A stretch of 45,495 nt of DNA from positions 1-45,495 of the forward strand of contig CAIXKG010000160.1 of the NCBI GenBank assembly GCA_903919985.1, in the 5' to 3' direction. Made by a program: the position numbers and the translations under genes. Under the pieces are notes generated by a model, which made no database searches, was not told the origin of the DNA, and saw only the letters and a list, made by a program, of their open reading frames with translations. The DNA comes from an uncultured Opitutia bacterium. GTDB taxonomy: Bacteria; Verrucomicrobiota; Verrucomicrobiia; Opitutales; Opitutaceae. This document shows, piece by piece, positions 1-45,495 of this stretch (positions are counted from its first letter, which is position 1; each line of letters begins with the position of its first letter).

Positions 1-807
1 AAACTGATTCCTTTGCCGGCGGCGCGCTGGACGTTGCTGGCGGCATTCAAGACGGAGCCCGATGCGTTTCGCGCGGTGCGCGCGCTCTTTCGCGAGCGGG
101 TGCAGCCGGCGATCTGTGAATTTCTCGATCGATATTCCGTGCAGTGTGCGGAGCGGGCGACGGGCGTGACGATTTTTGAAGGACAGCCGGGGCGGCCGGT
201 GCTGTTGATCGAACTCGCCGGAGCGGCGAGTGAAGTGCGCGAGGTGAAAAAAACCGTGCTGGCCTGGGCGGCGAAGCATGCGCTGGCGCACCGGGCGGCT
301 AAAAATCGCGATGAAGCCGAGGCGCTCTGGACGGTTCGCCGGAAATGTTCAGGCGCGATGTTTGAACTGGGCGACGCGAAGTTGAACGAAGACATCGTGG
401 TGCCGCTGCGGAACTACGAAAAATTCGCGCGGTTTCTCGAGGCATTGCGGAAAGAATCGAAGCTTTCGATTCCGACGTTTGGGCATCTCGGCGACGGAAA
501 TCTTCACGTGAACATCATGTATCACAAAGCGAACCCGATCGAGGTCCGCGCGGCGGAAAAGGCGGTGCAGAAATTGATGGAGACGGTGGTGGCGCTCGGC
601 GGAGCGATCTCGGGCGAGCACGGTATCGGGCTCGCGAAGACGCCGTTCTTGCGGCTGCAGCATTCGCCAGCGCAGGTGAAGGCCATGCAGGCGGTGAAGC
701 ACGCGCTCGATCCGAACGGGATCTTCAATCCGGGGAAAATGTTCGAGGTGTTCGAAGTCTGGAAGCACGCCCGCATGGACGTGAAGTTACCCTGGGATCA
801 TAAGTAG
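1..807 (+). CDS. FAD-linked oxidase, C-terminal part (GlcD/D-lactate dehydrogenase-like), 5' end outside window
   Basis: The frame is open from base 1, so the start lies upstream and only the last ~268 residues are present. The fragment shows the FAD-oxidase C-terminal domain. Its two signature stretches are clear: a GHLGDGNLHVN segment near residue 165 and SGEHGIGLAK near residue 204, which in this family lie at the flavin and metal/substrate site. The usual end, with a DPNGIFNPGKMF motif, follows. Family members oxidise 2-hydroxy acids such as glycolate or D-lactate and pass the electrons to quinone or a partner subunit. The fragment cannot tell which substrate is used, because the N-terminal FAD-binding (PCMH) half is missing here. 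It is followed by an 86-bp gap and a gene on the same strand with no obvious functional link. Confidence 0.9.
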   Translation, partial: KLIPLPAARWTLLAAFKTEPDAFRAVRALFRERVQPAICEFLDRYSVQCAERATGVTIFEGQPGRPVLLIELAGAASEVREVKKTVLAWAAKHALAHRAAKNRDEAEALWTVRRKCSGAMFELGDAKLNEDIVVPLRNYEKFARFLEALRKESKLSIPTFGHLGDGNLHVNIMYHKANPIEVRAAEKAVQKLMETVVALGGAISGEHGIGLAKTPFLRLQHSPAQVKAMQAVKHALDPNGIFNPGKMFEVFEVWKHARMDVKLPWDHK

Positions 808-893
808 GCCGGGTCCTAAGGCGCCGGTCGGTTATAACGTCTGCGCTGAGTCGCAGGCCGGCAGCGTTCGCGGTACTAAATATCTTTTTCGGG

Positions 894-2489
894 TTGCTAC
901 CCTTGCCGCAAGCGGGGGGACTCGCGATTCGACGCGTGATATTTTCCCCGAAGATTTTTAAGCAGCGAAGCTGGTGGGCGCCGTTGCTGCTTGTCGCGAT
1001 CGGATTTTTTCTGCGCGCGGCTTATTACCACGAAAACTACGGGCACCCGGATGAGACGATCACGTTTGAAGTCGTCAACGCCATGCGCCGCACGGGGGAC
1101 TTGGACACCAATTGGGCCAAGGCCAATCTCGAGCCGGGACTGCGCTACGATCAGTACAATTTTTCGTCCCACCTCTACGCTACCTATTTTTTCTATCGTT
1201 GCGTAAAACTGATCCCGGGCCTCGCGGACTGGCGTTCGCTCAACGAGGGTTTTTGGGTTTGCCGCTTTTTCTCCGTGCTGCTGGCCACGGTTGCCGTCTG
1301 GCAAACGTGGCGTCTGGCCCGGCGGGTGGGGGGTGAACTTGCGGCGTGGATGGCCGCGATACCCATGGTTTTCTCGCTCTTGATGATCCAGGACGCCCAC
1401 TACATGAGGGCGGAGTCCTTTGTGACCGTCCTCACGCTCGCGGCTGTGAGTTTATGTCTGCCAACGCGGCGGCAGCTGCGCTTCGCTGAAATCTTCGGAG
1501 CCGCCGTGCTCGTGGGCGTGCTCGTGGCCTGCAAAATCTCGATGTTGGCCCTGATCTGGCTCCCGCTCGTGTCCGTAGCGGCGACGTTCGGCGATGGGCC
1601 GCCGGGAAAGTTCGGAGCGCGCGCCGCTTGGGCCGGGCTGGCGACCCTCGGTGGCGCGAGCCTAGGATTTTGCTTGGGTGCGCCGGGGGCCGTGCTGCAC
1701 CCCGCGGCCTTCTGGAACGGAGTCGAGCGCCTCACCCATCAGTACGCGGGGCTGCACCCACCTTACAGTCATTGGGCGGGCGGGCCCGTGGCCGACATGA
1801 TGGCGGGATATTTCCGCTCAACGCTCGGTTGGCCAACCGTGTTGGCGGGACTCGGCGGCGCCGCGATCTTGCTCGTGCGACGCAAGTGGGCGGAATGGTT
1901 GGTGCTCGCTGGGCCGGTGGTACTTTTCGCCGGCTATTTTGCGACGAGGTCGGTCTTCTTTGAGCGCAACCTCAGCCACGTGCTTCCGCTGTTTTTCGTG
2001 CTCGCCGGGATGGGCGCGGCCGCCCTCATCGAAGGCGTCGGCCGGTACCGGCCACAAGCCGTCACGTGGGTGGCAATCGGTTTGGGCCTGGCGATGGTCG
2101 CCCGTCCCGCGGAGCTCACCCGGCGGTTGTTGTGGATCGAATTTTCGCAACGGGGCGCGGTGCAGCACGAGGCGTTCGAAGCCGACATCAAGGCGCGGTT
2201 TCCCGGCGCCGCGTGGTGGACGGAAGCGTTGCTCAACTCCGAGCCGATCGAACGAATGGCGGCGCATTTTAAAGCGGGGGGCGCGCCGATCCTGCTTTGC
2301 CAGATCAACTATCACGACGAATGGACGGCGCATATGAGCTCGATTTTCCGCGAACGCTTCGAAGCTGAGCTGATAGCGGTAGACCCGAGCAAGTTTGCCG
2401 ATGTCCCGGGTTGCACCCTCCACACCTACAACAGCTCGACGTGTAGCTATTATCTGGTGCGCGGGCTGCGTCCGGGCGCCGCGCACTGA
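894..2489 (+). CDS. Polytopic membrane glycosyltransferase-like protein (GT39/ArnT/PMT-like)
   Basis: This is a 531-residue protein with about ten hydrophobic segments, the first right after the basic N-terminus (WWAPLLLVAIGFF). It has the layout of lipid-linked-sugar glycosyltransferases (GT-C fold). After TM1 comes an acidic loop with HPDE (around residues 50-53), comparable to the catalytic Asp/Glu loop of PMT/ArnT enzymes, then a segment rich in Tyr and Phe. Such enzymes move a sugar from a polyprenyl-phosphate carrier onto proteins, lipids or glycans outside the cytoplasmic membrane. Donor and acceptor cannot be read from the sequence. The start is uncertain: TTG at 894 gives the longest form, and GTG at 936, just before the basic segment, is equally plausible. 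Neither has a clear Shine-Dalgarno sequence. The next gene is smc, 176 bp downstream, with no evident link. Confidence 0.72.
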   Translation: MLPLPQAGGLAIRRVIFSPKIFKQRSWWAPLLLVAIGFFLRAAYYHENYGHPDETITFEVVNAMRRTGDLDTNWAKANLEPGLRYDQYNFSSHLYATYFFYRCVKLIPGLADWRSLNEGFWVCRFFSVLLATVAVWQTWRLARRVGGELAAWMAAIPMVFSLLMIQDAHYMRAESFVTVLTLAAVSLCLPTRRQLRFAEIFGAAVLVGVLVACKISMLALIWLPLVSVAATFGDGPPGKFGARAAWAGLATLGGASLGFCLGAPGAVLHPAAFWNGVERLTHQYAGLHPPYSHWAGGPVADMMAGYFRSTLGWPTVLAGLGGAAILLVRRKWAEWLVLAGPVVLFAGYFATRSVFFERNLSHVLPLFFVLAGMGAAALIEGVGRYRPQAVTWVAIGLGLAMVARPAELTRRLLWIEFSQRGAVQHEAFEADIKARFPGAAWWTEALLNSEPIERMAAHFKAGGAPILLCQINYHDEWTAHMSSIFRERFEAELIAVDPSKFADVPGCTLHTYNSSTCSYYLVRGLRPGAAH

Positions 2490-2665
2490 CGCGCGTGGTT
2501 AAATTCGCCTGGATGGATGAGGCGCGGGCTCTAAGCCAGCCCACGGCGGGGGCTTCGGAGCACTCGCGAGCGAGCTGACCTGGCAAAACCCAATTTGCAG
2601 ACGTTGCCTGGCGCAAATTTTTCCGTTTGCCCGCGTTCGCGCCGGCCGCACACAATGACTCTTTC

Positions 2666-5600
2666 ATGTATCTCAAGGCCCTAAAATTGCACGGGTTCAA
2701 GTCCTTCGCCGATCCTTCCACGCTTCGTTTCGAGCCCGGGGTCACCGCGGTCGTCGGCCCCAATGGCTGCGGCAAATCTAACATTGCCGACGCGATCCGC
2801 TGGGTGCTGGGCGAACAGAGCGCCAAGGCCCTGCGCGGTGGAAAAATGCAGGACGTGATCTTCGAGGGCGCGGACACGCGCAAGCCGGCCCAGATGTGCG
2901 AGGTGTCGCTGCTTTTGACCGAGTGCGAGGCCCAGCTTGGCAGCGAGTTTCACGAAATCGAAATCACGCGGCGGGTGTACCGCGACGGCCAGAGCGAGTA
3001 CGCGTTCAACGGGCAGGCCTGCCGGTTGAAGGATATTCAAAAACTGTTCATGGACACCGGGGTGGGCCGGACGAGCTACTCGATCATGGCGCAGGGTCAG
3101 ATCGACCAGATCCTTTCCTCGAAACCCGAGGAGCGTCGCGCGGTATTCGAGGAAGCGGCTGGTATCACGAAGTATAAAAGCCAGCGCCGCGAAGCGCTCG
3201 GAAAACTCGCGTTGACCGATCAGAATCTCGCGCGTGTGGCCGACGTGGTCGGCGAAGTGAGCCGCCAGATCGGCAGCCTGCGCCGCCAGGCCGCCAAGGC
3301 CATGCGCTACAAACGCATTAACCACCGCCTCCGCCATCTCAGTCTGGCGTGGAGCGGTTTTCACCACACGCAACTCACCGCCACGCTCGGCGCCCTCGAA
3401 AGCAAAGTCGCCGCGCTGCGCGCCGAGGCCGACTCCCGCCGTGCCCATCGCGAAACGGAAGAAGCTGCGCTCGACGAAAAGAAGCTCCAGCGCAGCCGGC
3501 TCAATCAACGCGTCCAGGACGCGCAGCAAGCCGTCTACGATGTCCGTTCCCAGAAAGAGGCCGCGGAAAACGCCGCCAATCTGGCCACGATCCGACGCAA
3601 CGGCATCGAGGACCGGCTCGGTTCGTCCCGCGCTAATTTGGGTGAACTTGAAATGCAGTTGCGGGAAGTAGCCGCGCAGGTCGATTCCGGCGCTCAGGAC
3701 AAACAGATGCAGCTCGGGCTGCTCGGCAGCAGCGACGCGGTGTTTCAGCAGCGCAACCGCGATCAAACGGTGGTCGAGGGGGAATTGACCCATCTTGAGC
3801 AGGAGATGCAGCAGCTGAAGTTTCAGCTGCTCCAATTCGAGAGCACCGTGGCCCGCCTCCGCACCGATTGCTCCGGCTACGAGGTCGACCAAAAGACCAG
3901 CGCACATCGCCACGAAGCGTTGGCGCAAGCACTCGAAGGTGTGCGTCAGGAGCAGACTGGCGCGGCGCAGGTCGCGGCCGAATTGGATGTTCGCGCCGAG
4001 GAATCGCTCGCCGAAAAATCGCGGGCGAACAACGAATCGGCCGCGGCGCAGCAGGCGATTACCGATCTCACGCACGAATTTCGCGAGGCCCAGCGAAAAC
4101 TTTCGGAAATCGACCGGCAGCTCGCGCAGCGCGCCGCCCGCTTGAAGCTTCTCCAGCAGCTGCAAGAGCGCTGGGAGGGTTTCGGCGAGGGCGCCAAGGC
4201 CGTGTTGCAAGGCCGGCTCGATGGCGCACTCGCGGGCGCGAAAGCCTGGCCGATCACGCACGGGCTCGAGGTAAAACCCGAATTCGGCAAAGCGATTGAA
4301 GCGATCCTCGGAGCCGCCGCGGAGGCGATCAGTGTGACCGATCTCGGCACGGCCCAGCGGATCCTCGCGCAACTCGAAGGCGAGCAGATTGGTTCGGCCA
4401 TCTTGCGCGTCACGGATTTCGGCGTTCGTCAGGAAGCGGCCTACGAATTGCCCGCGGGCCTAGTGCCGGCGTCGGTGGCGGTGGGCTCCGACGAGAGCGG
4501 ACACGCGGCGCTCGCCCTGTTCGGAAGTTGTTACATCGCGGACGATCTCGGAGCGTTTCTCGAATTCTGGCGGGCCAATCCGGGCTTTGCGTTTCTCGCG
4601 GTCGCGACGCGTAAAGGCGATCTCGTGGACCGGCGGGGCTTAATCTACGGCGGACATCACGGTGCGAAGAAATCGTCCAATAGCATCGTGCAACGTGAAA
4701 TCGACCTGCGCGAAACGGCCCGGGCCCTAGCCGAGGAGCAAAAGGCGCACGACGAACAAAAATCGGTCATCGACGCGATTAACACGCGCCTGGCTGAAGC
4801 GGAGCAGACGATTGAAAGATGTCGCGCCGACGTGCTCACCGCGACGCAAACCCTCGCCGCGGTGCAGGCCGAGCAGCGTAACGCGCAGAAAAACGTCGAC
4901 GACGTGGCCAACCGGCTGCGGCGGATGGAGGGTGAATTAGTTTCGCTCGAGCACGCGCGCAACGAAGCTCACGCGCGCTGGGAAAAAGCGCAGGCGGGAC
5001 TCACCGTGGCGGAAACGGCCGCGGCTGAACAGCGGGAGCGCATCGCCCAATGCGAGCGTCGCATCGGCGAACTCCGCACCGAGCGCGACGTGAAACGCGA
5101 TTCGCTCGCCCAAGCGCGCCTCGAACTCGCGGAACGCCGCCAAAAAGTGGAGGTGCTCGACCGCGGTCTCGGCGAAATGGAACGCCGTCGGCAGCAACTC
5201 GGCGAGTTGTTAGTGCAGCGTCAGCAGGAGATCGAGACGTGGACCGAGCAAGTTGGCGAACTCGCCGTCGATTCCGACACCCAGCGCAGCCGTTCCATTC
5301 AGTTGGCGGAAACCTTGGTTGTCGCGCAGGAACAGGTTGAGAAAATCCGGGGCGAACTCGCCGCACTGGAAATTGAAATTAACCGGCTCGAGTCGGCGCA
5401 GCATTCGCTGCGCGCGGAATCAGAGTCGGCCACGGGCCAACTCGCCACCAACGAAATCAAGCTCGCCGGGGACCGTCAGCGCGCGTTGTTCATCGCCGAG
5501 GAAGTTACCCGGGAATTTCAAGCCGACATCGCGAGTCTCGATTGGAAACTTTTGCTGTGGCGCTCGGATGACGAGCCGGAGGGGGTGCAGCCGCTCGACC

Positions 5601-6466
5601 TCGACGAAGAAGATGATGAGACGGAAAACAAGACCGAGGCCGCGGGCGAAGACGCCAGCGCCGTGAAACGCCGCCGGAAACCCAAAGGACCCAAGCCCGA
5701 GCCGACGGCCGAGGATCTGGCCGCGCTTGATAGCACTCAGTGGGACGGGACCAAGGCCGAGATCGACGCGTTGCGCGCGCGCCTGAACGGCATGGGCGCG
5801 GTCAACCTTGTGGCGATCGAGGAATACGCCGAGCTGAAGCAGCGGCACGATTTCCTGCGCGCCCAAGTCGACGATCTCACCAACGCAAAGACGGAACTCA
5901 TCAAGGCGATCGACGAGATCAACCAGACCTCGCAGCAACAGTTCGCGGTGACGTTCGAGCAGATCAAAAAGAACTTCGAGTATACGTTCCAAACGTTGTT
6001 CGGCGGGGGGCGCGCGGCGCTCGAGCTGATTCTCACCGACGATATTCTGGAGAGCGGCATCGAGATCGTGGCGCAGCCGCCCGGTACGAAACTGAAAAGC
6101 ATCACGCTGTTGTCGGGCGGACAGAAAACGCTCACCGCGGTCGCGCTGCTCTTCGCACTCTACATGGTGAAGCCTTCGCCGTTTTGTTTGCTCGACGAGT
6201 TGGATGCTCCGCTCGACGAATCGAACATTGGCCGCTTCACGGAGCTGTTGAAAAAATTCGTGGGCGAGTCGCAGTTCATTATTATCACGCACAACAAGCG
6301 CACCGTTTCGGCGGCGAGCGCGATTTACGGCGTGACGATGGAAGAGCGGGGTGTGTCGCGGACGGTCTCGATGAAGTTCAATCCGGAGCGTGGTGAACCT
6401 GAAGTGTACTCGCAGAACATCGCGGAAGCGGTCACCGGCGCGCGTCCGTCAGCGGCATCCGTTTGA
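2666..6466 (+). CDS. smc: Chromosome partition protein SMC
   Basis: This is the condensin-type ATPase that compacts and helps segregate the chromosome with ScpA and ScpB. At 1266 residues it is slightly longer than most bacterial SMCs. The N-terminal head has the Walker A motif GPNGCGKSN (about residues 32-40). Two long coiled-coil arms, rich in Glu, Gln, Arg and Ala, surround a hinge at roughly 515-670. The C-terminal head has the signature LLSGGQ near 1148 and Walker B CLLDELDAPLD near 1174. I chose the ATG at 2666 because the protein then begins MYLKALKLHGFKSF, the standard SMC start; an upstream TTG adds only an unsupported 13-residue leader. An unusual acidic-then-basic linker (DEEDDETENK, then KRRRKPKGPKP) lies at about 970-1020, before the C-terminal head. 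scpA and scpB are not in the window. Confidence 0.97.
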   Translation: MYLKALKLHGFKSFADPSTLRFEPGVTAVVGPNGCGKSNIADAIRWVLGEQSAKALRGGKMQDVIFEGADTRKPAQMCEVSLLLTECEAQLGSEFHEIEITRRVYRDGQSEYAFNGQACRLKDIQKLFMDTGVGRTSYSIMAQGQIDQILSSKPEERRAVFEEAAGITKYKSQRREALGKLALTDQNLARVADVVGEVSRQIGSLRRQAAKAMRYKRINHRLRHLSLAWSGFHHTQLTATLGALESKVAALRAEADSRRAHRETEEAALDEKKLQRSRLNQRVQDAQQAVYDVRSQKEAAENAANLATIRRNGIEDRLGSSRANLGELEMQLREVAAQVDSGAQDKQMQLGLLGSSDAVFQQRNRDQTVVEGELTHLEQEMQQLKFQLLQFESTVARLRTDCSGYEVDQKTSAHRHEALAQALEGVRQEQTGAAQVAAELDVRAEESLAEKSRANNESAAAQQAITDLTHEFREAQRKLSEIDRQLAQRAARLKLLQQLQERWEGFGEGAKAVLQGRLDGALAGAKAWPITHGLEVKPEFGKAIEAILGAAAEAISVTDLGTAQRILAQLEGEQIGSAILRVTDFGVRQEAAYELPAGLVPASVAVGSDESGHAALALFGSCYIADDLGAFLEFWRANPGFAFLAVATRKGDLVDRRGLIYGGHHGAKKSSNSIVQREIDLRETARALAEEQKAHDEQKSVIDAINTRLAEAEQTIERCRADVLTATQTLAAVQAEQRNAQKNVDDVANRLRRMEGELVSLEHARNEAHARWEKAQAGLTVAETAAAEQRERIAQCERRIGELRTERDVKRDSLAQARLELAERRQKVEVLDRGLGEMERRRQQLGELLVQRQQEIETWTEQVGELAVDSDTQRSRSIQLAETLVVAQEQVEKIRGELAALEIEINRLESAQHSLRAESESATGQLATNEIKLAGDRQRALFIAEEVTREFQADIASLDWKLLLWRSDDEPEGVQPLDLDEEDDETENKTEAAGEDASAVKRRRKPKGPKPEPTAEDLAALDSTQWDGTKAEIDALRARLNGMGAVNLVAIEEYAELKQRHDFLRAQVDDLTNAKTELIKAIDEINQTSQQQFAVTFEQIKKNFEYTFQTLFGGGRAALELILTDDILESGIEIVAQPPGTKLKSITLLSGGQKTLTAVALLFALYMVKPSPFCLLDELDAPLDESNIGRFTELLKKFVGESQFIIITHNKRTVSAASAIYGVTMEERGVSRTVSMKFNPERGEPEVYSQNIAEAVTGARPSAASV

Positions 6467-6529
6467 TGCCGGCGAAATCCATCGGAAGTCGAAAAGTTTT
6501 CGTCTCACTCGCCTCCATTAGCTTTTAGG

Positions 6530-6660
6530 GCGATTTAGCCAAAAGCGCAGCCGCGAGCGGCGTAGCGGCAGGCGTCCCTGCGGCCAAAATGGGGACGCCA
6601 ATCCCGGCGGGCCGGGACGCCCGGCCGCCCTATGAGACCGCCGCGGAAAAAATAAATCGC
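6530..6660. repeat. Nested palindromic intergenic repeat, family A copy 1
   Basis: This lies in the smc-menB gap. Outer arms GCGATTTA (6530-6537) and TAAATCGC (6653-6660) are exact inverted repeats. Inside them, a GTAGCGGCAGGCGTCCCTGC block (6562-6581) faces a degenerate complementary block with GGGACGCCC (6613-6621). The same core recurs at 7671-7750, 8911-8972 and 15888-15958. The copy is diverged, so only part of the hairpin is perfect. Confidence 0.75.
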
Positions 6661-6753
6661 GCCGACTTGGTTCGCCGCGATGAAAGCGCGAGGAGACGTG
6701 AGTGTTCAATCGGTCGCCCTCGACAAAACGACGGCGGCACGTACTTTCGCGCG

Positions 6754-7587
6754 ATGAGTTTAGACTGGAAGGTCGCGAAGACCTACAAGGACATCCTTTA
6801 TCACAAAGCCGACGGCATCGCGAAGGTGACGATCAACCGGCCCGCCAAGCGGAACGCCTTTCGCCCGGAGACGATCATGGAGATGCACGACGCGTTCATC
6901 GACGCGCGCGAGGATCTGAGCGTGGGCGTGGTTTTGCTCACAGGCGCGGGCCCGCACACCGACGGGAAATTCGCCTTCTGCGCCGGCGGCGACCAAAGCG
7001 TCCGTGGTCACGCGGGGTATGTGGGGGGCGATGGCGTACCCCGGCTCAACGTGCTCGATCTGCAGAAACTGATCCGCTCGATGCCGAAGGTCGTGATTGC
7101 CCTCGTCGCCGGCTACGCGATCGGCGGCGGGCACGTGCTGCACCTGGTTTGCGATCTGACCATCGCGGCCGACAATGGCATTTTCGGGCAGGTTGGCCCC
7201 AAAATGGGCAGCTTCGACGGCGGATTCGGTTCGAGTTATCTGGCGCGGATCGTCGGACAAAAGAAAGCCCGAGAGATCTGGTTTCTCTGCCGCCAATACA
7301 GCGCAGCCGAGGCATTGGAAATGGGCTTGGTCAACACCGTGGTGCCCGTGGCCGAACTCGAAAACGAGGGCGTCAAATGGGCGCAACAGATTCTGCAACA
7401 CAGTCCACTTGCGATTCGCTGCCTCAAAAGCGCGTTCAACGCCGAGCTCGATGGCCAGTCCGGTATCCAAGAACTCGCCGGTAACGCGACGCTACTTTAT
7501 TATATGAGCGAGGAGGCGAAGGAGTTTCACTCCGCGCAGCGCGAGAAGCGAAAGCCTGAGGCCCGGAAATTTCCCTGGTTACCGTAA
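6754..7587 (+). CDS. menB: 1,4-dihydroxy-2-naphthoyl-CoA synthase
   Basis: This is a crotonase-fold enzyme that closes the second ring in menaquinone synthesis, converting o-succinylbenzoyl-CoA to 1,4-dihydroxy-2-naphthoyl-CoA. At 277 residues it is full length. MenB-specific segments separate it from general enoyl-CoA hydratases: FCAGGDQS near residue 75, the oxyanion-hole region [12 protein letters not shown] near 122, [14 protein letters not shown] near 152, and [13 protein letters not shown]. The ATG at 6754 gives the normal MenB N-terminus. The frame stays open upstream to 6589, but that stretch is translated repeat DNA. No other men genes are nearby, so the rest of the pathway must lie elsewhere. 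It ends 220 bp before the convergent dehydrogenase gene. Confidence 0.95.
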
Positions 7588-7659
7588 AGGGATTTCGAAA
7601 AGGGCAGGCCGCGTTAAGTTTAACGCGCCGGCTGGATGCCGCGCGCGCAGTGGCTAGAC

Positions 7660-7750
7660 CGATTTAAGCAAAGGCGTGGCCGGCGACGAGGACGCCGAAC
7701 CCGGCGGGCCGAGACGCCCGCCGCTACACCATGCGGCGGCGAAAAAACTT
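7660..7750. repeat. Palindromic intergenic repeat, family A copy 2
   Basis: This lies between the convergent ends of menB and the dehydrogenase gene. The right half (CCCGGCGGGCC, GAGACGCC, CGCCGCTAC, 7700-7726) matches the right arm of the best copy at 15930-15958 almost base for base. It is followed by the same A-rich tail, GCGGCGGCGAAAAAACT, seen after the other copies. The left arm is diverged. Confidence 0.7.
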
Positions 7751-7807
7751 AGACCGCTCGGAAGTCGCAGCGGCGGATGATTGATCATGGGCCCTGTTTT
7801 CGCGTTA

Positions 7808-8857
7808 TTACGCGGGAAACGGTACACTGAGTTTTTCCGCCCACGGAGCGAGGCCGGGCATGATTGTGGGATAGAGTTCCACTCCCTGCGCGAGCTGCGT
7901 CGCGCGGCGCCGTAGACCCGATTCGCCCGGCAAGCGCACGCGCTCGAATCCCTCGCGCGGAGGCGTGGAGCGACAACGCTCGGCGAGCGCAGCCGTTTGC
8001 CGCTGAAAATCAGCTTCCCCGCCGAAGAGCCGAGGGTCGAAAACCTGCACGCACACGGCGGCGCCCCAACCTTCAGGCGGGTCGGCGCGGCCAAAACCCG
8101 CGAGCGCGCTGGTCATGGTTTCGACGAGCAGTCCGAGCGCATAGCCCTTGTGTCCGTGGTCGGCGCCGCCGATCGGCAGGAGCGTTCCTGGCGGCGTGGA
8201 AAATAAAACCGCGGGATCGTCGGAAACGCGGCCGGCCGCATCGACCGCCCAAGGACCGGGAAATTTTTTGCCCTCCTTGAATAGCCGGTTGCTGAGTCCG
8301 TTCGTCGTGACCGACATTGAAACATCGAGGATCACGGGATCGCCGTCACCCGTCGGCCAGGCGGCCGCGAGCGGGTTCGGCGTGTAAACGCTGCGCCGCC
8401 CGCCGTACGGAGCGACGCTGCTCAGGGCCGGATCGGAGCAGGTGAGGATTACGAGAAAGCCGAGGTCCGCGACGCGCTTAAGGTACGCGGCGAGGCAGGC
8501 AATGTGATGACTGCGCCGAATCACCACCGTGCAGGTGCCGTTAATTTTCGCCCGGGCCATCGCGAGGTCGAGCGCACGCACGGTGAGCCACGGCCCGGGG
8601 AGTCGCTGGCCATCCCAGGTGACGGCCGCGGGGAAATCGGCGAGCACGCGGGGTTCGCCGGTTTTCGTCATCGCCCCTTTTGCGAGTTCGCCGAGATAAC
8701 CGGGCAGCAGTTGCAAGCCATGCGTCTGGTGTCCGAGTAAATCGCCCTCGACCAGAATCCCCGCGACCGTCTGCGCTTTGTCGGCATCGAGGCCGCTTTT
8801 TTCCAGCAGGGCGGCGGCGAACGCGATCAGATCGGCGGCGGGGTAACGCGGGGACAT
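7808..8857 (-). CDS. Malate/L-lactate dehydrogenase family oxidoreductase (LDH2/MDH2 type)
   Basis: This is a 349-residue NAD(P)-dependent dehydrogenase of the LDH2/MDH2 (Ldh_2) family, unrelated in fold to classical malate dehydrogenase. Known members act on malate, L-lactate, ureidoglycolate, 2,3-diketogulonate or sulfolactate. Family marks are the N-terminal catalytic histidine in GHQTHG (42-47), the RRSHHIA segment (114-120) and the SVAPYGGR loop. The start ATG at 8857 gives a normal N-terminus beginning YPAADLIAFAAALLEKSG. Substrate specificity cannot be read from the sequence. It is flanked on both sides by family A repeats, and the aldolase gene lies upstream on the same strand, separated by a repeat copy, so these two are probably not one tight operon. 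Confidence 0.88.
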   Translation of the reverse strand: MSPRYPAADLIAFAAALLEKSGLDADKAQTVAGILVEGDLLGHQTHGLQLLPGYLGELAKGAMTKTGEPRVLADFPAAVTWDGQRLPGPWLTVRALDLAMARAKINGTCTVVIRRSHHIACLAAYLKRVADLGFLVILTCSDPALSSVAPYGGRRSVYTPNPLAAAWPTGDGDPVILDVSMSVTTNGLSNRLFKEGKKFPGPWAVDAAGRVSDDPAVLFSTPPGTLLPIGGADHGHKGYALGLLVETMTSALAGFGRADPPEGWGAAVCVQVFDPRLFGGEADFQRQTAALAERCRSTPPREGFERVRLPGESGLRRRATQLAQGVELYPTIMPGLAPWAEKLSVPFPA

Positions 8858-8876
8858 GGCGGCACGAGGCTTGAGA

Positions 8877-9008
8877 GCGGTTTAACTTTTTCCGTGGTCG
8901 TTGAAGGTATCGGCAGGCGTCTTTGTCTGCCGGGTTCGGGGTCTTCGTTTGGGCAGGTAGCGACGCCTGCCGAAATTTCGTTAGCGACTAAGTATTTGGT
9001 TAAACCGC
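8877..9008. repeat. Nested palindromic intergenic repeat, family A copy 3
   Basis: There are two nested perfect inverted repeats between the aldolase and dehydrogenase genes. The outer arms are GCGGTTTAAC (8877-8886) and GTTAAACCGC (8999-9008). The inner arms are CGGCAGGCGTC (8911-8921) and GACGCCTGCCG (8962-8972). The inner core matches the other family A copies. The outer arms begin 20 bp upstream of the dehydrogenase ATG, so the element fills the space where its promoter or leader would be. Confidence 0.85.
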
Positions 9009-9068
9009 CTTAGTCCGCGCGCTGAGAGGCACGACGCGGGCCGAAGCACCGCGCTGCTCCAGTATAAA

Positions 9069-10019
9069 TTACTTCCCGAGGCTCTTCCTGAGATCGTCGA
9101 GCTGGCCCGCGCTGCCGAGGAGGACGTTGCGACTCGCGATAAACTTCGCGTATTCCTCGATGAAGATTTTGCCGGGCGGACGGAAATCGAAATCGCCGGG
9201 CTTATCGCGGAAATACTCGCGGTGGACGCGGGTCCACACGAGGCGACCGTCGGTGTCGATGTTGACCTTGGTCACACCGCGCGTGGCGGCGGGAAGGTAT
9301 TCGTTGACGTCTACGCCCATCGAGCCGGCGATTTTACCGCCGGCGGCGTTGATGCGGGCGACTTCGTCCTGCGGTACCGAGGAGGAGCCGTGCATGACGA
9401 GTGGGAAGCCGGGCAGCCGCGCCTTGATTTTCTCGAGCACGTCGAAGTGGAGGGACTGTTTACCCTTGAATTTGAAGGCGCCGTGGCTCGTGCCGATGGC
9501 GCAGGCTAGTGAGTCGCAGCCGGTCTTCTTCACGAAATCCTCGGCCTCGAGCGGGTCGGTGAGGCAGGCGTTACCTTCCTCGACTTTGATATCTTCCTCG
9601 ACGCCGCCGAGCATACCGAGTTCGGCCTCGACGGAAATGCCCTTCGCGTGCGCCTTCTCCACGACGCGCTTGGTGATCGCGACGTTCTCATCGAACGGAT
9701 CGTGGGAGGCGTCGATCATGACGGAGCTAAAAAAGCCGGAATCGATGCATTCGTAGCAGGTCTGTTCGTCGCCGTGATCGAGGTGGACGGCGAAAATGGC
9801 TTCGGGGAAAATCTCGCCCGCCGAGCGAATGATGGCCTCGAGCATGCGCTTGTCGGTGTATTTCCGCGCGCCCTTCGAGATTTGGATGATAAACGGAGCC
9901 TTGGAATCGATGGCGCCTTTAAAGAGGCCCATCGCCTGCTCGGCGTTATTGATGTTATAGGCGCCGATGGCGTATTTGCCGTAGGCGTGTTTGAAGAGCT
10001 GCGCGGTCGTGACGATCAT
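9069..10019 (-). CDS. fba: Class II fructose-1,6-bisphosphate aldolase
   Basis: This is a zinc-dependent aldolase that interconverts fructose-1,6-bisphosphate with dihydroxyacetone phosphate and glyceraldehyde-3-phosphate in glycolysis and gluconeogenesis. At 316 residues it is full length for the class IIB type. Visible marks are GAYNINN (19-25), the catalytic/zinc-ligand segment HLDHGDE (79-85, Asp81 and His82), the EAELG loop (131-135), GTSHGAFKF with zinc-ligand His179, and MHGSSSVP with zinc-ligand His210. The DNTD-type phosphate-binding strand is seen as NIDTDGR. The start ATG at 10019 fits the family start (IVTTAQLF). There is no Shine-Dalgarno sequence. It lies between topB (upstream, same strand) and the dehydrogenase gene (downstream), with gaps of 303 and 211 bp. 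Confidence 0.96.
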   Translation of the reverse strand: MIVTTAQLFKHAYGKYAIGAYNINNAEQAMGLFKGAIDSKAPFIIQISKGARKYTDKRMLEAIIRSAGEIFPEAIFAVHLDHGDEQTCYECIDSGFFSSVMIDASHDPFDENVAITKRVVEKAHAKGISVEAELGMLGGVEEDIKVEEGNACLTDPLEAEDFVKKTGCDSLACAIGTSHGAFKFKGKQSLHFDVLEKIKARLPGFPLVMHGSSSVPQDEVARINAAGGKIAGSMGVDVNEYLPAATRGVTKVNIDTDGRLVWTRVHREYFRDKPGDFDFRPPGKIFIEEYAKFIASRNVLLGSAGQLDDLRKSLGK

Positions 10020-10322
10020 GGTAACAGGAGGCGTTGAGAGAGCGAGGGACGGTAGTTAGCTGCGGATTGCACCGACAAGCGGATTCTGTGCCTGACGGAC
10101 GGAAATGTACGAGGGCCTCTGAAACGGTGAGTTCGCTGTGGCGGGATAGCTGGGCCAGCGGTTTTCGACTCCGGGCGCGCGAGGCCTCACTCGGACGCGT
10201 TAGTTCATCGTCGGTATAGAACGGACCTTTGGCGGGTTTTCGGAACCCGGCCAAAGGTCGGGTCGACCGACTCACGCTGAACAGGAAGGGCCCACCAGAG
10301 GGCTGGGTATTCCCAAGCGAAC
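10020..10322. other. Gap between topB and aldolase gene
   Basis: I see no convincing gene in these 303 bases. The only clear structure is the strong hairpin at 10224-10259, listed separately. The rest should contain the leader and promoter of the minus-strand aldolase gene, but no promoter boxes can be named with confidence. Confidence 0.6.
10224..10259. terminator. Strong hairpin downstream of topB
   Basis: GACCTTTGGC (10224-10233) is an exact inverted repeat of GCCAAAGGTC (10250-10259). The inner GGGTT (10234-10238) and AACCC (10244-10248) extend the stem with a one-base bulge. It lies 64 bp past the topB stop on the minus strand. No T-tract follows on either strand, so it may be a weak terminator, an RNA 3'-end stabiliser or a repeat rather than a standard intrinsic terminator. 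Confidence 0.4.
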
Positions 10323-13121
10323 CTACCGCGGCGGAAATTCGAATTCGGCCTTTTTCTTGTCTTTCGAAAGCACAAGATAAGCGCTGAAGGTCGAACCGCG
10401 TTTCGAAACGAGATCGTCGATCAGGCCGGTGCGACCGTCGGTCACGAGCCGCTCGATTTCCTCGACGGGCAGCTCCTTCTGACAAAGGACGCGCTTCACC
10501 TCGAACACCGGGCGCAGACTGCCGTCCGCCTGCGGCTTCGTGACGAGAAATGCATCCGCCGTCAGCCAAAGCTGTCCGTCGTGAAGTTTGCTCTCGATGA
10601 GTTTTTGCGCCTTCGAGAAATCGACCGGCACCTTGGCTTTCCGTTCGATGGTTTTGCCGTCTTTGCCGACGCGCGGTTTGCGCGGCGGGAACTCCCAGGA
10701 AAATTTTGCGCCGGAGCGAACAAGGAACGCGTCGAAGGGGCGGCCCTTTTTCGAAATGAAGCTCTGAATAAGATCTGTCTTCGACTGTGAAACGAGCTGG
10801 ATGGCGATTTCGCGGGTGATCGGCTTTTGGCACATGAGTCGGCCCACGCTGAAGGTCTGTTCGTAAACATCGCCGTTCTTTTCGCGGAGCACGTAGCTGG
10901 TCGGCGCTTCGCAGAGTTCCGCGCCAGTCTTGGGGTCAGTCCAGAACGCCGTGAGCTCGGAGATCACGAACTTGTTGCCAAAATCGAGGTCGACGCGGCG
11001 TTTGCCTTCGTGCTTGGGATCGTCGGCCAGCACGAGTTTCGCCGGGAAACGATTGCCCGTACGCGGGGAGACGAAGCCGTCGAGCGGTCCGATTTCACCG
11101 TTTGTGACGAGCTGTTTAACCTCGGCCTCCTCCAGCTTTCGACCGGTGACAACTTTGTACACCATCAGGATCGCGTCCTGCGATTTGTAGCCGCGGAGGG
11201 TTTCGAGCATCGGTTTGCCGTCGGTCGGCGAAATGATATCCGTCACGCGCGCAGCGGAATCGTCCTCCTCGAACGTCTTCGTGCGATCGACGATGCCTTT
11301 GGTCACCTCGACGATCTCGGCCATGAATTTGTCGCGCGGAAATTTTCCCTGCTCCATGAGGCGGAGTTTCTGTTCCCACTCGCCGGTCATGTCGGGTTTC
11401 GTGAGGGCATCGGCTTTGACCGCTGTGAGAAACTGCAGGAGGGACTCCGCCTTGGGCGTCGGCACGAGTTCGCGTTGAGCGCGCTCCATGTATTTCTGAT
11501 TGATGAGACCTTCGACCGTGTCGGCGCGCGTCGCGGGGGTGCCGAGCCCGCGCTCTTTCATCGCTTCGGCCATGTCTTCGTCGTCGACCAGTTTGCCCGC
11601 GCCTTCCATGGCGGAGAGCAGCGTTGCCTCGGTGTAGCGTGGCGGCGGCTTCGTGAATTCGGCGTGGAGCTTGGCGTCGGTCGTCGGGGCTTTGGCCTTA
11701 TCCTCGGCGGTGAGCGCGGGCAGCGCCTTGGAATCGGGCGAATCTTCGTCGACGGTATTCTTGCCGTAGACCGCGAGCCAGCCGGGGGCTGTAAGGACTT
11801 TACCCTCGGTTTTGAAGTCGTGACCGGGCGCAACGGTGCTGGTCCGCGTGGTCACGTCGAACTCGGCCGATGGATAAAATGTGGCGACGAAACGCCGGGC
11901 GATCATATCGTAGACCTTGGCCTCCATCTCATCGAGATTCTTGGGCTCGGTGGTGGTCGGAATGATCGCGAAGTGATCCGAGATCTGAGCATTATTAAAG
12001 ATGCGCTTGTTGGGCCGCAGCCAGCCGGCCTCCAGGACGTGCGCGGCGTGCTTGCCGAGATCGCCCTGCAGGTTCCCGAGCGTTTCGCGGCAGGTGGGAA
12101 TGTAGTCCTCGGGCAGCGCGCGCGAATCGGTGCGGGGATAAGTGATGACCTTGTGGCGCTCGTAGAGGGCCTGCGCCACTTGGAGCGTGCGACGCGCCGG
12201 CAGACCGAAGCGGCCGTTGGCCTCGCGCTGGAGCGTGGTCAGATCGTAAAGGCGAGGCGCGGTTTGCGTGGCCGATTTTTTTTCGTCGGTGACGCGTGCC
12301 AGTGGCTGGCCCTGACAGGCGGCGAGGACGGCCTCGCCCAGCGCCTGTTCCCAAATGCGGTCGATGCGGTCGTGTTCGTCATCGGCGGACTTTTTGAAAT
12401 TGGCGCGCTGGTAAACGCCTTCGTAGCTGCCCTTCGCGATCGTGAATTGGGCGGTCACGCGCCAGAATGCGCGAGGTTTGAAATTACGGATTTCGAGTTC
12501 GCGCGCGAAGATGATGGCGAGGGTGGGGGTTTGCACACGGCCGACGGAGGCGACGTTGCCGGCGCGGGAGCCGAACATACGCTTGGTGAGAGCGCGCGTG
12601 CCGTTGATACCGATGAGCCAGTCGCTTTCGCTGCGACAGCGCGCGGCGTCGGCGAGGCCGGCCATTTCCGAGGCACCGCGTAGATTCTTGAAGGCCGTCT
12701 CGATGCCGCCCGTGGTCATCGTCTGCATCCACGCGCGCTTAAACGGGATTTTGCTCTTTGTGAGCTGGTAGATGTACGTGAAGATCAATTCGCCTTCGCG
12801 GCCGGCGTCGCAGGCGTTGATGAGCAGATCGATGTCTTTGCGGGCGAGGAGCTTTTTGAGATGACTGAAGCGTTCCTTGGAGGCCTCGATCGGTTTGAGG
12901 CCAAATTTTTCCGGAACGATCGGGAGCATTTCCAGGCGCCAGAAACCGTATTTTTTGTTGTCGATATCCTCGGGCATCTCGAGTTCCACGAGGTGACCGA
13001 CCGCGGAGGAGATCACATACTCATCATTCTCATAATGATCGCCGGATTTTGGAATTTTCCCGAGCGCCTTGGCCAAATCCGCCGCGACGGACGGCTTCTC
13101 GGCGATGATCAGAGTCTTCAT
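10323..13121 (-). CDS. topB: DNA topoisomerase III (type IA) with C-terminal repeats
   Basis: This type IA topoisomerase nicks single-stranded DNA through a tyrosine and decatenates recombination and replication intermediates. The 932-residue protein begins MKTLIIAEKPSVA, the standard Toprim start, with acidic DAGREGE at 105-111. The NGTRALTKR segment near 173 and SVGRVQTPT near 192 follow. The catalytic tyrosine is Tyr328 in TYPRTDSRALP. The core ends near residue 600. Beyond it are three or more related repeats of about 60-100 residues. The last two end in the same FEFPPR/WEFPPR pattern and share a LV..G.T.LI..F.SK.G..F.A.L core. They lack zinc-binding cysteines and resemble the zinc-less C-terminal repeats of some TopB proteins. 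A long antisense frame inside the gene is not a gene. Confidence 0.94.
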   Translation of the reverse strand: MKTLIIAEKPSVAADLAKALGKIPKSGDHYENDEYVISSAVGHLVELEMPEDIDNKKYGFWRLEMLPIVPEKFGLKPIEASKERFSHLKKLLARKDIDLLINACDAGREGELIFTYIYQLTKSKIPFKRAWMQTMTTGGIETAFKNLRGASEMAGLADAARCRSESDWLIGINGTRALTKRMFGSRAGNVASVGRVQTPTLAIIFARELEIRNFKPRAFWRVTAQFTIAKGSYEGVYQRANFKKSADDEHDRIDRIWEQALGEAVLAACQGQPLARVTDEKKSATQTAPRLYDLTTLQREANGRFGLPARRTLQVAQALYERHKVITYPRTDSRALPEDYIPTCRETLGNLQGDLGKHAAHVLEAGWLRPNKRIFNNAQISDHFAIIPTTTEPKNLDEMEAKVYDMIARRFVATFYPSAEFDVTTRTSTVAPGHDFKTEGKVLTAPGWLAVYGKNTVDEDSPDSKALPALTAEDKAKAPTTDAKLHAEFTKPPPRYTEATLLSAMEGAGKLVDDEDMAEAMKERGLGTPATRADTVEGLINQKYMERAQRELVPTPKAESLLQFLTAVKADALTKPDMTGEWEQKLRLMEQGKFPRDKFMAEIVEVTKGIVDRTKTFEEDDSAARVTDIISPTDGKPMLETLRGYKSQDAILMVYKVVTGRKLEEAEVKQLVTNGEIGPLDGFVSPRTGNRFPAKLVLADDPKHEGKRRVDLDFGNKFVISELTAFWTDPKTGAELCEAPTSYVLREKNGDVYEQTFSVGRLMCQKPITREIAIQLVSQSKTDLIQSFISKKGRPFDAFLVRSGAKFSWEFPPRKPRVGKDGKTIERKAKVPVDFSKAQKLIESKLHDGQLWLTADAFLVTKPQADGSLRPVFEVKRVLCQKELPVEEIERLVTDGRTGLIDDLVSKRGSTFSAYLVLSKDKKKAEFEFPPR

Positions 13122-13469
13122 TTATTGACGCGAGCCGTTAGCTGCGTCGCGACGAAGTGCAAGAAATTGTTTTCAGCGAGTGCGGCGTCTCGTGCTTCTT
13201 TGCGCCGTCCGGCGGGTTGAAAAATACCAACGTTTGATGCCAGGGCGGACGGATCAAAGCGACCGGGCGATCCGGGAAAGCGCGAGCAATTGCCTGTCGC
13301 CCATGACCCGCACTTTAGAGTTGGTCGCGAAGGAGCGGGGAGATTTGGTCTGGTGCTCCGGCGCTGGCGCCAACGGCGGATAAGTGACTAACCAACGCCG
13401 CGGCGACGGCGGCCTTGGTGCTCTGCCAGAACGAGGCGGCGTTTTGCGGCGCCCGCGCGCCCGGTGCAA
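13122..13469. other. Gap between aminotransferase and topB genes
   Basis: These 348 bases hold no gene I can support. Short open frames on both strands have no recognisable motifs. The region is upstream of topB (minus strand) and should hold its promoter. No family A or B repeat was seen here. Confidence 0.55.
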
Positions 13470-14561
13470 TCAGACCGCCACAGCCTTCGGGGTCTCAGCA
13501 AGGGCGGCGTCGAGCGATTTTATGAGCGATGCGATCGTCTCGTCGGTTTCGTCGCCCATGTTCGAAATACGGAAGGTCTTGCCCTTGAGTTTGCCGTAGC
13601 CGCCATCGATCACGAGCTTGTGCTTCGACTTCAGGATTTTGTTCAGCGCGCCGAGGTCGATGTTTTGCGTGTTGGCGAAACAGTTCAGCGTGACCGAACC
13701 GTAGCCTTCCTTCGGAAACAGCGTGAAACCTTTTGAGAAAATGAAGTCGCGCACGGTTTTGTTCAATCGCGCGTGGCGGGCGTAGCGCGTTTCGTAGCCC
13801 TCGGCCTTGATGTCTTCGAGTTTCGATTTGAGCGCGTAAATCAGCGGGATGACTGGCGTGCTGGGCGTCATGCCGTTCTCATGATTTTTCTGAAACTCGA
13901 TCAGGTCGAAATAGTAACCGCGTTCGGGCGATTTGGCGGCGCGGTCGAGCGCGCGTTTCGACGCCGAGATGAGGGAGAGGCCAGGCGGGAGCGCGAGCGC
14001 CTTTTGGGAACCGGTGATGAGGATGTCGATGCCGAGTTCATCCTTCTTAATCGGCATGCCGCTGAACGAGCTGACGGTGTCCACGATTGAGATCACGTCG
14101 GGGAACTCGCGCAGCACCGCCATGATCGCCGGCAGATCGCTCATGCAACCGCAGGAGGTTTCGTTGTGGATCAGCGTGATTGAATCGTAGGCGCCCGTGG
14201 CGAGTTCGCGGCGGATGGCCTCGGGATCGATGGGCTGGCCCCAGTCGAACTTGAGCGCGGTGGCCGGTTTACCGCAACGGAGAGCGACGTCGTTCCACTT
14301 GTCCGAGAACGCGCCGTTCATGCAGTTCAACACCTTCTTTTGGGTGACGTTGCGCAGGGCGCCTTCCATCACGCCCCAGGCCGAACTGGTCGAAATATAA
14401 ACGGGATCCTTCGTGGAAGCGAGGGCCTGCAAATCGGGCTGGATCGAGTTGTAGAGTGCGACGAAGTCGGTGCTGCGGTGGCCGATCATGGGCTGGGCCA
14501 TGGCGCGAAGCGTTTTTTCCGAGACGGCGATAGGACCGGGAATGAAAAGTTTATAGCTCAT
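13470..14561 (-). CDS. Class V aminotransferase (serine/alanine-glyoxylate or aspartate type)
   Basis: This PLP enzyme of the class V (SgaA/AGT-like) family has 363 residues. It starts MSYKLFIPGPIAVSE, the usual N-terminus, followed by the GHRSTDF loop. The cofactor-binding Asp is in SIVDTVSSFSG, and the Schiff-base lysine is in TGSQKALALPPGLS. Relatives transfer the amino group between serine or alanine and glyoxylate/pyruvate, or make aspartate or phosphoserine; this sequence does not settle which. I placed the start at 14561 rather than the in-frame ATG at 14627. The shorter form matches the family and leaves 72 bp to the divergent lpxK, whereas the longer one would leave 6 bp. A Shine-Dalgarno sequence is not evident. 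Confidence 0.88.
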   Translation of the reverse strand: MSYKLFIPGPIAVSEKTLRAMAQPMIGHRSTDFVALYNSIQPDLQALASTKDPVYISTSSAWGVMEGALRNVTQKKVLNCMNGAFSDKWNDVALRCGKPATALKFDWGQPIDPEAIRRELATGAYDSITLIHNETSCGCMSDLPAIMAVLREFPDVISIVDTVSSFSGMPIKKDELGIDILITGSQKALALPPGLSLISASKRALDRAAKSPERGYYFDLIEFQKNHENGMTPSTPVIPLIYALKSKLEDIKAEGYETRYARHARLNKTVRDFIFSKGFTLFPKEGYGSVTLNCFANTQNIDLGALNKILKSKHKLVIDGGYGKLKGKTFRISNMGDETDETIASLIKSLDAALAETPKAVAV

Positions 14562-14633
14562 AGTTAGCGCGGTGAGGGCTGAAAAACAGTTTACGCGGCG
14601 GAGCGCGTCAACCTTCATCGCGGACACCTATTC

Positions 14634-15830
14634 ATGGCGCTTTCCTGGCTGAAGAAAAAATTTCGGGCGTTCGAACTTTACACGGTCGACATCGTGCTCG
14701 ACCGCCGCGCCGATGCCGGGGCGAGTTTGTACGCCGCGTTTTTGCAGTCGCTCTCCTGGCTGTGGAACGGCGGGGCGCAGTTAAAGCTCTGGCTTTATCG
14801 CCACCGGATCTTGCGCGATCAACCGCTCGGCTGTCTCGTCGTCGTGGTCGGCAACCTCACCGCCGGCGGTACGGGCAAGACCCCGGTCGTGGAAAAATTT
14901 GCGCGGGCACTGCGCGATCGCGGACGCAAGGTCGCCATTCTTAGTCGTGGCTACAAAAGCAAGACCGCGCCGCTTTGGCAGCGCTGGTGGTTCCAACTCA
15001 CTCACACCGCCGAGCCACCGCCGCGCGTGGTGAGCGACGGCGAGAAGGTCCTCCTCGACAGCGAGCAGGCGGGCGACGAGCCGTACATGCTCGCGCGCAA
15101 CCTTCCCGGCGTCGTCGTGCTCGTGGACAAAAATCGCGTCAAATCTGGCGCGTACGCGATCAAACGCTTCGGGTGCGACACCCTGATTCTCGACGACGGA
15201 TTTCAGTACATGCCGCTCAAGGGCCGGCTTAATCTGCTGCTCATCGACAAAACCAACCCGTTCGGCAACGGCCACCTCCTGCCGCGTGGCATACTGCGTG
15301 AGCCGATCAAACATCTGAAGCGCGCGAGCTACGTTTTTCTAACGAAGTCGAACGGCCAGCGCGACACCGAGCTCGAGGCGACGATTCGCGAATACAATCC
15401 GTCGGTCGACATCATCGAGTGCGCCCACCGTCCGCAGTATCTGCAACGATTCGGCGTCGCGCCGGACGCGCCGGGCGCCCGCGAACCGTTGGCGTGGTTG
15501 AAAGGTCGGCGCGTGTTCGCGTTTTGCGGGATTGCTACGCCCGAAAGCTTCGAGAAATTTCTGCGTGACCTCGGTGCACTCATCATGGAACGCGAGCGTT
15601 TCATGGATCACTATCGCTACGAGGAAGAGGACATCGGTGAACTCTTCGCGGCCGCCCAGCGCGCGGGGGCAGAGTGTCTCATCACCACGGAAAAAGATGC
15701 GGTTCGGATCGTGGACAACCACACCTGTCCGCTGCCGCTTTATTATTTGCGGCTGGAAATCGACATCATCCGGGGCGCGGCTGACTTCGACGAAGCGGTG
15801 GGACGGATTTGTTTTCCGCAGAGCGGCTGA
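14634..15830 (+). CDS. lpxK: Tetraacyldisaccharide 4'-kinase
   Basis: LpxK phosphorylates the 4' position of the lipid A disaccharide at the inner face of the cytoplasmic membrane, giving lipid IVA. It marks the organism as an LPS producer. The 398-residue protein has an N-terminal hydrophobic membrane-association segment and the P-loop [12 protein letters not shown] (73-84). The SRGYKSK and SDGE..LL segments follow, then DDGFQ at the catalytic site and a C-terminal TTEKDAVRI stretch. The protein is longer than typical LpxK (about 330 residues), with extra residues after SRGYKSK ([16 protein letters not shown]) and at the N-terminus. Other lipid A genes are not adjacent. It is divergent from the aminotransferase gene and followed by a family A palindrome. 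Confidence 0.95.
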
Positions 15831-15887
15831 GGAGAATCCTGGGCGAAGCGCTAGAAAAGTTTAACGAAACGCGTAGCCGCAAAAAAC

Positions 15888-15958
15888 GTAGCGGCAGGCG
15901 TCCCTGCCTGCCGAAACGACGACGCGGAAGCCCGGCAGGCAGAGACGCCTGCCGCTAC
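15888..15958. repeat. Palindromic intergenic repeat, family A copy 4 (best preserved)
   Basis: GTAGCGGCAGGCGTC (15888-15902) pairs exactly with GACGCCTGCCGCTAC (15944-15958). The stem continues inward with CTGCCTGCCG (15904-15913) against CGGCAGGCAG (15933-15942), leaving one mismatch in 26 positions. The element lies between the convergent ends of lpxK and tsaE and could act as a bidirectional transcription end. There is no T-tract. Confidence 0.9.
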
Positions 15959-16083
15959 ACAAAACGGCCGCGAAAAAACTCAATCCGCTCGAGTCGGCCG
16001 GATTCGAGCTAGGTCAGCTCGCTTGAGCGCGCCGGAGGGCCCTCGAGCGGACGGCCTACGCACGCACTCGTGCCGAGCGCCCC

Positions 16084-16554
16084 CTACCGCAGGCGCAGCG
16101 TGTGGCGCTCGTCGGCGGCGATGCCGAATTCGAGATGCAGCGCGTCCGACGGGAGCCAGTCCGCGATTTTCTCCGGCCATTCGATCGCCAGACACCAAGG
16201 CGGATTCAGGAAATCCTCCACCAACAAGGCCTCGATCTGCGCCGCGGACTCCAGCCGGTACGCGTCGAGGTGGACCAGCGTGCGAGTGGGGCCCCGGTAG
16301 ACCGAATAAATATTAAACGTCGGGCTGGTGACGTGCCCGGCGATGCCGAAGCCGCGGGCGAGCCCTTGCGCAAACGTCGTCTTGCCCACGCCCAGGTCGC
16401 CGTGCAACGCGAGCGTGGCGACCGCGGGTAAAGCCGCGGCGAACGCGGCGGCAATGACCTGCGTCTCGTTGGCCGACGAAGTGCACACACCGGCGCGAAG
16501 TTGATCGAAAATGGACACGACCGTGATGGCCGCAAAAAGAGGCTGTCGGAGCAA
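16084..16554 (-). CDS. tsaE: tRNA threonylcarbamoyladenosine biosynthesis ATPase TsaE
   Basis: TsaE is the small ATPase that works with TsaB and TsaD to place the t6A modification at position 37 of ANN-decoding tRNAs. It shows the Walker A motif GDLGVGKTTF (52-61), the switch-like SPTFNIYSVY segment, HLDAYRL with the Walker B-like Asp, and the late EWPEKI motif. All are diagnostic. The 156-residue length allows either the ATG at 16554 or the GTG at 16518 as start; the extra N-terminus of the longer form has no family support. thiL lies 160 bp upstream on the same strand. Pairing of tsaE with other housekeeping genes is common and says little about regulation. Confidence 0.93.
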   Translation of the reverse strand: MLRQPLFAAITVVSIFDQLRAGVCTSSANETQVIAAAFAAALPAVATLALHGDLGVGKTTFAQGLARGFGIAGHVTSPTFNIYSVYRGPTRTLVHLDAYRLESAAQIEALLVEDFLNPPWCLAIEWPEKIADWLPSDALHLEFGIAADERHTLRLR

Positions 16555-16714
16555 AAGAATTCAGGCGCCGCGCAAGTTGATCAGGATGGCGATAAAGCAG
16601 CGGCTCGAAGTTAGGCCGCGTTATTCCCATCCCGATGGTTTGGCGCCGTGGCCCAGGTGGTCGAAGTCTCAGCGACTCGTGAATGATAGCGCGCCCTACC
16701 TTTAAATTTCGCAC

Positions 16715-17641
16715 TTACATCTTCAAATGCTCGTAGCCATGAAACTCGCGCAGATCGAGCGCTGCGGGCGGAAGCGTCCGGACAAAATCTCCGATGCGTG
16801 CCAGACGGGTACGCGGAAATTTTTTTCGCCATGCGCGTGTGAAGGCGGCGTGATCCGTCCCGGCCGCGACGGCGAATAGCAGTTCGTAATCCTCGCCGTC
16901 GGTGAGGGCCGCGCGCACATCGCTGCCCGGTCGAATCGGCAGTGCTGTGGCGGTGAGCGCGGCTTTCGTCCCGCGCGGCGTGAGGGCGTGGAGATCCTTC
17001 GCGAGCCCATCGCTGATATCCATCATGGCGCGAACCTCAGTTCGATTCGCCAGCCAGGCCCCTTCGTCCAGGCGCGGAGTAAATTTGAAATGATGGCCTG
17101 AGCGCAGGCTGCCTCCGAGCAGGCCGGTGACGTAGAGCGCATCCCCCGCGCGCGCACCGGTACGCATCACGATGCGGCGCCCGGAAGGGCGGCCCAGCAG
17201 AGTTAGACTGGCGGCGACGATGCCGTCGGCTTGGGCGATATCGCCACCGACGATCGCAACGCGGTAACGGCGGGCACACGCGGCGAGGCCGCGATAAAAG
17301 TTTTCCAGCCAGGCTAAACTCGTACGCCCATCGAGTGTCAGCGCGAGTACGGCCGTCGTGGGCCGCCCACCCATCGCGGCGAGATCGCTCAGGTTGCGCT
17401 TGAGTAATTTTTCGCCGACTGCCCGGGGCGCGACATCATTGTCGAAGTGGCGGCCATAGATCACGGGATCAACCGTGATGAGTTGGCGGCCGCGGGCGGC
17501 GGGCAGGACGGCGCAGTCGTCTCCAATCCCAAACGGTGCCCCCGGAGAAGCAGAACCCAGCCAACGGCGGATGGCCCCGACGAGCTTTTCCTCACCGAGG
17601 GCGGAAACGGAATCGGCGGTGCGTGACGTGAAGGGGGACAT
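16715..17641 (-). CDS. thiL: Thiamine-monophosphate kinase
   Basis: ThiL phosphorylates thiamine monophosphate to the active cofactor thiamine diphosphate using ATP. The 308-residue protein has the PurM/ThiL family layout: N-terminal GIGDDCAVL (38-46), a substrate strand (TVDPVIYGRHF) and the RNLSDLAAMG helix. The VGGDIAQADG segment, MMDISDGLAKDL near 208-219 and DGEDYELLF follow. The acidic residues in GDD, GGD, DISDG and DGEDYE form the metal/ATP site. Position 60 reads PVIYGRHF where many ThiLs have a LVEGVHF pattern, a conservative variation. No thiamine synthesis genes and no obvious TPP riboswitch were seen nearby. Confidence 0.94.
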   Translation of the reverse strand: MSPFTSRTADSVSALGEEKLVGAIRRWLGSASPGAPFGIGDDCAVLPAARGRQLITVDPVIYGRHFDNDVAPRAVGEKLLKRNLSDLAAMGGRPTTAVLALTLDGRTSLAWLENFYRGLAACARRYRVAIVGGDIAQADGIVAASLTLLGRPSGRRIVMRTGARAGDALYVTGLLGGSLRSGHHFKFTPRLDEGAWLANRTEVRAMMDISDGLAKDLHALTPRGTKAALTATALPIRPGSDVRAALTDGEDYELLFAVAAGTDHAAFTRAWRKKFPRTRLARIGDFVRTLPPAALDLREFHGYEHLKM

Positions 17642-17771
17642 GAAGCGCCAGGGGTCAAAGCCCGCGTGAGACCATTACGCCGCCTGCGGTGGGGCGGGGG
17701 CCATTACACGCCAAGCGACGGGGTGAGGGCACCCTGCCCAAAGCTCTAGCCCCCGGCGTTTGAGATTTTGT

Positions 17772-17787
17772 CGTGATGGTCATCACG
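17772..17787. repeat. Short palindrome abutting the CPBP stop codon
   Basis: CGTGATG (17772-17778) and CATCACG (17781-17787) form a perfect 7-bp inverted repeat with a 2-bp centre, directly against the CPBP gene stop. There is no T-tract. It may be a protein-binding site or chance. Confidence 0.3.
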
Positions 17788-18600
17788 TCAGCGATCGATC
17801 CCCGAGAGGATAAGCACCACGGTGTTTAAGTTAAAAAGGGCATGGGCGACCATCGTGGTGCCGATCCGTCCGGTGCGTTCGTAGGCGAGGGAAAAAATAA
17901 TCCCGAGGGCGACGAGCGGCGCAAAGCTGGCAAGGTTGAAATGTAGCGCGCCGAAGAGGCAGGCGGGCAAAAAGAGTGCGGCCCAGCGCGGAAGGCGCGT
18001 GCGGGCGTAGCGAAAGATACCCGCGCGAAACAACATTTCCTCGCTGATGGGAGCGACCACAACGGCGAACGAGGTCAGGAACAGAAGTAAGCCGGGCGAT
18101 TTGGCTTTGGCGAAAAGATCGATGAGATCCTGCTTCTCCGCCGGAATACCGCAGAGCTGGAGCAAGCCCTGCCACGCGAGGCTGACCACGGTCAGGACGG
18201 GGATTGAAATCAAAAAAGTCGCAACCCCGGAAATGGCCGGATGCAGCGTAACGAGTGGTTCACTGGGCGGCGGCCGCCGCACGAAAAGCCGAAAAGCGAC
18301 CATGCCGGCCAGCATGCCAATGTGAACAGACCCGCCCACAAAAATGATCCGCCAATTGGCGTCGATATCTGCGCGCTTGAGCAAATGGCCGGCGCCAATT
18401 TGCACCACAAGACCACCGATGATCACGAGCCAAACAAAGAGGAGGAAATCGGAGGCTGCGATATCCCACGCGGCCAGACGGGACGGTTTACGGGCGGTCC
18501 GCGCGGCTGGGCTCAGCACGAGACGCCAGAGGATCCACGCGCCGCTAAGCAGGAGTGAGAGTTCGAAGCCGATCGCGATCTGGGTGGAGAGGACAGACAT
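17788..18600 (-). CDS. CPBP-family intramembrane protease
   Basis: This polytopic membrane protein belongs to the CPBP (CAAX prenyl protease/bacteriocin-processing, Abi) family. It has 270 residues and about seven to eight hydrophobic segments. All three family motifs are visible in the last third: EEMLFRAG (motif 1, two Glu and an Arg, near 185), FGALHF (motif 2 His) and HALFN (motif 3 His and Asn). These form the membrane-embedded glutamate peptidase site. Family members cleave prenylated proteins, process bacteriocins or give self-immunity; the substrate here is unknown. The ATG at 18600 (MSVLSTQIAIGF) is preferred over the longer open frame to 18735, whose first 45 residues do not look like a membrane protein start. 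There is no evident link to thiL downstream. Confidence 0.85.
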   Translation of the reverse strand: MSVLSTQIAIGFELSLLLSGAWILWRLVLSPAARTARKPSRLAAWDIAASDFLLFVWLVIIGGLVVQIGAGHLLKRADIDANWRIIFVGGSVHIGMLAGMVAFRLFVRRPPPSEPLVTLHPAISGVATFLISIPVLTVVSLAWQGLLQLCGIPAEKQDLIDLFAKAKSPGLLLFLTSFAVVVAPISEEMLFRAGIFRYARTRLPRWAALFLPACLFGALHFNLASFAPLVALGIIFSLAYERTGRIGTTMVAHALFNLNTVVLILSGIDR

Positions 18601-18869
18601 GAAATAAAACGCCGAGTCCGGCGGAAACCGCGCGGCCGCGCAAGCGCGCGGAAGCCGATCGAAGTTGGCGTAAGGCTCGGACGTTAGAGAGAGCGGAACT
18701 GAATTCTCCAGAGCTTGGCCGGCGAGGAGACACAAAAATTTCTTATCCTATGTCCACGTCGCGTGGCGCGCTTTCAGCCGCATGGAGAATTCGCCGGAGC
18801 CGTCCAACTTTCAGGGCCTTTTCGTGGCCAACGCTCAGAAGCTGCAGCGACTGCAATGAAGGGGCGTGG

Positions 18870-20159
18870 TCACTGAATCCTGCCGTCGGCGAACACGACG
18901 CGGCCGGCTACGATGGTGACCTTCACGCGACCGGTCAGGGTCTGGCCATGCCACGGTGAATTGCTCGATTTGCTCTGCCCGTTCTTGGCGTCGTAGTGCC
19001 ATTTTTCCGTCGGATCGAAAAGAGTGATATCGGCCGCAGCGCCATCACCGAGTGTGCCGGAAGGGAGTTTGAGGATATCCGCGGGCCGGCGGGTCATGAG
19101 GTCGATCACGAACGGGAGCTTGAACTTGTTTTGGCGGACGAGGATTTCGAGCGTAACAGGCAGGGCCGTCTCAAGACCGAGAATACCGTTGGGCGCGAAA
19201 TCGAACTCCTTGTCTTTTTCGTAGTCGGTGTGCGGCGCGTGATCCGTCGCGACGATATCGATCGCGCCATCGCGCAGGCCGGCGATGATTGCCAGGCGAT
19301 CCTCCTCGGTGCGCAGCGGAGGATTCATTTTGAAATTGGTGTCGTAGGTCGCGAGCGATGCGTCGGTGAGTGCGATGTGATGGGGCGTCGCTTCAGCGGT
19401 GATTTTCGCGCCGCGATTTTTCGCGCGGCGAATGACATCGACCGAAAATTTCGACGAGATGTGTTGGAGATGGATGTGCGCGCCCGTGTACTCGGAGAGC
19501 ACGACGTTGCGGGCGACGATCAGATCTTCGGCGGCGTTGGGCCAGCCACGGAGACCGAGGCGGGTGGACATGATGCCCTCGTTCATGACCGAGCCCACCG
19601 TCATGGAATGGTCCTGACAGTGATCCATGATCGGCAGGTCGAACATCTTTGCGTACTCGCAGGCGCGCCGCATGAGTTCGTTGGACTGCACGCAGTCGCC
19701 GTCGTCGGTGATCGCAACGACACCGGCGCGCTTGAGCGAACCGATCGGCGCGAGCGCGGTGCCCTTCATGCCGGCGGTGATACAGCCGGTGGGGAGGACG
19801 CGCACGACGGCATCGCGGCGGACGGCATCATTGATGAACTGAATCGTGCCGGCGTTGTCCGCGACGGGTGCGGTGTTGGGCATGCAGACGACCGTGGTGA
19901 AACCGCCGGCGGCGGCGGCACGGGAACCGGTGGCGATGGTTTCCTTGTGCGTCTGGCCGGGCTCGCGGAAGTGGACGTGGATATCGACAAGGCCGGGACA
20001 GGCGACGAGACCGGTGCCGTCGATTTTTTTCGCGCGCTTCTTATCGGCTGCCGAAAGGGAAGGGACGAGTTTGCCATCGCGAACGAAGAGATCGCCGACC
20101 CCGTCGCGTTTGGCGGCGGGGTCAATTACGCGGGCGTTTTGAATCCAGAGGTTAGGCAT
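18870..20159 (-). CDS. pyrC: Dihydroorotase
   Basis: This zinc amidohydrolase cyclises carbamoyl-aspartate to dihydroorotate, the third step of pyrimidine synthesis. The 429-residue protein is the class I type. The metal-binding HVHFREPGQTHKE motif has His61 and His63. The ATDHAPHT motif with the catalytic Asp lies near 305, and further metal-ligand histidines are in HCQDH and HIHLQHIS. The start ATG at 20159 gives the normal MPNLWIQNARVIDP N-terminus. The frame is open upstream to a GTG at 20201 inside the left terminal repeat of the inserted GxxExxY unit, so an extended in-frame start is possible. pyrB and pyrR lie upstream on the same strand, but the unit separates pyrC from pyrB by 471 bp. 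No Shine-Dalgarno sequence precedes the ATG. Confidence 0.95.
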   Translation of the reverse strand: MPNLWIQNARVIDPAAKRDGVGDLFVRDGKLVPSLSAADKKRAKKIDGTGLVACPGLVDIHVHFREPGQTHKETIATGSRAAAAGGFTTVVCMPNTAPVADNAGTIQFINDAVRRDAVVRVLPTGCITAGMKGTALAPIGSLKRAGVVAITDDGDCVQSNELMRRACEYAKMFDLPIMDHCQDHSMTVGSVMNEGIMSTRLGLRGWPNAAEDLIVARNVVLSEYTGAHIHLQHISSKFSVDVIRRAKNRGAKITAEATPHHIALTDASLATYDTNFKMNPPLRTEEDRLAIIAGLRDGAIDIVATDHAPHTDYEKDKEFDFAPNGILGLETALPVTLEILVRQNKFKLPFVIDLMTRRPADILKLPSGTLGDGAAADITLFDPTEKWHYDAKNGQSKSSNSPWHGQTLTGRVKVTIVAGRVVFADGRIQ

Positions 20160-20171
20160 CGGAAGTCGGAG

Positions 20172-20202
20172 GAATGGCCACGAAGAGGCACGAGAAGGCA
20201 CA
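20172..20202 (+). repeat. Left terminal inverted repeat of the GxxExxY unit
   Basis: These 31 bases match the right repeat (20602-20632, inverted) at 29 of 31 positions. They can be read as three related 9-bp units starting GGCCACGAA, GAGGCACGA and GAAGGCACA. The repeat starts 12 bp upstream of the pyrC ATG. Confidence 0.9.
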
Positions 20203-20206
20203 AAAA

Positions 20207-20593
20207 TCAGAGCGGGTGGGACATGAGATATTTTTCAACAAAGAGGGCCGGTGCCCCGAAATTAATGAGCCGGCCGGTTTCGGGGCGAGACAACCGGAGA
20301 TAGCCCAGCAATTGTGCGATATGCTGGTCGACGACACTCCGTGCGGCCTTGAGCTCAACGATGAGACGATTCTCGACAACAAGGTCGGCGAAAAACTCTC
20401 CCAGCGGCGTGCCATCTTTATCCAAAACGTTCACTGGAAATTTCTGTTGAACGGAAAGCCCGGCCTTCCGCAGTCGATGAGCCAGAGCGTTTTCATCGAT
20501 CTTTTCGACGTGGCCGTGGCGATGGAAGCGGTGAATGGCGAAACGGGTTTCGCGAAGGACGTCGCACCGTGGGTTGATGGAATATGGGGTCAT
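20207..20593 (-). CDS. GxxExxY protein (PDDEXK_3-like putative nuclease)
   Basis: This is a 128-residue member of the GxxExxY family, a PDDEXK-like fold of unknown function that occurs in many scattered copies in some genomes. The C-terminal half is typical: ENALAHRLRKAGL, then a D-(9)-ELK core with Asp70, Glu80 and Lys82, the QLLGYLR helix and the near-invariant LINFGAP (109-115). Asp, Glu and Lys of the nuclease core are intact. The name-giving motif is altered: here it reads GHVEKID (27-33), with Asp in place of the expected Tyr, one base away from a TAT codon. The N-terminal ~25 residues are unlike the usual helix, so start and early frame are less certain. The gene is bracketed by the 31-bp inverted repeats and transcribed in the direction of pyrB and pyrC. 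Confidence 0.82.
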   Translation of the reverse strand: MTPYSINPRCDVLRETRFAIHRFHRHGHVEKIDENALAHRLRKAGLSVQQKFPVNVLDKDGTPLGEFFADLVVENRLIVELKAARSVVDQHIAQLLGYLRLSRPETGRLINFGAPALFVEKYLMSHPL

Positions 20594-20601
20594 GCCCTTG
20601 G

Positions 20602-20632
20602 TGTGCTTTCTCGTGCCTCCTCGTGGCCATTC
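20602..20632 (-). repeat. Right terminal inverted repeat of the GxxExxY unit
   Basis: This is the inverted partner of 20172-20202 (29 of 31 identical). It overlaps the first two plus-strand bases of the pyrB stop codon (20631-20633), so the boundary of the unit coincides with the end of pyrB. Confidence 0.9.
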
Positions 20633-21575
20633 ATTCTGCTGGCATAACGTGTTCGGGTTGGCCGCCGGAGCAGAGGTAAAGCACCGCCATGCGAACGGCG
20701 ATCCCGTTGGTCACTTGTTCCAGGATCACACTGCGCGGGCCGTCGGCGAGTTCGCTGTCGATTTCCACCCCACGGTTGATCGGGCCGGGATGCATGATGA
20801 TCGCCTTGGGATTCAGCCAGCCCGCGCGGGTTTTGTTCAAACCGAACATACTGGTGTATTCGCCCAGCGACGGAAAATGACCGCTCGACTGCCGTTCATG
20901 CTGGATGCGAAGCAGCATCACGACCTCGGCGTCGGCGAGCGCGCTGCGCAGATCGTGCGAAACTTTCACGCCGAGCGCGGTGAACCATTCCGGGACGAGG
21001 GTCGAGGGTCCGACCAGAGTGACCGCGGCGCCGAGCTTGGTGAGCGCGTGAATGTTCGAGCGCGCCACGCGGCTGAAAAGAATGTCGCCAAGGATGACGA
21101 TCTTGCGGCCCCGCAGGCTGCCGAGGTGCTCGATCATGGTAAACGTGTCGAGGAGACCCTGCGTCGGATGCTCATGTGCGCCGTCGCCCGCGTTGATGAT
21201 CGGGATGTCGAGGAGGCGCGAAAGGTAAAGCGGCGAGCCGGCCGCGGCGTGCCGGATGACGATCATGTCGGCGCCGAGCGCGCGGATGTTTTCCGCGGTG
21301 TCGCGCAGGGTTTCGCCTTTCGTCGTGCTGGAGCTGGCGGCATCGAAGGCGATCACGTCGGCGCTGAGGCGCTTGGCCGCCATGTCGAAAGCCATGCGCG
21401 TGCGAGTGCTGGGCTCGAGGAAGAGATTGACGATAGTCTTGCCGCGGAGGGCGGGAACTTTTTTGACGCTGCGGCCGAGAATTTTTTTGAAGGCGGTCGC
21501 GGTGGTGTGGATCTGCTCGATCTCATGGAGATTGAGTTCCTCGATGGTCAGGAGATGGCGGCGGGTCCAGGGCAT
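20631..21575 (-). CDS. pyrB: Aspartate carbamoyltransferase, catalytic subunit
   Basis: PyrB joins carbamoyl phosphate and aspartate in the committed step of pyrimidine synthesis. The 314-residue protein has the carbamoyl-phosphate loop STRTR (56-60), the neighbour-subunit lysine in TTKGETL (Lys86), the HPTQ motif (about 134-137) and the late MHPGPINRG segment. All are diagnostic. The start is the ATG at 21575; the open frame continues upstream through pyrR in another frame but that is a shadow. pyrR lies 23 bp upstream. No pyrI regulatory subunit is present, so control probably runs through PyrR. The stop codon overlaps the right repeat of the GxxExxY unit. A short GGGTTTCGGGTTTCGG run sits just upstream of the start. 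Confidence 0.96.
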   Translation of the reverse strand: MPWTRRHLLTIEELNLHEIEQIHTTATAFKKILGRSVKKVPALRGKTIVNLFLEPSTRTRMAFDMAAKRLSADVIAFDAASSSTTKGETLRDTAENIRALGADMIVIRHAAAGSPLYLSRLLDIPIINAGDGAHEHPTQGLLDTFTMIEHLGSLRGRKIVILGDILFSRVARSNIHALTKLGAAVTLVGPSTLVPEWFTALGVKVSHDLRSALADAEVVMLLRIQHERQSSGHFPSLGEYTSMFGLNKTRAGWLNPKAIIMHPGPINRGVEIDSELADGPRSVILEQVTNGIAVRMAVLYLCSGGQPEHVMPAE

Positions 21576-21598
21576 GAAAATAGGTTTCGGGTTTCGGA

Positions 21599-22165
21599 TT
21601 AGCGTTTCGCGTTGCCGGCCGGCCGAGGGGCGGGGCGGATCTCGATCGCGTCGCGGGCGGGATTTTTTTCGTCGAGAGTAACGATTACCTTTTCGGCGGC
21701 GGTGGTCGCGAGCTGAAGTCCCACGTAGTCGGCGGTGACGGGCAGGCGGTGATGGCCGCGGTCGACGAGAACAGCGAGTTCGACCTTGGCGGGACGACCG
21801 TGATCGAAGAGTTCGTCGAGCGCGGCTTTGACGGTGCGACCGGAAAATAGGACATCGTCGACGAGAATCACGGTGGCGCCGTTGACGTCGGCTGGGAGCA
21901 ACGTGGGCGTGAACTCTTTTGGAATGGGATGGCGCCCGATGTCGTCGCGATGAAACGAAATATCGAGCGTGCCACATTTGGCGGTGATCGCGGGCGAGGC
22001 CTTTGACAGGCTCAAGGCGAGCCGGCGGCTGAGGGGAATTCCGCCGTTGGCGATCCCGAGAAGGATCAATTTGCCTTCGGTCCCGTGACGGGTGGCGATG
22101 GCGGAGGCGAGGTGAGTGATGGCGGCCTGGATTTCGCCGGCACCTATGGTTTTGGCTGGGCCCAC
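21599..22165 (-). CDS. pyrR: Bifunctional pyr operon regulator / uracil phosphoribosyltransferase
   Basis: PyrR binds pyr mRNA to control attenuation in response to UMP and PRPP, and also has uracil phosphoribosyltransferase activity. The 188-residue protein shows the PRPP-binding motif VILVDDVLFSGRTVKAAL (99-116), the GIANGGIPLSRRLA segment and SFHRDDIG, all typical of PyrR. Its start is a GTG at 22165, giving a normal N-terminus. It heads the pyrR-pyrB-pyrC run and is followed by pyrB after 23 bp. The C-terminal tail (RPAPRPAGNAKR) is a short extension. I could not identify a PyrR-binding loop or attenuator with confidence in the leader. Confidence 0.93.
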   Translation of the reverse strand: MGPAKTIGAGEIQAAITHLASAIATRHGTEGKLILLGIANGGIPLSRRLALSLSKASPAITAKCGTLDISFHRDDIGRHPIPKEFTPTLLPADVNGATVILVDDVLFSGRTVKAALDELFDHGRPAKVELAVLVDRGHHRLPVTADYVGLQLATTAAEKVIVTLDEKNPARDAIEIRPAPRPAGNAKR

Positions 22166-22169
22166 GGCG

Positions 22170-22419
22170 GCGGATTGAGACGGCTGGCGCGGGAGGAGGG
22201 AAGGCTTTTTTGAAAAAGGGGGTGTGATCGTAGGCGTGGTCGGTTAGGAACTCGCCGGCGGTGAGTGCGGCCGCGTCCCGAGGCTAGAATCGGGTTACTC
22301 ACCATCGCGGTGGTCGCTTCGGGGTGCCCGATCGCGTCGAGCGTTTCCGCGTTCGGCCCGCCGATGTTTCGCGCCAGGTCATACTGGCCGCTAGCCAAGA
22401 AAAAGTGAGCGCGCGGCAA
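22170..22419 (-). pseudogene. Possible small frameshifted gene upstream of pyrR
   Basis: The pyrR-VF530 gap (22166-22496) holds no intact gene, but two minus-strand frames look coding in sequence. The first part, from 22419, reads through LARNIGGPNAETLDAIG to SNPILAS. Then a second frame continues as DAAALTAGEFLTDHAYD and HTPFFKKAFPP toward pyrR. Removing one base from the GGG run at 22277-22279 joins them. Codon third positions are GC-rich on both sides of the join. I do not recognise the product, and the 3' end runs into pyrR. It could be a decayed small gene, a sequencing indel, or chance. Confidence 0.25.
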
Positions 22420-22496
22420 TCTTCTGCCGGAGTTCTGGTGGGAGTGGGAAAGAAACTCTAATCAGAGTCATGGCTCCGCAGCCGTCAGATCGCCCA

Positions 22497-22745
22497 CTAC
22501 GTAGCCTCGGGTTTTTCAATATCCGCGGTTAGATTCGAGCGGACGTAAAGTTGCTCGACCTTGGTGCGGGCCCACGGCGTGCGGCGCAGAAACTGTAAAC
22601 TGGATTTTACGCTGGGATCGAAATTGAAGCAGCGGATGTCGATGCGCTGGCCGAGTTCGCTCCATCCATAGTGCGCGACGAGCCGCGTTACGATGGTCTC
22701 AAGCGTGACACCGTGAAGCGGATCGTTGGAAGCAGGGACAGGCAT
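22497..22745 (-). CDS. VF530-family (DUF2132) small protein
   Basis: This is an 82-residue protein of the VF530 family. The conserved body is nearly complete: [16 protein letters not shown] (8-23), [16 protein letters not shown] (25-40), then [18 protein letters not shown] (43-60) and TKVEQLYV. Structural work on a Vibrio member of this family suggested DNA binding, but the cellular role is not established. The ATG at 22745 is chosen because the protein then matches the family length; the frame is open further upstream. It lies 83 bp downstream of the protease gene on the same strand and may be co-transcribed. Confidence 0.88.
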
Positions 22746-22828
22746 GGCCGCAGTGAAGCGCAGTTGGGGCGGATGGATCAATCGTAGAACGGGATTCCGG
22801 ACGTCTCTCGGCCGCACCGAAAAAATCC

Positions 22829-24025
22829 TCACGGGACCAGTTCGAACACGCGCAGCGATTTCTCCGTTTCGCGCGTGCCGTACAGAAAAGTGAACGTGAT
22901 CGTCGGCGCGTGCGCGACAAGTTCCTCGTAGCGGCGAAAATCCCAGCGCTCGACGGGCTCGCCGTTAATGCGCGTGACCAGATCGCCCGTCTCGACTTCC
23001 GCCGTGGCCGCTGGAGAGTCGGGCACGACGCCCGCGACCCGCCAGTAGGCGGGACTCTTGGCAAAACTGATGCCTGCACTGCGACGCGGCACGGGCGCTA
23101 TCGGCGCCGTGGTCTCGCGGTGAAACGTGACGCGATCGTGCTCCTGATCGAAAGTGACCGTGAAATTTTCGAGGATGGCGCCGCCGATGGCGGAGAGATC
23201 GTCGGAAAGATGCGCGATCGGTTTCGAGACGACGTAGTTGCCGATCGCGAGAGGTTCGTCGAGCCGGCCGATCTGTTGCGTGTGATCGCCCGTCAAGGTG
23301 CTCACGATGTTTCCCTCGCGTGGGCCAAATCCGAAGAGCGGCCTCAGCCCGATGGGATTTATGCTCAGTGCGCAGTCGCTGCCGGAATCGAGCAGCGCGA
23401 TAAAAGTGCGGTCGGCGATGCGGACCGGGATGATGGGCGACTTGCTCGAATTGCTGAATGGGATCGCGATGCCCGGCAGCAGTGCGCGGCTGCTGGCCGG
23501 AGCGAGTAGGATGCGTTCGTGCGGATAGTCGAAGGTCAGCAACGTCTCCCGGAAAAGCGGGAAACCGAGGATGCCGTCGATCTTCACGCCCAAGTGCGCG
23601 GACAGCTGCTCGCAGGAAGTGGCGTTGATGACGGCGCGGACGTCCTCAAACGCGGCTTCGCCAAGTTGGACACGCCGGAGGGTAATCGGAGCGAGGACGA
23701 GAGTGGCGCCGGTCGCGGACTTGACGTGGATATCGGTGGCGCCGTCGGTCGCGGGATTTTTCACCCCGTAGCGTTTGGCGAATTCCGGGGATACGTGGGT
23801 GACGGTCGAGCCGGTATCGACGAGAAAATGCCACGGGCCGGCGCGATCCCATTTGGCCTCGATCACGAGATAGGAACCCAGTTTTTGTGCGGGCAGCACG
23901 ACTAGCGGTGAGCTCAGCGTGGTGCGGCCGGGGCGGGGCCGCTCGCGATGAAAAGAAATACAGCCGGCGAGCCACACGCATGCGGTGCTCGCGAGGGCGA
24001 GAGCGATGGTGCGCCCGATTTTCAT
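22829..24025 (-). CDS. Lipoprotein aspartyl protease with C-terminal PDZ domain
   Basis: This is a 398-residue envelope protein. The start at 24025 gives a lipoprotein signal with lipobox LAGC (19-22), so it is probably tethered to a membrane by Cys22. The body has two retropepsin-like half-sites: VDTGST (Asp70) and LLDSGSD (Asp213). This is the arrangement of a single-chain two-domain aspartyl protease, like the bacterial gag-pro/aspartyl protease families. A PDZ domain with [11 protein letters not shown] occupies about 330-398 and may bind substrate or partner. The substrate is unknown. Its ATG overlaps the TGA of the MFS gene by four bases (ATGA), so the two are probably translated together. 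Confidence 0.86.
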
Positions 24026-25359
24026 TTCACCGGTTTGGGCAGGGCCGCGCTCAAGCCGAACGCGATCGCGGCAAACACTGCGCCACCCACGAACACGCTG
24101 CGTGACCCGAGCAGCCAGAATGCGATCCCAGCGGCGATCGGAGTGATGGCACGCGCGAGCGAACCCAAGGAGCGGAAAATTCCCAGCACGCGGCCCTGTT
24201 CCTCCGGCCCGCTGTAGAGCGAGATCAGACCGGTGGTGGCGGGATTCACGAGGCCGGAGCCGACCGCGAGCAACGCGAGACCGACGTAGAGCAGCCAGGG
24301 TTGGGTCGCGATCCCGATGAGCAACAGACCGAGGGCGGAGCACACGAGCCCGGCGCTCAGTATGCGGGTTTCTTCGATGCGCGTGAGCAGTTTCCGGACG
24401 ATATAACCTTGAGTCACAATCGAGCAGAGCCCGAGAAAGCCGAGCAGCCAGCCGTTTTGCCGCGCGGTGTAGCCGAAGCGCTGCGCGGCCAAAAACGTGA
24501 GCGACGATTCCATCGCGACAAATGCGACCGCGTACACGAAAGCGACGAGATTGGCGCGGCGCACGGCGGGGTTTGAGAGACCGAAGATCGCGCTGATGGG
24601 ATTGCGAATGCGTGGGTCGCGCGCCTCAGCCTGCGCCGCGGGCGTGAGGGTTTCCTTGAAGCGTCGCTGAATCCAAAAAAGATTAACGACACACATGCCG
24701 AGCGCGATCAGGGCGGGTACGGAAAACGGATTGATCCCGAACCGCGCGAGCGAGGGATACGCGTCGAGGAGATTGATGTGCGCGGTGAGCGCGCCGAGCG
24801 CCGGACCCGTGACGAGGCCCAGGCCGAACGCCGCGCCGACAATGCCCATCGCTTTCGAACGCTCGGCGCGCGTGGTGACGTCAGCGACGGCCGCGGTGGC
24901 AACCGAAAGATTTCCGCTGAAGCCGCCGGTGACGATGCGCGAGAGTAGGAAGAGCCAGAATGAGCCGCTTAACACCCACACCAGGTAGCCGCCTGCCGTG
25001 CCAGCGACGGTCATGAGCAGCACGCCCCGGCGACCCCGTTTGTCGGAAATCGCGCCCCAAAATGGCGCGAAGATAAATTGCAGGATGGAAAAAAAGGAAC
25101 TGAGCACTCCGCCGAAAAGAACCGCAGCGAAAGCGTTGTCGCGACCGAGGGCGTGGGCCGCGGCATCGGTCTGGCTGAGCAACCACCCCAGGGCGCCGCT
25201 GTGGCCGTCGATGTTCAGGTAGTACGCGAGCAAGTCGGGCCCGAGCGGGAAGATGATCGAGAACCCGATGAGATCGATGTAAAGCGTGAGGAAAATGACG
25301 CCGAGTGACAGCGGTCGGGGCGAAGCGGCGGGTAGGGGGGCGGCGGGAGATTTGGACAC
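24022..25359 (-). CDS. MFS transporter, DHA1/TetA-like
   Basis: This is a major facilitator with about twelve membrane helices and 445 residues. The cytoplasmic loop between helices 2 and 3 carries the motif A variant SDKRGRRGVLL, and the following helices have the small-residue pattern of drug:H+ antiporters (TetA-like). The first helix has a GFSIIFPLGPDLLAYYL stretch, typical of this branch. The substrate is unknown; export of drugs, sugars or metabolites are all possible. The start is uncertain. GTG at 25359 gives a short cytoplasmic leader (SKSPAAPLPAASPRP) before helix 1, while the frame is open to 25476. The stop overlaps the start of the downstream protease gene by four bases. Confidence 0.87.
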   Translation of the reverse strand: MSKSPAAPLPAASPRPLSLGVIFLTLYIDLIGFSIIFPLGPDLLAYYLNIDGHSGALGWLLSQTDAAAHALGRDNAFAAVLFGGVLSSFFSILQFIFAPFWGAISDKRGRRGVLLMTVAGTAGGYLVWVLSGSFWLFLLSRIVTGGFSGNLSVATAAVADVTTRAERSKAMGIVGAAFGLGLVTGPALGALTAHINLLDAYPSLARFGINPFSVPALIALGMCVVNLFWIQRRFKETLTPAAQAEARDPRIRNPISAIFGLSNPAVRRANLVAFVYAVAFVAMESSLTFLAAQRFGYTARQNGWLLGFLGLCSIVTQGYIVRKLLTRIEETRILSAGLVCSALGLLLIGIATQPWLLYVGLALLAVGSGLVNPATTGLISLYSGPEEQGRVLGIFRSLGSLARAITPIAAGIAFWLLGSRSVFVGGAVFAAIAFGLSAALPKPVK

Positions 25360-25824
25360 GATGAAGTAAAGACGGAAAACGCTATCCGGCCCGACGCCAA
25401 GGCGCAAAGGAGGTTCCTGGATTGCGGACGAATGTGGCGCGTTGGCGCACGAGCGAGCTGGCGTGCTCTCAACCAAATTTTAAAACGTTCACCAACGCAG
25501 GATCGCTTCGCCGTCGAGTTCGCGCACCGCCCCGACGCCGTCGATGAAAAGACCGCTCGCGGTGGTGCGCCACGGCGTGGCGGTCACCGACTTGATCGCT
25601 GGCAGCCGGAGGCGAAATTTTCGTGTCGATGTCGGGCGTGGTCGGCGCGTTGAGCGAGAGTGCGGCGCGGACCGGGCGGAATCGTTTCTTGGTCACACGG
25701 CGAAACCGAATTACTCAGAGTAACTCAAAGCTACGTGCGTACGAAAGAGCGGGGTTCCCGTTGCCTCGCCACCCCCGCTCGAAAAGGCGGATCCCAAGCC
25801 CGTTCGTGTGGTGCTCCGAAGAGC
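25360..25824. other. Gap between MFS and glyA genes
   Basis: These 465 bases hold no intact gene. A likely frameshifted small minus-strand ORF occupies 25489-25696 and is listed separately. The rest shows nothing I can name; the MFS promoter should be here. Confidence 0.5.
25489..25696 (-). pseudogene. Small ORF of about 68 codons broken by a one-base shift
   Basis: From GTG 25696 a frame reads VTKKRFRPVRAALSLNAP, then TTPDIDTK, and turns into Arg-rich nonsense. Dropping one base in the AAAATTT run (plus-strand 25615-25621) continues as FRLRLPAIKSVTATPWR, TTASGLFIDGVGAVREL and DGEAILRW before a TGA at 25489-25491. The composite looks like a real small protein: it is balanced in composition, and the second part has a GLFIDGVGAVRELDGEAI stretch. 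I do not recognise the family. It could be a true pseudogene, a sequencing indel or, less likely, programmed frameshifting. Confidence 0.35.
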
Positions 25825-27090
25825 TCAAAGTACGTACGGCAAAGGGAAACGGCGCATGAGTGCCTCCGCGCGTTTCGTGGCGGCGTCCAACGCGGCGGCT
25901 TCGCCCGGTGTGCCGATCGCAGGTAGCACGAGATGGATGCACGCGGCGATTTCGTCCATGTCGGCTTCAAGCAAACCTCGGGTCGTGACGGCGGGCGTGC
26001 CGAGACGGATTCCGGAAGCCTGAAACGGCGAGCGCGTTTCGTAGGGGACCGTGTTCTTGTTGCAGGTGATATGGGCGAGATCGAGCGTCTCCTGCGCCTT
26101 CTTGGCCGTGAGTTCGGGCAGATTCCCGCGCAGATCGACGAGGAACAGGTGGTTGTCGGTGCCGCCCGTGAGAATTTTATAGCCGCGCCCGGTCATCGCC
26201 GCAGCTAGGGCGCGGGAGTTTTTGATGACCTGTGCCGAGTAGGTTTTGAATTCGGGCTTCAGGCACTCGGCGAAACAGACCGCCTTCGCGGCGATCACGT
26301 GCATCAACGGTCCGCCCTGCGCACCGGGGAAGACCGCGGAATCGATGGACTTGGCGTGCGCCGATTTGCAGAGCACCAGTCCGCCACGCGGACCACGCAG
26401 AGTTTTGTGTGTGGTGGTGGTGACGAAATCGGCGTGCGGCACGGGGGAGGGATGTTCGCCGGCGGCAACCAGTCCGGCGATGTGCGCGATATCGGCGAAG
26501 AGCAGTGCACCGACGCTCCGGGCGATCTCGCCCATACGCGCGAAATCGATGACGCGGGAATAGGCGCTGGCGCCGACGGTGATCATCTTCGGACGCTCGC
26601 GCTCCGCGGTCGCCGCGAGTTCATCGTAGTCGATCAAGCCGGTGTCCGCGCGCACGCCGTATTGGACGAAGTTATAGAGTTTGCCGGAGAAATTCGCGGG
26701 ATTGCCGTGCGTGAGGTGCCCGCCGTGGCTCAGGTTCATGCCCAGAATCTTGTCGCCGGGCTGAAGACAAGACGTGTAAACGGCAAAGTTCGCTTGCGAG
26801 CCCGAGTGGGGCTGAACGTTGGCGTGATCGGCGCCGAAAAGTTTTTTCGCGCGGTCGATGGCGAGCTGTTCGACTTTGTCGACGAATTCGCAGCCGCCAT
26901 ACCAGCGTTTGCCGGGGTAGCCTTCGGCGTATTTGTTCGTGAGCACGCTACCTTGGGCCTGCATGACGGCCGGATAGGTGAAATTTTCCGAGGCAATGAG
27001 CTCGATGTGGCTCTGCTGGCGGGCGAACTCGGCCGCGATGGCCGAATAAATTTCTGGATCGAGCGCGGTAAGCGGCGAGGAGTTCAGCAT
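25825..27090 (-). CDS. glyA: Serine hydroxymethyltransferase
   Basis: GlyA converts serine and tetrahydrofolate to glycine and 5,10-methylene-tetrahydrofolate, the main source of one-carbon units. The 421-residue protein is full length. It shows [10 protein letters not shown] (29-38), [21 protein letters not shown], the [10 protein letters not shown] segment and the cofactor Asp in [19 protein letters not shown]. The PLP lysine is Lys229 in [14 protein letters not shown], and the late [20 protein letters not shown] follows. The start is the ATG at 27090; nine upstream codons in the open frame are not needed. Neighbours on the same strand include purD, which uses one-carbon-linked chemistry in purines, but other genes separate them. 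No glycine riboswitch was recognised in the 296-bp leader. Confidence 0.97.
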
Positions 27091-27386
27091 GGCGGGAAAG
27101 CAGTCACGCTCACGCAAACGCGGGCCGACGCAAAGATTTTTTTGGCCGGTGAACGGTTGCGGTGCAGCCGCTCGATTGCACCCCGTGGGCCAAATTCGCT
27201 GCTGACCAATCGAGGCCTGAAGCCCGGCCTGCGCGCCACGTTCGCAAGACGGAATCGATCCGGCCGATATCGTTGGGCGGGGGAGAAAGTCGTCGGACTT
27301 TTGGCCACAACGAGGCCCAGGGAATTCGTCTCCGGCGTCGGCCCCGGTGGGATTTTGGACCGCCGTGGGGTCGAAATCCGATGCCT

Positions 27387-27866
27387 TTACTTCATCTGCT
27401 TGCGGATAAATTCCACCAGACTTGGGATGGCTTCGACCATTTCGTCGCGCGCTGTTTCGTAATGCTTAAGCGATCCGCCGAAGGGATCCGCGATTTCAAT
27501 GTCGGCCGGCGGCGGCATGAACTCACGAAAAAGATAAACGTGGCGTGGCGTGGGACTGAGACCTGCCTGCAGCATGGTCCGGTGCGACTCCGTCATGCCT
27601 AGGACAAGGCGCGCGTTTTTCACGAGGTCTTCGGTTGCCGGACGACTCCGGTATCCAGAAATATCAAGGCCCACTTTTTTCAGCGCGGTGACGGAATTCT
27701 GGCTGACCGTATCGCCTTTGCCGCCGGCGACCGAAGCCGACAGAACCTTCAGGGAACGAAGCGGCGGCGGCTGGGCAGAAAGAGCGTGTTGAAGAAGCGC
27801 CGCCGCCATTGGACTGCGGCAAATGTTGGCCGTGCAAACAACGAGGATGTAATCGAACTCGGGCAT
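27387..27866 (-). CDS. Low-molecular-weight protein-tyrosine-phosphatase family protein
   Basis: This is a 159-residue phosphatase of the LMW-PTP/ArsC-like family. The N-terminal P-loop is [12 protein letters not shown], a C-X5-R motif with nucleophile Cys11 and Arg17. The general-acid Asp lies in DPFGGS (Asp127), and a following Tyr completes the active site. Members dephosphorylate protein tyrosine (often in exopolysaccharide control) or protein arginine (YwlE-like). CTANICRSP resembles both branches, so the substrate is open. The ATG at 27866 is chosen over an upstream one because the catalytic loop then starts at residue 9, as in relatives. The preceding gene encodes a secreted protein 51 bp upstream. 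Confidence 0.9.
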
Positions 27867-27917
27867 CTGCGAGTAGGACAAGAAGCGATTTGTCCGGAAA
27901 TGCAATCCGGGTGAAAT

Positions 27918-28580
27918 TCAAATCCGTTTGAGCGCCAGAAGGGCCCGGTGGAGATGCACCGCCCGCTGCAATACCGGATCGGTCAACGGTGGCGGACTGG
28001 GTTGAGCGGCTGGCGCAGCGGCGGGTTCGGCGTTTTCGCGCACCGCCGGGCTGGGCCGCGGAGGATTATCCGATGATGTCTCGGATTTTCGCTCGCGGGC
28101 GAGTTTGGCCTCGTCGTTGCGCACTTTTTCCACCGGTGCATAAACCAGCCGGTCCAGCGCAATCCCACTTTCGGCCGCGTCGTACGCGGTGCGTTCCACG
28201 GCGGCTTCCACCGCGACGGCAATGTCGGGCGCGAAGCCGGCGGCCGCCGCGCCAAGCAGGATGATTCCGGGTGACGCATCACGGCGGGAGAGGACGGCCA
28301 GAACCGCTGCGCTTGTCTCGGCGTTGGCGAGGATGAAAACGGGCGAGCGCGGAGCGGCGTGAAATTTTATCCAGCCCGAGAGCGCGGTCGCGGCCGCGGC
28401 GTCAGCGCGGGTAAAACGAAGATCTAGCACGCAGGACTGGCCAGCTTGGGCCGCGGGTGCGGGAAGGTCGCCCGGCAGTTCGTGGGCCCGATAATATAAG
28501 AGGCCGGAACCGAGATCGCCCGTGAAAGGCGCGGCGTGTCCGGCGCTGATAATGAGGACAAGAAATAGGAGGCGTATCAT
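27918..28580 (-). CDS. Secreted protein of unknown function
   Basis: This is a 220-residue protein that begins with a short Sec signal peptide (MIRLLFLVLIISAGHAA, cleavage likely after Ala17). The middle has an alpha/beta-like pattern with VLDLRF, PVFILAN and GIILLGAAAAGF strands, resembling a small Rossmann-type or protease-like fold, but I recognise no motif. The last third is low-complexity, rich in Pro, Ala and Glu, ending in a short helix (LQRAVHLHRALLALKRI). It is probably periplasmic. It is followed after 51 bp by the phosphatase gene and may be in one operon with it; purD lies upstream. Confidence 0.7.
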   Translation of the reverse strand: MIRLLFLVLIISAGHAAPFTGDLGSGLLYYRAHELPGDLPAPAAQAGQSCVLDLRFTRADAAAATALSGWIKFHAAPRSPVFILANAETSAAVLAVLSRRDASPGIILLGAAAAGFAPDIAVAVEAAVERTAYDAAESGIALDRLVYAPVEKVRNDEAKLARERKSETSSDNPPRPSPAVRENAEPAAAPAAQPSPPPLTDPVLQRAVHLHRALLALKRI

Positions 28581-28604
28581 GGTTCGAAAAGGGCCGACTC
28601 GTCG

Positions 28605-28799
28605 TCAGCGATAAAACAACGTTTGCGGCGGGGCGCGATGCGGCGCCGCTCTGCGGTGCGGGGTTTGCGTTGAGCGGAGGTGCCGCGCTTGGATTTGGGG
28701 TTCGGCGCTCCGGTCGGCTTCGCTCGCGGCGGGCGAGGCGATCCACGCGAAAATACCGACGGTGACGGGACTCGCAGCGTTGACCGCGTCGATCACCAC
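28605..28799 (-). CDS. Possible small membrane peptide, uncertain
   Basis: Within the 278-bp purD-secreted protein gap, a minus-strand frame can encode about 64 residues from GTG 28799 (or 28796). It has one hydrophobic segment (NAASPVTVGIFAWIASPAAS) and then a basic, Pro-rich tail ending QTLFYR. Third codon positions are GC-rich in the first half. There is no recognised family and no clear Shine-Dalgarno sequence. It may be real or a chance frame in GC-rich DNA. Confidence 0.28.
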   Translation of the reverse strand: MVIDAVNAASPVTVGIFAWIASPAASEADRSAEPQIQARHLRSTQTPHRRAAPHRAPPQTLFYR

Positions 28800-28858
28800 G
28801 ACTTTCGAGCGTCCCTTCGAGGGTGCTTTTTTTCTACCCCAGGATTTGCGCGGTCTCG

Positions 28859-30166
28859 TCACGGCGCGATACGCTTCAGCTGTCGCGCGCCGATGTCGCG
28901 CCGAAAATATTTGGAGGCACACTGGACCTGTTCGCACGCGGCGTAAGCGCGATCGGCGGCAACGCGCAACGTGGAAGCGAAGGCAGTGACCCCGAGCACG
29001 CGGCCACCGTTGGTGACGATTTCACCCGCGGCATTTTTCGTCGTGCCCGCGTGGTAAATCGTGGTGCCGGCCGGTAAGGCAGCGGAGTCGGGTAGGGTGA
29101 TGACGTCGCCCTTTGGATAGGTATCGGGATAACCGCGCGCCGCGATCACCACGCACAACCCGTGGTCGGGACGGACGGCCAATTCAATTTCTCGGAGGTG
29201 ATCGGTCGCCGCCGCCCACAATAGCTTCAGCAAATCCGTTTCGAGGCGGGGCAGCACGACCTGGGTCTCGGGATCGCCGAAGCGGGTGTTGTATTCGATT
29301 ACGCTTGGACCTTTGTCCGTCAGCATGACGCCGATGAAGAGCGTGCCGCGAAAGACCATCCCCTCCTTGGCGATGGCCTCGACCGACGGACGGACGATTT
29401 CGCGGTCGATGCGCTCGAGCATTTCCGGTGTGACGACCTCGGCGGGCGAGTACGTGCCCATACCGCCTGTGTTCGGTCCGGCATCGCCGTCGCCGATACG
29501 TTTGTGATCCTGCGAGGTTGGGAGGATGATGTAGTCGCGGCCCGAGACAACGACGAGGATCGAGGTTTCCTCCCCGTACATCCAGTCCTCGATGAGAACT
29601 TTGCGGCCCGCATCGCCGAAGCGCGTGCCGTAAAGCATATCGCGCACGATGCTCTCGGCCTCCCGGAGGTCCCGGGAGATGACCACACCTTTGCCCGCGG
29701 CAAGGCCATCGGCCTTGATCACGATCGGCAACATCCGCGATCGCAGGTAGAGGACGGCCTGGATGATTTCCCGGTCGTTGAAAACCGCCGCCGGTGCGGT
29801 GGGAATATGGTATTTGAGCAGTAGCTGCTTGGTGAAAACCTTGGAAGCCTCCAGTCGCGCGCCATCGGCGGTCGGGCCGTAAACGGGAATGCCGGCGGCG
29901 ATGAGCAGGTCGGCCAGCCCGAGCGCGAGCGGGGCCTCTGGTCCGATGACGACAAACTGAATTTTTTCCTGCTGGGCGAGGGCGACGAGTCCGAGAATGT
30001 CATCGGCAGCGACGGGAAAACACGCCACCTCCGCAGCGATGCCGGCATTGCCGGGGGCGCAGATCACGCGCGGTTTGCCGGGCGAGGCGACGAGGCAGCG
30101 AACGAGGGTGTGTTCACGTCCGCCCGCGCCGACGACGAGGATGGAGGCAGGTAGTGGTTCTCTCAC
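28859..30166 (-). CDS. purD: Phosphoribosylamine-glycine ligase (GAR synthetase)
   Basis: PurD ligates glycine to phosphoribosylamine using ATP in the second step of purine synthesis. The ATP-grasp protein starts near GTG 30166 with the N-terminal ILVVGAGGREHTLVRCL, followed by APGNAGIA and FVVIGPEAPLALGLAD. The ATP-grasp core has KADGLAAGKGVVI, the DHKRIGDGDAGPNTGGMGTY loop and EYNTRFGDPETQVVLPRL; all are diagnostic. At 435 residues it matches the family. A TTG at 30202 could add 12 residues with no family support. It lies on the same strand as the LOG-like gene upstream (124 bp gap) and the secreted protein downstream. Confidence 0.95.
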   Translation of the reverse strand: MREPLPASILVVGAGGREHTLVRCLVASPGKPRVICAPGNAGIAAEVACFPVAADDILGLVALAQQEKIQFVVIGPEAPLALGLADLLIAAGIPVYGPTADGARLEASKVFTKQLLLKYHIPTAPAAVFNDREIIQAVLYLRSRMLPIVIKADGLAAGKGVVISRDLREAESIVRDMLYGTRFGDAGRKVLIEDWMYGEETSILVVVSGRDYIILPTSQDHKRIGDGDAGPNTGGMGTYSPAEVVTPEMLERIDREIVRPSVEAIAKEGMVFRGTLFIGVMLTDKGPSVIEYNTRFGDPETQVVLPRLETDLLKLLWAAATDHLREIELAVRPDHGLCVVIAARGYPDTYPKGDVITLPDSAALPAGTTIYHAGTTKNAAGEIVTNGGRVLGVTAFASTLRVAADRAYAACEQVQCASKYFRRDIGARQLKRIAP

Positions 30167-30290
30167 GCTTCGAAAAAATTCAGACGTAGGCTCAAGAAGC
30201 AAGGACTAGTCCTGTCACCTATTTTCTGAGGAGCGCATCCGTGTCGGTCCGTGCGCTGATCTTCGGGCGGAGGGTAATTCGGAACGGCTC

Positions 30291-32198
30291 CTACAGCACC
30301 TGTAATTTTTTCCGGTAGAATGCGATGACTTCGGCGGGGTCGTCGGTGAACAAGATGTAGTCGGCGATCCACGCGGGCGCGCGTTTGGTGCGGATCATTT
30401 CTTTGATTTGCTTCCGCAGGTCGCCCCAGAAGCGCGCGTTGAAAAATACGTAGGGCGTGCGCGGACGGATGCCGAGCTTCAGGTTGCACATCTCGAAGCC
30501 GATTTCCTCGAGTGTGCCGACGCCACCGACGTTGAAGATGCAGAAATCCGCCGCCTCAAACCATTTTTGGCGAAAGTGCCGCGACGCTTCCTGGAACGTG
30601 TTGAAAAAATCCACGCCGAGCTCCGGAGGTTGCGCCTCGAGTTCGAGGAAGCACGCCCCTGTGAGGGCCCCTTTCGTGCGGGCGAGGTCGGTGGCGAGCC
30701 GCATGACGCCGCCGCCGCCGCCCGTGAGCACGCCGATGTTTGAGCCGATGAAGCCGTGCAGCTGCTCGACCAGGCCGGTGATGCGATCGGTGTCGGCTTT
30801 TTCGAGGCCGATGGCCGAGCCGTAAAATGCGACGATGGTGGTCTCCTGGAATTTTCGCGCGAGCTCCTCGCGCACGAAGAAGCCATGGTCCTTCTTATAG
30901 ACGTGGGCGTAGAGTTCCTTGGTGGTCTCGTCGTACCAGTAAACCTGCACGCCGATGGCGTCGAAGGTGTCGAGACGCGCGTGGGCATTGCTGGAAAGAA
31001 AATAACCATGGGTGCGCGAGGCCTTGCGGAAAATGATCCGCTTGAGCTTCACGTCGCCGATGCGCGTAAGCAGTTCGATGTGCTCGAGCAGATCAGGAAA
31101 ATAGTCGACGATGAGCGTGTCGGCGTCGGCCGGGGCCGCGTCGAGCGCCTGGATCATGGTGCGGCTGCCGATTGGGCACGCTTCGCCTTCGAGGAATTTC
31201 CTGAGGTCCTCGTTGGCGCGGACGATCAGGCTGCGGTTTTCCATCGAGCCGCTCTGGCCGCGGACGGTGATCTTGGTTTTCGGATGGGCTTCGGCGGTTT
31301 CGCGTGGCGGGTTGTCGTCGAGGCACTTGAAAATTCCGGACGCGGTGCCGAGGAGGCGCTGGCGCTTTTTCGCGAGCGTTTTGAACTCGGGGTCGGTGAA
31401 CGGTGGCGCGCGGAAAATATCGACCGACACCATCGGATTCACCACGGGCTGGTCGCCGGTGTTGTAGATTTCCAGCATGATGTTCGTGCCGAAAGTCTTG
31501 ATTGGATCGAGGAGGATGGCGCTGGTGTGCAGCCCGAAGTTGCCCTCGCCTTGATTGAGGACGACGAAGTGCTCCTTCAGGAACATCGAGCAGCTCGTGA
31601 GGATGCCGGAGTGCGGCGAGATCGTGAGGGGCGAGGCGTCGCGGCGCACCTGAATCTTGTCGATGAAGGCGCGGCCGGCGTTGCCGCTGACGATGTGCTC
31701 GAAATTGATCCGCGAAAGTTTGTTCGAGAGCGTATAACTGACCTGGTGCGGGGTAAGAAAAACGCGCCCGCGCGAGTCGATCGAGATCGTGTTGGGCAGC
31801 TTGATTTCGTTGCCCTTGATGGCATCCCAGATTTCTCCGGTGGAAAGTTTCGCGGCGGTGGGTGCGAGGAAAAGCCGGCCGACGGGGACGCCGGGCCGCA
31901 GAAGTTTTTTCCAGAACGGGGCGTTGGGAAAACTCTGGTCGTAGATGAAGGCCTCGGCGACGAGCACGACACGGTTATTTTCTAGCGCGGGTGGACCTTG
32001 GAGGATCATCTCGATGCCGATACGGGCGAGCGAGCTGCGTTCGGTAAACTTGAGGCATGCGATCTGGGCTTTGATGAAATCGAACTCGAGCGGATTGCGC
32101 GGCCAGAACGCCAGGGTCAACGTGACGCAACGCTCGTCCTTGTTCTTAACAGTCAGAATCTGTCCGTCCTGGCTGGTCCAAAATTGATCGGGGCTCAT
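30291..32198 (-). CDS. Large protein with C-terminal LOG/TIGR00730-like nucleotide-binding domain
   Basis: This 635-residue protein has two parts. The C-terminal ~230 residues resemble the LOG/lysine-decarboxylase-like Rossmann family. They have VAFYGSAIG, GVLTGGGGGVMRLATDLART near residue 488, and NVGGVGTLEEIGFEM near 556, matching the PGGxGTxxE core of LOG proteins (here VGGVGTLEE), which hydrolyse nucleotide 5'-monophosphates. The first ~400 residues match no family I know; they contain beta-rich stretches (IYNTGDQPVVNPMVSVDIF) and a middle alpha/beta segment (LIVDYFPDLLEHIELL). The start is uncertain between the ATGs at 32198 and 32216; the frame is open to 32381. The LOG half may work on a nucleotide substrate, but whether the catalytic Arg and Glu are all in place needs alignment. 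Confidence 0.75.
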   Translation of the reverse strand: MSPDQFWTSQDGQILTVKNKDERCVTLTLAFWPRNPLEFDFIKAQIACLKFTERSSLARIGIEMILQGPPALENNRVVLVAEAFIYDQSFPNAPFWKKLLRPGVPVGRLFLAPTAAKLSTGEIWDAIKGNEIKLPNTISIDSRGRVFLTPHQVSYTLSNKLSRINFEHIVSGNAGRAFIDKIQVRRDASPLTISPHSGILTSCSMFLKEHFVVLNQGEGNFGLHTSAILLDPIKTFGTNIMLEIYNTGDQPVVNPMVSVDIFRAPPFTDPEFKTLAKKRQRLLGTASGIFKCLDDNPPRETAEAHPKTKITVRGQSGSMENRSLIVRANEDLRKFLEGEACPIGSRTMIQALDAAPADADTLIVDYFPDLLEHIELLTRIGDVKLKRIIFRKASRTHGYFLSSNAHARLDTFDAIGVQVYWYDETTKELYAHVYKKDHGFFVREELARKFQETTIVAFYGSAIGLEKADTDRITGLVEQLHGFIGSNIGVLTGGGGGVMRLATDLARTKGALTGACFLELEAQPPELGVDFFNTFQEASRHFRQKWFEAADFCIFNVGGVGTLEEIGFEMCNLKLGIRPRTPYVFFNARFWGDLRKQIKEMIRTKRAPAWIADYILFTDDPAEVIAFYRKKLQVL

Positions 32199-32446
32199 GG
32201 TGAGGACGGGAAGCATTGAAGGGCGCCGCTCGCCAACACAAGCGCGCGGGGACAGGAAAAGGTGCCTCGATCTCGCGCGCGAAGCCGACGAGGCCGATGT
32301 AGTCCGTCGGGGCGGCCGACCGAGCGCGTGGCAGATCGCCTGCCTAATAGGGATTGCATTCCCGGCACGGCAAGGGCACATCCAAAAGTTTTACGGCACA
32401 ATTCAGCCTCCGCCGTTTCCATTCACGTCTCCATCAACAACCACGC

Positions 32447-33235
32447 ATGAAACTGAAATCAGCCCTTACGCTTTCCCTGCTCGCGCTCGGCACGACCGCC
32501 GCGACTCAAGCCCAGGAGGTTAAACTGAACATTCCCGGCGCCCCTGCGGCCGCCGCCCCAGCTGCCGCCCCGGCCGCCGCTGCCGTGACGTTCACCGACG
32601 CCCAACTGCTCGAGGAATTCGGCTGGTTCATGGGTAAGCGCATCGGCCTCTCCGAGCTGAACTTCAGCGCCGCGGAGATCGAGTCCCTGTTGAAGGGAAT
32701 GGGAACCGCCGTCGCTGGTAAAGATTCGCCTTTCGATCTGCCCAAAATCGGTCCGGCCATGGACGATTTCATGAAGAAAAAGCAGGACACCTATCTCGCC
32801 AAATTGAAAGCGGAGAGCCAGGCGCAGAACGTGGCGTTCTTCACCAAGCTCAAGGAAAACAAGAACGTCGTCGAGCTGCCGAGCGGCCTGCGCTACGAAA
32901 TCGTCAAGGCGGGCGATGGCCCGGCGCCGAAGCCGACCGAGACCGTGAAGGTGCACTACACCGGTACGTTGATCGACGGCTCCGTGTTCGATAGCTCCGT
33001 GCAGCGCAATGAGCCCGCGGAATTCCCGCTCGACGGCGTGATCCCCGGCTGGACCGAGGGTCTGCAAAAGATCAGCAAGGGTGGTAAGATCAAACTCTAC
33101 GTTCCCCCTTCGCTCGCTTATGGCGACGACGCCCGCGGCAACATTCCGCCATCATCCACGTTGATTTTCGACGTCGAGATGCTCGACATCAAGCCGACGC
33201 CCGCCGCTCCGGCGATGGCGATGCCGGTTAAATAA
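32447..33235 (+). CDS. FKBP-type peptidyl-prolyl cis-trans isomerase, exported
   Basis: This is a 262-residue periplasmic prolyl isomerase and likely chaperone. A Sec signal (MKLKSALTLSLLALG...TQAQ) is followed by an Ala/Pro-rich linker (25-47) and an N-terminal FkpA-like dimerisation domain (about 50-140, with the GWFMGKRIGLSELNF segment). The FKBP domain spans about 142-248, with VKVHYTGTLIDGSVFDSS, the PLDGVIPGWTEGLQ strand, and YVPPSLAYGDDARGNIPPSSTLIFDVEML. The aromatic and Asp residues of the proline pocket are present. The ATG at 32447 is chosen because the signal peptide then begins at once. An intrinsic terminator follows 30 bp after the stop, so it is probably a monocistronic gene divergent from the LOG-like gene. 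Confidence 0.94.
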   Translation: MKLKSALTLSLLALGTTAATQAQEVKLNIPGAPAAAAPAAAPAAAAVTFTDAQLLEEFGWFMGKRIGLSELNFSAAEIESLLKGMGTAVAGKDSPFDLPKIGPAMDDFMKKKQDTYLAKLKAESQAQNVAFFTKLKENKNVVELPSGLRYEIVKAGDGPAPKPTETVKVHYTGTLIDGSVFDSSVQRNEPAEFPLDGVIPGWTEGLQKISKGGKIKLYVPPSLAYGDDARGNIPPSSTLIFDVEMLDIKPTPAAPAMAMPVK

Positions 33236-33264
33236 TCCGCGCGCTTAGCTTTCGATTCACGCCA

Positions 33265-33299
33265 CCCGCCGCCTAAAAAGCGGCGGGTTTTTTATTTTC
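33265..33299 (+). terminator. Rho-independent terminator after the FKBP gene
   Basis: Stem CCCGCCGC (33265-33272) and GCGGCGGG (33280-33287), a perfect 8-bp hairpin with a 7-nt A-rich loop, followed at once by a TTTTTTATTTT tract. This is the clearest intrinsic terminator in the window. Confidence 0.95.
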
Positions 33300-33780
33300 T
33301 GAGCACGCTATCGTGAGTGCGCCAGCACGCTGACCTGCGGGACACTTTATTCGGGCGGCTTCTCTGGTCCGCACTCCCGGCGCCCTGTAAGTCGCCAGCA
33401 AGCTGACGCCGCTCGCTCCGCCGAAGATCGTTCACTCGTGCAGCGTACGCACCTCGATCGAGCGTGACGAACCCAGGCAGTATTCTTCCTGCCGTTGACG
33501 AGAGCAAATGCCCCGCGGGGCCGAAGGAATTGGGCGCGCAGATAATGGCTAGTGCGAAGCAGCGGGCTCGCCAGTTCCTCGTGCCGGGGTTTTCAACGCC
33601 GCGGTCGGGCTGCATAAAAAACGGGCCAGTGTCGGCGCCGTCGGCATGGCGTCGCAAAGATTCCGCGTCGCAAGCGAGTGCCGACATCGAGCTGAACGTG
33701 TCGCGGAGCGTATGGCTCTGAAGCGACAATTCTGATGCCGCTAGGTTTTCTAGCGGGCTATTCCCCTCTCTAGGCGGAAG
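33300..33780. other. 481-bp gap between FKBP terminator and tRNA-Phe
   Basis: There is no supported gene. An 85-codon plus-strand frame (33464-33721) has no recognised motif and modest codon bias; a minus-strand frame here is a shadow. The segments GCCAGCACGCTGAC (33319-33332) and GCCAGCAAGCTGAC (33393-33406) are near-repeats. A hairpin lies at 33738-33756. I found no second copy of the tRNA 3' end, so there is no sign of an integrated element. Confidence 0.5.
33738..33756 (-). terminator. Hairpin downstream of tRNA-Phe
   Basis: CCGCTAG (33738-33744) and CTAGCGG (33750-33756) form a perfect 7-bp stem with a 5-nt loop, 25 bp past the tRNA 3' end on the minus strand. No T-tract follows. It may mark the 3' end of the precursor or be a processing/stability element. 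Confidence 0.4.
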
Positions 33781-33856
33781 TGGTGGCAAGACTCGGAATC
33801 GAACCGAGGACACGTTGATTTTCAGTCAACTGCTCTACCAACTGAGCTATCTTGCC
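33781..33856 (-). tRNA. tRNA-Phe (anticodon GAA), CCA encoded
   Basis: The minus-strand 76-nt gene begins GGCAAGATAGCTCAGTTGG and ends GTCTTGCCACCA. The acceptor stem GGCAAGA pairs with TCTTGCC, the discriminator is A and CCA is encoded. The anticodon loop is CTGAAAA, giving GAA for Phe. The T-loop GGTTCGATTCC is canonical. Plus- and minus-strand ORFs overlapping this gene (for example one containing KIAQLVEQLTENQ) are artefacts of the tRNA. Confidence 0.98.
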
Positions 33857-33957
33857 GTCACGTGAGCGGTCAGAGAAAAGGATGCGCTTCTCCGGCGTCA
33901 ACGGGAATCTCGGACGGGCACGGAATCCGGTCGGTGCCCGCGAAACTCGCAAATTAA

Positions 33958-34019
33958 CGCTAAATTCGGACCGGCCGAGAACTCGGTTTTATGTTTAGCG
34001 CATTTTGGCGTGTTTAGCG
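33958..34019. promoter_or_regulatory. Cluster of TTTAGCG motifs upstream of the SET gene
   Basis: TGTTTAGCG occurs twice in direct orientation (33992-34000 and 34011-34019, 19 bp apart), and the reverse complement CGCTAAA lies at 33958-33964. Two direct and one inverted copy within about 60 bp, 45-107 bp upstream of the SET start, look like an operator or repeated binding site. No factor can be named. Confidence 0.35.
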
Positions 34020-34064
34020 GGCCACGGTCTGACGGGACCGAGCGAAAGATTTGGCGTGCTGGAG

Positions 34065-34646
34065 ATGAGGATTGAGCGCCGCGGGAATGGGCGCTCCGTA
34101 TCGGGTCTGAAAACCATTCGAACTCCAGCGACACGGCCAGCGGCGAAATCCCGATGGGTCGTGGCCCAGCGTTCCCTGATTCACGGACGCGGCGTATACG
34201 CCCGGCTGGCGATTCCCGATGCGACGAAAGTGATCGAATACACCGGCGAGCGCATCACGAAGGCAGAAGCCATGCGGCGGGAAGCACGGCGATTGGAACG
34301 GCAGCGCAGGGGCGGCGATGGCTCCGTCTATATTTTCGACCTAACGCGGCGCTACGATATCGATGGGCGTTCGCGGCAGAATGTGGCGCGGTGGATCAAC
34401 CATTCCTGCACACCCAACTGTCGCGTCGAGGTGATCCGCGGCCGAATCTGGATCTTGGCCCGGCGAGAAATCGGAGCCGGCGAGGAGCTCACCTTTGACT
34501 ATGGTTTCAGCTTCAAGGAATGGCGGCTGCACCCGTGCCGATGTGGAAGTAAACGCTGCGCCGGTTTTATCGTCGGCAGCGGACAACGCTGGCGACTGCG
34601 AAAGGTTCCGAGGTCCGAAAGAAAATTGGTTTTAGGTCCGCAGTAG
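34065..34646 (+). CDS. SET-domain lysine methyltransferase-like protein
   Basis: This is a 193-residue SET-domain protein with all the usual marks. HGRGVYA (40-46) is the SAM-binding start, RWINHSCTPNC (109-119) is the pseudoknot with the NHSC motif, and EELTFDYGF (140-148) carries the catalytic Tyr. A Cys-rich post-SET segment CRCGSKRCAGFI (158-169) resembles the zinc-binding post-SET of eukaryotic histone methyltransferases. Such proteins methylate lysines with SAM. Bacterial members act on chromatin proteins (Chlamydia NUE) or unknown targets. A basic N-terminal tail (about 1-30) could contact nucleic acid or protein. ATG 34065 is the likely start. The gene ends tail to tail with the SNF2 gene, the two stops overlapping by 15 bases. 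Confidence 0.85.
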   Translation: MRIERRGNGRSVSGLKTIRTPATRPAAKSRWVVAQRSLIHGRGVYARLAIPDATKVIEYTGERITKAEAMRREARRLERQRRGGDGSVYIFDLTRRYDIDGRSRQNVARWINHSCTPNCRVEVIRGRIWILARREIGAGEELTFDYGFSFKEWRLHPCRCGSKRCAGFIVGSGQRWRLRKVPRSERKLVLGPQ

Positions 34647-37262
34647 CTCGCGGAGATCGCCAAGGGAGAGTTTCCCGGCGATGGCGTCGCTGGCCTCGAA
34701 CACATCGGCGAGCAAAGCGCGTTTTTCGGTTTGGAGCGCGAGTACTTTTTCCTCCACGGAACCGGCACAGATGAGCTTGTAACTCGTCACGGCGCGCGTC
34801 TGGCCGATGCGGTGCGCTCGATCCGTCGCTTGGGCCTCCGCGGCCGGATTCCACCAGGGATCAAAATGGATCACCGTGTCGGCGCCGGTGAGATTGAGTC
34901 CGGTGCCGCCCGCTTTGAGCGAGAGCAGAAAGAGCGGGACCTCGTCGGAAGCTTGAAAACGGTCGACCTCGGCCTGACGCGCTTTGGGCGTCATCGAACC
35001 GTCGAGGTAACAATGCGCGATTTCCTGCGCGGCCAGTTCGTCCCGCAGCAGCGCGAGGAGGGAAGTGAATTGAGAAAAAACGAGGATCCGATGGCCATCG
35101 TCGATCGCCTCGGCGAGGAGTTCGCGGAAAGCCTCCAATTTGGCGGAGCCGAGGTAGGGCGGGTTATCCTTAACCCGCCGGGGCGATTCGAGAGTTTCTG
35201 GTCCGCTGAGCGCAACCGGCGCGTTAGGGATAACGCGCCCTACCTCGGAGTCGGCGCGTCCCGCCGCGACCAACCGCGGGTCGCAGCAGATTTGGCGGAG
35301 GCGGAGGAGTTGCGTGAGGGCGGCGAACTGTAGCCGGCTTTCGCTCGCTCCCCCGGCGGCGAGGTCCAGGAGCTGGCGCTCGGACGCTTCCTGAGTCTCA
35401 CGGTAGAGTTTGGCCTGCGCCGCCGTGAATTCGCACCAGATGATCTGCTCGAGTTTAGCCGGCAGCTCCGGCGCGACGGCCACTTTAGTGCGACGGAGAA
35501 TATACGGCGCGGTTTGGGCGCGCAGGCGTTGATCGTACCAGGCGCGTTCGTCGCCGCGCAGGCCGGCCGGCACCCGCGTGAGGTAACCGGGCAAAAGGAA
35601 TTCGAAGAGGGAACGAAGATCGTCGAGCGAGTTTTCGAGCGGCGTGCCCGTCAGTAGAAAACGGCTGCGCGCCCGCAGCGAACGCAGGGCAGCGGCGTTT
35701 TGGGAGCGACGGTTTTTGATATGCTGGGCTTCGTCGGCGATCACCACGGTAAGTTCGGCCGCCGCAAAAAGGTCCTGATCGCGGGTGAGCGTGCCGTAAC
35801 TCGTGATAATGAGATCATGCGCGGCGAAATCGGCCACGCTGAGGAGCCGGTGTTCGCCGTGATGCACAAACACGCGGAGCGACGGTGCAAAGCGCAGCGT
35901 TTCGCGGCGCCAGTTTTCGAGCAGCGAGGCGGGCGCGACCACCAGCGACGCTGGTCGCGGTTTCGGGTTTTGGGTTTCGGGTTGCGGGTTGGGTTGCAGG
36001 TAGGGCGGGTTATCCCTAACCCGCCGGAGCGACTCGGAGCTGTTGGGTGCGCTGAGCACAACCGGCGGGTTAGGGATAACCCGCCCTACCTGCACTGCGC
36101 TGAGCAGCGCGAGCGCTTGCAGGGTTTTTCCGAGACCCATCTCGTCGGCGAGAATACCAGCCAACTCCGAGCGATGGAGGTGCCAGAGCCACGCGACGCC
36201 GAGGCGCTGATAAGGTCGCAGCTGGGCGTCGAGCGGCGCGGGAATCGGGGCAGGCGCGAGCGACGTGAGGTTGCGCAGGGCCGCGCTCCGCGTCCGCCAG
36301 GTCGCGGGCGGCTGAAAGCCAGGCGCCAGTTCCTCGATGATCGCCTCCGCTTCGGCGACGCGCGCGGTGCTCACCCGCTGTGAACGGCGCGGCGCGATTG
36401 TCGCGGTGGGATCGCCGGCGAGGGCGCGTTGGGCGGTGGCGAGCTGCGCGAGCTTCGCCGGTTCGAGCAGGAAAACGTGGCCGTTCGATTCGAGGTAGTG
36501 GCGGTTGGTTGCCAGCGCGTCACGCAGCAACCCGTCGTCGGCCGAGCCCGCGCGCAGGCCCAGCGTGACAGCGTAACCACCGGCCGTCTCGGCGGCGTCG
36601 GCGATAATTTCGGCCGGACGAAGCCGGGCGGTGTTCTGCTCGAAGTTGGGCGTGAAGTCCGCGTCGAAACCAACGCGAAGACGTTCGCCGTAGGTCGCTA
36701 AAAAATTGAGCGTCTTGTGGCGGTCGCGGAGCCACCATTTGCGTGACGACGGATCGAGGGCGAAGCCGGAGGATTTTACCAGATCGAGGGCGCGGGCATA
36801 TTGCGGGTGCTCGGGCGAGGGCAGGGTCAGGGCGAGAAAATTTTCAGAACCGTCGACGAGCAGTGGACTCGGCGCGGCGCCACTGGGCGCAGTTTTGGGT
36901 TTTGAGTTTTGGGTTTTAAGTTGGGCGGACGAAACGCCGGGTTTGGCGCTTGGAGATTGGGCTTTGGAGTTTTCAGATTTCGCCGGGTCCGCGCCGAGGA
37001 GATTGCCATGACGCCAGACGCCGAGCTGGCCGTTGTGCTGGAAAATCGGCTGGTCGGCGGCGGCGGTGGCGATTTCCCGGAGTTGGGCGCGCGTGAGCTG
37101 GATGAACGCGGGCGGGGTCGCGCCACACAGCCGTTGCAGCACGGCGAGCACGGGCAGCAAGCCGGGCGCCGGCACGGTGGCTAGATCAAGTTCCACCTTG
37201 ATCGGGACGGCGTCGCGCACGATGGCGGCGGCCAGATTGGGTGGCAGATTGAGGCGGAGCAT
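34632..37262 (-). CDS. SNF2/Rad54-family helicase-like ATPase with in-frame repeat insertions
   Basis: This is an 876-residue Swi2/Snf2-type DNA translocase. Its motifs are in order: I LADEMGLGKT (about 369-376), Ia VVAPASLLENW, II DEAQH (near 507), III LLTGTPLENSLDDL, IV VFSQFTSLL, V LKAGGTGLNLTGADTV and VI ATDRAHRIGQT. The N-terminal ~340 residues have no recognised domain. The start MLRLNLPPN at ATG 37262 is chosen; the frame is open upstream to 37580, but that stretch overlaps the divergent oxidoreductase promoter. Three in-frame insertions made of repeat DNA lie at about residues 93-123, 390-435 and 672-705, outside the conserved blocks, so the enzyme is probably still active. Codon-frame continuity over 2.6 kb argues it is not a pseudogene. 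Confidence 0.9.
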   Translation of the reverse strand: MLRLNLPPNLAAAIVRDAVPIKVELDLATVPAPGLLPVLAVLQRLCGATPPAFIQLTRAQLREIATAAADQPIFQHNGQLGVWRHGNLLGADPAKSENSKAQSPSAKPGVSSAQLKTQNSKPKTAPSGAAPSPLLVDGSENFLALTLPSPEHPQYARALDLVKSSGFALDPSSRKWWLRDRHKTLNFLATYGERLRVGFDADFTPNFEQNTARLRPAEIIADAAETAGGYAVTLGLRAGSADDGLLRDALATNRHYLESNGHVFLLEPAKLAQLATAQRALAGDPTATIAPRRSQRVSTARVAEAEAIIEELAPGFQPPATWRTRSAALRNLTSLAPAPIPAPLDAQLRPYQRLGVAWLWHLHRSELAGILADEMGLGKTLQALALLSAVQVGRVIPNPPVVLSAPNSSESLRRVRDNPPYLQPNPQPETQNPKPRPASLVVAPASLLENWRRETLRFAPSLRVFVHHGEHRLLSVADFAAHDLIITSYGTLTRDQDLFAAAELTVVIADEAQHIKNRRSQNAAALRSLRARSRFLLTGTPLENSLDDLRSLFEFLLPGYLTRVPAGLRGDERAWYDQRLRAQTAPYILRRTKVAVAPELPAKLEQIIWCEFTAAQAKLYRETQEASERQLLDLAAGGASESRLQFAALTQLLRLRQICCDPRLVAAGRADSEVGRVIPNAPVALSGPETLESPRRVKDNPPYLGSAKLEAFRELLAEAIDDGHRILVFSQFTSLLALLRDELAAQEIAHCYLDGSMTPKARQAEVDRFQASDEVPLFLLSLKAGGTGLNLTGADTVIHFDPWWNPAAEAQATDRAHRIGQTRAVTSYKLICAGSVEEKVLALQTEKRALLADVFEASDAIAGKLSLGDLRELLRT
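35149..35248. repeat. Palindromic repeat B, copy 1, inside the SNF2 gene
   Basis: Outer arms CCGAGGTAGGGCG (35149-35161) and CGCCCTACCTCGG (35236-35248) are exact inverted repeats. The left arm also folds on itself: GGCGGGTTA (35158-35166) with TAACCCGCC (35171-35179). In the SNF2 frame it reads VGRVIPNAPVALSGP, then ETLESPRRVKDNPPYLG, between QICCDPRLV and the SAKLEAF block. Confidence 0.92.
35958..35995. repeat. GGGTTTCGGGTTTTGGG-type low-complexity run inside the SNF2 gene
   Basis: A short run built from GGGTTT, CGGGTT and TTGGG units lies directly next to palindrome copy 2. In the minus-strand frame it gives PNPQPETQNPKPRP. Similar runs occur at 36895-36985 (SNF2 N-terminus) and, shorter, at 21580-21595 before pyrB. 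Confidence 0.75.
35996..36093. repeat. Palindromic repeat B, copy 2, inside the SNF2 gene
   Basis: A perfect 32-bp inverted repeat (35996-36027 and 36062-36093) encloses a 34-bp centre. Each arm contains its own 9-bp hairpin GGCGGGTTA/TAACCCGCC with a 4-nt loop, so the element can fold as a double hairpin in a larger stem. The SNF2 frame reads it as VGRVIPNPPVVLSAP, NSSESLRRVRDNPPYLQ. Copy 1 matches this peptide at 22 of 31 positions without gaps. Confidence 0.95.
36895..36985. repeat. GGGTTTTGAGTTTTGGG-type low-complexity runs in the SNF2 N-terminus
   Basis: Two adjoining runs of GGGTTTT, GAGTTTT and GGGCTTTGGAGTTTT units in the SNF2 reading frame give a peptide such as QLKTQNSKPKT and KSENSKAQSPS. 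These are T/G-rich tracts unlike the surrounding coding DNA and resemble the run at 35958-35995. Confidence 0.7.
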
Positions 37263-37500
37263 CGGTCGGAAGGTAGGGATTGCTCCGGCGCTTGCACTTC
37301 CCGCAACGACAAAATTGCAACAAAGCCCGGGAATAGTTTCCCGGCATCCGGATTCTGCAGCCCATCCCGCATGTAGAACGCGGTTCGCGCCCGACGGGTC
37401 GATGTTGTGATGCGGAACGCGGCGGTAGGTAAAATCTCTTTTGGACTGGCTGACGCACTTTAATATTTGAGCGGCGCGGACCGGCCTGCACCGTGCCGGA

Positions 37501-38550
37501 ATGAGTAACCCCGCTTTTTTTTCCGGTCGCAGTGTCGTGCGTTGGGGTATCGTCGGCTGCGGCGATGTCACTGAAGTCAAAAGCGGTCCGGGCTTTCAAA
37601 AAGCGACCGGATCGAAACTTGTGGCGGTGATGCGGCGCGACGCCGCCAAGGCGGCTGACTACGCGCAGCGCCACGGCGTCGCCCGTTGGTATGCGAATGC
37701 GGACGAGCTGATCGCTGATCCCGAGGTCGACGCGGTTTACATCGCGACACCGCCCGATTCTCATGCGGATTACGCGCTGAAGGTCGCAGCGGCGGGTAAA
37801 CCGGCGTACGTCGAAAAGCCGATGGCGCGTCACGCGCCGGAGTGCGAGCGGATGGTGGCGGCGTTCGCGGCGGCGAAGCTACCGCTGTTTGTCGCGTATT
37901 ATCGTCGCCGGCTCGCGCGGTTTTTGTTGGTGGAAGAGTTTTTGAAAAGCGGGCGGCTGGGCACGCTTACGGGGGTGAGTTATCGTTTCGCCGCGCCGTA
38001 TCATCTTTCGGGCGACAGCTGGCGCGTGAACGTCGCGACGGCGGGTGCCGGACATTTTCTTGATATGGGATCACACGTCATCGACCTGTTCGACTATTTG
38101 CTCGGGCCGCTGGAAAACGTCACCGGCCGGGCGGCGAATCTGGCGTCGAACTATGCGGTAGAAGATGTAGTAGAGGCGAATTTCAAGGTGATGGGCGGGA
38201 CGTTCGGATCCGGCGTATGGAATTTCACCAGCGCCGCGCGCGACGACACCATGCGTCTCACCGGCACACTGGGCGAAGTGGCTTTTTCGGTTTTCGGCCA
38301 CGACCCGGTGCGACTCACCACGGCGCAGGGTGTTGAGACGTTTGACCGCCCGAACCCGCCGCACGTGGCGCAACCACTGATCCAGAGCGTCGTGGACGAT
38401 TTGCTGGGACGAGGCGTCTGCCCCAGCACGGGGGTGTCGGGTGCGCGCGCGTCGCAGGTGATGGACACGGTGCTCAGCGGCTACTACGGCGGACGGCTAG
38501 ATGAGTTTTGGCGCCGCGGGGAAACGTGGCCGGGTCGGCGTTTGGGTTGA
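37501..38550 (+). CDS. Gfo/Idh/MocA-family oxidoreductase
   Basis: This is a 349-residue NAD(P)-dependent dehydrogenase. The Rossmann start has WGIVGCGDVTEVK (15-27) as the GxGxx dinucleotide loop, and the characteristic EKPMA (105-109) has the catalytic Lys. The substrate-binding domain has GAGHFLDMGSHVIDL (His/Asp dyad region) and the usual C-terminal fold. The family oxidises or isomerises sugars, inositols and related polyols; the substrate is not readable here. The nearby glucosidase suggests a role in carbohydrate use, but this is inference. It is divergent from the SNF2 gene with a 238-bp intergenic region, and there is a 235-bp gap to the next gene. Confidence 0.93.
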   Translation: MSNPAFFSGRSVVRWGIVGCGDVTEVKSGPGFQKATGSKLVAVMRRDAAKAADYAQRHGVARWYANADELIADPEVDAVYIATPPDSHADYALKVAAAGKPAYVEKPMARHAPECERMVAAFAAAKLPLFVAYYRRRLARFLLVEEFLKSGRLGTLTGVSYRFAAPYHLSGDSWRVNVATAGAGHFLDMGSHVIDLFDYLLGPLENVTGRAANLASNYAVEDVVEANFKVMGGTFGSGVWNFTSAARDDTMRLTGTLGEVAFSVFGHDPVRLTTAQGVETFDRPNPPHVAQPLIQSVVDDLLGRGVCPSTGVSGARASQVMDTVLSGYYGGRLDEFWRRGETWPGRRLG

Positions 38551-38785
38551 GGCGTGCGAAGCGACTAAGAAACTTCGGAAGGGATGGCCGTGATGAGGCG
38601 CGAAAATTCCTTTCGCCGTCGACGATCGTTCCAGCGCGCCGATTGCAGCCGGTATTTTTCGGCCCGCGTGCCGCCAACTGCTAGGCGTCCGGCGGTTCGG
38701 AGTAAGCGGGGTCGCGCAGACGGTTAACACGCTAGGGAAATCGGCTCGATTAAGCGGCCTGAACGTAGAATCCTGCCTCTCTCTA

Positions 38786-41458
38786 ATGCCGAAGAGTCCC
38801 GCGAAAACGCCCGAACACCTTCGCCTCGAGGAAGACGCCCGCCGGGAAAAAAACTGGCAGCGCTGGGGGCCTTACCTTGGTGAGCGGCAGTGGGGCACGG
38901 TGCGCGAGGATTATTCGCCTGACGGCGAAAGCTGGGGCTACTTCACCCACGAGCAGGCGATGGCCCGGGCTTACCGCTGGGGAGAAGACGGCCTGCTGGG
39001 CATAACCGACCGGGAGTGCCGCCTCTGCTTCTCGCTCGCGCTCTGGAACGGACGGGATCCGTTTTTGAAGGAACGGCTGTTTGGTCTCACCGGCCCCGAG
39101 GGAAATCACGGCGAGGACGTAAAGGAGTGCTATTTTTATCTCGATGCGACGCCGACGGGCTCATGGTTGCGCGCGCTCTACAAATATCCACAGGCGGCGT
39201 TTCCCTACGAGCGGTTGCGGGCAGAAAGTCGGCGGCGCGGCCGGGATGAGGGCGAATACGAATTACTCGACACCGGGGTTTTCGACGGCGAGCGCTACTT
39301 CGACGTTGAAGCGATCTACGCGAAAGCGGGTCCGGATGACATCTGCATCCAAATCACGGTGGCCAATCGCGGATCGGAGCCGGCGGAAATTCATGTGCTG
39401 CCGACGTTGTGGTTTCGGAATTCCTGGTCGTGGGGCTGCCGGCACGAAGGCTGCGAGATCAAGCCGAAGCTGCGGGCGGTGAGTGACGTGAAGGTGCAGT
39501 GCGATCACGTTTCGCTGGGGCGCTTCTTCCTCGAGGTGGAACCGACGGCGGCCGGGGCGGGGCAACTGATCTTCGCGGAAAACGAAACCAACGCGCGGCG
39601 CTTGTTTGGGTCGGAGACGTCGCCCAAGTACCCGAAGGATGCGTTTCACGACTACGTGGTTTCTCAGCGCAGCGACGCCGTGAATCCCGCACGGGTCGGG
39701 ACGAAGTGTGCGGCTCATCAAAAGCTCACCCTCGCGCCAGGAGAGGAGCGGGTGTTGCGCTTGCGGCTGTACGCGGAAAGCGCGGCACCGCGGGCGGCGT
39801 TCGGGAGGAATTTCGACGATACGATTTCGACGCGGCGGAGGGAGGCGGACAAGTTTTACGCAGTCGTCGAAGGCGATGCGGCCAACAAGGTGCCCGCGGC
39901 GAAACCGGTTTCGCGTCAGGCCTACGCCGGATTGCTTTGGTCGAAACAGTTTTATCATTACGTGGTGAAAGACTGGTTGGAGGGCGATCCCGAGCAGCCG
40001 CGCCCGTCGGAAGCGCGCAAGACGGGCCGCAACAGCGACTGGCCGCATTTGTTTGCGCGCGATGTCATCTCGATGCCGGACAAGTGGGAGTATCCTTGGT
40101 TCGCCGCTTGGGACTTGGCGTTTCACATGATCCCGATGGCGCGGATCGATCCGGTATTCGCGAAGGGCCAGCTCAATTTACTCCTGCGTGAATGGTACAT
40201 GCACCCAAACGGGCAGATGCCGGCGTACGAGTGGAATTTTTCCGACGTCAATCCGCCGGTGCACGCGTGGGCCTGCTGGCGGGTTTACAAAATGACCGGA
40301 CCGCGCGGGGCGCGCGACCGCGTCTGGCTGGCGCGTGTGTTTCAAAAACTTCTGATCAATTTTACCTGGTGGGTGAATCGGAAGGACCCGGGCGGTCGCC
40401 ATATTTTCAGCGGCGGATTCCTGGGGCTGGATAACATCGGGGTGTTCGATCGTTCGAAGCCGCTACCGACGGGGGGCTCGCTCGAGCAGGCGGATGGCAC
40501 GGCGTGGATGGCGTTTTACTGCGGCACGATGCTCTCGATGTCGCTCGAACTGGCGGAGGGCGATCCCGGCTACGAGGACATCGCTTCAAAATTCTTTGAA
40601 CATTTCGTCTCGATCGCCGATGCGATGAACAATCTCGGCGGGACAGGCCTGTGGCACGAGGAGGACGGATTTTATTACGACCAGCTGCTGCTCGAAGGGC
40701 GGGCGCATCCAGTGCGGTTGCGCTCGTTGGTCGGGATCGTGCCGTTATTCGCGGTGGAATATATCGAAGAGGGCCGGCTGGACCGCTTGCCCGGGTTTGC
40801 GAAACGAACGCGCTGGTTTTTGGAAAACCGCAAGGAACTCTCGGCGCAGATATCCTATCTTGCCCGCGATGGGCGGGACGCGGGTCGACGTCTGCTGGCT
40901 ATTCCGTCGCGGGAGCGGCTGGAGCGCGTGCTGCGCTATGTTTTCGACGAAAAGGAATTCCTGTCGCCGCACGGGGTGCGATCACTGTCGCGGGCTTACG
41001 CGGAACGACCGTTTGTGCTCAGCGCGGGTGGGGCGGAGTACCGCGTCGGCTACGAGCCGGGCGAGTCGCGCACCTGGCTGTTTGGCGGCAACTCGAACTG
41101 GCGCGGGCCGGTGTGGCTGCCGATGAACTATCTGCTGATCGAGTCGTTGGAACGATATCATCATTTTTACGGGGACACCTTCACGATGGAATTCCCGACC
41201 GGTTCGGGAAATCGGATGAATCTCGCGCAAATCGCGCGCGAATTAGGGCAGCGTTTGGTGGGATTATTTTTGCCAAATGGCGGAGGACGGCGGCCGGCCT
41301 TGGGCATGGAGCCGCGCTTTGTGAGCGATCCTCACTGGCAGGAGCTGCTGTGGTTTCATGAGTATTTCCACGGCGATACGGGACAGGGTCTCGGTGCGAG
41401 CCATCAGACGGGGTGGACCGCGCTCGTCGCGCAATTGATCGCAAATCTGGATCAGTGA
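38786..41458 (+). CDS. Glycoside hydrolase, GH63/MGH1-like glucosidase
   Basis: This is an 890-residue (alpha/alpha)6-barrel hydrolase of the MGH1-like/GH63 type. After an N-terminal beta-rich region (with WGYFTHEQAMARAYRWGEDG) the barrel carries RDVISMPDKWEYPWFAAWDLAFH, with the Asp of WDLAFH near residue 441 as likely general acid. The QMPAYEWNFSD segment near 477, then NWRGPVWLPMNYLL and HGDTGQGLGASHQTGWTALVA near 872 follow. Relatives cleave glucosidic bonds of oligosaccharides, glucosylglycerate or mannosylglycerate. No signal peptide is seen, so it should act in the cytoplasm. The neighbouring Gfo/Idh/MocA gene lies upstream on the same strand. The exact general base cannot be assigned by eye. 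Confidence 0.88.
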   Translation: MPKSPAKTPEHLRLEEDARREKNWQRWGPYLGERQWGTVREDYSPDGESWGYFTHEQAMARAYRWGEDGLLGITDRECRLCFSLALWNGRDPFLKERLFGLTGPEGNHGEDVKECYFYLDATPTGSWLRALYKYPQAAFPYERLRAESRRRGRDEGEYELLDTGVFDGERYFDVEAIYAKAGPDDICIQITVANRGSEPAEIHVLPTLWFRNSWSWGCRHEGCEIKPKLRAVSDVKVQCDHVSLGRFFLEVEPTAAGAGQLIFAENETNARRLFGSETSPKYPKDAFHDYVVSQRSDAVNPARVGTKCAAHQKLTLAPGEERVLRLRLYAESAAPRAAFGRNFDDTISTRRREADKFYAVVEGDAANKVPAAKPVSRQAYAGLLWSKQFYHYVVKDWLEGDPEQPRPSEARKTGRNSDWPHLFARDVISMPDKWEYPWFAAWDLAFHMIPMARIDPVFAKGQLNLLLREWYMHPNGQMPAYEWNFSDVNPPVHAWACWRVYKMTGPRGARDRVWLARVFQKLLINFTWWVNRKDPGGRHIFSGGFLGLDNIGVFDRSKPLPTGGSLEQADGTAWMAFYCGTMLSMSLELAEGDPGYEDIASKFFEHFVSIADAMNNLGGTGLWHEEDGFYYDQLLLEGRAHPVRLRSLVGIVPLFAVEYIEEGRLDRLPGFAKRTRWFLENRKELSAQISYLARDGRDAGRRLLAIPSRERLERVLRYVFDEKEFLSPHGVRSLSRAYAERPFVLSAGGAEYRVGYEPGESRTWLFGGNSNWRGPVWLPMNYLLIESLERYHHFYGDTFTMEFPTGSGNRMNLAQIARELGQRLVGLFLPNGGGRRPALGMEPRFVSDPHWQELLWFHEYFHGDTGQGLGASHQTGWTALVAQLIANLDQ

Positions 41459-41587
41459 GGTAGGCGCGACCGCTAAGTCCCGCGCCAACTGCAGCGGTTT
41501 GCTCGGTTGATGCCGTCTCGGAAAGTTCCCAGCTGAAGGTCGATTTTTGCTAAAATTTAGAGAACAGCCGGCGGAAAGTTCAGTCTC

Positions 41588-41595
41588 GGGAGGAG
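41588..41595 (+). promoter_or_regulatory. Strong ribosome binding site deciding the start of the next gene
   Basis: GGGAGGAG lies 2 bp before the ATG at 41598. A strong Shine-Dalgarno sequence is unusual in this window, where most starts have none, and it favours 41598 over the upstream in-frame start at 41547, although the spacing is short. Confidence 0.6.
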
Positions 41596-41597
41596 CC

Positions 41598-42119
41598 ATG
41601 AAAACCAACGACTGCGCGTTGCCAGGCTGGATCGATCGCACCGCCATTGGTGCGGTTAAAGCGTTTAACGGGATTTTTCACCATCGGATCGTCCGCGCTT
41701 GGATCGTCTTGGAGGCATCGGTCCTTGCGGCCCTGATTGGCACGGCACCGCTTCAAGCGGCTTCACGATGGGACGTGTTGCAGTCGATCCATTCCTTGGA
41801 AAATCCGTCGGACACCTCGCGCCCGGGTCGTCACGGAGAACTAGGAGCCTATCAATTTCGGAGCGGTACTTGGGCCATGCACACTCGCCGGCCGTTTCGA
41901 GCGGCCCTCGAGCGCAAAGCCTCCGATGAGGTCGCGATTCTTCATTATGAATGGTTGAAAAGCCGATTGGTTCACGCGGGTTTGGAGCCGAGCACCTTCA
42001 ACATTGCGCTTGCTTGGAACGCGGGCCTCACCGCGGTGATTAGGGGCCGGGCACCCGCGGCGAGTTGGAACTACGCGACCCGTGCCGATAACCTAGCTTC
42101 GGAATTGAGCAGGCGGTAG
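41598..42119 (+). CDS. Exported lysozyme/transglycosylase-fold-like small protein
   Basis: This is a 173-residue protein. A hydrophobic segment (about 32-50, IVRAWIVLEASVLAALIG) acts as signal or anchor after a long, partly polar N-terminus. The rest resembles the lysozyme-like SLT fold: IHSLENPSD with candidate catalytic Glu68, GELGAYQFRSGTW (80-92, like the G-x-x-Q-F motif of these enzymes), HYEWLKSRL and a closing AWNAG with NYATRADNLASEL. It could cut peptidoglycan. The match is from pattern reading only and moderate. There is a strong ribosome binding site. It is 139 bp past the glucosidase gene and convergent with the HAD gene. Confidence 0.6.
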   Translation: MKTNDCALPGWIDRTAIGAVKAFNGIFHHRIVRAWIVLEASVLAALIGTAPLQAASRWDVLQSIHSLENPSDTSRPGRHGELGAYQFRSGTWAMHTRRPFRAALERKASDEVAILHYEWLKSRLVHAGLEPSTFNIALAWNAGLTAVIRGRAPAASWNYATRADNLASELSRR

Positions 42120-42242
42120 CTGACGTCGAATTGAGTACGCGGTGGAAAGAAACGCGTGTGCATTTCGGGGAAAACCGCGGAAAGGCTGGAGGGGTTTTCG
42201 CTCCGCGAAGAATACTTCAGAGAGCGCGTCAATCCGCTCCGA

Positions 42243-43268
42243 TTATTCCAGAAACGACGCCTGCTTCGGTATTTTTTTGGCGCGCCCTAGCGCTTCTTCC
42301 TCGGGCGTGGCGTTGAGATGGCGAGGCGGCTTGGATGCCTTCAGTGAGACCGCGGTTTCGCGATCCGCCACGATCCGATCGCAAATCTGGTGGATGTGCA
42401 TGCGCACCCATTGGGCCGTGCTGCTTGCTTCCGTGTAGTCCGCGGGACCGTAGTGATCGATGCGGCCCGATTGGCGCAGGCGGTCGTTTTGAGCGAACTC
42501 CTCGGGCTTCGCCGGGTTGTAGACTGCAAAGGCTTTTCCGCCGTTGCCCTTGACCACAGAAAAGCTGGGCACATCGCTCGGGCCGTCGGCGATGTAGATC
42601 ATGTTCTGAAACGGAATGCGGCGATCCTCCGCGGCCATCTGTGAGTTCACGTCGATCGCGGGATTTTTGTTGGTGCCCTTGTTGATTTCAAAAATCGCGC
42701 GCGTTTTGGTTGTGTTGTCGATGACCATGCCGATCTGCGCGATTTCGGCCGACGCCTCGAGCGGAAATTCCTTTTGCTTCAGAAAGCCAGGCTGCAGTGG
42801 ATTTTCGATGAACTCGCAAGCCCACACGCCATCGAGCTGTGGTGCGATTGCGCTGCCTCGAACCATCGGCGCGATGCCGGTGCTGACGACGTAGTGCTCG
42901 AGGGAGATTTCGTGCTTTTGATATTCAGGCCGGTCCTGGACATAAGCTTTTGAGCGCTCGAAGAAATCCGGCAGCCCGGCGTAAAACTTAATGTCGGCGC
43001 CGCATTCGAAGAGGATTTTATTATTCAAGCCCCGCAGCGGGCCCTCGTGCACATACGTGAGCAGATGATTCAGGTAGGCAATTTCGGGCGAGAGATGGTA
43101 ACCGCGTTCCTTGTAGCGGGCCGCCAGCTGATTGGTCTCGGCCCAGAACGTCGCCTCGTCGATCCCGTAGCGCCGGAAGAGCGGCGATTGCATGTAATCG
43201 GGGATTAAGGTCTTGTCGAAATCCCAGATGCAGGCGATGGTGTTTTGAGTGAAGAGCGTCGTGGCCAT
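42243..43268 (-). CDS. HAD-superfamily phosphatase-like hydrolase
   Basis: This is a 341-residue protein with the HAD fold. Motif I is WDFDKTLIP with nucleophile Asp16 and Asp18, motif II is VVSTGIAP (the Ser/Thr), motif III is a Lys in the KQKEFPLE region, and motif IV is IADGPSDVPSF with the acidic pair Asp228 and Asp232. A large cap region lies between motifs I and II (about 30-120). It probably hydrolyses a phosphate ester. The start at ATG 43268 (MATTLFTQNTIACIWDFDKT) agrees with the family and leaves 123 bp to the divergent prfA. The length is above typical HAD hydrolases because of the cap and a C-terminal tail rich in Lys. Confidence 0.87.
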   Translation of the reverse strand: MATTLFTQNTIACIWDFDKTLIPDYMQSPLFRRYGIDEATFWAETNQLAARYKERGYHLSPEIAYLNHLLTYVHEGPLRGLNNKILFECGADIKFYAGLPDFFERSKAYVQDRPEYQKHEISLEHYVVSTGIAPMVRGSAIAPQLDGVWACEFIENPLQPGFLKQKEFPLEASAEIAQIGMVIDNTTKTRAIFEINKGTNKNPAIDVNSQMAAEDRRIPFQNMIYIADGPSDVPSFSVVKGNGGKAFAVYNPAKPEEFAQNDRLRQSGRIDHYGPADYTEASSTAQWVRMHIHQICDRIVADRETAVSLKASKPPRHLNATPEEEALGRAKKIPKQASFLE

Positions 43269-43391
43269 TGCTGATCAACACCGCTAGGCAGACATGCCTC
43301 GTGCGGCGCAGAGTCGCACTCAAGCCGCTGCGCGCGACTCGCGCAATTCGCAAATCGTGGTCCCGCCTTTATCGTTTTCTATTTTTCGTTC

Positions 43392-44510
43392 ATGGAAGTT
43401 CTGCCCGACATCTCCCCGTTTCAACGCCGCCTCGACGAACTCGATGCGCAGATGGCGGATCCCTCGTTCTACGCCAATTCCCGCCGCGCGGCCGACGTCA
43501 CGCGGGAGCATCAGAAACTGCAAAAATTGGTGGAGGATTTTCGGCTGCACGAACGGCTCCTGCGCGAGCTCTCCGAGGCCACGGCGTTGGCCAAGGATGG
43601 CACGGCCGATCGGGAAATGCGCGAGCTCGCGGCCGATGAACTCCCCCAGCTGGTGCGACGCGCCGAGGCCCTGCGGCAGTCGGTGTTGAGCGCGATGATT
43701 CCACCAGACCCGACCGACTCGCGTAACACCGTCATGGAAATTCGCGCCGGCTCGGGCGGCGACGAAGCGAGCCTGTTCGCGGCGGAATTATTCCGCCTCT
43801 ACTCGCGCTACGCCGACGCCCGCGGTTGGAAAATCCAGCCGATGAGCAGCAGTCAGTCGGAACGCGGTGGCTTCAAGGAGGTGATTTTCCTCATCACCGG
43901 CACGGACGTCTATAAGCAGTTTAAATTCGAAAGCGGTGTGCATCGCGTGAAACGCGTGCCGGTGACCGAGGCGAACGGGCGGATTCACACGTCGACGGTC
44001 ACGGTTGCTGTGCTGCCGGAGGCGGAGGAGGTCGACGTCGTGATCGATCCGCAGGAACTGGAAATCACGGTGGCGCGGGCCAGCGGTCCGGGTGGGCAGG
44101 GCGTCAACACCACGGATTCCGCGGTCCAGATTTTGCACAAGCCCACGGGCTTGATCGTGACGTGTGCGGACGAACGTTCGCAGATCAAAAACAAAGCGAA
44201 GGCGATGACCGTGCTGCGTTCACGACTGCTGCAGCGGCGGCAGGACGAAGAGCACGCGAAATACGCTGCGGTGCGTCGTAATCAGATCGGTTCAGGTGAC
44301 CGCAGCGAACGCATCCGCACGTATCACTTCCTGCAGAACCGCGTGACGGAACACCGAATCGGGCTCACCTTGTATAGCCTGCCGCAGATTATGGAGGGGC
44401 GGATCGATGAGATCATCGAGGCGCTGCAGAAGGCGGACTATGAACAGAAGTTTGCCGCGCTGACCGGCCAAAGTTACACCCCGCCGCGAGCGAATGCGGA
44501 TGAGGACTAA
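43392..44510 (+). CDS. prfA: Peptide chain release factor 1
   Basis: RF1 reads UAA and UAG stop codons and releases the finished protein. The 372-residue protein has an N-terminal helical domain and EIRAGSGGDEAS. The stop-codon-reading PVT tripeptide is in RVPVTEANGR, the RF1 form of PxT. The catalytic GGQ tripeptide lies at 234-236 in GPGGQGVNTTDSAVQ. DERSQIKNKAKAM follows. All are standard. The glutamine of GGQ is the target of PrmC, whose gene follows after a one-base gap, so the two genes are almost surely co-transcribed. The ATG at 43392 gives the family-typical start. Confidence 0.97.
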   Translation: MEVLPDISPFQRRLDELDAQMADPSFYANSRRAADVTREHQKLQKLVEDFRLHERLLRELSEATALAKDGTADREMRELAADELPQLVRRAEALRQSVLSAMIPPDPTDSRNTVMEIRAGSGGDEASLFAAELFRLYSRYADARGWKIQPMSSSQSERGGFKEVIFLITGTDVYKQFKFESGVHRVKRVPVTEANGRIHTSTVTVAVLPEAEEVDVVIDPQELEITVARASGPGGQGVNTTDSAVQILHKPTGLIVTCADERSQIKNKAKAMTVLRSRLLQRRQDEEHAKYAAVRRNQIGSGDRSERIRTYHFLQNRVTEHRIGLTLYSLPQIMEGRIDEIIEALQKADYEQKFAALTGQSYTPPRANADED

Positions 44511-44511
44511 G

Positions 44512-45366
44512 ATGCTCTCCGTCCTCGAAATCATTCAGAAGACGGCGGATTTTTTGAGCGCGAAGGGCGTCGAGTCCGCGCGCTTGAACGCTGAGCTGCT
44601 CATCGGTCATGCGCTCGGCTTAAAGCGCATGCAGCTTTACCTTCAGTTCGAGCGCCTGCTGACCGAGCTGGAGTTGGAAAAAGTGCGGCCCTTGGTCCGC
44701 CGGCGGGCCGCGCGCGAGCCGTTGCAATATATTCTCGGTCAAACGGATTTTCACGGACTGCGATTAAAGGTCGATCGCCGCGCGCTCATTCCGCGTCCGG
44801 AAACAGAGCTACTGGTCGAAATTGTGATCGGCTTAGTCTTGGCCAATCCTCCGGCGCGCGTGCTCGATTTAGGGACCGGCAGTGGCGCGATCGCCCTCGC
44901 ACTGGGCGTGGCCCTGCCCGCGGCTGAGGTCACCGGAGTAGATCTGAGCGACGACGCCTTGGCGCTCGCCGCCGAAAATGCGGCGAGTATTCCGGGCGGT
45001 GCTAAAGTTCGCTGGATTCGCTCTTCTTGGTTCACGAATTTGGACGGTGAGGCTCCCTACGATCTTATTGTCGCGAATCCGCCGTATCTTTCGGCTGAGG
45101 AAACGGCGGAGGCGGCGCCCGAAGTGAGCGCCCATGAACCCGCCAGCGCGTTGATCTCTGGCGACGGCGGCATCGCGGATCTGCGGGCCATTGTTCTCGG
45201 AGCGGCGAAATACATGGCGCCGGGCGGTCTACTCGCGCTTGAGACCGGCATCACGCATCACGCGGAATTGGCTCAGCTGGCCGCTTCGAACGGATTTCCC
45301 CGCGTGGAATCCCGGCAGGATTTGACCCGCCGCGATCGTTTCCTTCTCGCGTGGTCTGCGCTGTGA
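44512..45366 (+). CDS. prmC: Release-factor glutamine N5-methyltransferase
   Basis: PrmC methylates the glutamine of the GGQ motif in RF1 and RF2 with SAM, which speeds peptide release. The 284-residue protein has an N-terminal five-helix bundle (1-100), then SAM-binding LDLGTGSGAIALAL (118-131), VTGVDLSDDAL and the NPPY motif (189-192). The start is ATG 44512, one base after the prfA stop, with a GAGGA ribosome binding site at 44502-44506 inside the prfA end. Two ATGs inside prfA (44494, 44500) are less likely. Confidence 0.97.
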   Translation: MLSVLEIIQKTADFLSAKGVESARLNAELLIGHALGLKRMQLYLQFERLLTELELEKVRPLVRRRAAREPLQYILGQTDFHGLRLKVDRRALIPRPETELLVEIVIGLVLANPPARVLDLGTGSGAIALALGVALPAAEVTGVDLSDDALALAAENAASIPGGAKVRWIRSSWFTNLDGEAPYDLIVANPPYLSAEETAEAAPEVSAHEPASALISGDGGIADLRAIVLGAAKYMAPGGLLALETGITHHAELAQLAASNGFPRVESRQDLTRRDRFLLAWSAL

Positions 45367-45495
45367 ATTCGCCGTGGGAATCCGTTGGACGAGGTCCGCC
45401 GTAAGCCCTAGCGCCGGATTTTCTCAGCGGACCATGGAAAACCGGCTAAGCTGGGACTGAGGCAGTCGACCCAAAAGACGCTCGCTGGGCCGCGC

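Follow-up and report, generated by a model that had tools for sequence, protein, structure and literature searches.

GTAG-tagged REP dimers in the open frame of a SNF2 helicase gene and at shared gene sites in Opitutaceae

GTAG-tagged REPs, their head-head dimers, their association with RAYT and their intragenic copies have been described by Di Nocera et al. 2013 (PMC3733652). In the portions of that paper drawn on here, no species had more intragenic GTAG REPs than Opitutus terrae, in which some genes were hit twice and RNA helicases were among the targets, and it was already suggested that the inserts are perhaps neutral in flexible linkers or loops. According to the same portions, RPE-4 and RPE-6 are the CGTC-tagged repeats found inside genes of R. 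conorii, and RPE-1 is a longer, separate palindrome (PMC3733652).

The window analysed in our study is a stretch of 45,495 nucleotides from an uncultured Opitutia bacterium (contig CAIXKG010000160.1, assembly GCA_903919985.1); genomes and loci are given G and L numbers, G000 being the genome of the window. Its two double palindromes, both in a SNF2-family helicase gene, are head-to-head dimers of GTAG-tagged REPs, which belong to a family of Opitutaceae. The original prediction had related them to the RPE elements of Rickettsia and had regarded such a repeat as new in Verrucomicrobiota. Neither view was retained. The element is a REP dimer that bears the GTAG tag and has a RAYT partner, and both the tag and the partner rule out RPE membership; moreover, Opitutus terrae had already been named the richest in intragenic GTAG REPs in the part of PMC3733652 used here. 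Taken as a whole, the dimers are very probably non-autonomous, RAYT-spread GTAG REPs that survive in tolerant helicase loops under an open-frame filter.

The helicase gene and its two inserts

The helicase gene was placed at 34632..37262 on the minus strand from its Pfam domains, the starts of ortholog matches and the position of an ATG. The minus-strand open frame (34632-37580) spans both palindromes with no internal stops and matched SNF2-rel_dom (3.6e-60) and Helicase_C (2e-24). Close ortholog matches mostly started at query residues 99-106, and that of G001 at residue 71. Because most of them begin at residues 99-106, translation probably starts from the ATG at 37262 and not from the TTG at 37580.

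REP dimer 1 (site 1; 35149..35248, minus strand) lies between the ICCDPRL and SAKL blocks, and its inverted arms (35149-35181/35216-35248) are 33 nt long and match at 91%, with 34 nt between them. Its half-sites, identified by the half-site pattern without mismatch, are located at 35154..35179 on the plus strand (9-bp stem and 4-nt loop in the RNA fold) and, inverted, at 35218..35243 on the minus strand, and the peptide is VGRVIPNAPVALSGPETLESPRRVKDNPPYL (35151-35246, with the preceding Glu). REP dimer 2 (site 2; 35996..36093, minus strand) lies between DEMGLGKT and VVAPASLLENW. Its inverted arms (35995-36027/36062-36094) are also 33 nt long with 34 nt between them and match at 100%; the half-sites, again without mismatch, are at 36000..36025 (plus strand, 9-bp stem and 4-nt loop in the RNA fold) and, inverted, at 36064..36089 (minus strand), and the peptide is VGRVIPNPPVVLSAPNSSESLRRVRDNPPYL (35997-36092, with the preceding Gln). 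Both elements are about 94 bp long and have the same strand and the same phase, with 85% mutual identity over 94 nt. The inverted arms and the translation confirmed the prediction of two double palindromes in one open SNF2 frame and in the same phase. The arms of copy 2 were perfect as predicted, with a length of 33 nt and not 32, and the two peptides were indeed related, with 23/31 residues identical without gaps and not 22/31.

The window dimers are not chance, because the half-site pattern gave six matches in the window at ≤3 mismatches (of these, one is another match read on its opposite strand and one, at 7604, stands alone), compared with 0.01 on average over 100 shuffles, and because the sense-strand RNA folds of the two dimers had z-scores of -6.2 and -12.9. 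The sole match in the Rfam search was mir-326, which was far below the gathering score and was taken as chance. Dimer 2 is adjoined by a low-complexity repeat (35957..35990, minus strand; direct repeats D5 and D7), which codes for part of the QPNPQPETQNPKPRP stretch. It is a second, different repeat within the linker of dimer 2 and was not seen in the aligned SNF2 ortholog rows.

In the alignment of SNF2 orthologs, the insert was absent from most. The element occupied site 2 in 1 of 29 aligned ortholog loci (L105, G011) and site 1 in 2 of 27 covering loci, namely L109 (G006) and the degenerate L104 of another genus. Without the element, site 2 held a short linker in many family members and mostly other sequence in genus members. 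Site 1 was filled also in L197 and L477, which were found later by pattern and peptide, and a decayed left arm, as judged by eye, may be kept there in L096, L097 and L107.

The helicase core construct (543 residues) was modelled by AlphaFold2 with 30 sequences, giving a mean pLDDT of 77.5 and a pTM of 0.60. Core residues 64-99 and 335-369 had pLDDT below 50 and were mostly without secondary structure, and the inserts, at core residues 58-89 and 340-371, largely overlapped them. Two further short stretches of the core model were also below 50. The predicted placement of the inserts in linker-like places between helicase blocks was supported by both the ortholog alignment and the low-pLDDT stretches. 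In SNF2, both sites probably resemble surface linkers, where about 31 extra residues would be tolerated. The inserts are presumably translated, as judged from the open frame, and the helicase probably remains functional, with both added loops disordered. It is very improbable that the gene is a decaying pseudogene with REP copies as passengers; two REP insertions and a simple repeat within one gene would fit such decay, but the long stop-free frame retains both helicase domains, is 75-78% identical to the fuller orthologs of the genus and keeps many invariant motif columns.

The REP family and its intragenic copies

The half-site consists of GTAG and a palindrome, and the dimer consists of two GTAG hairpins head to head with a spacer of about 38 nt. 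In agreement with the GTAG REP superfamily, whose hairpins of 20-40 bp have an unpaired GTAG at one end, GTAG was found beside a 9-bp stem with a 4-nt loop, and there were many copies per genome, most of them not intragenic. Furthermore, as in REPINs, which have a spacer of conserved length, two inverted REPs had GTAG outside, the outer GTAG being built into the search pattern, and total lengths peaked at 88-90 and 75-81 bp. We take REPIN to be the name for the window dimers.

The palindrome is a genome-wide repeat. In G000 (assembly of 2.64 Mb, 79% complete, 5% contaminated), there were 84 half-site matches at ≤3 mismatches, with some palindromes counted on both strands, compared with 1 control match, and the fetched stretches of this genome contained 26 dimers, or 28 under the rule of the intragenic survey, with 3 of the 28 intragenic. 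At ≤2 mismatches, any half-site match was found in 6 of 13 genus genomes and many in 4 of them (G011 168, G001 73, G000 61 and G006 38). In addition, G015 had 63 half-site matches compared with 1 control match. The scan of one genome per species gave at least 114 stretches with half-sites (L177-L290). Among the 114 matches listed, 113 were labelled Opitutae, Opitutia, Opitutaceae, Opitutus, Opitutales, Lacunisphaera or Verrucomicrobia, and L237 was labelled "uncultured bacterium". Within Opitutaceae, the insert peptide had matches (E ≤0.01) in 19 of 150 genomes, spread over 12 of 49 genera. Where VGRVIPN...NPPYL turns up in proteins of this family, it is the signature of a REP and not a domain.

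A dimer was called intragenic when a stop-free frame extended for at least 50 codons on each side, with its codon score within 0.05 of the best on both flanks, a rule that drops copies at gene ends (e.g., L065 and L070) and is blind to lengths of the closed class, which always meet a stop. By this rule, the 172 distinct dimers pooled from all fetched loci comprised 27 intragenic and 145 other copies. Nine of these 27 had been retrieved with protein or peptide queries (L436, L455, L456, L457, L461, L465, L474, L477 and L478), and the remaining 18 were all among the DNA-pattern matches. Among the matches listed, 150 dimers were found by DNA pattern, comprising 18 intragenic copies (the nine being excluded from 18/150) and 132 others, none of which stemmed from SNF2, Y1_Tnp or HrpA loci. 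The possibility that the inserts are ordinary protein loops, palindromic in appearance only, has next to no probability and was refuted by the genome-wide copies. Relatives also have low-complexity linkers at the SNF2 sites, but with 145/172 dimers not intragenic the DNA recurs outside long coding frames, flanks a transposase gene and is absent from most SNF2 orthologs.

The host frames included SNF2, GH20-like, HrpA (DUF3418), UDPGP, a pyruvate-formate-lyase-like enzyme, an extracellular solute-binding protein, BioD-BioF, MurC-MurB, an HI0933-like flavoprotein, EamA, methylmalonyl-CoA mutase, GH115 and WD40. In L338, the BioD-BioF frame may have merged two separate genes. No Pfam match was obtained for three intragenic frames (L266, L478 and the second L338 copy).

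GTAG was read with the codon GTA in 17 of the 18 pattern-found intragenic dimers, the exception being L237. The length was divisible by 3 in 15/18 intragenic dimers compared with 38/132 others (Fisher p = 1.2e-5), and without the closed length class the counts were 15 and 38 versus 3 and 61 (p = 0.0006); copies within a genome are related, and these phase and length tests overstate independence. A phase common to coding copies stood up to measurement. In its other phases an intact arm runs into TAG or TAA, so that each orientation is left with a single phase free of stops. Because of these stops, the shared phase is not evidence for coding selection, and a stop-based survival filter suffices for it. 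The stop rule is not absolute, as non-intragenic copies were open in another phase in 29 of 290 readings.

A domesticated coding module, kept open since its peptide is useful, as proposed for Rickettsia RPEs, is improbable here. Non-intragenic dimers were open in the coding phase in 191 of 290 readings compared with a shuffled-spacer mean of 165.6, and 0/300 shuffles reached 191; however, the copies are related, and the spacer-shuffle test overstates significance. Similarly, an orientation bias over the 27 intragenic copies (18 to 5 among the typed copies, p = 0.011) was reduced to 11 to 5 (p = 0.21) in the 18 pattern-found copies, nine of the 27 being from protein or peptide searches. Moreover, the spacer peptides differ widely, and the SNF2 inserts are modelled without structure, which also speaks against a useful peptide.

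The RAYT gene between mreB and mreC

A RAYT frame enclosed by inverted half-sites, with starts 500-513 bp apart, was present in G000, G011, G001 and G015. All three intact frames scanned were above the cut-off of 80 of the NCBIfam RAYT model NF047646 (80.8, 86.4 and 94.6). The G000 frame has an internal stop, and its downstream piece scored 59.8. A RAYT homolog was present in 99 of 150 family genomes. For the best 30 RAYT-homolog loci, five (G011, G000, G062, G006 and G015) had REP half-sites on both sides with mreB and mreC as neighbours, and the other 25 were without mreB-mreC and the REP pair; G001 was a sixth locus with this layout at mreB-mreC. The RAYT-REP unit thus occupies the same chromosomal position in six genomes, which represent three genera, and, as in a REPtron, the RAYT gene is flanked by cognate REPs at all six mreB-mreC loci. 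One of the RAYT-flanking half-sites in G006 has lost its GTAG. Several other RAYT homologs have other GTAG variants nearby (e.g., L522 and L540).

The mreB-mreC RAYT was found via half-sites 380-700 bp apart; the PF01797 search missed it because it scores below the Pfam cut-off. The half-site-spacing scan also gave L199 and L209, where no RAYT-like frame was visible by eye, and a motif-based collection of RAYT frames yielded only one unrelated frame. The single PF01797 hit in G000 (C75, L080) was rejected as the cognate transposase, being flanked by unrelated 33-nt inverted repeats. The Y1_Tnp loci were rejected likewise, with a REP pair in none of the 30 examined of 43 genus matches; the Y1_Tnp locus L164 had one half-site with 5 mismatches.

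In G011 and G001, the RAYT frame starts upstream of the left REP and reads VGRVIPNAP in the phase of the intragenic copies, these being mechanical open frames with putative start codons. In G015, the left REP is in another phase relative to the RAYT frame. CT was directly 3' of CTAC in 40/54 intragenic and 162/290 other dimer ends, and other RAYTs are known, from the part of PMC8266576 used here, to cleave the REP at the CT adjoining the hairpin.

In the proposed explanation, the REP dimers would be non-autonomous and most likely spread by this RAYT, the single-strand HUH/Tyr transposase of the mreB-mreC locus; we infer the mobilisation from the shared REPs of the unit. Insertions in genes would persist only with an open frame and at a site tolerating about 31 extra residues. 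Survivors would read VGRVIPN(A/P)P...RRV(K/R)DN(P/A)PYL, because only one phase escapes the stops in each orientation of an intact GTAG arm. Since the G000 RAYT frame has an internal stop, movement there would need an earlier intact copy or another source. Besides this internal stop, several findings run against the explanation: 25 of the 30 RAYT-homolog loci were without mreB-mreC and the REP pair, the peptide was matched in 19/150 family genomes and cognate units occurred in 6, L237 was off the common phase (1/18 intragenic), 29/290 non-intragenic readings were open in another phase, and the G000 assembly is incomplete and has some contamination.

Shared insertion sites and relation to known systems

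Besides the SNF2 sites, several loops were filled in more than one genus. The HrpA loop was filled in G011 (90-bp type) and in L257 and L474 (81-bp type), and it was empty in the second G000 copy and in 11 other genus members; GRVKDTPPEL in one G000 HrpA copy is a probable REP remnant. The GH20-like loop was filled in G000, G011 and G015 and empty in G013, G016 and G017. Its arms had orientation B in G000 and the opposite orientation A in G015; the G011 copy was untyped by arms and was closer to the G000 copy in reverse complement (0.83 vs 0.76). The WD40 site was filled in L456, L461 and L465, from three genera; these copies came from the peptide search, and no empty sites were counted.

For the 15 copies at five shared sites, 14 were closest to a copy elsewhere and not to a same-site copy, although copies elsewhere far outnumber same-site copies, which favours a match elsewhere. 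The difference was clear for L314 (0.88 elsewhere/0.75 same-site), L074 (0.94/0.83), L436 (0.83/0.76) and window copy 1 (0.87/0.77), and L477 and L197 were also clearly closer to copies elsewhere. It was negligible for L297, L461, L465, L109 and L105, and L474 was the exception, being closer to its same-site partner L257 (0.80 vs 0.78). Separate insertions at the shared sites, or old insertions overwritten by gene conversion, are both possible.

Recurrent insertion with a site preference, in which the RAYT or the replication context favours certain gene positions and phase and length are filtered afterwards, is a possible but rather doubtful reading. The HrpA loop with its probable remnant, the GH20-like loop with its opposite arms and the 14/15 nearest copies elsewhere are consistent with it. 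However, L474 and the five negligible margins do not follow this pattern, the excess of copies elsewhere biases the nearest match, scarcity of tolerant loops per genome could give recurrence without targeting, and local gene conversion would look alike. In addition, no target motif was found at the insertion sites beyond the element's own flanking AG. It is unlikely, on the same evidence, that the Opitutaceae RAYT at its one place repeatedly reloaded the same few loops of housekeeping proteins (SNF2, HrpA, GH20-like and WD40) from each lineage's REP pool and was thereby a recurrent, site-reusing generator of disordered linkers; this reading is weakened because the margins are small for about half of the shared-site copies. 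Survival of RAYT-spread dimers in tolerant loops is the preferred explanation.

The finding belongs to a known kind, and the reuse of sites is its one less expected aspect. The SNF2 case, the mreB-mreC RAYT, the phase and length counts and the sites shared between genera are added here, and no published account of SNF2 insertions or site reuse in Opitutaceae was found in a limited literature search. According to the portions of PMC3733652 used here, the intragenic GTAG REPs of Opitutus terrae, from the same phylum, resemble those of the window in being head-head dimers with 20-30-residue inserts and doubly hit genes. Their targets include RNA helicases and repair genes, whereas the target in the window is a SNF2 helicase, and SNF2 is not mentioned in the main text of PMC3733652. 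The same portions place REPs of one functional category at different sites, Xanthomonas recB apart, whereas several sites recur across genera here.

The REPIN/BIME with RAYT (REPtron) likewise has inverted REPs with outer GTAG and a RAYT flanked by the same REPs; unlike in that system, part of the Opitutaceae copies are coding. REPs are named extragenic, but this family, whose RAYT locus has been identified, supplies intragenic copies in many genes. With its filled and empty loops, such a family offers a way to study how protein sequence arises from mobile palindromes, and to ask if REPs stay where they do through survival in tolerant loops only or through targeting as well. The Rickettsia RPE is similar in that a palindrome lies in frame in several unrelated genes (here, 18/150 pattern-found dimers were intragenic). 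By description, the two are set apart: RPE-4 and RPE-6 are CGTC-tagged and without a transposase partner in the portions of PMC3733652 used here, whereas the Opitutaceae elements have GTAG and a RAYT.

Transposase genes of the genome and its relatives

The cognate RAYT (REP-associated tyrosine transposase), flanked by the same REPs as those of the window, was located between mreB and mreC. In the window's own genome (G000), its frame occupied positions 2999-3524 of locus L056 (G000:C32) and contained an internal stop. At the same mreB-mreC position, RAYT frames without an internal stop were present in G011, G001 and G006, which belong to the same genus, and in G015 and G062.

A separate gene with the Y1_Tnp transposase domain was found in G000 at L080 (3417-4509, G000:C75), flanked on both sides by 33-nt inverted repeats. 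These repeats had no relation to the REP, and a third copy lay at 4947-4979. Furthermore, other GTAG or GTGG hairpins occurred near the Y1_Tnp loci L166 and L175 of G004 and L164 of G011; these loci are possibly additional REP-RAYT pairs within the genus.

Surroundings of the SNF2 helicase inserts

A SET-domain protein gene (window 34005-34646, forward strand) was convergent with the SNF2 helicase gene, and their 3' ends overlapped. TTTTGGG-like low-complexity repeats at 35957-35990 and 36892-36915 encoded N/P/K/Q-rich residues. In genus relatives, the same SNF2 linker, beside the second REP dimer, carried different simple-looking peptides, SKIENQKSKI (L109) and STLNA (L096).

REP-like sequences outside the helicase gene

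A single half-site-like palindrome with two mismatches (window 7604-7629) was positioned directly past the frame 6589-7587, and could be a terminator. In addition, one HrpA copy of G000 (L412) had the short stretch GRVKDTPPEL at the insertion point filled by REPs in some relatives, which looks like a remnant of an earlier REP insert.
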